Positions 1 through 35,907 of a stretch of DNA of 35,907 bases are shown in pieces. The translations under genes were made by a program, and so were the position numbers. How positions within the stretch are numbered: the stretch's first letter is position 1; every line of letters starts with the position of its first letter. The notes beneath the pieces are model-generated. The model made no database searches, was not told where the DNA came from, and worked only from the letters and a program-made list of their open reading frames with translations. Location of the stretch: positions 1 to 35,907 of IMG/VR virus record IMGVR_UViG_3300018080_000081. One strand, written 5' to 3'. The stretch is from a virus.

Positions 1-58
1 AACATCTACACGTGAAAGGCCAACATCTGTCGACGCTATAGTGATAGCAGAAGCACCA
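1..58. repeat. 58-bp terminal direct repeat, left copy
   Basis: Positions 1-58 are identical to 35850-35907, base for base. An open reading frame passes through the joined copy without a break, so this is most simply the overlap of a circular assembly. It need not be a physical end of the virion DNA. Confidence 0.95.
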
Positions 59-957
59 GGTGTAACAGTTATACCAGCACCAGCCGTTATTGTAGATGTA
101 CCTAATTGACCGTTAGCGTCATGCGCCACAACAGTAGCAACTGAGCCTACATTTGTACCAACTATACCAGCTATAAAACATGTGTCTTGTTGGCTATCAC
201 CAGTTCCCTGTGTTCCTATACGAATTGTATTATTGTCTGTAGCAACACCGGAGTTAGATATGCATATATTATCGCTATCGGTTGTCGTTAGTGAAGACCC
301 TGCACCACTACCAAGACACAAATTATACTGCGCAGATGTAACGCCTGGGCCACCTAGTGCCCCTGTTCCAATAGCTGTATTCCTTACACCTGCTGTAGCA
401 AAAACCATTGCATTGTCGCCAATAGCAACATTAAAGCTGCCACCAACATTGTCTCTAATGGTTTGCCTTCCGACACCCATATTTGCTGATCCAGTTGTTG
501 TATTTGTAAGGCTATCAACACCGATACAAGTGTTATTGTTTCCACTAGTTAGGGCGTCTAGCGCTCCTGGCCCAATTCCAACATTTTTATTGCCACTTAG
601 TGTGCCGTTTCCAGCACCTGCGCCAACAAATAGATTGCCTGTACCATATGCATGAAACTGTCTAACACTATTAATCTCTATAACACCTTCAGAGAGTGCC
701 GAATTAGTTGTAGGAAGATTTAAGTTACCAGCAGATATAGTTGCGTCGCCAGTTGTTACTGCTAGACCTGTTCCAGCTGTTACTGATCCTGTAAAAATAG
801 GTGATGTCAGACTTAAATCCGAATCACACATGGTTAATGTACGAGTATTACCTGTAGTAATACTACTCATGTCAAAACTTAATACCTTAGTGGAATCTGT
901 ATCATCTTTTATATCTAAATTTGTAGCTACATCATTTATAGAATTAAATATAGGCAT
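1..957 (-). CDS. Tail-fibre protein, N-terminal part (continues across the window ends)
   Basis: This is the first 319 codons of a 422-codon gene. It reads off position 1 and continues in frame at 35849 down to 35538 once the 58-bp end repeat is merged. The start is the ATG at 957, behind AGGAG. The N-terminus carries the short module shared with the 496- and 249-aa appendage proteins (acidic DxxDSTK, then TTGNTRTLTMCDSDLSL). After it come about six glycine-rich repeats of the type NxAIGxxAL, like the left-handed rolls of trimeric YadA heads, and an NTIRIGTQGTG / CFIAGI motif usual at the end of such heads. I infer a trimeric tail fibre or adhesin. The receptor is unknown. Confidence 0.8.
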   Translation of the reverse strand, partial: MPIFNSINDVATNLDIKDDTDSTKVLSFDMSSITTGNTRTLTMCDSDLSLTSPIFTGSVTAGTGLAVTTGDATISAGNLNLPTTNSALSEGVIEINSVRQFHAYGTGNLFVGAGAGNGTLSGNKNVGIGPGALDALTSGNNNTCIGVDSLTNTTTGSANMGVGRQTIRDNVGGSFNVAIGDNAMVFATAGVRNTAIGTGALGGPGVTSAQYNLCLGSGAGSSLTTTDSDNICISNSGVATDNNTIRIGTQGTGDSQQDTCFIAGIVGTNVGSVATVVAHDANGQLGTSTITAGAGITVTPGASAITIASTDVGLSRVDV

Positions 958-965
958 TATTGCTC

Positions 966-2456
966 CTATTCATAATATAAGTTTCCTTTACTATTGAAAA
1001 CCGTCCAACCGTTGTTTGCAGTAGTACATACTAACTCAATAGAATCATAATCATCAGTAGATCTAATAAAACCCGCTAATCCAACAGTTGTTATTTCTAG
1101 CTCATTGATTCTAATATATTGACTAGCATTTTGAGACAGTTTCCATCCTCCTGCACCATTTCCTAGGATCTTTATAGTAGACCCAAATGCGGCTACAGCC
1201 GGCAATACAATATCTGTCTGTGCTGCGTTAGTTGATACATATCCATTGTTAATTTCTGCATTTTGTGTTGTACCTGCAATTTCATTCCAAGTTTCATGAC
1301 CTGTAGAGGCTATAGTTATAGATCCAGCACCATTAGTAACAGTTATATTTGCACCTTCAGTAATCGTGGCTAAAACAGGATCCGCACCAACTGAACCAAT
1401 TGGTATTTCACCGTTTCCAGCAACACCTAATTCAGTAACTGCACCTGCACCAGATCCAACTATAAGACTGTGATCAGTTATACTTGATGGTATTGCCGCA
1501 GTTGTTCCAAGCTCACCATTATTATTTATAATGACTGACTGTGTTCCACCAATTGGTGTAACGCCATATATGCCAGCTATAAATGTATTATTTTGCTGAC
1601 CAGAACCAACACCTTGAGCACCTATACGTATTTTATTATTATCACCAACTACACCAGTATTACCTATTATTATATTATCTGAGTCAGTTGCTGTAAGATT
1701 TGTTCCTGCATTGAAGCCTATGCCAATGTTTTCAGATCCTGTTGTAATATTATCAAGGGCATCCATACCTAAACATACATTTCCTGAACCATCTGTAATA
1801 TTTTCACCTGCAAGACTACCTATAGCTACATTAAAGTCTCCGTCATTAATATCAGTCAAACTATTATACCCAAGACTGGTATTATCTGTTCCAGTATTTA
1901 AAAGACTACCTGCTGTATCACCAAAAAATGTATTTCTTGTACCAAGGTTATGCATAAATAATTGACCACCTACAGTCCATACACCTTCTGTAAATGCAGC
2001 ATTTGTTACAGGCATACCAATATTGCCACCTGTTGTAACAGTACCTGGAAATGATGGCGTAATTAAACTTAGATCTTGATCACACATTGTTAAAGTACGC
2101 GTAGTACCTGTGGTAACTTGATCAACTTCTAATGCTATCTTTTTAGTATTATCACCATCATCATAAACTCTAAAAACATCATCTGAAAATTCTGGACCTA
2201 TGCCACCTCCTGTAGCTGCTATTGTTATAGATCCTGGTGCATTAGTAATAGTTATATTAGCACCCTCAGTAAGTGTAGTAATTACAGGATCTGCACCTAC
2301 TGAACCAATTGGCAATTCACCATTTCCAGCAACTCCAAGTGATATCAATGAATTATCAGCATCACCAATAACTAATGCATGTTCTGTTGCACCATTAAGA
2401 TCACTTATATCAATAGGCAATAATGAACTAGGACTCGACACTATAATTTGCGACAT
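966..2456 (-). CDS. Tail-fibre protein with YadA-like head repeats
   Basis: A 496-aa paralogue of the junction-spanning fibre. The ATG follows AGGGG. Visible parts in order are: an IPIDISDLNGATEHALVIGD-type segment; a GNGELPIGSVGADPV block (about residues 45-80); the shared DDGDNTKK...TTGTTRTLTMCDQDLSL module (about 95-130); YadA-like NxSLGYNSL / NVAIGSLAGENI / NIGIGFNAG repeats (about 175-265); NKIRIGAQGVG / TFIAGIYGVT; a second copy of the GNGEIPIGSVGADPV block (about 345-380); and a C-terminal domain with GGWKLSQNASQYIRI, also found in the 422-aa protein. It is probably a trimeric virion appendage. It lies 8 bp upstream of the 422-aa fibre and is probably co-transcribed with it. Confidence 0.8.
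   Translation of the reverse strand: MSQIIVSSPSSLLPIDISDLNGATEHALVIGDADNSLISLGVAGNGELPIGSVGADPVITTLTEGANITITNAPGSITIAATGGGIGPEFSDDVFRVYDDGDNTKKIALEVDQVTTGTTRTLTMCDQDLSLITPSFPGTVTTGGNIGMPVTNAAFTEGVWTVGGQLFMHNLGTRNTFFGDTAGSLLNTGTDNTSLGYNSLTDINDGDFNVAIGSLAGENITDGSGNVCLGMDALDNITTGSENIGIGFNAGTNLTATDSDNIIIGNTGVVGDNNKIRIGAQGVGSGQQNNTFIAGIYGVTPIGGTQSVIINNNGELGTTAAIPSSITDHSLIVGSGAGAVTELGVAGNGEIPIGSVGADPVLATITEGANITVTNGAGSITIASTGHETWNEIAGTTQNAEINNGYVSTNAAQTDIVLPAVAAFGSTIKILGNGAGGWKLSQNASQYIRINELEITTVGLAGFIRSTDDYDSIELVCTTANNGWTVFNSKGNLYYE
1372..2340. repeat. Internal duplication inside the 496-aa fibre gene
   Basis: Two similar segments, about 1372-1430 and 2284-2340, encode GVAGNGE(I/L)PIGSVGADPV followed by TEGANIT(V/I)TN and SITIA(S/A)TG. 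Both the protein and much of the DNA are conserved. The copies flank the YadA-like head, so the head looks like a cassette set between two copies of one linker domain. Confidence 0.7.
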
Positions 2457-2465
2457 ATTTTACCC

Positions 2466-2816
2466 CTATATTACTCGATACGAAGATGATAGTGTAACTA
2501 CTCCAGTTGTTGGAGCAGTACCAGCAACAAATTCTTTAATATAAAACTGAGTACCTTTAGGAAAAACTATACCATTTGCAGCAAAATCCGTAATAGAACC
2601 ACCATCCTTTTTTATAGGAGAATGATTATTTATACCATCTATACTAATCCATAAATCTGCATCACTAAAATTATATACTGAGTTAATTCTACACGGATGA
2701 TCTAATGGCGTTCCAAGAGCAACATAAGCAGCACCTACAGGAGTTACAGATGTATCTACAGTTCTTGCGGGCTCCATCCATCCACGCTCAGCACCTTGAA
2801 AGGTATACGCATTCAT
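2466..2816 (-). CDS. Small predicted virion protein
   Basis: A 116-aa protein of unknown family. It has no signal peptide or membrane segment. Alternating polar and hydrophobic stretches, with many Gly, Thr and Ser and a C-terminal VVTLSSSYRVI strand, suggest a compact beta-sandwich. The ATG overlaps the TGA of the upstream lysine-rich gene (ATGA), and GGAG lies just upstream, so translation is probably coupled. Its place between fibre genes suggests a small appendage or baseplate-like component, but that is inference from position. Confidence 0.65.
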   Translation of the reverse strand: MNAYTFQGAERGWMEPARTVDTSVTPVGAAYVALGTPLDHPCRINSVYNFSDADLWISIDGINNHSPIKKDGGSITDFAANGIVFPKGTQFYIKEFVAGTAPTTGVVTLSSSYRVI

Positions 2817-3076
2817 TTACGTCTCCTTTTTTTTTTGGTTTTCTTTATACTTCCACGTTTAACAGCTTTAGCAGCCGATGCCAAAGCGATTGCAATAGCT
2901 TGTTTTTTGCTTTCAACTTTTTTATCACTTTTTCCAACATTAAGTTCACCTTTTTTTGCCTCATCTAAAACCATTTCTACTTTATCTTTAAATATTTTCT
3001 TACGTTTTTTAGTTTTAGTTGTGACTATTTTTTTGGTTTTTATACCCTTAGCTGACTTTATTTTTTTTCTTGCCAT
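2813..3076 (-). CDS. Lysine-rich basic protein, DUF6496-like
   Basis: An 87-aa, very basic protein with an ATG behind AGGA. Residues about 29-72 (DKVEMVLDEAKKGELNVGKS, then VESKKQAIAIALASA) fit the pattern I know for DUF6496, a small family of phages and bacteria with a KGEL...KQAIAIAL core. Lys/Arg-rich tails flank it on both sides and end in KKKRRRK. The charge suggests nucleic-acid binding, perhaps packing with virion DNA, but no function is known for the family. An intrinsic terminator (3091-3121) separates it from the 918-aa fibre gene, so its level may differ from that of the fibre. Confidence 0.75.
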   Translation of the reverse strand: MARKKIKSAKGIKTKKIVTTKTKKRKKIFKDKVEMVLDEAKKGELNVGKSDKKVESKKQAIAIALASAAKAVKRGSIKKTKKKRRRK

Positions 3077-3090
3077 ATTTGTTCCTAAAA

Positions 3091-3121
3091 TGTGGTACCT
3101 AACTTTATACTAGGTACCACA
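3091..3121 (-). terminator. Intrinsic terminator after the 918-aa fibre gene
   Basis: A perfect 11-bp inverted repeat, TGTGGTACCTA and TAGGTACCACA, encloses a 9-nt loop. On the minus strand it is followed by TTTT. It lies in the 67-bp gap between the 918-aa gene and the DUF6496-like gene. The short T-tract suggests partial termination. Confidence 0.65.
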
Positions 3122-3143
3122 CAAACACTCAAAAGAACGATAA

Positions 3144-5900
3144 TCAAGCCTTCAATATCCAGAATGCAATTGTTACATCAGAATTCAATGCAGCTGGACC
3201 ATCATTCATTAAATACACTGTAAATGATCCTGCGGCAGGTCTTACACGTGTTACATTCATTCTTGCGTCATTACCAGCAGCCGTTAAAGCTGTTGCAAGT
3301 ATGATTGAATTTGCAGTACATATACTATTTGTTATAGTAAATTCAGTTTGAGCGCCAATTCCAGTAACTTGTCCTGTAAATATTCCATATCCAACATTAG
3401 CGTTGATAGTTAAGGCAACACCTGCAACCGTTGCTGTGGCTGCCTCTAAATCAACTAAACCACCTGCATTAAGTGAAATGCCACCTGTTCCAGATTGTAT
3501 TGTTGTTGAACTTGTTGTATTTGTTGAACCTGCAGTTAAATCACGTACCGCAGCTCCTGTACAAATATTAACAGCTTGAGCATTTGCCCCAGTGCCAATA
3601 TTTGTTGCAGCACCTGTTGAATCTATAGTAATAGCTCCAGCTGTTGTTGCTCCAAAAGTTCCATCTGAAGCAAATACTGTTCCACCTGTACCAGAATCAA
3701 GCTCAAGCGTACTTGTTCCACCTGTAGCACCAATACTTATAGTTCTATTACCTGCAGTACCAATTGACATATCTTGGTTAACTGCATCATTACCTATATT
3801 AATAACACCTGCACTAGAATTAAAAGATAAAATGCCTGCTGCATCAACATCAATAATGCCTGTAGATGTAATTGAAGTACCAACCGTACCTGATTGTAGA
3901 ACAGTTGCGCTAGTTGCATTAGTTGAACCCAATGTTAGATCTCTAACCGCTGCTCCCGTACAAACATTTACTGCAAACGCATCTGCATCATTACCAATAT
4001 TTAATATACCTGCTGTAGAATTAATAGAAATTGCACCTGCTGCATCAACATCAATAACACCTGTAGATGTAATCGAAGTACCAACTGTACCAGACTGTAA
4101 AATAGTTGAACTAGTTGTATTAGTTGAACCTAATGTTAGATCTCTAACCGCTGCACCTGTACCAACATTTACTGCAAACGCATCTGCATCATCACCAATA
4201 TTTAATGTGCCTGCTGTAGAATTAAGCGATATATTTCCAGTAGCATCAACATCAACTGTACCTGTAGATGTAATAGAAGTATTTCCTGTACCAGATCTCA
4301 ACACTGTTGCAGATGCACCTGTCAAACTACCAACTGTTGTAGTATGGACAGCAGCATCAGCACCAACATTAACTGCACCTGTACCTGAAATTAATGATAT
4401 ATCAGAATCGGTTGCTGTAAGAACAATATCGCCAGAACCTGCATTAATATCTATACCAGTTGTTCCCGTAATATTGCCAATTACTATATCTCTTTGTGCT
4501 GCACCTGTACCAATATTAATACCAAATGAATCTGCATCATTACCTATTCCGATAATACCTGCAGAGGAATTTAATTCTAATACACCATCTGAATCCAGTA
4601 ATAATGTATCATCAGAATCAATTGTAATATCACCAACACCCGTTGATGCCAATTGTATTCCACCTGTTCCTGAATTTAAAACTAATTGTGATGCAGCTGT
4701 AACATTACCCATAGTAATAACTCTAGCTGCTGCACCTGTACCAATATTAATATTTTGTGCTACTGCATCATTACCTATACCAATAACACCAGCTGAAGAA
4801 TTTAACTCAAGCACACCCGTAGCATCTAGTGTTATCTCATCTGTAGATGTACCAATAAGGCCACCTGTTCCAGATTGTATTGTTGTTGTACTTGTTGTTG
4901 TGGTTGAACCAATTGTTGTAGGATGCGCAACAGCAGTAGTACCAAACGTAGCTCCAGTAGTACCACAATCTACTACTACCGACGTATTACCCGTAGCATT
5001 ACCAATAGTGACAACTTTTTGAGCAGCATCAGCGCCTAAATTTATAGCACCTGTGCCAGTTTCAACCGTAAATGGACCATTAGCACCTACAAAACTTGCG
5101 CCTCCTGTACCAAAATCACAATCAATACCTCCACCAGCAACATTTGATGCATTAAGTATTAATGCATTAGCGGCCGCTCTATTTGAATTAATATTAACAG
5201 AACCAACATCTGAAGTAATTTGTACAGAATCATTCGAGGTGCCTTGGTCAGATCTGATGCGGATAGTTTCATTGACCCCTCCATTTGCATGCAAGTAAAT
5301 TGCATCAACTGCATTAGAATCAGATGTAATAGTACAATCACCACCAAGCATATTAAGATCTACTGTAGCAGTTACAGCGCCAGCAGCATTAAGGTAACCT
5401 GCAAGATCAACATCGTCATCCAAATCAAACTGTACAACATTAGTTGCACCTGGAGCACTACTTGTTAAATTTGTACCTCCAGCGAACTGCGTTACTCCAG
5501 CTATTGGTGCGGCATTACCTGCATCCGTTTGGAACTGAGCAGCTGCACCTGGAGGTATGACAGATAACGTAATTGTTCCAGCACCTTCAGCAATTCCAAT
5601 AGACCCATCTGAAGCAAGATTTGCCCATACTGGCGTCAAACCTGTTCGAGCTATGTACAATTGTCCATCTGTTCCATCTGGTGTAGCATCTGCAATAGCT
5701 GACCAAGTAGGAACTAAAGGACTACCTGATAAAGCTGTCAATACATAATAAATACCTGTGGACTTATCAAGCCACGGTCTACCAAGATCTGTTATATCTT
5801 TAGCCGTAGGCGCTCTATCATAGATTAGACACCCTTTTGTTTTTTCAACTAATGGTTGTGAAAAACCATACGAGGTTTCAGGATATTCTTTAATGGCCAT
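3144..5900 (-). CDS. Long repetitive tail-fibre protein
   Basis: A 918-aa protein, ATG behind AGGAG. The first ~110 residues look like an attachment region (GRPWLDKSTGIYYVL, DGQLYIARTGLTPVWANLASDGSI). Residues about 270-840 are a long run of degenerate repeats. Each has a core like LNIGNDADAFAVNVGTGAA, then RDLTLGSTNTTSSTxLQSGT and ITSTGxIDVDA, which suggests a triple beta-helix or shaft. The C-terminus (TGQVTGIGAQTEFTITNSIC to VTIAFWILKA) is free of repeats and looks like a knob domain. It is probably the main tail fibre. It follows the internal-protein genes and a lipoprotein gene in the late operon. Confidence 0.8.
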   Translation of the reverse strand: MAIKEYPETSYGFSQPLVEKTKGCLIYDRAPTAKDITDLGRPWLDKSTGIYYVLTALSGSPLVPTWSAIADATPDGTDGQLYIARTGLTPVWANLASDGSIGIAEGAGTITLSVIPPGAAAQFQTDAGNAAPIAGVTQFAGGTNLTSSAPGATNVVQFDLDDDVDLAGYLNAAGAVTATVDLNMLGGDCTITSDSNAVDAIYLHANGGVNETIRIRSDQGTSNDSVQITSDVGSVNINSNRAAANALILNASNVAGGGIDCDFGTGGASFVGANGPFTVETGTGAINLGADAAQKVVTIGNATGNTSVVVDCGTTGATFGTTAVAHPTTIGSTTTTSTTTIQSGTGGLIGTSTDEITLDATGVLELNSSAGVIGIGNDAVAQNINIGTGAAARVITMGNVTAASQLVLNSGTGGIQLASTGVGDITIDSDDTLLLDSDGVLELNSSAGIIGIGNDADSFGINIGTGAAQRDIVIGNITGTTGIDINAGSGDIVLTATDSDISLISGTGAVNVGADAAVHTTTVGSLTGASATVLRSGTGNTSITSTGTVDVDATGNISLNSTAGTLNIGDDADAFAVNVGTGAAVRDLTLGSTNTTSSTILQSGTVGTSITSTGVIDVDAAGAISINSTAGILNIGNDADAFAVNVCTGAAVRDLTLGSTNATSATVLQSGTVGTSITSTGIIDVDAAGILSFNSSAGVINIGNDAVNQDMSIGTAGNRTISIGATGGTSTLELDSGTGGTVFASDGTFGATTAGAITIDSTGAATNIGTGANAQAVNICTGAAVRDLTAGSTNTTSSTTIQSGTGGISLNAGGLVDLEAATATVAGVALTINANVGYGIFTGQVTGIGAQTEFTITNSICTANSIILATALTAAGNDARMNVTRVRPAAGSFTVYLMNDGPAALNSDVTIAFWILKA
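3830..4240. repeat. 201-bp tandem repeats in the 918-aa fibre gene
   Basis: Two adjacent units are nearly identical at DNA level with a 201-bp (67-codon) period. For example AATGTTAGATCTCTAACCGC recurs at about 3931 and 4132. Weaker copies continue on both sides through about 3,500-4,900. The period is a whole number of codons, so gain or loss of a unit would keep the frame. Confidence 0.8.
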
Positions 5901-5914
5901 TAAAATCTCCTAAA

Positions 5915-6142
5915 TTAAATTTTATCTTTTTTGAACCAATTATAAACTCTATTATATAAACTCTTAATTTTAGGAGCTGCCAGTTTTGTAATTACACCTC
6001 CTGCAATAGCTCCTATTACCATTCCTGCTTTACCACGATGCTTATTTGTTAATGAACTATTGGTAACTCTATTTTCAATTCTATCTAAGACACATGCACT
6101 TAGTGAAGAACTTAAAAATAAAATTAATAATATTTTTTTCAT
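5915..6142 (-). CDS. Small lipoprotein
   Basis: A 75-aa protein, ATG behind AAGGA. The N-terminus is a clear lipoprotein signal peptide (MKKILLILFLSSSLSAC) with the LSAC lipobox at Cys17. The mature part carries a glycine-zipper-like hydrophobic stretch (GKAGMVIGAIAGGVITKLAAP) and a basic tail ending in WFKKDKI. It is therefore probably membrane-anchored in a two-membrane host. Possible roles are an outer-membrane spanin, superinfection exclusion or a virion lipoprotein. It lacks the proline-rich body usual for Rz1. Its position between ejection-type genes and the long fibre does not settle the choice. Confidence 0.7.
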   Translation of the reverse strand: MKKILLILFLSSSLSACVLDRIENRVTNSSLTNKHRGKAGMVIGAIAGGVITKLAAPKIKSLYNRVYNWFKKDKI

Positions 6143-6154
6143 AATTATCCTTAA

Positions 6155-9100
6155 TTATCTATTCTTACTTACTCTACTACTTACTTTTGTTATCAAAGCT
6201 TTAATAGAGGAATCTTTATAACCATTATCAATTAACGTCTTAATAACATTTGATAATAGTTTACTATCTTTACGTTTTAAAGCTCTTGCAACATAATTTT
6301 CTGCTTTTCGTAGGCTCATACCTTGTGATATTGGAATTGCCCCTAAGCCTGAACCTATATAGACACCAAAACCCTTAGATGTTAATGATGATACTGAAAA
6401 CGGCAAAACACCTTGCATTAATGACTTAATACGTGAAACAACACGCTCTGGTGTATATGGTTTAGTTGCGTCCCAAGGTTTAAATTCACCCTGATCGTAT
6501 TTACCTCTAACTGGATAATTTGTATCATCAGATGGTGTACTACCTATAAGTTGTTGATTTAATATCCTTAAAACAGGATTAGTTTTACCAAATAATGTTT
6601 GTACAGGATTAGTTATATAACCAAATATTTCAAGTGCTTGTTTTCCAAGATGTCCATATGCTCTTTTATTTCTTGTATCACGTCCAGGATTAAATATAGA
6701 AGATCCTACTTTAATATTTACATCTGGTAATGAAAACATATACCATTTACTAGGGTCACCATTCCAAAAATTCTTAGATGCTTTTTCACGAGACCATCTA
6801 ACACCACGTATAGAATTGTTTTTCTTGTCTGTTTGTTCCCAACCTCCAAAAAAATACTTTAAAGCACCCTGCATTAATGATGTTTTAATTATATAATTAG
6901 TCCAATATTTCCTACCTAATCTACCTTTAGTTCTAGATGCAAAAGCACTACCAGCTTGTTTTAAAGCTGATATAGTCCAATCAGGATACGCTATAACTCT
7001 ACTAAGTTTCTTCATAGTATTTTTATCATTTAACCACTTAGATGTTTCCCATTGTTGTCCACCATATATATTATTTACAAGACTTGCTATATCTCTTCCA
7101 ATAGCTTTACGTTGTTCTGGTGTTGCTGGTTTGCCGGCTTTAATTAAATTAGTAAGTTCTTTATTTAATAACTCATTATACGTTACAGCTTTAAGGCGTG
7201 GATGATATACTTCAAACATATAATTAAGTACTTTTTTTGTTTTACCAATAACAGAATTTGTAATTTTTCCACCTTTAGATGCTATTTGATCTAATCCTCT
7301 ATTTATTAAATTTGAACCTTTATTATAATCAATTGGTTTTTCAAACTTAACACCATTACGTACAGCATCTACCATGAATTGCTTACTATTTAATAATTGA
7401 TCACCTTGCTTTGCAATCCACTTAAAATTTAAACCTTTTGAAAAACCTAATGCACCTACCGCAGATTCTGTAAGTGGAACCATATGAAATGGTGATAATG
7501 TCACATTAACTGTTTTCAATATATTAGATGCATTATCAAAATTACGCCAAAATTTACTATCTTGCTTAAACCCTTCTTTGCTAAATACACCCTGAAATGC
7601 ATCTGCTATTTTAGGATCAATTAACACAGGTCCAGCAGCTGTTTTCCATTCACCAGTTGGTGTTTCATAGCGTTTTAATATTGATTCTTCAAATGGCACA
7701 AACCCTAAATTTTTAACTTTATTATACAACTCTGCATTATTACTTCTAACAATTAATGGTGTATCTCCAGGAGTTTTTTCAATAGCATTAATCATTTTTG
7801 ATTTAGCTAACGTTTTATTAGTTATCTCATCATATACAGCAACATTTTCAACGATACTCTTATACTTAGGTTTTAATCTTGCTTTAATTGCTTCTTCATG
7901 AGTTAAGAATTGTTTTTCTTTTGAAAATGGTGTTAATTCAGGAAAACCTTTTGTCTGTACAGCTTTCTTAATATCACCCTCATATAATCCTGGTAAATAT
8001 GTATCTATAAGTGTGTCTCGTGGATTAATATCTTTCAACCTAGGATCACTATTAATTTGTTTTAAACGTTGCTTAAAATAGGTATCTACATCGTTAACTA
8101 GTTTCTTAACTTGAGGTGATGTACGTTTTTCAAGAGACTCATATGTATCACCAGTTATATTTGGATTACCCGTTTTTTGTCGTAAATATGAAGCTTCTTC
8201 GAGCTGTGTTGGTGTAAACTTAGGAACACGTTTTCCATTTTCTTTTTTATAAATTTTATCTCTAAACTCTAATTGTGTTTTAAATATCTGTGCATCACGT
8301 TCACCAACATGCTCCTTTAGTAAGTCAAATGCTTCTTTATTTTGAATACTCTGCTTGATTTCTTGAGTATAACCTTGAATTTTTTGAATAGGTTTACGTA
8401 TGACTGAAGGTAATTTTTCAACAATTCTAGATGGTGCTTTTTTAATGGGTTCAGGTAGGTATTTTTTAATCGGCACTCCAAACTTATGTGCTATCATACC
8501 ACCAACCATAGCTAATGCATTATTTTTTAACTGTTCAGTAGTTGGCATTTCACCCTCAAGTAATGATTGTGCTGTTGTTATACTTCCATACTCCAATGCT
8601 CTATCTGTAGCACTTCTACCTATTTTAGTATTAAGTATTTTCTTATATACAGGTATTTTATTAAGCAATGGTAAAAGTTTACTTGCTTTTGAAGCCACTA
8701 AACCAACTGTACCTGCCTTACCTGTTTCTTTTAATACATGTCCAGCTCTACTTATAAAACCTCCTAGAGTTGCATTTCCACCTTGTTTTGCATAATCATT
8801 ATATTCTCTTAATGATTCCTTAATTATTGTTGGAAATGCAATACTAAATATTACTGCCCCTGTTTGTGCTCCAGCTACTGTTCCTGCTCCTGGTATAATA
8901 GAACCTATTAAACCACCAACTAAAGCACCCAATGCAGCTCCTGACATATTAGCAGGAGCATCAGACAATGCTTCACCACCAAGTTCTACAATACCTTCTA
9001 AAAGACTATCTGCAACTTCATTATCTTCTTCTGAACCAATAAGTGTCTTTGCAACTGCACCAGCTGAACCTTTACCAATACCTCGTGAAGCACTTCTAGC

Positions 9101-9400
9101 TAATTTATTAATTATAAATGAATCTTTTTTATATTTTTTGCTAGTTTGTGATGGGCCATTTAGCTCTTCAGGTGTAAAAATAAATGGATCTTCAATATCT
9201 TCTTGAAGCATGTCAAAATCAATATCACTATTTTCTTGTTGTCCAAGTTCTAATTCTTCAGGTGTAAATATAAATGGATCTTCAATATCTTCTTGTTCAA
9301 CACTTAAATCTAGTAATGAATTATCTTCTTGTTGTCCAAGTTCTAATTCTTCAGGTGTAAAAATAAACGGATCTTCAATAGGTTGCAACTCATTTGCCAT
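6155..9400 (-). CDS. Largest internal virion / DNA-ejection protein candidate
   Basis: A 1081-aa protein. The N-terminus holds three copies of IEDPFIFTPEEL (residues about 8-25, 39-56 and 69-80; the first two continue as ELGQQE) about 30 residues apart. A basic linker follows, then a Gly/Ala-rich hydrophobic stretch (about 150-195, SGAALGALVGGLIGSIIPG) that could insert in membrane. The middle and C-terminal parts are basic and helical, with a YGGQQWETSKWL...YPDWTISALKQAG region like that of large internal proteins of other podoviruses. By size and position it resembles T7 gp16 in role, but I see no lysozyme or transglycosylase motif. It is the last of four consecutive internal-protein candidates. 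Confidence 0.65.
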   Translation of the reverse strand: MANELQPIEDPFIFTPEELELGQQEDNSLLDLSVEQEDIEDPFIFTPEELELGQQENSDIDFDMLQEDIEDPFIFTPEELNGPSQTSKKYKKDSFIINKLARSASRGIGKGSAGAVAKTLIGSEEDNEVADSLLEGIVELGGEALSDAPANMSGAALGALVGGLIGSIIPGAGTVAGAQTGAVIFSIAFPTIIKESLREYNDYAKQGGNATLGGFISRAGHVLKETGKAGTVGLVASKASKLLPLLNKIPVYKKILNTKIGRSATDRALEYGSITTAQSLLEGEMPTTEQLKNNALAMVGGMIAHKFGVPIKKYLPEPIKKAPSRIVEKLPSVIRKPIQKIQGYTQEIKQSIQNKEAFDLLKEHVGERDAQIFKTQLEFRDKIYKKENGKRVPKFTPTQLEEASYLRQKTGNPNITGDTYESLEKRTSPQVKKLVNDVDTYFKQRLKQINSDPRLKDINPRDTLIDTYLPGLYEGDIKKAVQTKGFPELTPFSKEKQFLTHEEAIKARLKPKYKSIVENVAVYDEITNKTLAKSKMINAIEKTPGDTPLIVRSNNAELYNKVKNLGFVPFEESILKRYETPTGEWKTAAGPVLIDPKIADAFQGVFSKEGFKQDSKFWRNFDNASNILKTVNVTLSPFHMVPLTESAVGALGFSKGLNFKWIAKQGDQLLNSKQFMVDAVRNGVKFEKPIDYNKGSNLINRGLDQIASKGGKITNSVIGKTKKVLNYMFEVYHPRLKAVTYNELLNKELTNLIKAGKPATPEQRKAIGRDIASLVNNIYGGQQWETSKWLNDKNTMKKLSRVIAYPDWTISALKQAGSAFASRTKGRLGRKYWTNYIIKTSLMQGALKYFFGGWEQTDKKNNSIRGVRWSREKASKNFWNGDPSKWYMFSLPDVNIKVGSSIFNPGRDTRNKRAYGHLGKQALEIFGYITNPVQTLFGKTNPVLRILNQQLIGSTPSDDTNYPVRGKYDQGEFKPWDATKPYTPERVVSRIKSLMQGVLPFSVSSLTSKGFGVYIGSGLGAIPISQGMSLRKAENYVARALKRKDSKLLSNVIKTLIDNGYKDSSIKALITKVSSRVSKNR
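9160..9385. repeat. Triplicated coding repeat for the IEDPFIFTPEEL motif
   Basis: The DNA around TCTTCAGGTGTAAA and GGATCTTCAAT (plus-strand view) occurs three times, near 9,165, 9,255 and 9,350. The encoded peptide is better conserved than the acidic, Gln-rich spacers between copies, which points to selection on the motif. Confidence 0.8.
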
Positions 9401-9410
9401 ATTATATATC

Positions 9411-10445
9411 CTATCTATAATTTCTATTTAAAGCTTTCAACATTTCATTTATAGAACCTGAGTCGCGTCTATCATCCTGTAAACCTGTCTTAATAGCATA
9501 TGGATTCACTATAGGCGCTCTTTTTTGTGATAATGATTGATATACTTGTTGCAAATTTTGTTGTTGCTGAAGTTGTTTTTGTCGTTGTTGTTGCTGTAGA
9601 AGTTCTTGTTGTTTTAAATTTTCTTTTTCTAATGATTTTTTTCGCTTTAGCATTTGTTTTATAGCTTCTTGAATTTCTTTTCTGCTTTTTTTTCTAACCT
9701 CATATCCAGACATTTTTGCTTGTGCTTCAGTTGCTCTTGATAATCTATATAATTGTTCAGCATATGGTTGCTTATAAAAACTCGCACTTGTTTTAACTTG
9801 ATTTAATGCCTTATCTTTAAACCATTTACTTATTTCTTGATCAAGTGGTTGCCCTGTAATTATTTTCCATTCAGTTGTTCCATCTAAATTTGCTTTATCA
9901 ATCTCACTAAGTTTACCCTCTTGATATTGCTTTTTAAGTGTACGCACTCTTAATGTATCTGGATGTATTGCTTTTTTATTTAACTTTTTAAGTTCTTTAT
10001 CTTCTTTTTTCTTATTATATAATAATAATTTTTGATTTTCTGCTTGTTTGTTTTTTACATAATTTATTATATCTTTTGAAGACCAACCTTCAAACATTGC
10101 TGGATCTGAACCGACTTCTTCGGCATATTTAATAGCTGATTCTCTTTTAGTTTTTTCCTCTTCTGCTTTTTGATCTTGCCTAGATGTTAATAACTGTTTA
10201 TTTCTATTGAATTCTAGAAATTTTCGTTGTTGTGTAGGTGCCATTTGTTGAAACTCTGGATTATCAACTATACTTGGATCTTGCGCTCTTGCTAATGCTG
10301 CTATAGATCTTTTTTCACGCTCCTGTTTACTGCGTTCTAATCTAGCACCTAAATAACCACCTAAAATATTAGCTAAACTATTACCTGTACTAGCTAACAA
10401 TCGTTTTTCTGGACTATATTCATAATCATCATTGTAATAAGGCAT
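9411..10445 (-). CDS. Coiled-coil, Gln-rich internal virion protein candidate
   Basis: A 344-aa protein. The ATG overlaps the TAA of the upstream gene by one base (TAATG) behind GGAGG. The N-terminus is acidic and tyrosine-rich (YYNDDYEYSPEKR), then a short Gly/Ala/Leu segment (NSLANILGGYLGARL). The rest is highly charged and helical, with a Lys/Glu/Gln coiled coil at about residues 255-305 that contains runs of Gln. No catalytic motif is visible. Its place between two large internal-protein candidates suggests part of the same injected set. The family is not recognised. Confidence 0.6.
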   Translation of the reverse strand: MPYYNDDYEYSPEKRLLASTGNSLANILGGYLGARLERSKQEREKRSIAALARAQDPSIVDNPEFQQMAPTQQRKFLEFNRNKQLLTSRQDQKAEEEKTKRESAIKYAEEVGSDPAMFEGWSSKDIINYVKNKQAENQKLLLYNKKKEDKELKKLNKKAIHPDTLRVRTLKKQYQEGKLSEIDKANLDGTTEWKIITGQPLDQEISKWFKDKALNQVKTSASFYKQPYAEQLYRLSRATEAQAKMSGYEVRKKSRKEIQEAIKQMLKRKKSLEKENLKQQELLQQQQRQKQLQQQQNLQQVYQSLSQKRAPIVNPYAIKTGLQDDRRDSGSINEMLKALNRNYR

Positions 10446-12427
10446 TATTTTCCTCCGAAAAATTCATCTACTTTTCTACCAATTATTGGATCTCTTACAG
10501 CAGCCGTTTGTTCTGCTATATCCCATAACCTAGTTGGCTTTGGTATAACACGTCTTAATTCAGGCTGTGGTGTTTGTTTTTGTCCAAGTACAGCTTCTTC
10601 TGCAGTTAACCTATTACCACGTCTTGTTAAATCAACATTCATTGCAGATTCTTGAGCAACTAAATCTTGATTACGAAGTGCTTGTTGGTATTCTTGTTGT
10701 TGTTTCATATTCCTTAATTCCTCATTAGCTATAGCAGTTTGTCTATTAATAGCAGCTATTTGCTTACGTTGCTGTATTCTTGCATTAGCTATATTTGCAT
10801 TAGATAGATCAATATTTCTTTGTCTTATTTGTGGTCCAAGCACATTTCTTAATTCAGACTCTAAACCCATTGTTACCTCTTCAGGTGAAACATTTCTACC
10901 TAACATTTCTGATGTTTGCTTTTGCAAGAATGGTCTAGAAGATTGTAAAAGATTTTCAATTATTGGATTAGCTAATTCATCACCAGTTTCATAACCTTTA
11001 TATGTTGGCTGCTCAGGTCCAAGTATTCCAAGTTTTCTACCTAAATAACCAAATCCTTTACCTATTTGTCTATTAAGTCCAACTTCTTCAGAAGTATTAT
11101 AAATATTTTCAAGCAATGATAATGCAGCACGAATATTATTAGCAGCATTAGGATCTTTCAATAAGTTGCCTAATCCTCGAACTGGTGTTGCTGCTTGTCT
11201 TCTTAAACGTTGGAATCTTGTAAGAGGTGCCTTTCTACTACCAAGATTTTTCATATTATAAAAATTATAATCACCAGTATCAGCAATTCTATTATAAATA
11301 TCTATAAGCGGTCCGAATGTAGCAGGTTTACCTTTAGTTCCTGCAATAAGATCTGCAAGACCTCTTTTACCTCTACTAAAATAACCTTCTTGTCCACCAG
11401 ATAATAAGTCTCCTAAACCTGCTAATTCACCTCTATTTTGTTTTGATAATAAATTTGTTAGATAGTTAGATCCTGCACTTCCTAACATTTGGCCAGCAAC
11501 ACCACCTAAACCAGGCAATCCAACCGTAGAACCAAGAGCAGTGCCTGCTAATCCTCCACCAACTGAACCTCCTATATTAGTAAAAGGACGTGCTTGTCTT
11601 GCAAATTTTGCTATACCTGTTTCTGGTGGACGTACCATATTTATAAAGTTATCATATTTACCTAATAGTCGACTATTTGTAGGTTGCCCATATCTTGGTC
11701 TAGGTTCTGGTTGATATTGTTGATATGCATTATATAAATCTGGTAAAGATTCTGCTATTTTTTCACCAGTACCTTTTGATACTCCAGGTATTTTACCTAA
11801 TAAGCCTGCAATTTCAGATTCTGCTGATGATTTTTTGTCACTATCAGTTCTAAATTTTTTAGCTAGATCTTCATTTGCATCACGTTGTTCTTGATCATAT
11901 CGAGAACCAGATTTTGTATCTCTTACTTTATTATAAAGATTAGTAATAGAGTTTTTTTTAATGTCTTTTTGCAACTCAGGCATCTTATCTGCTGTAAATA
12001 TTTTTTTTGCTTCACTATAAATCTTACGCTCTTCCTCAGTTTGAGGATTCCTTTTTACAACAATTTTATTAAATTCTTTATCATTTAAATTATTAATATT
12101 TTTAAAAAAAGTAACATCTTCTGGCGTTATTTTTTCTTTTTTAATAAGATCTTTAACATTTTGAGAACCATAACTAACAAATCTACCTAATAATGATGGA
12201 TTTTTACCAGCTGCTCTTGCTTTTGCTGCTGACTCTTTATTTGTCTTTGCTAAATTTCGTATTAATTTACCAGGTAAACCTCTTATATTATTATATGACT
12301 TTAATATTTTATCATTTTTAGCACTAACACCTTTACCTTTAGAGACAATATTTCGCAATTCTCTTAATGTTATCTTATTTCTACTTAAAAGTGCTCGTAT
12401 TGCTTTTATTTCACTTTTTTCAGCCAT
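10445..12427 (-). CDS. Large internal virion / ejection protein candidate
   Basis: A 660-aa protein. I place the start at the ATG at 12427, which has GGAG 7 nt upstream. A longer frame upstream would overlap the previous gene for 80 nt without a better site. The N-terminal third is Lys-rich and helical (KGKGVSAKNDKILKSYNNIR). A glycine-zipper region (about residues 285-325, GGSVGGGLAGTALGSTVG) could insert in membrane. The C-terminus is a Gln/Asn/Ala-rich helical segment (RQKQIAAINRQTAIANEELR type). The mix of a basic helical body and a glycine zipper is typical of phage proteins ejected with DNA. No enzyme motif is seen. Confidence 0.6.
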   Translation of the reverse strand: MAEKSEIKAIRALLSRNKITLRELRNIVSKGKGVSAKNDKILKSYNNIRGLPGKLIRNLAKTNKESAAKARAAGKNPSLLGRFVSYGSQNVKDLIKKEKITPEDVTFFKNINNLNDKEFNKIVVKRNPQTEEERKIYSEAKKIFTADKMPELQKDIKKNSITNLYNKVRDTKSGSRYDQEQRDANEDLAKKFRTDSDKKSSAESEIAGLLGKIPGVSKGTGEKIAESLPDLYNAYQQYQPEPRPRYGQPTNSRLLGKYDNFINMVRPPETGIAKFARQARPFTNIGGSVGGGLAGTALGSTVGLPGLGGVAGQMLGSAGSNYLTNLLSKQNRGELAGLGDLLSGGQEGYFSRGKRGLADLIAGTKGKPATFGPLIDIYNRIADTGDYNFYNMKNLGSRKAPLTRFQRLRRQAATPVRGLGNLLKDPNAANNIRAALSLLENIYNTSEEVGLNRQIGKGFGYLGRKLGILGPEQPTYKGYETGDELANPIIENLLQSSRPFLQKQTSEMLGRNVSPEEVTMGLESELRNVLGPQIRQRNIDLSNANIANARIQQRKQIAAINRQTAIANEELRNMKQQQEYQQALRNQDLVAQESAMNVDLTRRGNRLTAEEAVLGQKQTPQPELRRVIPKPTRLWDIAEQTAAVRDPIIGRKVDEFFGGK

Positions 12428-12428
12428 A

Positions 12429-13310
12429 TTAACTCCTTTGTTGTTGAAGATTATATACTGGCTGGTTACCCATTCTATATTGTTGCACACCTTGACGATA
12501 ACGCTCTGACCCATATCTATTTAACAGATTTGATTGACCCTGACTATGTTCTTGTCTTCTTAAGAAATCCTGTTGGCTCATACCAGTTTCAGCTCTATTT
12601 AATCCAGACAAGAAACTTTGAAGTTCAGTTTGTGCACCAATTTGTCCTAATCCAAGATTCTGATTTTCTATATCAACAATAGCATTTTGCCTAGCATAAT
12701 CACTTAATGCACCTAATTGGCTTTGTGCAGACTGTCTTGCTCTTTCATTATATAATTCATTAAATGCACCTACAGCATCTGACCCCATTAAGCCTAACGG
12801 ATTAGATGCTTCTACCTGACTAGATAGTTGACCATAATCACGTCTATATCCACGCTCATTAGCTTCTTTAATACTTTGTAACATAGCTGCCAATCCAGTT
12901 AATTTTTGTACTTGAGGTGCATCTCCAACAGTCTGAGGTAAACCACCCGCTATATTACTACCTTGTTGATATAATACACGTCTTGGTTGAAAAGTATTTT
13001 GACCAGAAGATAAATATTTTAAACCCTTAGATAGATTTTGCTTTTGCAACTCATATGCTTCAGGCCCTAAATTCATTTGTCCAAGTACTTTATCTCTACG
13101 ATATGCATAAGGATTTTTCCATTTTCTGTATCTATCTAAAGCATATGCGCCACCCTTTAACGCTTCTGGTAGTAATGCTACTCCTGCACCTATAAGCGCT
13201 CCTGTTCCTGCTCCTGCGGCAGCACCTGCAGGACCACCAGCAGCACCAATTCCACCTCCTATAGTAGCACCAGACCCTGCTCCAGCTGCTAAATTAGTAA
13301 AAAAATCCAT
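12429..13310 (-). CDS. Internal virion protein candidate with N-terminal glycine zipper
   Basis: A 293-aa protein. The ATG at 13310 (MDFFTNLAAGAG) is chosen because GGGAGAA lies about 7 nt upstream. An in-frame ATG at 13325 has no such site. Residues about 8-50 are an unbroken Gly/Ala/Ile membrane-active stretch (GATIGGGIGAAGGPAGAAAG). The rest is Gln/Arg/Tyr-rich and probably helical. Size and order make it a counterpart of T7 gp14, the first of the ejected pore proteins. That is inference, as there is no sequence match I can name. It begins a new transcription block after the plus-strand gene. Confidence 0.6.
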   Translation of the reverse strand: MDFFTNLAAGAGSGATIGGGIGAAGGPAGAAAGAGTGALIGAGVALLPEALKGGAYALDRYRKWKNPYAYRRDKVLGQMNLGPEAYELQKQNLSKGLKYLSSGQNTFQPRRVLYQQGSNIAGGLPQTVGDAPQVQKLTGLAAMLQSIKEANERGYRRDYGQLSSQVEASNPLGLMGSDAVGAFNELYNERARQSAQSQLGALSDYARQNAIVDIENQNLGLGQIGAQTELQSFLSGLNRAETGMSQQDFLRRQEHSQGQSNLLNRYGSERYRQGVQQYRMGNQPVYNLQQQRS

Positions 13311-13397
13311 AATGCTTTCTCCCATTTATGATATATATATCAATTAAACATGTTTAATTATAGAATAGTCCTAAGTAGAAAAAAATAAGAGGCATTT
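13311..13397. promoter_or_regulatory. Divergent control region with an 18-bp perfect palindrome
   Basis: This 87-bp gap separates the minus-strand internal-protein gene from a plus-strand gene. AATTAAACATGTTTAATT at 13342-13359 is a perfect palindrome. A TATAAT -10 element reads leftward at 13362-13357, partly overlapping it, with only a weak T-rich -35. The palindrome is a plausible operator for one or both genes. Confidence 0.45.
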
Positions 13398-13853
13398 ATG
13401 GATTATAATAATTATTTAGTAGATAAAATACAATATACACAAAATCAAGATGATTTAGTTTTTAATTTATATAAAGGTGTTAACGATTTAATAGATATAA
13501 CGAATATCAAAAAGAATGGAATTTTATTTAATGGTGAAACATCTAGTTGTGAGCAATGGTATTTAAACACACCAGGGAGTGAACCAAAACCAGTATTTAC
13601 TATAGTTGTAGATTGTGGAGCATTACCTAACACTGGAACCATTGTAATACCTCACAATATACCAATAATAACTGGATGGAAGATAATAAGTTTCGATGGT
13701 ACTGCAACAGATCCAACCCTATTACATACAATATCAATGAAAAGTAATACAATAAATATAATAATAACTTCTATAAATATATGTATAACAACTACAGCTA
13801 ATCTTAGTGCATTTACTGAGTCACACTTAATAATAAAATATATAAAAAATTAA
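13398..13853 (+). CDS. Lone plus-strand gene, probable virion appendage protein
   Basis: A 151-aa protein, ATG behind AAGAGG. It is the only plus-strand gene inside the structural block, and its end overlaps the end of the nozzle gene by 4 nt (tail to tail). The middle (VDCGALPNTGTIVIPHNIP, then WKIISFDGTATDPTLLH) and the C-terminal strand (SHLIIKYIKN) match a pattern I know from small domains of phage tail-spike or appendage proteins, where DFGALPN...HGI is followed by a beta-rich body. It has no signal peptide. I infer a small structural or accessory protein with its own timing. Confidence 0.65.
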   Translation: MDYNNYLVDKIQYTQNQDDLVFNLYKGVNDLIDITNIKKNGILFNGETSSCEQWYLNTPGSEPKPVFTIVVDCGALPNTGTIVIPHNIPIITGWKIISFDGTATDPTLLHTISMKSNTINIIITSINICITTTANLSAFTESHLIIKYIKN

Positions 13854-15931
13854 ATATATTTTGCTGGATCTGTATATAACATTATTGCGTTAATAGTTAA
13901 TTCTTGAAATGGTAGTGTATCATCAAGAATAATATTTAATGAATATACCAATTTCAATGATATTGATTCAGCCATACAAGGTAAATAAACATAATGCCAT
14001 AAACGCTTCTGCTCTAATTCAGTTGCATTATATCCAATAGTCTCTAAATATGATGTTCCTAAATATACATCTGTAGCTGTTATATATGCATCTTCAGAAC
14101 CATTTGGTCTCATTGCTAATGCGATTTGACCATTAACTGTGGTTCTATTTACATTGAAAGCAACTTTATTAATAGATAATCCAAAACCTTGTTTCATATA
14201 AGTATTAAATTGTTTAGTTTCTATATCAATTCTATCAATAATTAATACAGTAGCATCACCATTATAGTCAGTATCTACAGATGTAGTATTTAGTATTTTA
14301 ATTGTATTAACATCAACACTTTCTTGTATTTGATATGAACCATTTAAACCAACTAAACCTGAATTAGTAATTCGTATGAAATCGTTTCCATCTAAATTAT
14401 GATTATATATAGTTAAATTAATATTATTTGCATCAACACGTACTATATTAATTATATTTTGAGATATAGCGTTTTTATATATATCACCTCTAAGTCGTAA
14501 AATATAACCTTTATGGTTACCACATACAATTATACCTGTAATATAACTAAGACCGTTTATTCCATGATTTATTTTATATACCGTTGTATAATTATCTCTT
14601 ATTAAACTAAAAGTATTATTTTTATAGTTATACAAAATAATAATATTTGGTATTCTTTCATTTATTTCACTATTTGCTAATATATATATAAGTTCTTCAT
14701 CAGAGTCCTTATAAATATTTCCATATCTATATTCATAAGATTCAATATCACCGCTAAATTGATTGTTTATTTTTATAATATTTTTACCATCGTAAATATA
14801 AATACCATAATTATTCACAAATAAAAGTGTATTATTGACTTCAATTACATTATTGATCTTGGAACCAAATGTAGAATCTATTAGAGTTACCTTAAAGCGT
14901 TGTGCTGGATTATTACTACTTGTTAATTCATATATACTATCTCTACAAAAAACTATAAGTCTTCCATTTAATATTTCACAACAATTTATTTCTTCATGTA
15001 TAGGTAAATCAATGAAACCACCTTTATTTGTAGCTACTATAGATTCATACCAAGAATCTACTTCAAATATTTTACCAAATTCACTCCACCTAATTCTATT
15101 TTTATGTCTTACTTCAGTTGCTACACCACCCCCATATTCAACTGTATCCATCAAAAACAGATGTCCTGAATATTGCTTAATAACACTACAGCGTCTAATT
15201 TCATTATTAGCAACATTTGAAAATTTTGGATAAAAATTAGTAAACACATTTGTAGTTGAATCGTAATATTTTAATGGATCTAGATACTTAGCAACAACTA
15301 AAGCAGTTTTTCCAGATAAAGCACCTTGAAAGTTTTCTGATTGATACCTACGAATTGTTGATGAAGTCCATTTACTATTAGCACCTATTATTCGTTCCCA
15401 CCCAGTTGTTTGAAATTTATATGCAAATTCTTGATCAAATGCTATTTCTAATATATCACCTTCTTGATTAAATTCAGTCATACCCATTACTTTTGTTGAT
15501 GGGTACCAATAAACTATTGTATTTACTGCTGCTCCAGTAATATTTACACTTATAGGTGGTCCAATTATATTATTATTACCAGTTACTCCTAGTGTAGATG
15601 ATTTCATAGCACCAATATCTTGATATATTGTAAAAAGTGTATCTCCTACTGAAAATTGCTGTCCTAATGCTGGAGCACTACCAGCAAAATCCGCGATAAG
15701 TGCAGCAAAATCTCCTGATACAGGGTCTGTTGTACCTATATTAACTCTTAACCTGGAATTTAAACCTCTAGCATTAGTAGTATCTAACAAGTACGTACTA
15801 GGACGCCTAACAATTTTTCCATCACTAATGTACATATTCTTTAAAGTTGTAAAAGAATCTTCAGGGGTTAAAAATGGCACCAAATCTGTATGGAGACCAG
15901 AGTTTATTGGTGCTATTAAAAACTTATCCAC
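13850..15931 (-). CDS. Tail nozzle / stabilisation protein
   Basis: A 693-aa protein. The frame opens with a GTG at 15931 that overlaps the end of the adaptor gene by 8 nt, so translation is probably coupled; no good ribosome site is seen. The opening (INSGLHTDLVPFLTPEDSFTTLKNMYISDGKIVRRPSTYLL) is typical of podovirus tail tube or stabilisation proteins. Repeated beta motifs follow (NGRLIVFCRDSIYEL, NTLLFVNNYGIYIYDGKNI, IPNIIILYNYKNNTFSLI) that suggest a beta-propeller. The role is inferred to match T7 gp12 or P22 gp10, sealing the head and forming the tail nozzle. It lies directly after the adaptor gene, as expected. Confidence 0.7.
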   Translation of the reverse strand: MDKFLIAPINSGLHTDLVPFLTPEDSFTTLKNMYISDGKIVRRPSTYLLDTTNARGLNSRLRVNIGTTDPVSGDFAALIADFAGSAPALGQQFSVGDTLFTIYQDIGAMKSSTLGVTGNNNIIGPPISVNITGAAVNTIVYWYPSTKVMGMTEFNQEGDILEIAFDQEFAYKFQTTGWERIIGANSKWTSSTIRRYQSENFQGALSGKTALVVAKYLDPLKYYDSTTNVFTNFYPKFSNVANNEIRRCSVIKQYSGHLFLMDTVEYGGGVATEVRHKNRIRWSEFGKIFEVDSWYESIVATNKGGFIDLPIHEEINCCEILNGRLIVFCRDSIYELTSSNNPAQRFKVTLIDSTFGSKINNVIEVNNTLLFVNNYGIYIYDGKNIIKINNQFSGDIESYEYRYGNIYKDSDEELIYILANSEINERIPNIIILYNYKNNTFSLIRDNYTTVYKINHGINGLSYITGIIVCGNHKGYILRLRGDIYKNAISQNIINIVRVDANNINLTIYNHNLDGNDFIRITNSGLVGLNGSYQIQESVDVNTIKILNTTSVDTDYNGDATVLIIDRIDIETKQFNTYMKQGFGLSINKVAFNVNRTTVNGQIALAMRPNGSEDAYITATDVYLGTSYLETIGYNATELEQKRLWHYVYLPCMAESISLKLVYSLNIILDDTLPFQELTINAIMLYTDPAKYI

Positions 15932-16916
15932 GATAGTACCAACCGTATGGGTCAGGTGTCATAACAGTATTAAATATAGTTGCAGGAGCTTCTTTACCTC
16001 TAATTAAATCTGACTTTGTCGTAACTAATGATTCCTGTTTTTCAAATTCAGGCATTAAGTTTTGTATAGCTTCATAATTAGATAGATCTTCAAGTATCTT
16101 CTTAGCCGCACCTAAAGCAATATATTGCCACCATTCTTTTATTAATGGATAATCAATATCATTTACTAATGCATCTGGCTTTGTACGTGCTTGAAACTGT
16201 ACCTCATAAACCTGATCAGGTACAGGTCTTAATGTTAATTTATTATCATAATACAACATAGCTTCTGGTTGAGAATAACTATATGCATCAAACTCATATG
16301 TAATTGCCTCACCGTCTTTAGGTGCTCCACCATAAGTAATATCTATTTCACCTGTAAGATAATCTATATTTCCTACATTATTGTTACCCTGATCTCTTAA
16401 TGTTCCTACATTTTTCTCACGTCCAAATGAATCAATATTAGGAAGATCTCTTATAATAATTGCCTCACCTATAGCATTTAAAGTACCAATAATAACAGAG
16501 TTATGAAGAACCTTATTTGGCAACGTATAAGTAAATACTAGTGTTACACCATCACCGGTACCAATCTCACCATGCAATTTATTCATTGGATAGATATTAT
16601 AAAACTCATTAGGAGACTGTGATAAAAATATTTCATCTCCTGATACATAAACTGGTCGCTCTAAAGATATAATTACATCTTTAAAATCTTTCAAGTTTAA
16701 ATCAAAATTACCTGTTGTAGTTGTATAAACATCTACATAAGGAGTTGTGGCAAACTTTATAGTTTTATTCAAATCAAATGTTTGTATTCGACTTGGTAAA
16801 TCTTCTGTTAAGAACGTATTAATATAAACTAACAACTCTGCATCACTTAATTGTGTTGTAGTTGCCATTTTTGTTATTCGTCTTACTTTATTTTTAATAT
16901 CTAAAAGTGTTGCCAT
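15924..16916 (-). CDS. Head-tail adaptor
   Basis: A 330-aa protein, ATG behind GGGAG. The N-terminal helices (LLDIKNKVRRITKM, LSDAELLVYINTFLTEDLP) and C-terminal helices (EWWQYIALGAAKKILEDL) are those of podovirus adaptors (T7 gp11, P22 gp4 class). A long beta-rich insert lies between them (about residues 60-235), including FTYTLPNKVLHNSVIIGT and IDYLTGEIDITYGGAPKDG. It should bind the portal ring and carry the nozzle. It comes between a small structural gene and the nozzle gene. Confidence 0.75.
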   Translation of the reverse strand: MATLLDIKNKVRRITKMATTTQLSDAELLVYINTFLTEDLPSRIQTFDLNKTIKFATTPYVDVYTTTTGNFDLNLKDFKDVIISLERPVYVSGDEIFLSQSPNEFYNIYPMNKLHGEIGTGDGVTLVFTYTLPNKVLHNSVIIGTLNAIGEAIIIRDLPNIDSFGREKNVGTLRDQGNNNVGNIDYLTGEIDITYGGAPKDGEAITYEFDAYSYSQPEAMLYYDNKLTLRPVPDQVYEVQFQARTKPDALVNDIDYPLIKEWWQYIALGAAKKILEDLSNYEAIQNLMPEFEKQESLVTTKSDLIRGKEAPATIFNTVMTPDPYGWYYRG

Positions 16917-16935
16917 AACAACTCCCTTTAATTAG

Positions 16936-17316
16936 TTAATAGTTCACACTACTAAAAAAATAACGTTGTACTGTTACATTCTCAACACCAACTTGCTCAC
17001 CTTGATTATTAAATATTGCTTTAGGTGTTGTATATGAACAACTATTTATATGATCTGCAACTTTTCTAGGTATAGTTTCTTCTTTTCCATGATGTAAAGT
17101 ATAAAATTTTGCAGGATAAGTGCTATCACTATAACTAAATTTAATATCTTTATCCGGAACTTCTAAATTCCTAAAGACTCCTGTTACTAATTCATCACCT
17201 TTCTTCTTAATTCCTGGATTAGTGATTTCAACAGTAACTTCTTTTTTATGTTTAGTGTCTAATGTTTTTTGCAAAGTACTTTCTTCGTTTTTATTCTTTT
17301 TTATCTTTTCAGACAT
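16936..17316 (-). CDS. Small conserved structural-module protein
   Basis: A 126-aa protein, ATG behind AGGAG. The N-terminal 25 residues are Lys/Glu-rich and probably disordered. The rest holds DKDIKFSYSDSTYPAKFYTLHHGKEETIPRKVADHINSC, a pattern I remember from unnamed proteins coded between capsid and adaptor in N4-gp56-type clusters. No enzyme motif is present. A strong terminator upstream (17333-17356) means it may be made in smaller amount than the capsid proteins. A minor head or head-completion role is inferred from position only. Confidence 0.6.
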   Translation of the reverse strand: MSEKIKKNKNEESTLQKTLDTKHKKEVTVEITNPGIKKKGDELVTGVFRNLEVPDKDIKFSYSDSTYPAKFYTLHHGKEETIPRKVADHINSCSYTTPKAIFNNQGEQVGVENVTVQRYFFSSVNY

Positions 17317-17332
17317 TTTGTCTCCTTAAAAA

Positions 17333-17356
17333 TAGGAGGGGAAAAGCCCCCTCCTA
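17333..17356 (-). terminator. Strong intrinsic terminator in the late operon
   Basis: TAGGAGGGG and CCCCTCCTA form a 9-bp GC-rich stem with a 6-nt loop. On the minus strand it is followed by TTTTT. It follows the capsid and FCCH-like genes and should cap their high expression while letting some transcripts pass to the adaptor genes. Confidence 0.85.
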
Positions 17357-17362
17357 CTAAAT

Positions 17363-18307
17363 TTAATCAGTAAACGGATTACAATCAACTGTACCAGCAA
17401 TCCAATGTATTTCATCACCATCAGCACCAGCCGCACCAGCACCCGCAGCAGCACCAGCTTTAAGCTCAAAGCCTCTAAATGAATTATTTACAACAGGACC
17501 ACTAAGCGGTATAACTTGCGCATAACTTGTTAAAGTTACACCAGTTAAAGGAAATGCAAATGCAGTATAAGTTGTTGTATTAAGATCAACTGTAATAGTA
17601 TTTGTTACATCTGTAGTTGTTACAGCAAGCACTTCAACAATCTTATCATTTGCTTCAATCATACCAAATTCAGCAGGTACCTTGAGTTTAACCTTGTCAC
17701 CAACTGCATATCCATGAGCAACACTCATTTCTATAACAGCCTGTGCAGCTTGTGTAATACTGGTAATGTATCTTACACCTGGATAAAATACTTCTGGGTA
17801 TTTTACTTTATAAAATGCACCTGTTGTGCCAGCTACAATTGTAGCCATGAATGGCAAACTAAATGTTACACCAGACAAATTAGTAATAGTAAAATCCATA
17901 CCATTTAATTGAGTTGCACCAGTTACACTCTTAAATCTAATAACATCACCTGTTAAATACGTACTAGCATCTGTAACTGTAACTACTGGAATAGCATCAG
18001 CACTTACAGCTGTTACAGTCGCATCTACGGCACTAAGTGGATTATCATTAGTATTTATAGGCGTTACACCAGTTGTAGCTGCTAATGCTCCTGGGATTAA
18101 AGCATCAATAGTATTTTCACGTACTTCACCAATACCATATTGATAAGTACCGGTCATATCAGAATCCCAGAATGTCTTACATAATGTAGCATTAACTGCT
18201 GTACCAATCTTTGTAAGATTACGTATAGCAATCCAATCTGCTCCAATAGGTACATTTATATATTTATCTTTACCATCAGAGGTAAAATAACCTTTTATTG
18301 TACTCAT
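17363..18307 (-). CDS. Structural protein with Ig/FCCH-like repeats
   Basis: A 314-aa protein, ATG behind AGGGG, 9 nt after the capsid gene. Two beta modules are visible: VTDASTYLTGDVIRFKSVTG with LNGMDFTITNLSGVTFSL (about residues 108-150), and SVAHGYAVGDKVKLKVPAEF with KIVEVLAV (about 195-235). Their form (x-TGD-VxFxxVTGxxxLNG) is that often named the ubiquitin-activating-enzyme FCCH fold in phage proteins. The C-terminus is Ala/Gly-rich, then DEIHWIAGTVDCNPFTD. It is probably a capsid decoration or major accessory head protein, as it is expressed with the capsid and lies before the strong terminator. Confidence 0.65.
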   Translation of the reverse strand: MSTIKGYFTSDGKDKYINVPIGADWIAIRNLTKIGTAVNATLCKTFWDSDMTGTYQYGIGEVRENTIDALIPGALAATTGVTPINTNDNPLSAVDATVTAVSADAIPVVTVTDASTYLTGDVIRFKSVTGATQLNGMDFTITNLSGVTFSLPFMATIVAGTTGAFYKVKYPEVFYPGVRYITSITQAAQAVIEMSVAHGYAVGDKVKLKVPAEFGMIEANDKIVEVLAVTTTDVTNTITVDLNTTTYTAFAFPLTGVTLTSYAQVIPLSGPVVNNSFRGFELKAGAAAGAGAAGADGDEIHWIAGTVDCNPFTD

Positions 18308-18316
18308 ATTATACCC

Positions 18317-19264
18317 CTACGAAACTAATAAGGTTGCTTTAGTTCTTACCATATACGACTCATTAAGAATTCTAGTTCCTTGTACCCATTTAACTGCACA
18401 AGTAAAGTTTTGACGCATTGGGTCAATTGGTGGATTATAAAGGAACTGAGCATTACCTTCTAATTTTACCCTTATAGCACAATCTTTAGCTAATGTGATA
18501 ATATTATATACTGTTGCTCCAAGTGTTGATTTTCCTGGATCAATAGATCCTTGTGAAGAAACAAAGAATCTTGTTCCATGTACATAACCATCTTCAGAAT
18601 TCAATATTCCTTCTCTATCAGAGTATTTGAATTTTTCAACATAGTTAGGTATCATTCTTAAATCATTAATCAGATCAGTATGACATAATGCAAAATACGC
18701 ATCGCCAATTGGTGATGTGCCATATTTATTTGTTCCAGCTTTACTACTAGATATTTTTTTACCATCAGCACTACGTAATGTAGTATATGTTTTAGCAATA
18801 TCAGCTGCCGTAATATTTGTAGGTGTATCACCATTAGTTCCATAAGCACATAATTGAAATGATGCTGTAGATGCTAATACATCTCTAATAATCATATCAT
18901 CTGTTTCTTGAGCAAAAACACCAAGCTTTTCAGCTGCAACATTCAAGATAGGATCTTCATTAGTCAAAACTACTTGTTCATTCATAGGTATATATGTACC
19001 GTACCATTCTACTTTCGTTGTAAAATCAGTTTTATTTAACAACTGACCCTTTGGCGTTGCTCCCATGTCACCAAGTGGCGTTTTGTCTGGCACCAATGGA
19101 TCGTGCATAGTATAAACAAGTTGTTTACTATGATTTTTAGGTAACACCCTTGTTTCAAGTCCAATACCATAGATCAAATCTCTAGTTCTAGCTTCAATTA
19201 ATTTGTAGCCATACATTTTAGCCACTGCTGGTTTAAGATTATTAGTAGTTTGTAAACTACTCAT
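18317..19264 (-). CDS. Major capsid protein, N4-gp56 family
   Basis: A 315-aa protein, ATG behind AGGAG. The pattern is that of the N4-gp56 capsid family: an N-terminal arm with KLIEARTRDLIYGIG, then KTDFTTKVEWYGTYIPMNEQVVLTNEDP, AAEKLGVFAQETDDMIIRDVL, a central DAYFALCHTDLINDLRMIPN segment, DGYVHGTRFFVSS, and a C-terminal KWVQGTRILNESYMVR strand. The length is a little below the usual for the family. It should form the HK97-like icosahedral shell. It follows the scaffold gene, with a terminator and a leader with tandem hairpins between them. Confidence 0.9.
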   Translation of the reverse strand: MSSLQTTNNLKPAVAKMYGYKLIEARTRDLIYGIGLETRVLPKNHSKQLVYTMHDPLVPDKTPLGDMGATPKGQLLNKTDFTTKVEWYGTYIPMNEQVVLTNEDPILNVAAEKLGVFAQETDDMIIRDVLASTASFQLCAYGTNGDTPTNITAADIAKTYTTLRSADGKKISSSKAGTNKYGTSPIGDAYFALCHTDLINDLRMIPNYVEKFKYSDREGILNSEDGYVHGTRFFVSSQGSIDPGKSTLGATVYNIITLAKDCAIRVKLEGNAQFLYNPPIDPMRQNFTCAVKWVQGTRILNESYMVRTKATLLVS

Positions 19265-19333
19265 AAACTACTCCTTAAAGTATTTATTATTAATTTTCTA
19301 CTTTGGAATTAGCGATTTTCCATTACTGCCAGT

Positions 19334-19384
19334 GGAGTGGCGTTCTCCATACAACCATAGAGTGGCGAACTCTTATACAACCAT
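19334..19384 (-). repeat. Two tandem hairpin repeats in the capsid leader
   Basis: Unit 1 (19334-19358) and unit 2 (19359-19384) share the plan stem, GGCG loop, stem, then ATACAACCAT on the plus strand. Stem 1 is GGAG with CTCC. Stem 2 is AGAGT with ACTCT. The outer pair changes from G-C to A-T with pairing kept, which favours a folded element. No gene covers them. Confidence 0.7.
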
Positions 19385-19400
19385 TTATAATATATTATAC

Positions 19401-19451
19401 AAAATGAAAAAACTAAATATGCTAGACAATTATTATAACTATCTAGCATAT
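19401..19451 (-). terminator. Intrinsic terminator after the scaffold gene
   Basis: ATATGCTAGA (19417-19426) and TCTAGCATAT (19442-19451) form a perfect 10-bp stem with a 15-nt loop. On the minus strand a T-rich stretch, TTAGTTTTTTCATTTT, follows at 19416-19401. It ends the portal-to-scaffold side and isolates the capsid leader. Confidence 0.75.
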
Positions 19452-19469
19452 CTCACAGAAAACAGATCA

Positions 19470-20240
19470 CTAATTTCTGTTATTATATTTTTCAATTGCT
19501 TCATCCATTTGTCTTCGTAGATGTTTTTTTACTTCATCTGTATAACCATTTGAAAATAGATTTGCATAATTCAATTGAGTATCAGCATTTTTACCAGGAG
19601 TTGCTGAAACTGCTGGACGTGGTTTATTAAAATTATTATTAATTTTATTTTGTGCTACATGATTCATTGCATCATCAGTTTTATCATCTAAAAATTTTTT
19701 AATAAGTCTATATGTAGCTTTGCCACGTGTATACAATGGAGCTCTACCACGAATAATTTCTTCCATTTCTGGATAATCATCTAATAAATTTTTAATATTT
19801 TTTCTTGTTACTATATTATTAAAATCAGAAAATTCAGCTTTCAACTTTAAATCTGCAGTAACTTCTTCATTATGCATTTTGAAATCACTAACTTCTTTGC
19901 GCAATCCTTCAAGAGTATCATTAATATAATTTACGTGTTGTGGTTCTACATAATCATCCTCATTAACAAAAGCTTTCTTAGCTTCTTGTTGTTGCACTCC
20001 TTGAGGATTATTTAATCGTTGAACATATTGCAATATTTGATCTCGTTCATATTCTGCTCGTTCAGCACGTTCTTGCTCTCTTTTTTTTGACTCTCTTAAT
20101 TGTTTTACGTTTTCTTCAAAATCATTATTTTGTTGTACAGGCTCTTGTGGTACAGGTTCCTCATTTTGCTGAGTATCTTCTTGAAGTTCTTCTTCTGTTT
20201 CTTCAATTTCTTGATTATCAATTTGATCTTCATTTATCAT
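19470..20240 (-). CDS. Scaffolding protein
   Basis: A 256-aa protein. The ATG at 20240 (MINEDQIDNQ) has GAGGG upstream and lies 2 nt after the previous stop. A TTG further up is less likely. The first 45 residues are very acidic (EEELQEDTQQNEEPVPQEP). A coiled coil follows (VKQLRESKKREQERAERAEYERDQILQYV, about 42-72). The end is a basic helix (TDEVKKHLRRQMDEAIEKYNN). This charge plan and the place just upstream of the major capsid gene are typical of phage scaffolds. The C-terminal helix would bind the capsid protein. Confidence 0.8.
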   Translation of the reverse strand: MINEDQIDNQEIEETEEELQEDTQQNEEPVPQEPVQQNNDFEENVKQLRESKKREQERAERAEYERDQILQYVQRLNNPQGVQQQEAKKAFVNEDDYVEPQHVNYINDTLEGLRKEVSDFKMHNEEVTADLKLKAEFSDFNNIVTRKNIKNLLDDYPEMEEIIRGRAPLYTRGKATYRLIKKFLDDKTDDAMNHVAQNKINNNFNKPRPAVSATPGKNADTQLNYANLFSNGYTDEVKKHLRRQMDEAIEKYNNRN

Positions 20241-20242
20241 AT

Positions 20243-20767
20243 TCAACCCTCAATAATTATATTTTTTTGATCTCTATTATTTTCTGTAAAAGCAAGTTTA
20301 GCATATGTTCCATCATAATATTTTACAATATGCTCATATATATCATATTCATCTTCAGGAACTATAAGCAATATATTCTTATAATAATCACATACTGTTC
20401 TATCTGGTATACACCATAAAAACTTAATCTCATCACCATCTTTTATGTATTTATATACTACTTGATCATGAAAAGGATCTGGACAAGTCCTTCTTGCTGC
20501 AAATATATTCATGATAGCATCTTCAATATGTCGTTCTTTCTTTATAAGAACCTCAATATAAAAATCTCCATTAAAATGCTTCCTACCATTTTGAGCACAT
20601 TTATTTACTTGTTCATCAAAGTCATGCAAATTAGCCTCTACTTGCTCGTAAATACTATGAGTATTGTATTTGCGTTGTGGATCCATAGCACGAGCTTGCT
20701 CACTAATAGTTGGACCACTCGTGTCCCTTAACTCAGTATATCTAACCCAATTTTTATGTTTTTCCAT
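20243..20767 (-). CDS. Conserved phage protein of unknown function
   Basis: A 174-aa protein, ATG behind AAGGA. It carries RRTCPDPFHDQVVYKYIKDGDEIKFLWCIPDRTVCDYY and later VKYYDGTYAKLAFTENN. I know this pattern (PDP.HD..V.KY...FLW.IPD) from unnamed proteins next to portal and scaffold genes in podoviruses with an N4-gp56-type capsid. It has no signal, membrane segment or recognised catalytic motif. It begins the scaffold-capsid block. A role in head assembly is inferred from context only. Confidence 0.65.
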   Translation of the reverse strand: MEKHKNWVRYTELRDTSGPTISEQARAMDPQRKYNTHSIYEQVEANLHDFDEQVNKCAQNGRKHFNGDFYIEVLIKKERHIEDAIMNIFAARRTCPDPFHDQVVYKYIKDGDEIKFLWCIPDRTVCDYYKNILLIVPEDEYDIYEHIVKYYDGTYAKLAFTENNRDQKNIIIEG

Positions 20768-20830
20768 ATATTTTCCTTTTAATATGTTATCTTATATATG
20801 ATATTAACACTTAAAATAGGAGGAACCAAA

Positions 20831-21094
20831 ATGAAAGTTGTTAATACGTTTCTTACAATATTACTATTATCTTCTACATTAAGTTATACAGCTCCTAGAT
20901 ATAAACAACAGACTAAACGCATTCACAAAACACAAAAACGATATAAACAAACATATCAAAATAGAAGATATCAAGATGATGAAACAACTTGTTGTAATCC
21001 AACAAATATAAAAAGCATGCTTAAAATATCCGTAAGCATAACTAAACTATTTACTACATTGCTAGCTAAACTACTCCCATTGATTCTAAACTAA
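20831..21094 (+). CDS. Small secreted basic protein
   Basis: An 87-aa protein. The ATG at 20831 is chosen because AGGAGG lies 7 nt upstream and a signal peptide follows at once (MKVVNTFLTILLLSSTLSYTA). The mature part begins very basic (YKQQTKRIHKTQKRYKQTYQNRRYQ), has a CC pair, and ends in an amphipathic hydrophobic stretch (SITKLFTTLLAKLLPLILN) like a membrane-active helix. It has its own strong terminator (21098-21125). It could be an envelope-active lysis or exclusion protein. No family is recognised. Confidence 0.65.
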   Translation: MKVVNTFLTILLLSSTLSYTAPRYKQQTKRIHKTQKRYKQTYQNRRYQDDETTCCNPTNIKSMLKISVSITKLFTTLLAKLLPLILN

Positions 21095-21097
21095 TAC

Positions 21098-21126
21098 AAG
21101 TCCGGCCTAAAAACCGGACTTTTTTA
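21098..21126 (+). terminator. Intrinsic terminator after the secreted basic protein
   Basis: AAGTCCGG and CCGGACTT pair as an 8-bp stem with an 8-nt loop, and the 3' arm runs into TTTTT. It follows the TAA by 3 nt. This is a textbook form and makes the 87-aa gene a single-gene unit. Confidence 0.9.
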
Positions 21127-21156
21127 TTGTATTTTTATATATAACTATGCTATAAC
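21127..21156 (+). promoter_or_regulatory. Probable sigma70-type promoter for the 21.2-22.0 kb operon
   Basis: TTGTAT at 21127-21132 and TATAAC at 21151-21156 with an 18-bp spacer, just downstream of the terminator and 46 bp before the next ATG. The A/T background makes chance matches common, so the call is moderate. Confidence 0.5.
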
Positions 21157-21202
21157 TTTTATATATGCTTAATTTTTAAAAATAATAAATACAAGGAACA
21201 TT

Positions 21203-21529
21203 ATGGAATTTAATTTTAATGATTTTGAAAATGTAAAAAAAGCTGAACTTAAATTAGATAAAAATGACAGTGATAATACATATAAAGTAACTGTTGTTTG
21301 TGATGATAAAGATGCAATAATATTTTCACATGTGCCATCACAATACGTAAAAGAAGATCAAGTACCAGAAAAAGATAAAAAAGAGTTGTCTGATGAAGAT
21401 AGTATTAAACTTACTAAACAAAGAATTAATGTTCTTCTATCTCAAATAAGACAATGTATTTTTACAGCAAAACTATATGGCGCGAATATTAATGGATCTA
21501 TAACAACTATTGAAAAAGATGAAAAATAA
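21203..21529 (+). CDS. Acidic protein of unknown function
   Basis: A 108-aa protein, ATG behind AAGGA. It is acidic, with an N-terminal beta-like part (KKAELKLDKNDSDNTYKVTVVCDDKDAIIFSHV) and a C-terminal helical part (SIKLTKQRINVLLSQIRQCIFTAKLYGANI). No known motif is seen. It leads a three-gene plus-strand operon. Its end overlaps the next start by 11 nt, which suggests coupled translation with a ribbon-helix-helix-like protein. An anti-repressor or partner role is possible but unsupported. Confidence 0.6.
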   Translation: MEFNFNDFENVKKAELKLDKNDSDNTYKVTVVCDDKDAIIFSHVPSQYVKEDQVPEKDKKELSDEDSIKLTKQRINVLLSQIRQCIFTAKLYGANINGSITTIEKDEK

Positions 21530-21695
21530 ACCAATTTATATCTTTATGGATGATGAATATCATAAAATGCTTAGAGATCTAATTGTGAAAAAATCAAAAG
21601 AATTAGATTACACTAGACGCGTAACTGCAAAAGAAATAATACTTCAAGGATTACAATTGGCATATGAAAAGCAATTCAAAGAAGATAAACTATGA
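21519..21695 (+). CDS. Possible ribbon-helix-helix DNA-binding protein
   Basis: A 58-aa protein. The ATG at 21519 lies inside the end of the previous gene; a TTG at 21510 is a weaker choice. The layout, a short N-terminal strand (KPIYIFMDDEYHKMLRDLI), a helix with many charges, then RRVTAKEIILQGLQLAYEKQF, resembles small CopG/Arc-type regulators in which a strand is followed by two helices. The match is loose. It overlaps the next gene by 4 nt (ATGA). Confidence 0.5.
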   Translation: MKNKPIYIFMDDEYHKMLRDLIVKKSKELDYTRRVTAKEIILQGLQLAYEKQFKEDKL

Positions 21696-22039
21696 AAAAA
21701 ATAAAAAAAATAATATCTCTAAATGAAGACTCTTTAGCGTTACTCAATACAACACGTAGAAGATACTTTAACGGTAATGCATCAGATGCAGATATTAAAC
21801 AAACATTATCTAAAGTTGATCGTACAATACCAACATTATCAGGAATATTTGAAAGAGCATTAAACCTTTTTTATGATAAAAAGATAGATAAAATAATTAA
21901 GAATAAAGAATTAATAATAAAAAAACAAACAATTTATTTACACCAAATATCAAATCAAAAATATAATGAACTTATAGTAAGACATAATTGTAAGGCTGTA
22001 GATTTAATAAACATGATTATTAAGAGTATTTATGCATAA
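21692..22039 (+). CDS. Possible DNA-binding protein, distant relative of the preceding one
   Basis: A 115-aa basic protein whose ATG overlaps the previous TGA. The N-terminus (KKIKKIISLNEDSLALLNTT) and the segment RTIPTLSGIFERALNLFYDKKI resemble the strand and helix elements of ribbon-helix-helix proteins, longer than in the 58-aa neighbour. A Lys-rich helical part follows. A bidirectional terminator closes the operon. A regulatory role for the operon is inferred. Confidence 0.5.
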   Translation: MKKIKKIISLNEDSLALLNTTRRRYFNGNASDADIKQTLSKVDRTIPTLSGIFERALNLFYDKKIDKIIKNKELIIKKQTIYLHQISNQKYNELIVRHNCKAVDLINMIIKSIYA

Positions 22040-22096
22040 TATTATTATCCTATACGGTTTATAATAAATATTTAACAATATAAATGCATAAAAAGA

Positions 22097-22125
22097 GACA
22101 GGGTAAATTAATACCCTGTCTTTTT
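22097..22125. terminator. Bidirectional intrinsic terminator
   Basis: GACAGGGTA (22097-22105) and TACCCTGTC (22112-22120) form a 9-bp stem with loop AATTAA. T-rich tracts follow in both directions: TTTTT to the right, and CTCTTTTTAT on the minus strand. It separates the plus-strand operon from two small minus-strand genes and may serve both. Confidence 0.85.
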
Positions 22126-22218
22126 ACTTCTTCTTTTTTTTCGCTTCTTTTCACTTAATATATTTTTTAACGCTTCATACATTTTTTGTGCTTCTTTTGT
22201 TCTAATGCATGTAGGCAT
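22108..22218 (-). CDS. Small basic peptide gene
   Basis: A 36-aa frame, ATG with AGGA about 7 nt upstream. The product starts MPTCIRTKEAQKMYEAL and ends in a strongly basic tail (SEKKRKKRRSKKTGY). Its stop codon falls in the loop of the bidirectional terminator. The good ribosome site and its place after another small gene support it, but the length is short. Confidence 0.4.
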   Translation of the reverse strand: MPTCIRTKEAQKMYEALKNILSEKKRKKRRSKKTGY

Positions 22219-22229
22219 AATAATTCCTA

Positions 22230-22391
22230 TTACTTTTCGTTATTCATAGGAAGAGTTTTATCTTGATAGTTTTGAGGTACTTTACCTTTAGATGCATTAA
22301 TTAAATTCCAAAACTGAGAACACCCAGCACCATTGGTGCTATCTTTGTATAAGCCTTTTCCACTTGATACAGGTTTTTTGTTTTTTTTCAT
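22230..22391 (-). CDS. Small protein gene downstream of the portal
   Basis: A 53-aa frame, ATG 7 nt after AGGAG, a strong site. The product has a basic N-terminus (MKKNKKPVSSGKGLYKD), a central GAGCSQFWNLINASKGK and an acidic-neutral end. No family is recognised. The minus-strand portal transcript would reach it after the 22441-22470 hairpin. Confidence 0.55.
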   Translation of the reverse strand: MKKNKKPVSSGKGLYKDSTNGAGCSQFWNLINASKGKVPQNYQDKTLPMNNEK

Positions 22392-22440
22392 GATTACTCC
22401 TAAAAATGAAAATATTAATATTTAAATCTCTTTATTATAT

Positions 22441-22470
22441 AACGGGATAACTAAATTTAGCTACCCCGTT
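22441..22470 (-). terminator. Imperfect hairpin after the portal gene
   Basis: A 30-nt near-palindrome that begins AACGGG and ends CCCGTT, with two mismatched pairs along 15. On the minus strand it is followed by an A/T stretch without a solid T-run, so it is either a weak terminator or an mRNA 3'-end stabiliser. Confidence 0.5.
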
Positions 22471-22489
22471 TAAAAGGAGAACATAATTC

Positions 22490-24622
22490 TTACATTAATC
22501 CTGTAGGAACATCTTCGTTCATCGGTTCAAATTGTTCTGGTTGCTCTTGCATTTGCTGCTCTTGCATTTGCTGCCCCATAATATCCTGTTGATTAATATT
22601 TTGTTGATCTTGTATTGGTTCATTAGCAATTGTACTCATTTCACTTCCTTGAGCCACTATGTCTCTATTTTGTTGTATTATGTCTAATAGCTCAATAAGC
22701 TCATCAATTTTATTTGGATCACTCTGTTCGAGATCCTTAAGGGTCTTTATTACATCTGCATTTGTTTTTTGTTCATCTCTAGAAGCCTCTGCCGTCTTAT
22801 ATAGCATATTGAATTTATCTAATTTAATTTCGCTAGCACGTCTTTTTGCTAGTGCTTCATCTGATTGAGCTCTAGCATTAATCATGTTAGTTGTTGCAAT
22901 TTGTTCTTGAAGATCTGCTGATAAACGTTGTTGTTCTATTTCTTTAGTTTGTTTGTTCTGTTCTTCAATAGCTTGTATTAAATTCTTTTTATTTTGTAAT
23001 GGAGCAGAATCTATTAGCACACTATCAGGTATATTAATACCTTTTTCACGTAATGTGAGTAATTGCCCAAATTCATTTTGTCTTTGATTAATTGTGTCAA
23101 AGCCTTCAGATATAACAATATCAAATTTAGAAAACAATTTAGTATAAAATTGTGCGTTTGGTTCCTCATTAATAATTCGTTTCACTTTACCAGGAGTATA
23201 ATTTTTTTGTATAAGTTTCACTATTATATCACCTATCAACACCATAGATGCCTCTAGATTGTCGTATAACGATTGAAGTGTTGTTACACCTTGAGCTTGA
23301 CGCATCCTTGCTCTAAGGCCGGATATATCATCATCACTAAAGCCTAATAATTCTTCGTTAACACCTGATATCTGTTGGATCTCATCAGCAAGCATTTGTG
23401 ATAACTGTGTAAACGATTGTGGAATATCAACAGGTGGAATTGAAGTAATGTCTGAAAGTTCAAATCCTTGGTTAATTATTATAGGTCTTCCATCACCTGC
23501 TCTTAAAATTGAATCAGGATCCTTTAACGCTCCTTCTTTTACTATAAATCCAGAATTACTTCTAGATTCTACTAAATTAAATTCTATTACCTTACGTCTA
23601 TTATATAGATACTGCACATCTCTTAAACCACGTACAACACCTTGAATCTTCAATGAAAAATCAGATACATCAGGATAAAAATAACCAAAAATAGGTACAA
23701 AAGGATATGTATCAATTCCTAAAGGGTTAACATCGTCATATAATACTTTTCCATTAATAAGAAGCGCTAATTTAACAGTTGGTACCATAGTTTCAAGTAC
23801 TTGAATATTAGGTGCAAATTTTAAAAAATCTTTTAGACTCTCATTGTCTCCATCCCACTCAATAACTTCATTTGTACTAGGGTCAACTAATTGTTTTTGT
23901 TTTCTATAGTCACGATAATAAAATTCATCGTATGCTAGCAAGTTTTTATTTACAGTAATATTTTCAGGCATATAGTTAAATTTGCCATCACCTTGAAATG
24001 AACTCATTTGTTCTATTTCTTTGCGCTTACTTGGAATTAAAGAAATACATGCATCTTTTGTAAGATAAGATCTTTTCCATATAGCATTACAGTCAGATAG
24101 ATCTTTTTCCTTAAAATAAGGATCAATGATAAAACTACTATGTCCACAGTTACTCAATTTAATATCACCAGAAATTGGATCATTTCGATAATCTACCCAA
24201 AGCTGTATCATATTGATTCCTGATACAATAGCACCTTCAAAAGCATCTGAAATTATAGATGATGCCCTTGATGTCTTAAACACAGATGATAAAAGTTTAC
24301 TTGTTTGATCAGCTGCATCTTGGTCACCACTCTCAAAAGGTGAGGCCAATAATGATCTTCTTTCACGTCTTTGAAAACCGGATATTAAATTAACGTTTCT
24401 TTTTATTCTATTGCAGGTAAAATTTTGTCTAGTCTTCAATGGTATATTATATAACTCTGACCATAAAGTTTGATCTCCTGCATTAAAGCGCACGTCAATA
24501 GCTGCTTCATCCTGAAACTCCTGGTTCATCATTGTAACATCAGTATAAAAAGTTTCTATCTTCTGTTTTACGGCTATATCTTTTTCATCGTAATAAATAC
24601 TATTCTCAGGAAACAAAGCCAT
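22490..24622 (-). CDS. Portal protein, P22 type
   Basis: A 710-aa protein. I choose the ATG at 24622 (MALFPENSIYY), which has GGAG 8 nt upstream; a frame extending 12 codons further has none. Features of the P22-type portal family are seen: FTCNRIKRNVNLISGFQRRERRS, EGAIVSGINMIQLWVDY, YPFVPIFGYFYPDVSDFSLKIQGVVRGLRDVQ, YNRRKVIEFNLVESRSNSG, and the QISGVNEELLGFSDDDISGLRARMRQAQG segment. A long helical C-terminus (barrel-like) ends in a Gln/Met-rich tail (QQMQEQQMQEQPEQ). It forms the dodecameric DNA channel that binds terminase and adaptor. Confidence 0.9.
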   Translation of the reverse strand: MALFPENSIYYDEKDIAVKQKIETFYTDVTMMNQEFQDEAAIDVRFNAGDQTLWSELYNIPLKTRQNFTCNRIKRNVNLISGFQRRERRSLLASPFESGDQDAADQTSKLLSSVFKTSRASSIISDAFEGAIVSGINMIQLWVDYRNDPISGDIKLSNCGHSSFIIDPYFKEKDLSDCNAIWKRSYLTKDACISLIPSKRKEIEQMSSFQGDGKFNYMPENITVNKNLLAYDEFYYRDYRKQKQLVDPSTNEVIEWDGDNESLKDFLKFAPNIQVLETMVPTVKLALLINGKVLYDDVNPLGIDTYPFVPIFGYFYPDVSDFSLKIQGVVRGLRDVQYLYNRRKVIEFNLVESRSNSGFIVKEGALKDPDSILRAGDGRPIIINQGFELSDITSIPPVDIPQSFTQLSQMLADEIQQISGVNEELLGFSDDDISGLRARMRQAQGVTTLQSLYDNLEASMVLIGDIIVKLIQKNYTPGKVKRIINEEPNAQFYTKLFSKFDIVISEGFDTINQRQNEFGQLLTLREKGINIPDSVLIDSAPLQNKKNLIQAIEEQNKQTKEIEQQRLSADLQEQIATTNMINARAQSDEALAKRRASEIKLDKFNMLYKTAEASRDEQKTNADVIKTLKDLEQSDPNKIDELIELLDIIQQNRDIVAQGSEMSTIANEPIQDQQNINQQDIMGQQMQEQQMQEQPEQFEPMNEDVPTGLM

Positions 24623-24643
24623 TAAACTACTCCTATCATTATA

Positions 24644-24673
24644 GATATACTTATACACTTATTATAATGACAA
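24644..24673 (-). promoter_or_regulatory. Possible promoter upstream of the portal gene
   Basis: On the minus strand TTGTCA (24673-24668), an 18-bp spacer and TATATC (24649-24644) lie 22 bp before the portal ATG. The 80-bp gap also holds a short stem (TTAAGT and ACTTAA) and an ATTTTT run just after the nuclease stop, which could be a weak terminator. Low certainty in this A/T background. Confidence 0.35.
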
Positions 24674-24702
24674 ACCAGATAAAAATTTAAGTGTTATTAT
24701 AA

Positions 24703-25254
24703 TTACTTAAGTTTTAGTGTATATAGATCTTCTAAATTATCTACATTCCAAAACACAAGTTCCTCTTTATTATTTATCTTATTAACTCGTTTAGATATGC
24801 GTTCTAAGGTGTCTATATCTGCAAAGAATTTTCCACTAGGAGACTCTAACCCACTTGCTTTATCAATACCACCATCAATACACCAAGCAATAGCCATTCT
24901 AAATGCAGACTTAAGATTTTTCTGACGTTTTAATTTATCATTAAGTCTACAATACCCCAAATATTGTTTATAATTCATTGATATATTCCAAACTTGATCA
25001 TTCCTGTACCACCTACAGGTACTTGATCTTTTAACATCTACAAATGAAGTTACGGCATATGAATGAATTAATAAATCTGGACATGCAAAACTTTCATTAT
25101 TAACGATTATTTTTGGGCCACCTACATTTGGACTATTAATATCTTTCTGGAACTCTATAACTGTATATTTTTTTAATCTAAATATATTAGCTATATCTTT
25201 CTCAGCTGCAAGACCATAAGCTAACCTCTTTGAAAAATCAAACATTTCCATCAT
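24703..25254 (-). CDS. PD-(D/E)XK nuclease
   Basis: A 183-aa protein, ATG behind AGGAG. The catalytic pattern is visible: Glu18 in the first helix (GLAAEKDIANIF), Asp60 in CPDLLIHS and the DxK pair Asp73/Lys75 in FVDVKRSS, as in resolvase-like and VRR-NUC-type PD-(D/E)XK enzymes. The downstream helix CRWYRNDQVWNISMNYKQYLGYC would complete the fold. It is likely a DNA endonuclease for recombination or packaging. It lies between the large terminase and portal genes, which fits removal of branches before packaging. Confidence 0.7.
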   Translation of the reverse strand: MMEMFDFSKRLAYGLAAEKDIANIFRLKKYTVIEFQKDINSPNVGGPKIIVNNESFACPDLLIHSYAVTSFVDVKRSSTCRWYRNDQVWNISMNYKQYLGYCRLNDKLKRQKNLKSAFRMAIAWCIDGGIDKASGLESPSGKFFADIDTLERISKRVNKINNKEELVFWNVDNLEDLYTLKLK

Positions 25255-25274
25255 TTTATAGGTTCTCCTAATAT

Positions 25275-25544
25275 TTAATGATCCTTGTTCAATAATTTTT
25301 CTATTTGTTCCAACATTTTATTGATATTATTTACTTTTTCTTCTTGTTTACTCAGTAACTGTTTAAATTTTAGTTCATTCTCTTTAATTCGTTTTTTCAA
25401 TATATCACCAAAATCATCAATTTTCTTACATGTCTTATTTAACTCTCTTGAATATTTAAAATCCTCCTCAGTCCACTCGGGGGTTCTTTTCATTGCACAA
25501 AGTGGACTAAGGAGTAGAAGGTAAAAGAAGAATATTTTTTTCAT
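25275..25544 (-). CDS. Small secreted coiled-coil protein
   Basis: An 89-aa protein, ATG behind AAGGA. The N-terminus is a signal or anchor (MKKIFFFYLLLLSPLCA). The remainder is a charged coiled coil (LKKRIKENELKFKQLLSKQEEKVNNINKMLEQIEKLL). This anchor-plus-periplasmic-coil layout is that of inner-membrane spanins (Rz), but the hydrophobic part is short and may be cleaved. It lies between the terminase and nuclease genes. Confidence 0.6.
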   Translation of the reverse strand: MKKIFFFYLLLLSPLCAMKRTPEWTEEDFKYSRELNKTCKKIDDFGDILKKRIKENELKFKQLLSKQEEKVNNINKMLEQIEKLLNKDH

Positions 25545-25555
25545 TTACTATCCTT

Positions 25556-26974
25556 TTAATATTTTTTATCTTCGAACATAGGAGGCAACTTTCTTTTGCC
25601 ATACATAACTCTTTGATATCGTTTTTCATCGTCTTCAATTTGACCTACATTACTTTCAATAATTTTAATTGATAAACATAAGTACCTTAAACAGTCTGCC
25701 CAATCATTAGCCCAAGTCTCATTATCCTTAGTACTAAAGCATTTACCTATTGGATCCCACTTGCGACTATAATTTTGAATAGCATTAAGTAACGTTGAAC
25801 ATTTTTCTTCATCAATAAATAACCTATTAAACATATGCTTTACAACTTCAATACCCGTAACAAGTGCAGATTTTTTTAAAACATGCATATTTATACCAAG
25901 ATTTCTAAAGATACCCAACCTAGTATTTCCATCATTTTGGTTGTGGCGAACTGCATCGTGAGGGCAAAAGTGACTACCATAAAAATAGTTATTGTTTATC
26001 TCATACGATCGTAACATACTAACTAACTCAGATATTTGAGAATTATGCTTATGAAATGAGTTAATAATATTAATTTTAGAACCAATTACCTGATAAAATA
26101 AAAAGACACTTGGAGATTTCCAACCAAGATCGCAAACAGTGTGTACCTTGTGCATTGGATCATGAGGAACAAAACCAACTCTCTTTTCTACATATGCCAT
26201 CTTTAAATTATTTGCGTAATATGTTCCAAAATTAGCTATCTCAAAACTGGAAAAATATTCTTGTAAAAATAACTCCTCACTCATTTCAAGTTTTTCTTTT
26301 TCTAACGCTTCTGCAGTAATATGCCTAGTGTCATCTACAGTTAGCAAACAAGTAAACCAATCTTTAGATTTTAATGCGTTTTTGTATAAAAAGTAGAAGT
26401 CATTATATCCTTTAGGTGTTGAAATGAAAAGAACCCATCCGTTATTTGCCGCTAATATAGGTCTCATTAAACTATATGCCATTGGATTATTTTGCGATGC
26501 ATACTCAGAATACACAATGCCGACGGGGTTAGTTCCTAAAAGAGTCTCGATATTATCTGACCCATTAAACTGCAAGATACTACCATTAATAAACTTAATC
26601 TTCATCTGAGTATTATTAACGCTTTCAATAAGATCGTCAGGAATAAACGAAAGGAACTTTTCACCTGTAATTAGTATCGAATCCCAAATAGCCTTGCGGC
26701 ACTGTGAATACTTTGGAAATAAATAATAGTATGTTCCCACACGCAAAAAAGCTTGTCGTATGACCAAATTTAAGGCTGCCACGTCTTTTCCTGCTCTACG
26801 TGGCCAAATAGCTATTAAGTTCTTAAATTTATCAACCTCTAACGCATTAATTAAATCAACCTGGTAAAACCGTGGTTCAAATTTATCCACATGTACTAGT
26901 TTTGTCTTTTTATCAAGTTTGTTTTTATTTATAGACGTTAGAGGTTTCATATTGACTCTTTGTTTTAAGTTCAT
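25556..26974 (-). CDS. terL: Terminase large subunit
   Basis: A 472-aa packaging motor. The ATPase half shows Walker A as PRRAGKD (residues 58-64), Walker B as GIVYSE (152-157) with catalytic Glu157, and the coupling motif LFISTPKG (182-189). The RNase H-like nuclease half shows Asp282 in VCDLGWKSP, Asp340 in CPHDAVRHN and Asp424/427 in ANDWADCLRY. It translocates DNA through the portal and cuts concatemers. The start overlaps the zinc-ribbon gene by 50 nt. An in-frame ATG at 26950 with a slightly better upstream site is an alternative. Confidence 0.92.
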   Translation of the reverse strand: MNLKQRVNMKPLTSINKNKLDKKTKLVHVDKFEPRFYQVDLINALEVDKFKNLIAIWPRRAGKDVAALNLVIRQAFLRVGTYYYLFPKYSQCRKAIWDSILITGEKFLSFIPDDLIESVNNTQMKIKFINGSILQFNGSDNIETLLGTNPVGIVYSEYASQNNPMAYSLMRPILAANNGWVLFISTPKGYNDFYFLYKNALKSKDWFTCLLTVDDTRHITAEALEKEKLEMSEELFLQEYFSSFEIANFGTYYANNLKMAYVEKRVGFVPHDPMHKVHTVCDLGWKSPSVFLFYQVIGSKINIINSFHKHNSQISELVSMLRSYEINNNYFYGSHFCPHDAVRHNQNDGNTRLGIFRNLGINMHVLKKSALVTGIEVVKHMFNRLFIDEEKCSTLLNAIQNYSRKWDPIGKCFSTKDNETWANDWADCLRYLCLSIKIIESNVGQIEDDEKRYQRVMYGKRKLPPMFEDKKY

Positions 26975-27164
26975 ATTTTTCTAAAACAGTCATCTTGCAT
27001 TTATCACAATAAACTTCATACCTTAAGACACTGGTCCAGTTCTCTCTAGGGTCAAGCATCTTTTTATCTTCTTCACTTAGTTTGGATTTAGATACATTTT
27101 TACAAAACAAATCACTATTGCATTTTGGACAATTTATTATTCCTACACCATCTTTAAGTTTCAT
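26925..27164 (-). CDS. Small zinc-ribbon protein
   Basis: A 79-aa protein. The ATG at 27164 has GGGTGA upstream; a GTG at 27173 that overlaps the previous stop is an alternative. Two CxxC knuckles, CPKC (near residue 13) and CDKC (near residue 55), are about 40 residues apart and should bind one zinc. The end overlaps the start of the large terminase gene by 50 nt. Function unknown; it is followed by terminase and preceded by another zinc ribbon. Confidence 0.7.
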   Translation of the reverse strand: MKLKDGVGIINCPKCNSDLFCKNVSKSKLSEEDKKMLDPRENWTSVLRYEVYCDKCKMTVLEKYELKTKSQYETSNVYK

Positions 27165-27169
27165 ATTTA

Positions 27170-27352
27170 TCACCCTACACCATCTTTACAATCTTTTATT
27201 CTGTAACACATAACTGATAGTTCTTCACCACAGTTAGAGCACTTATATATATAAGAAGTTGTTATAGATATTTTAGTTTCGCTATCAATCTTTTTCCTTT
27301 GAAAAAGCACTTCATCCTTTAAACATTTTATACATTTAAGTTTATCTGCCAT
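27170..27352 (-). CDS. Small zinc-ribbon protein
   Basis: A 60-aa protein. Two CxxC knuckles, CIKC at residues 7-10 and CSNC near 38-41, are separated by a beta-rich stretch (KISITTSYIYK), a zinc-ribbon layout. The ribosome site (AAAGA) is weak and lies in the 15-nt gap after the tRNA-like gene, so translation may depend on tRNA processing or on readthrough. Its fold resembles that of the next gene, so the two may come from duplication. Confidence 0.65.
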   Translation of the reverse strand: MADKLKCIKCLKDEVLFQRKKIDSETKISITTSYIYKCSNCGEELSVMCYRIKDCKDGVG

Positions 27353-27367
27353 ATTGTCTTTCTTATG

Positions 27368-27434
27368 TCCTCAAGGTGGAATCGAACCAACCGACCCGCT
27401 GTTGCAAAGCGCTCTACCACTGAGTTATTGAGGA
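27368..27434 (-). tRNA. Short tRNA-Cys(GCA)-like gene
   Basis: A 67-nt cloverleaf-like sequence. The acceptor arms TCCTCAA and TTGAGGA pair over 7 bp. CTC-AGTGGTA-GAG makes a 3-bp D arm. CGCT and AGCG close the loop TTGCAAC, which gives anticodon GCA with U33 and A37. The T arm has GG-TTCGATT-CC with one extra T in its 5' strand. Several bases are missing between the D and anticodon stems, and no CCA is encoded. It may be a functional minimal tRNA-Cys, a decaying copy or a tRNA mimic. Confidence 0.65.
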
Positions 27435-27472
27435 CTGTCGTTACTAATTTTTGTTTCTACAGCTTTTTATCG

Positions 27473-27760
27473 CTATTTTTTACTATTTTTATCATCTTTT
27501 ACCCCTTCTGGTGTAAATGGTGTTTGCTTCTTTTTACCTCTTCCAACGACTTTTTTGCATCGTGTCTCAAGGCTATAAAGATCACTTTTTAAAGTCTCAT
27601 ATCTAGAAATATTGATTGCACTGATATCACTCATCATTACTTTAAGTCTATCGATCTCTTTATTCATTTCACCTTCTAATGATGAATAAAGCAAATATGT
27701 AACAATAAAATTAGTAATAACAAGCCCCATGATAACTAACAATAAATAAACAAGAAACAT
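27473..27760 (-). CDS. Membrane-anchored coiled-coil protein (spanin-like)
   Basis: A 95-aa protein, ATG behind AGGAG. One long N-terminal membrane helix (MFLVYLLLVIMGLVITNFIVTYLLY) is followed by a charged coiled coil (EGEMNKEIDRLKVMMSDISAI, ETLKSDLYSLETRCKK) and a basic, Lys-rich tail. This is the layout of inner-membrane spanins (Rz). It lies directly after the holin-like gene, which supports a lysis role, but no Rz1 partner is nested in it. Confidence 0.6.
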   Translation of the reverse strand: MFLVYLLLVIMGLVITNFIVTYLLYSSLEGEMNKEIDRLKVMMSDISAINISRYETLKSDLYSLETRCKKVVGRGKKKQTPFTPEGVKDDKNSKK

Positions 27761-27769
27761 ATAGTTCTC

Positions 27770-27952
27770 CTACGGATTAAAGGTTGAATTAATTACTTCG
27801 TTCCAAAAAAACACTGCTACAAATATTAATGGCACCCCAAAAACAATAAAACCTACAGCATATAAACTAACATTAAATAACATTACAAGAGTTAATAACA
27901 CAAGCAATAAGCAAGTGCCTATAATTGAGCTATGCAATTTATCTTTAATCAC
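27770..27952 (-). CDS. Holin-like two-helix membrane protein
   Basis: A 60-aa protein that starts with GTG behind GAGG and overlaps the small-terminase stop by 4 nt (GTGA). Residues about 8-30 and 33-52 are two hydrophobic helices (SIIGTCLLLVLLTLVMLFNV, AVGFIVFGVPLIFVAVFFW) joined by a short turn. Both termini are polar. Size and topology suit a class II holin, and the next gene is spanin-like. No endolysin lies nearby. Confidence 0.55.
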   Translation of the reverse strand: MIKDKLHSSIIGTCLLLVLLTLVMLFNVSLYAVGFIVFGVPLIFVAVFFWNEVINSTFNP

Positions 27953-28458
27953 TTTTTATCCTCTAAACTGTTAAAGTGTACATGCACTTCGGTTTCTTTT
28001 TTCTCATCACGTTTATTGCGCAGCTCTGCGTTTCTTTCATCTGCTGTGTTCCATTCTTCAGAGTACATAAAAAGGGTGTGTTTGAGGGTATTGGTATCAT
28101 GCTCCTTCAGCATTTCTTCACGTCTAAGACCTAAAAGATCAAGGCAACGTTCATGCATAGACTTAAAATATTCGTTTTTATCGAGCCAATCACGATACAT
28201 GTATCTAGTTACACCTCGTTCGATTCTAAACTTATGCAGATGGCAACAATCTTTATTTTTTTGCATATAAGCTAATTGTTCATCAGCAAATCGTTCTATC
28301 ATATTTTGTGTTACAGCTCCTCGTTGTCCAAAAAACTGGTAAAAGTCGGCTATTTCTTTTTTAAATGCTCTTACTTTGCCTTTAGAAGGGGCCTTATTTG
28401 CGTTCCTACTGAGGTTCGTTTTACGTTTAATATTGGTTTTAGATGCTTTTTTAGCCAT
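27949..28458 (-). CDS. Terminase small subunit candidate
   Basis: A 169-aa protein, ATG behind AGGAG. The N-terminal ~30 residues are basic (KKASKTNIKRKTNLSR). A helical core follows with ADEQLAYMQKNKDCCHLHKFRIERGVTRYMYRDWLDKNEYFKSMHERCLDLLGLRREEMLKE, which has the usual form of small terminases: a helix-turn-helix in which a specificity helix is followed by a DW(L)xKxxxF segment and a long coiled coil. The C-terminus is charged. It should recognise the packaging site and stimulate the large subunit, which is coded 975 bp further on. Confidence 0.65.
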   Translation of the reverse strand: MAKKASKTNIKRKTNLSRNANKAPSKGKVRAFKKEIADFYQFFGQRGAVTQNMIERFADEQLAYMQKNKDCCHLHKFRIERGVTRYMYRDWLDKNEYFKSMHERCLDLLGLRREEMLKEHDTNTLKHTLFMYSEEWNTADERNAELRNKRDEKKETEVHVHFNSLEDKK

Positions 28459-28831
28459 CTTTAGAACTCCTTAAAGTATGTGGCTTTATTGTAATTTCAA
28501 TCCTAGGTTCTTTATCATAATACTTATTCAAGGTTAATCCATGAATCAAAGATTCTTTCTGATATATTTTACCTATAGCAATATTATTAATAAACATAAA
28601 TAGATGTGTTATTTTTGCAACACGAGCTATTTTCACCATAGGCATATAAAAGTTCATTTTAATATTTATAGGCTCAGTAATTAAAGGTTCATTTGCGAAT
28701 TGGTTTTCTAGTATTACTGTGTATCGGATTCGATTTTCTGAATAATTTCTACATAACATATTATAGTTAACATCTGATTTATAATGGCTATAAGGTACTC
28801 CAGGAATACAAAATTTATACATTTTTTTCAT
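28451..28831 (-). CDS. RusA-fold-like protein lacking the usual acidic residues
   Basis: A 126-aa protein, ATG behind AGGGG, overlapping the next gene by 8 nt. The plan fits RusA resolvases: an N-terminal FCIPGVPYSH strand, a central PINIKMNFYMPM strand, then INNIAIGKIYQKESLIHGLTLNKYYDKEPRIEITI, which aligns by eye with the RusA segment DxDN...DD.xI...K.Y. At the positions of the conserved Asp residues there are Phe, Asn, Lys and Glu. If the relation is real, the enzyme is probably inactive or has a new role, such as DNA-junction binding. Confidence 0.5.
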   Translation of the reverse strand: MKKMYKFCIPGVPYSHYKSDVNYNMLCRNYSENRIRYTVILENQFANEPLITEPINIKMNFYMPMVKIARVAKITHLFMFINNIAIGKIYQKESLIHGLTLNKYYDKEPRIEITIKPHTLRSSKDG

Positions 28832-28852
28832 AGTTCCCCTAAAAAAGTCACA

Positions 28853-29413
28853 TTATTGTTTATTTTTAACCCCAATATTTATACAAGAAAAAATATCACC
28901 TATGCTTTTAAAACCACGATGATGAGAGCGGGTTAGTTGATCGTTCTCATCATCGTGGTTAAAAGGAGAGTAATGAAGCCTTTTTCTATATATTCTTTGT
29001 ATTGGAGTGCTAAAAATGGAGTATAATTGCTTTATAGCAAGAGGTAACAAAGAAATACTGGGTATAAACTTTTTCAACAATTTTTTAATTTTAAAATCTC
29101 TAAAGAAATCATGTATGAAATATATAGAAGTATTATATTCTCTATATATTTTTGATATTATACCGAGATCGCATATTTTCAGAATAATTCTATTGATTTG
29201 GCGTCTAGTTAGTTTGGTCCATTTTGCAATTTTAGATTGAGATATATACGTTGTGTCATGTTTAGCACAAAGATAGCAAATAATATCTATTACTTCTAAG
29301 TCACTCTTATTTAATTTCTTAAAAGCAGCCTTAGGATTACTTTGAATGTCTAAGCTTACGTCTTTCACTATAGTATTTTTATGTTCAATATTATATTTAC
29401 TAACATTTACCAT
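28853..29413 (-). CDS. Winged-helix protein (HTH_36-like), regulator or replication initiator
   Basis: A 186-aa protein, ATG behind AGGGAG. Residues about 36-100 form a winged helix (SDLEVIDIICYLCAKHDTTYISQSKIAKWTKLTRRQINRIILKICDLGIIS), a pattern known from HTH_36-type phage and plasmid regulators or Rep proteins. The basic C-terminal half (KIKKLLKKFIP, RIYRKRLHY) and a His/Asp-rich segment (NHDDENDQLTRSHHRG) follow. The DNA for that segment is a perfect inverted repeat. It leads the minus-strand run that contains both terminase genes. A TTGACA promoter lies about 160 bp upstream. Confidence 0.65.
   Translation of the reverse strand: MVNVSKYNIEHKNTIVKDVSLDIQSNPKAAFKKLNKSDLEVIDIICYLCAKHDTTYISQSKIAKWTKLTRRQINRIILKICDLGIISKIYREYNTSIYFIHDFFRDFKIKKLLKKFIPSISLLPLAIKQLYSIFSTPIQRIYRKRLHYSPFNHDDENDQLTRSHHRGFKSIGDIFSCINIGVKNKQ
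28912..28960. repeat. Perfect 16-bp inverted repeat inside the winged-helix gene
   Basis: AACCACGATGATGAGA at 28912-28927 and its exact reverse complement at 28945-28960 are separated by 17 bp. Three more pairs (one G-U) extend the stem inward to leave an 11-nt loop. On the minus strand the stem is followed by TTTT, like an intrinsic terminator. It covers codons 152-167 of the 186-codon gene and is less AT-rich than its surroundings. Confidence 0.9.
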
Positions 29414-29481
29414 ACGACTCTCTCCCTCTAGATTGCCATTCTTATACTCACCTAATCAATTTCAATAAATCACCATGTATT

Positions 29482-29513
29482 TAAGAAGGTGCCATCATAC
29501 AGACACCTTCTTA
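29482..29513. repeat. 10-bp-stem hairpin
   Basis: TAAGAAGGTG and CACCTTCTTA pair perfectly around a 12-nt loop. No T-run follows on either strand, so a plain intrinsic terminator is unlikely. On the minus strand it falls in the 5' leader of the 186-aa winged-helix gene, downstream of the 29575-29603 promoter. Confidence 0.7.
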
Positions 29514-29574
29514 GTCCCTACATGTAAATAAACACTCATCACGATATATTTACAGATTTCAATCTTCTAATAAT

Positions 29575-29603
29575 AGAGTAGCACGCTATTTATTCAATGT
29601 CAA
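29575..29603 (-). promoter_or_regulatory. Leftward sigma70-type promoter
   Basis: On the minus strand TTGACA (29603-29598), a 17-bp spacer and TACTCT (29580-29575). The -35 is perfect and the spacing ideal; the -10 is fair. It points at the 186-aa winged-helix gene and on toward the terminase genes. Confidence 0.6.
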
Positions 29604-29778
29604 GAACTTTTTTACATATTTTACTTAATTATCTTTTTTCTTAAAATAAACAGTGCATTTTAAACCACTATGCTACATATTTCTAATTAAACTTTCTTTA
29701 AGTGAAAAAATCTTTATTCATCTCATTTAAGGAATTCTTTAGTGTTACATGCATAAATAACGATAGAATAGTAAATTT

Positions 29779-29820
29779 GTGCGCCTACCATCATGCTACG
29801 CACCTGACAATTGTAGGCAC
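29779..29820. repeat. Bulged inverted repeat
   Basis: GTGCGCCTAC on the left pairs with GTAGGCAC on the right (GTG-CCTAC with a 2-nt bulge). The left arm can instead pair locally as GTGCG with CGCAC, so two folds compete. It lies in the candidate origin region. Confidence 0.5.
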
Positions 29821-29849
29821 TATCAATACATAATACTTTTTAAGAAATA

Positions 29850-29892
29850 ACTTAAGTGTATCACTTAAGTGATGAGCCTCATTATTTAAGTG
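29850..29892. repeat. TTAAGTG repeats with a 21-bp dyad
   Basis: ACTTAAGTG (29850-29858), spacer TAT, and CACTTAAGT (29862-29870) form a perfect dyad. A third half-site ATTTAAGTG follows at 29884-29892, and TTAAGTG also occurs at 29698-29704. The form suits a dimeric DNA-binding protein, or iterons of an origin. Confidence 0.65.
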
Positions 29893-29915
29893 ATATGCTT
29901 AGGTTAAATTTTTAA

Positions 29916-29980
29916 TTCAGGTTTCAGAAATAGTTTTTGCGTCTCATTCTACAAAAACATGCTCTAACCAAAAACCTGAA
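29916..29980. repeat. Nested double hairpin
   Basis: An outer 9-bp stem, TTCAGGTTT (29916-29924) with AAACCTGAA (29972-29980), encloses an inner 7-bp stem, GTTTTTG (29933-29939) with CAAAAAC (29952-29958). Asymmetric inner loops of 8 and 13 nt and a 12-nt end loop remain. This could be a structured RNA or a single-strand origin-type element. Confidence 0.65.
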
Positions 29981-30060
29981 AAATATATATTTAAAAAATA
30001 ACATAGCAACACTCTTTTACTTAGAGCATATCTTTGTACATCTTAAAATAGATAGAAACT

Positions 30061-30106
30061 CTTTTAATTATTAAGATAGATTACTAAAACTATCTTAATT
30101 TAAAAG
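30061..30106. repeat. Imperfect inverted repeat near the end of the 220-aa gene
   Basis: CTTTTAATTATTAAGATAG on the left pairs with CTATCTTAATTTAAAAG on the right, with 2-3 unpaired bases and a 10-nt loop. It is very A/T-rich and lies 60 bp past the stop of the minus-strand winged-helix gene, so it may help end that transcript or form part of the origin. Confidence 0.5.
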
Positions 30107-30166
30107 TTACTATCTTCTACATAAAGAATTCTAAAAAGGGTTAATGTTAAATAAAACAGTATCTTA

Positions 30167-30829
30167 CTATCGTGTTCCATATATATTTAAGACATCAAAT
30201 TGATCATAAATAGAAATCTCTGATACTTGTGAATCAAATGTTAACAAAGTTGACGTTATTTTATTGAATATTGCTCTTCTTCTAAGTTTTTCTCCTTTAT
30301 ATAACGTTACGTTAGAACATATAGGTGTTAACTGTCCGCCAGGCAGGACATATTCAGGACTACAAATAAGATGTAATTTTAAGATATTGGGTATATATTT
30401 CCAAGCCCAACTCTTAACACTATTTATATAAAATAACTCATCTACTTCGTACTCAAGAGTTTCATATATATCATTGATACAGAATTTTTTAATAAACCCT
30501 ATATCACACAAGAAACCAATAACCTTGTTAACATAAGTTCGAGTAGCTCCAACCATTTTAGCTATAGTAGCTTGAGCTATACACACAGAACCATCGTTTT
30601 TATACACCAACCAAATCAATGTATTAAATATTTTAATTAATTTTATAGAGTCTTTGAATGCTTCAAAAAACAATACAGTATCTTTCTTTAATATTGATGG
30701 TATACCAATAGAAACAGTATGGTATTGCTTCTTGCTCATACATCTTCTTAGCTTCTTAGTATTTTTAGCATATTCTATAATGCATTGTTTTATATTATTC
30801 TGTATATTTTCTTGATTTAAGTTTGCCAT
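30167..30829 (-). CDS. Second winged-helix protein, probable autoregulated repressor or initiator
   Basis: A 220-aa protein, ATG behind AAGG. Residues about 62-115 form a winged helix (IKIFNTLIWLVYKNDGSVCIAQATIAKMVGATRTYVNKVIGFLCDIGFIKK), similar in plan to the 186-aa protein (SQ(S/A)TIAK...R..VN.II.FLCD.G.I). The N- and C-termini are basic. Its promoter lies in two overlapping dyads (30850-30913), which suggests control by itself or by its paralogue. It faces away from the rightward early operon, an arrangement typical of a repressor or initiator next to an early promoter. Confidence 0.65.
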   Translation of the reverse strand: MANLNQENIQNNIKQCIIEYAKNTKKLRRCMSKKQYHTVSIGIPSILKKDTVLFFEAFKDSIKLIKIFNTLIWLVYKNDGSVCIAQATIAKMVGATRTYVNKVIGFLCDIGFIKKFCINDIYETLEYEVDELFYINSVKSWAWKYIPNILKLHLICSPEYVLPGGQLTPICSNVTLYKGEKLRRRAIFNKITSTLLTFDSQVSEISIYDQFDVLNIYGTR

Positions 30830-30849
30830 TTTTTAAACCTTATATTACG

Positions 30850-30913
30850 TTAAAGTTACTTATATTACTTTAAAGATACCATAAGCAAAGTCTTCTGACA
30901 ATGTTTATGGTAT
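30850..30913. promoter_or_regulatory. Two dyads overlapping the leftward promoter
   Basis: ATACCATAA (30876-30884) and TTATGGTAT (30905-30913) form a perfect 9-bp dyad with 20 bp between arms. TTAAAGT (30850-30856) and ACTTTAA (30867-30873) form a second. The first overlaps the -10 and flanks the -35; the second covers the start-site side. Both are placed to block or modulate leftward transcription. Confidence 0.6.
30873..30901 (-). promoter_or_regulatory. Leftward promoter of the 220-aa winged-helix gene
   Basis: On the minus strand TTGTCA (30901-30896), a 17-bp spacer and TATCTT (30878-30873), 44 bp upstream of the ATG. It is embedded in the dyads described at 30850-30913. Confidence 0.55.
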
Positions 30914-31094
30914 ATTACTTTTCTATCTATAAGTAAAAAATCCCACTCTTAAAATACATTCTACTTGGAAATGCTCTAAATTGAAGTTCGGTTAAAAGAG
31001 TTATTATATATAGTTAAGAATATGGTGAGACATTTTGCTAAATGGTCCGCTCTACAAGTACATATCAATTATTTAAATTAATTTAAAAAAAGAC

Positions 31095-31123
31095 TTGACA
31101 TTGTTATATGTCTATGTTATATT
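31095..31123 (+). promoter_or_regulatory. Near-consensus rightward early promoter
   Basis: TTGACA (31095-31100), a 17-bp spacer and TATATT (31118-31123), 52 bp before the first gene of the early operon. This is the best sigma70 match seen in the window and should be read by host RNA polymerase. Confidence 0.8.
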
Positions 31124-31175
31124 GGTATCAGTTAGTTGAAATAGTTTAAACAGATATAACTCAAAGGATATGAAT

Positions 31176-31553
31176 ATGAGTTTAATCAAAGATATCGAAT
31201 TACAAATAACAGCGTATGATAAATTAATAGAAGATCTTGTTGATAAAAATGCAAGTGACAGAGTCATAGGTGATCTTGAACTAAAAAGAATAAAACTTCT
31301 TAAAAGAAAAAAGACGATTGAAAAACAAAAAAAACAAAATATATCTGTAAAAGATGGTGATAAAGATAAAGAAATTATTATGCTACGTAAACAATGTGAA
31401 ATGTTATACGATGTTGCCCAAGCATTACTTGAAGTCACACACTGTCATAAATGTGAATATGACGTTACAGGAGATCAGGCTTATTATATAGATGAGCTTT
31501 CAAAAGATAAATACGACGGCATAGATTTATTAGATGAACTAAACTTAATTTAA
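31176..31553 (+). CDS. First early gene, coiled-coil protein of unknown function
   Basis: A 125-aa protein. The ATG at 31176 has AAAGGA 7 nt upstream; an ATG at 31170 would be too close to it. The first ~60 residues are helical and charged (IKDIELQITAYDKLIEDLVDK, DLELKRIKLLKRKKTIEKQKK). A second half holds LRKQCEMLYDVAQALLEVTHCHKCEYDVTG, with one CxxC pair. It is co-transcribed with the ERF-like gene 10 bp downstream. It may help recombination or host takeover; no family recognised. Confidence 0.65.
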   Translation: MSLIKDIELQITAYDKLIEDLVDKNASDRVIGDLELKRIKLLKRKKTIEKQKKQNISVKDGDKDKEIIMLRKQCEMLYDVAQALLEVTHCHKCEYDVTGDQAYYIDELSKDKYDGIDLLDELNLI

Positions 31554-31563
31554 GGGTAATAAT

Positions 31564-32361
31564 ATGGATATGAATAAAACTGAACTTATAGAATTAATAA
31601 ATGCTGTTTTAGATGCTAGAGACTCACAAAAGAAAAACCAAATGGGTCAATTAGAAAGCGACTCCCTTAAGGAGCTGGCTCCTGCATTATGTAAGATGCA
31701 GGGCCAGTTCACCACAGTAATACCAACTAAGATAAACCCTAGATTCAAAAGTAAATATGCTGATTATGATGATATTATGAAGATGGCAAGGCCACATCTT
31801 GAAGCTAATGGGTTTTCTTTACGTGCAAATGAAGAAGAAGACTCTAATGGAGTAAAATACATCAGAACAAAACTGCTTCATAATAGCGGAGAATATATTT
31901 CTTCATTTGTCAGAGTTATAGAAGATAAAAACAATAAGACTGACATTCAAGCATACGGAAGCGCCGTTTCATATCATAAACGATACTCAGCGCAATCAAT
32001 ACTTGGCATATCAATAAACGACGATGTAATCGAAAACGATGGCAACAAAGTGAAAGCAACAAATGAAACATATAAAAATAATACTAAAAAAACTATTCAA
32101 AAGACTCATAACAAACAAGAACAAATTCAAACGGTGAGACACGAAAACAAACCTAGTGGTATAAGACCCCCAAAAAATGTTCCTCTTTTGTCTGAGGGCG
32201 AAATAGAGTTCATAGACGAAGAACTTAAAGGACACGGCGCTATACGATACCTACTATTAACTGAGGTACTAGACGGTACACCTCTTGAAGAGTGCCCAAA
32301 GGCAGCTTTTGAACATATAATAAGCTATATCACTAAACAAAAGAATAAAAATAAAAAGTAA
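31564..32361 (+). CDS. ERF-family single-strand annealing protein
   Basis: A 265-aa protein, ATG behind AGGG. Residues about 35-160 match the ERF pattern: LAPALCKMQGQF, NPRFKSKYADYDDIMKMARPHLEANGFSLRA, YIRTKLLHNSGEYISSFVRV, and QAYGSAVSYHKRYSAQSILGI with the YGSAxxYxKRY signature. A Lys/Gln/Asn-rich linker follows, then a small C-terminal acidic domain (LSEGEIEFIDEELKGHG). It should coat and anneal ssDNA during recombination-dependent replication or end joining, probably with the host's SSB. It is followed by a strong terminator. Confidence 0.88.
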   Translation: MDMNKTELIELINAVLDARDSQKKNQMGQLESDSLKELAPALCKMQGQFTTVIPTKINPRFKSKYADYDDIMKMARPHLEANGFSLRANEEEDSNGVKYIRTKLLHNSGEYISSFVRVIEDKNNKTDIQAYGSAVSYHKRYSAQSILGISINDDVIENDGNKVKATNETYKNNTKKTIQKTHNKQEQIQTVRHENKPSGIRPPKNVPLLSEGEIEFIDEELKGHGAIRYLLLTEVLDGTPLEECPKAAFEHIISYITKQKNKNKK

Positions 32362-32372
32362 TTCATATCCTT

Positions 32373-32403
32373 GGGGGTCACTCACAACAGTGGCTCCCTT
32401 TAT
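32373..32403 (+). terminator. Intrinsic terminator after the ERF gene
   Basis: GGGGGTCACT (32373-32382) and AGTGGCTCCC (32389-32398) pair over 10 bp with two G-U pairs and a 6-nt loop, followed by TTTATT. It separates the early operon from two small genes. TTGACT just downstream (32406-32411) could be a -35 for them, but no good -10 follows. Confidence 0.75.
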
Positions 32404-32460
32404 TGTTGACTATTATCTTAATAAACTTAATTTTAGTAACACTTTAATTAAAGGAAGACA

Positions 32461-32622
32461 GTGAATAAATGTAAATGGTGTAATAAGATACTACTTGAAG
32501 ATAAAGAAACGTTTTGCGATGGCCATTGTGAACAACAATTCTTAGATCGTAGGTGTGCTGAAAAAATAGCAAAAGGCTTTCGCAACTTTATGGAAAAATA
32601 CGGAGAAAAAAACAGTGAATAA
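32461..32622 (+). CDS. Small Cys-rich protein with GTG start
   Basis: A 53-aa frame. The GTG has AAGGAAG 6 nt upstream, a good site. The product (MNKCKWCNKILLEDKETFCD, then GHCEQQFLDRRCAEKIAKGF) shows CxxC and CxxxC pairs, 12 residues apart, that could hold a zinc ion, much like a short treble-clef or zinc finger. It overlaps the next gene by 8 nt. It is probably real, though its function is unknown. Confidence 0.6.
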   Translation: MNKCKWCNKILLEDKETFCDGHCEQQFLDRRCAEKIAKGFRNFMEKYGEKNSE

Positions 32623-32791
32623 ATTATATCCATTAATTATACTATGCACACCCTTATACTGCGCTAGATATAGCCCACCGCCTCAAAAAGGAACCAAAGA
32701 ATATATAGAAGAACGAAAAGAAGTAAAAAGAACTCTAAATGCTGCTACTAAAAGCAGAAAGGACAAAGTAAGGCGAATTAAAAATAACTAA
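32615..32791 (+). CDS. Small exported protein with GTG start
   Basis: A 58-aa frame. The GTG overlaps the previous stop region, with GGAG about 10 nt upstream. The N-terminus is a short hydrophobic signal (MNKLYPLIILCTPLYCA), then RYSPPPQKG and a strongly charged, basic helical tail (IEERKEVKRTLNAATKSRKD). The Cys is not in a canonical lipobox. The Pro-rich start after the signal recalls Rz1-type spanins, but this is weak. It is convergent with the late operon end at 32905. Confidence 0.55.
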   Translation: MNKLYPLIILCTPLYCARYSPPPQKGTKEYIEERKEVKRTLNAATKSRKDKVRRIKNN

Positions 32792-32812
32792 CTACAATTC
32801 TTTCTTAGCTCA

Positions 32813-32842
32813 AAGCCCCTCATGACTTCCTTTGGGGGGCTT
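32813..32842. terminator. Hairpin between convergent operons
   Basis: AAGCCCC (32813-32819) and GGGGCTT (32836-32842) form a 7-bp GC-rich stem with a 16-nt loop; ATTATTT follows on the plus strand. It lies between the plus-strand small genes and the minus-strand late genes and could stop transcripts from either side. Confidence 0.55.
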
Positions 32843-32904
32843 ATTATTTAAATCAACCTGTGACATTTTGTCACGACTTCAACCGTCTACAAGATGTCGA
32901 CAGT

Positions 32905-33204
32905 TTACTTAATTGCTGACTCTAACTCTCTAGCACTGCGATCCTTATAATTAGGCTGAGCGAAGATTAAAGTTGCTAGGGCGTCTTTATCTGTCGGTAT
33001 TGATGTAACGCCGTTAGCAGCCAATTTTGGCTCCCATTTAGCTTTCAAACGCTTAAAGCATTGCTCATATTTATGCATCAATGCATGATTTAAACGACGT
33101 TTCATATCTTCTTCAAATATATCTGCGTTAATGTCATTCTTAATTACTTTCTTTTGAGTTTCTGTGAGTGTAAATAATTCTATATCGTTAACTGAAATTT
33201 TCAT
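32905..33204 (-). CDS. Conserved small phage protein, last gene of the late block
   Basis: A 99-aa protein, ATG behind AAAGGA. The segment DIFEEDMKRRLNHALMHKYEQCFKRLKAKWEPKLAANGVTSIP followed by ALATLIFAQPNYKDRSARELE is one I know from unnamed proteins in environmental phage genomes, often near tail-fibre genes. It is soluble and mostly helical, without catalytic motif. Function unknown. Confidence 0.65.
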   Translation of the reverse strand: MKISVNDIELFTLTETQKKVIKNDINADIFEEDMKRRLNHALMHKYEQCFKRLKAKWEPKLAANGVTSIPTDKDALATLIFAQPNYKDRSARELESAIK

Positions 33205-33219
33205 AATTATCCTTTAATA

Positions 33220-33879
33220 TTAACAAACTAAATAACCTGTAAATGCCGCACTTATTGTTGGAAATAAATCAACTGTCTTAGATCCTCCTGATGCTTTAAC
33301 TACAACATATGCAATGTCACCAGCATCCATAAAACAACAACAAGAAATACTCGTTCTATTTCTAGCATTAGATCCATAATAATTAGAAACCCTACTTCTT
33401 CCTGGCCTAACATAGCTATAAAATGTTTGATTAGATGTAACAATACTTAATAAATTATCAGTAATATCAGCAGCCGTACTTTGATTTATACATGCATCAA
33501 ATTTATATACACCATCTTTAGGCGCAACAAACACGCTAGTTGTACTATTATAATCAGAATTATTGTCAAATCTAGTAGTATCATAAATTATATGATATGC
33601 ACTACCGTCACCTGTAACATTTAACAATGTAGTACTAATTTCTGCGTTAAATGCTGGTTGTAATGGATTAGAGACAAGGCCGTTTTCGTCAACTACAATT
33701 GTATCTGTTGTACCTAAACTTGCTCCTGAGCTAATCTTAAATTTATCACTATCATCATCATCTACACCTATTATAAATTTACCAACTTCATTAATGCTGT
33801 AACTTATAAAACTATCAGATGTAGGTGAATCAATTGTTAAAGATCCAGACTTATTTAATATAGTATTAATCTTGGACAT
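33220..33879 (-). CDS. C1q-like tail appendage protein
   Basis: A 219-aa protein, ATG behind GGGGAG. The N-terminal half holds a short attachment-type module (YSINEVGKFIIGVDDDDSDKFKIS) found also in the next gene. The C-terminal ~145 residues form a C1q/TNF-like jelly roll: AFNAEISTTLLNVTG, YHIIYDTTRFDNNSDYNSTTSVFVAPKDGVYKFDA, and a final AFTGYLVC. Such domains trimerise and bind sugars or proteins. The family of paralogues (33220, 33887, 34779) suggests a set of receptor-binding tips. A Cys-Cys-Cys run in SISCCCFM is unusual. Confidence 0.7.
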   Translation of the reverse strand: MSKINTILNKSGSLTIDSPTSDSFISYSINEVGKFIIGVDDDDSDKFKISSGASLGTTDTIVVDENGLVSNPLQPAFNAEISTTLLNVTGDGSAYHIIYDTTRFDNNSDYNSTTSVFVAPKDGVYKFDACINQSTAADITDNLLSIVTSNQTFYSYVRPGRSRVSNYYGSNARNRTSISCCCFMDAGDIAYVVVKASGGSKTVDLFPTISAAFTGYLVC

Positions 33880-33886
33880 ATCTCCC

Positions 33887-34558
33887 CTAACTTACTAAGT
33901 AACATGAAAAATATGTATGTGCGTCTGTAGAATGTCCATAAACATCATCTGAATCACTGCTTCCGCTATTAGACGAGACTGTCAAATATACGGTATCAGA
34001 AGCATCCATATCAATTAATACGGAACAAGACATACTTAATGCATCATTTGAGCCATAATAATTTGATAAACGCCTCCTTGTAGGACCATTATCAAAATAA
34101 TACGTCTTATTTGATGATTTAACTATAAAATCATACTGAACGCCTCCTGTAGAGCTATTTACTACTAAACTAGCAGATCCACATACCAAGAAGCGACCTG
34201 AAATTGGCGCAGTAAAAATGCCCGTTGTATGATCATAATCTCCATTATTATCAAAAGTTTCAGTATCGCAAATCACAGTATACGATGATATGCCAGTAAC
34301 GTTTGTTGCAGTTGCACTTAAATAAGCGGCTGCGGCACTCTGTAAAGGCTTAGTCACCTCGCCAGTTGATTCAATAACCAATGCACCAGACGCAGCACCT
34401 TCAGGTAATATTTTAAACTTGTCACTATCATCGTCATCAACAAAAACTGAGAACTTGTCAGTACCACCTATAGAGAATTGCAATAAACTATCACCAGACG
34501 CACCAGGATCAATTGTAAGCTCACTACTTTTGTTATTAATTGAATTTATCGTTAACAC
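33887..34558 (-). CDS. C1q-like tail appendage protein, paralogue
   Basis: A 223-aa protein that starts with GTG behind AGGAG. It has the same plan as the 219-aa neighbour: FSIGGTDKFSVFVDDDDSDKFKI, then a C1q-like jelly roll (AAYLSATATNVTG, TVICDTETFDNNGDYDHTTGIFTAPISGRFLVC, YFSCYLVS), and the shared RRRLSNYYGSNDALSMSCSVL segment. The N-terminal half is nearer the neighbour than the tips are, which suggests diversifying tips on a common base. Confidence 0.7.
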   Translation of the reverse strand: MLTINSINNKSSELTIDPGASGDSLLQFSIGGTDKFSVFVDDDDSDKFKILPEGAASGALVIESTGEVTKPLQSAAAAYLSATATNVTGISSYTVICDTETFDNNGDYDHTTGIFTAPISGRFLVCGSASLVVNSSTGGVQYDFIVKSSNKTYYFDNGPTRRRLSNYYGSNDALSMSCSVLIDMDASDTVYLTVSSNSGSSDSDDVYGHSTDAHTYFSCYLVS

Positions 34559-34560
34559 TA

Positions 34561-34770
34561 TTACTCCTCAATTTTAGAAGTTTCTTCTTCTTTTTTAAGG
34601 GCTTCTTTTTCCTCTGGTGTAAAGTCTATATCTATACCAGTTTGATCTTTTATAACCTTTTCAGCTATTTGCTCAACAACATTGTCTTTTTTCTTGATGA
34701 TTATAGTACTTACAGCACCAATTACTATTGATATTCCAACTATAATTGCACCTACTAATCCAATACTCAT
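34561..34770 (-). CDS. Small single-helix membrane protein
   Basis: A 69-aa protein, ATG behind AGGAG. One N-terminal membrane helix (IGLVGAIIVGISIVIGAVSTIII) is followed by KKKDNVVEQIAEKVIKDQTGIDIDFTPEEKEALKKEEE. I know the EQIAEKVIK..TGIDID.TP pattern from small unnamed proteins of several phage groups. It sits between appendage genes. It could be a minor virion membrane protein or a holin-like protein. Confidence 0.6.
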   Translation of the reverse strand: MSIGLVGAIIVGISIVIGAVSTIIIKKKDNVVEQIAEKVIKDQTGIDIDFTPEEKEALKKEEETSKIEE

Positions 34771-34778
34771 AGAAACTC

Positions 34779-35528
34779 CTATCCAATTTGATTACCTGAA
34801 AACCATGTTAAATACGGCTCACCGTCACCAAGAACATCAATTACTTTGGTTCCATTGGCAACTCTTACATATACTGCCGCTGTATCTGATGAATCCATAT
34901 CTACCGTTATTGTTGCAGAATAAGTATATGCTCCAGAACTATTCATTACGGCATATGGATTCATATCGTGATATCTATAATCACCATTACTTGTTGATAG
35001 ATATGGTGACATTGATGTATGTGAAGAAGTCATGTCATCTATCTTAACAGATATATCAAAGCGGAACTTACCGGTATTTGGCGCGGTGAAAGTTCCGCTT
35101 GTAGAAAAATCACTTCCTACATCATATATTTCTGTAAGGGCCGTTGTGTTGCCCAACTTAAATGCAGTATTGTCACCAGTTACATCTGAAACAGTTGATG
35201 GCAAATAAGCTAAAAAACCTACTTCCATAGTTGGTGGAGCACCTGTATTTGTCACCGTTATAGTGCTACCACTTGCAGACGTACTTACTCCCGATCCTTC
35301 AATTGAAAATGACCCACTTGAGGGTGTACAGGTACCAGAATCAGTAACAATACTAGTAGGAACAGCATCAAAATTAATATTACGATCGTCTACCGTCCAA
35401 ATTCTAGTTGTACCCGTTGTTACATACTCGACATTAAACGCAACCTCTTTTGTATTATCACCAGTATCAAAGATTGTTAAAGCTCGATCCTTATTATTAT
35501 TAGCGTTTTGGGTATTATTTCCAGCCAT
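34779..35528 (-). CDS. Tail appendage protein with shared N-module and C1q-like tip
   Basis: A 249-aa protein, ATG behind AGGAG. The N-terminus carries the module shared with the two fibre proteins (IFDTGDNTKEVAFNVEYVTTGTTRIWTVDDRNI). A GSGVSTSASGSTITVTNTG linker follows, then a C1q-like jelly roll (VGFLAYLPSTVSDVTGDNTAFKLG, SDFSTSGTFTAPNTGKFRFDISVKI) that ends YLTWFSGNQIG. It thus combines the fibre attachment module with the tip type of the neighbouring small appendages. It lies 9 bp after the 422-aa fibre gene. Confidence 0.7.
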   Translation of the reverse strand: MAGNNTQNANNNKDRALTIFDTGDNTKEVAFNVEYVTTGTTRIWTVDDRNINFDAVPTSIVTDSGTCTPSSGSFSIEGSGVSTSASGSTITVTNTGAPPTMEVGFLAYLPSTVSDVTGDNTAFKLGNTTALTEIYDVGSDFSTSGTFTAPNTGKFRFDISVKIDDMTSSHTSMSPYLSTSNGDYRYHDMNPYAVMNSSGAYTYSATITVDMDSSDTAAVYVRVANGTKVIDVLGDGEPYLTWFSGNQIG

Positions 35529-35537
35529 TAACTACTC

Positions 35538-35907
35538 CTAAACAACAGTTATATTGCCAACCGATGCCGTTACGACAAAATCAGTATTAGCTACAGTACA
35601 TTTCAACCTAACGCAATCATATCTAACCGTAGACGCAAGAGAACCGCCTACGCCAGTAGTTGTGTCAGATGAAAGAAAATGTATCGTCTGACCAGCATTT
35701 TGAGCTATTGACCAACCATTAGCTGAGTTTCCTACTACTTCTATAACCTCACCAACAGCCGCCGTTGATGGTAGTGTATACGCACAAACTCCAGCTCCAT
35801 AGTTAGTTGTATATTCTGTATCAACTGCCATAGCTTGTGTAGCTGTTGTAACATCTACACGTGAAAGGCCAACATCTGTCGACGCTATAGTGATAGCAGA
35901 AGCACCA
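35538..35907 (-). CDS. Tail-fibre protein, C-terminal part (continues from position 957)
   Basis: This is the end of the 422-aa fibre whose start is at 957. In the joined circle the frame enters here as GASAITIASTDVGLSRVDV and runs on through AMAVDTEYTTNYGAGVCAYTLP to SVGNITVV. The internal Met at 35831 is not a real start, as the frame is open upstream and conserved with the 496-aa paralogue. The C-terminal domain (EVVGNSANGWSIAQNAGQTIHFLS, TVRYDCVRLKCTVANTDFVV) matches that of the 496-aa protein and is a common end domain of phage fibres. Confidence 0.85.
   Translation of the reverse strand, partial: GASAITIASTDVGLSRVDVTTATQAMAVDTEYTTNYGAGVCAYTLPSTAAVGEVIEVVGNSANGWSIAQNAGQTIHFLSSDTTTGVGGSLASTVRYDCVRLKCTVANTDFVVTASVGNITVV
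35850..35907. repeat. 58-bp terminal direct repeat, right copy
   Basis: Exact copy of positions 1-58. Merging the two copies closes the genome into a 35,849-bp circle. Confidence 0.95.

Follow-up and report, generated by a model that had tools for sequence, protein, structure and literature searches.

Phage receptor-binding proteins have been described as exchanging their tips behind a conserved N-terminus, with shuffling of domains (PMC10684548), and Ackermannviridae phages are reported to carry up to four receptor-binding proteins each, with N-terminal elements in common and paralogous genes that recombine (PMC11414711). In marine phages, a YadA-like end of the fibre and C1q-domain genes adjacent to the tail-fibre gene were presented as variable host-recognition parts (PMC3909814). 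The head spike fibre of RcGTA is anchored via residues 2–10 (PMC10218006), and the RcGTA tail fibre belongs to the DUF2793 family (PMC10883770); these statements are those of the sections cited. A search of the open-access literature for N-terminal peptides anchoring several receptor-binding proteins returned none. Judged mainly from listings, the open-access literature held no recognised description of the TTGTTR module or of the leader treated below, and no match for the sequence letters of the module was found in it.

The window analysed here is the whole 35,907-nucleotide stretch of the IMG/VR record IMGVR_UViG_3300018080_000081, a tailed-phage record with a P22-like portal gene (Pfam E 3e-75; PHROG portal). 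It carries four related probable appendage proteins (422, 249, 223 and 219 aa) along with one more, of 496 aa, that belongs to a different class. A reading of the four as putative trimeric virion fibres or spikes, docked by a short leader, is slightly favoured.

Gene run and probable appendage proteins

The first 58 bases of the window (1–58, unstranded) were identical to its last 58 (35850–35907), a direct terminal repeat by which the record closes as a circle and which marks it as circular (or terminally redundant). The 249-aa ORF (34779..35528, minus strand, as are all genes below) was located in a tightly packed run of ORFs of like direction, together with those of 1081, 918, 116, 496, 422, 69, 223, 219 and 99 aa, and the intergenic gaps in the order 496-422-249-69-223-219 were each shorter than 10 bases. 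The 422-aa ORF runs across the end joint (957..1, then 35849..35538 via the 58-base repeat), so this protein presupposes a circular record. Its first part (residues 1–319; 1..957) contains the leader (913–957), the TTGTTR module (805–927) and YadA-like head repeats (310–636); its last part, joined via the end repeat (residues 320–422; 35538..35849), is the C-terminal 'NAGQ' tip, our own label for the C-terminal domain common to the 496-, 422- and 214/203-aa proteins.

The 249-aa protein consists of a diverged copy of the leader (residues 1–19; 35472..35528), the TTGTTR module (residues 14–54; 35367..35489), a neck (residues 55–100; 35229..35366) and a C1q-fold tip (residues 101–249; 34782..35228). 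Over residues 53–100, the neck was 73–81% identical to the 214-aa protein of relative L006 and the 245-aa protein of relative L007. The 223-aa protein (33887..34558) and the 219-aa protein (33220..33879) are each composed of a leader (34511–34558 and 33832–33879, respectively), a DDDDSD base (34352–34516 and 33670–33837) and a C1q tip (33890–34348 and 33223–33666), and both contain the predicted motif DDDDSDKFKI. The 496-aa protein (966..2456), of the MSQI N-terminal class, begins with a small domain, followed by the TTGTTR module (residues 92–132; 2061..2183), a YadA-like head, the small domain again and a NAGQ tip. This small domain (GELPIGS...AGSITI, about 62 residues; residues 21–82 and 327–384) is likewise present in the relatives' MSQI-class proteins.

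Between the 249- and 223-aa genes lies the gene of a 69-aa predicted membrane protein (34561..34770), which adjoins the 249-aa gene, is conserved as a neighbour in relatives and marks the tip-swap locus described below; its sequence type was found beside the cassette in the window, L006, L007, L008 and L009. The protein has one apparent membrane span, a holin-like size and no NCBIfam match. The 918-aa protein (3144–5900) contains many degenerate repeats, and its counterparts measure 820 aa (L006), 963 aa (L007) and 922 aa (L009), so that the repeat number seems variable.

The evidence for a tail or virion role of these putative appendage proteins consists of family matches and operon context. 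Both the 496- and the 422-aa protein (the latter in its first part) matched PHROG 4636 (tail spike) and PHROG 6002 (virion structural protein). Their putative YadA-like heads were recognised at sequence level, by a repeat pattern (a regular expression) together with the PHROG tail-spike matches. An NCBIfam scan of nine window proteins at E 0.01 gave zero matches, and no isolated-phage relatives of the 249- and 223-aa proteins were found among 50,697 records (E 0.1 and 0.01). Instead of tail receptor-binding proteins, the small leader proteins, in part or as a whole, might be head fibres, decorations or non-virion proteins: a head-borne, N-terminally anchored spike fibre is known (PMC10218006), and the C1q-type proteins of marine phages are, in the section cited, only inferred to bind hosts (PMC3909814). 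With the PHROG matches of the 496- and 422-aa proteins and the placement of all these genes in one co-directional run that also encodes the 1081-aa protein and a long fibre of repeats speaking against it, this is considered quite improbable.

The tips were characterised on AlphaFold2 monomer models, which cover the 249- and 219-aa proteins. In these models, the 249 tip (pLDDT 92–98) has a C1q jelly-roll fold (Z 16.9 and rmsd 2.3 over 129 aligned residues of 4ous), as has the 219 tip (Z 17.6, 126 residues). Pfam PF00386 (C1q; cut-off 23.7 bits) was matched by the 223-aa protein with 32.1 bits and, narrowly, by the 219-aa protein with 24.0 bits. A C1q-like tip had been predicted for the 249-aa protein, and the modelled fold clearly bears this out, although Pfam gave no C1q match for it at E 0.1. 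Fold matches included C1q-fold chains of the cyanophage A4 portal-tail complex (9k09) and of the phi812 central spike (9eul); such tips therefore occur in phage tails. The match lists of both models were filled by the C1q tip and are uninformative on the module and the DDDDSD base.

The TTGTTR module

The original prediction had read a shared N-terminal module, DxGDNTK...TTGTTRxxTxxDxxL, in the 249-, 422- and 496-aa proteins as a possible common socket. That the stretch is homologous among the three was borne out: local alignment scores were 68 (249/422), 101 (249/496) and 145 (422/496), with shuffle maxima of 48, 50 and 54, respectively (0 of 2000 shuffles as high, for each pairing). An HMM derived from five module segments placed the module at residues 14–54 in 249, 11–51 in 422 and 92–132 in 496. 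The literal motif fits only the 496-aa protein, the 249-aa protein ending in DRNI and the 422-aa protein reading DTDSTK and TTGNTR. Nor is the module N-terminal throughout, as in the 496-aa protein it is preceded by a domain, of which there is a second copy further on, and starts at residue 92. In the monomer model of the 249-aa protein, it had a pLDDT of about 59–77 and zero strands.

Viral contigs were scanned with six module segments, which yielded 48 loci (419 pattern-matching stretches). Against a bacterial and archaeal genome collection, a lineage-specific module alignment found no relative (80 stretches), and a broader module alignment found 27 loci (142 stretches). After removal of identical proteins, 87 module-bearing ORFs were obtained (61 viral, 26 from genome contigs); the counts of modules, leaders and combinations given here come from loci of the pattern search, for which 80 of 354 confirmed relatives were kept, and do not represent a random sample. 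The first module copy began after residue 12 in 73 of the 82 proteins with a complete 5' end, leaving only 9/82 with a copy within residue 12, and two or more copies were present in 20/87 ORFs, some of them 53–64 residues apart.

Module segments were compared with PHROG at E 0.01, where 67/69 matched phrog_13925 (unknown function) and 15/69 matched phrog_692 (virion structural protein); the module segment of the window's 249-aa protein matched neither at this threshold. With Pfam, at most 2/69 segments hit any one family, all weakly, and no family was assigned; no solved structure related to the module was found by sequence profile at E 1. Searched alone against isolated phages, the module gave 25 records at E 1, none of them strong (best E 1e-3); they come from phages of Rhodobacter and Rhodococcus, and in the two records examined the matches lay in genes without assigned function. 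Pfam was run on 3 of the 26 genome-contig module proteins (L143, L148, L154): DUF2793 preceded the module in the two Rhodobacterales proteins L143 and L148, and L154 was without DUF2793. These two proteins (L143:4677–6632 and L148:4746–6566; Gemmobacter, Haematobacter) carry the module directly after DUF2793. Another contig, assigned by binning to Candidatus Saccharibacteria, has a gene for a 1417-aa protein that combines module and NAGQ tip (L155:4566–8819), the tip being 66% identical to that of the 778-aa protein of L006; it may be a phage contig or a case of mis-binning.

Because it is mostly internal, sometimes tandem and placed after DUF2793, the TTGTTR module is best taken for a linker or joint of general use in fibres rather than a strict N-terminal socket. 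That it is itself the docking base, the leader being incidental, would agree with its position directly behind the leader in 422, 249 and relatives of this phage lineage, and with the identity of the L006 214- and 778-aa proteins over leader and module. Set against this are the first copies beyond residue 12 in most complete proteins, the multiple copies in others, the start at residue 92 in the 496-aa protein, and the leader proteins without a module, namely 219 and 223 in the window and those of L008 and L010. A socket role was dropped as the main reading of the module on account of its mostly internal, sometimes tandem copies in other phages and bacterial genomes, and it is considered quite improbable. 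The module is a common, uncharacterised fibre element, and a single solved structure would serve to annotate many fibre proteins from the environment.

The N-terminal leader

Alignment of relatives of the 249-aa protein with relatives of the 219- and 223-aa proteins revealed a common start of about 15 residues, M(A/S)xxNxINNxSxxLTI, in the 249-, 422-, 219- and 223-aa proteins. A matrix was built from ten leaders of DDDDSD-C1q proteins and applied to 1816 distinct ORF starts, whereupon all seven distinct leader-module N-termini fell within the top 29, along with seven unrelated ORF starts. The reciprocal matrix was trained on six leader-module proteins, with 249 held out, and 4605 distinct starts were scored. 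It placed 45/50 DDDDSD-C1q proteins above all 4479 others (AUC 0.988), the held-out 249 N-terminus likewise outscored all 4479 others, and one of 68 internal-module proteins lay above the 99th percentile. A weak score with the leader profiles (9.0, 5.5) was obtained for L093:4463–4990, whose start reads MASILKVNTIQ...TIDS and which may resemble marine phage proteins; other phages may thus have a leader related to this one.

By their N-termini, the aligned window proteins are partitioned into {422, 249, 223, 219} and {496}, in place of the original {249, 422, 496} and {219, 223}: the 219- and 223-aa proteins, which had been given a base separate from that of 249 and 422, begin with the same leader as these. 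Behind the leader stand two different stems. No homology between the TTGTTR and DDDDSD stems was detected by profile comparison (hhalign probability 0.3), and a relationship between them was set aside on this ground. The first ten residues had a pLDDT of 48 in both the 249 and the 219 model, and the first twenty residues of 249 about 50; the DDDDSD base of the 219 model was beta-structured, with pLDDT mostly 82–91.

A common plug is plausible and appears better assigned to the leader than to the TTGTTR module. In the proposed mechanism, the disordered leader of about 15 residues would act as a plug that docks the proteins on a common virion site, the proteins would be virion fibres or spikes, trimeric and receptor-binding, and the TTGTTR module would serve as a trimeric shaft or joint element, not as the plug. 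The tips would bind host surface structures, and new tips would be acquired via recombination within or just after the conserved leader-module-neck region. Between 249 and 422, identity was 25% in the leader and 35% in the module; a common socket would therefore have to tolerate such divergence. A stricter version, in which this single peptide is a universal plug in a family of uncultivated phages and any stem and tip can be mounted on the same virion site, is possible, with a chance we put somewhat below even. If it holds, each genome would carry two to five appendages that can stand in for one another and in which stem and tip may differ completely.

The within-genome similarity of these proteins was assessed on 41 genes from 18 genomes, each with at least two of them, and enrichment was found for leaders (z 5.3), stems (z 3.3) and tips (z 4.3). 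Within-genome leader similarity does not serve as proof of a genome-specific socket, as stems and tips were enriched too and the leader was not singled out. This closeness of all three parts within genomes, together with the tandem arrangement of the genes, would also fit a leader without any docking, left over from gene duplication or acting as a signal in translation or assembly, in paralogues whose stems and tips were replaced. Against this, the leader persists where stem and tip have been fully replaced, and it keeps its very N-terminal position in 45/50 DDDDSD proteins and in 7/7 leader-module N-termini, which points to constraint; we regard the relic or signal explanation as unlikely. 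Docking by the leader, which is the preferred reading, would define a small docking element, by which receptor-binding proteins could be recognised from a short start peptide even with an unrelated stem or tip, perhaps in other environmental phages as well.

Exchange of tips and comparison with known systems

Relatives were searched for tip swaps behind the module, with L001–L005 left out as duplicates. C1q tips were found in the combinations leader-module-C1q, leader-module-YadA-C1q and leader-DDDDSD-C1q, and NAGQ tips in the combinations leader-module-NAGQ and leader-module-YadA-NAGQ. The gene before the membrane-protein gene encodes leader-module-C1q in the window and L007 and leader-module-NAGQ in L006 and L009, so that C1q and NAGQ tips alternate at this locus; the 249-aa protein and the 214-aa protein of L006 have like necks and tips of different kind. 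Within L006, the 214- and 778-aa proteins were identical over residues 1–52 and 85% identical over residues 53–78, after which identity fell to 45% and 28%. Both types of leader protein were present in the window, L006 and L009, L007 having two of the module type and zero of the DDDDSD type, and L008 and L010 the DDDDSD type only. Two ORFs of L067 show possible further combinations, the first (7863–8666, 267 aa) with a leader, a GELPIGS domain and a NAGQ tip, the second (8691–9644, 317 aa) with a leader, two DDDDSD bases and C1q.

Nearest neighbours of the tips were determined with L042, L053, L056, L062, L064, L073 and L076 left out because they show contigs or viruses already represented, as in the within-genome test; among DDDDSD tips, neighbours were listed for those of the window. 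The 422 tip was nearest to those of MSQI-class proteins (78%, 76%), the C1q tip of 249 to that of a DDDDSD protein (53%, compared with 48% for the L007 245-aa protein), and the tip of the 1085-aa protein of L007 to a DDDDSD-protein tip (69% identity). In a tree of NAGQ tips (30 of 45 kept, tips of unclear class being dropped), the 422 tip grouped with MSQI-class tips (100/97), three class changes were needed, and a single clade of leader-module tips was rejected (p-AU 4.6e-6), with long branches on 2/5 tested rows. In the C1q-tip tree (60 leader-type tips kept out of 140), the leader-module tips formed two groups, and a single clade was not rejected (p-AU 0.203). Gene order, nearest-neighbour tips and the tree test agree in favour of the predicted tip exchange by recombination, and the sequences show that across relatives leader, stem and tip come apart and are combined anew.

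Compared with RcGTA, the TTGTTR module follows DUF2793 in both scanned Rhodobacterales proteins, and a short N-terminal anchor peptide has a precedent there (PMC10218006, PMC10883770); the likeness of the spike peptide to the leader is one of proposed role, compared by description. Unlike the RcGTA tail fibre, the window proteins gave no Pfam match to DUF2793 (PF10983). With the marine phages, the window shares C1q and YadA-like parts, read as host-recognition parts in those phages, whereas the T7-like tail fibres of these phages carry an N-terminal PF03906, according to the section cited (PMC3909814), for which no Pfam match was obtained in the window. XD/TD (gp10-like) N-terminal domains were not among the families listed for the window proteins by Pfam (E 0.1) and NCBIfam, libraries that may lack the XD domains.

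The several proteins per phage, here two to five leader proteins per genome, resemble the branched tail-spike complex of the Ackermannviridae as described in PMC11414711, but most of the window proteins are short, and they give no indication of branching. As in the modular receptor-binding proteins of PMC10684548, a conserved N-terminal part is combined with unrelated tips that are exchanged between relatives; unlike in those proteins, as far as that description extends, the constant part here seems to comprise only about 15 residues, ahead of two stems without detectable homology. Tip exchange and the carriage of multiple receptor-binding proteins are already known, and the refinement added by this locus lies in what the appendages have in common, a very short leader instead of the module.
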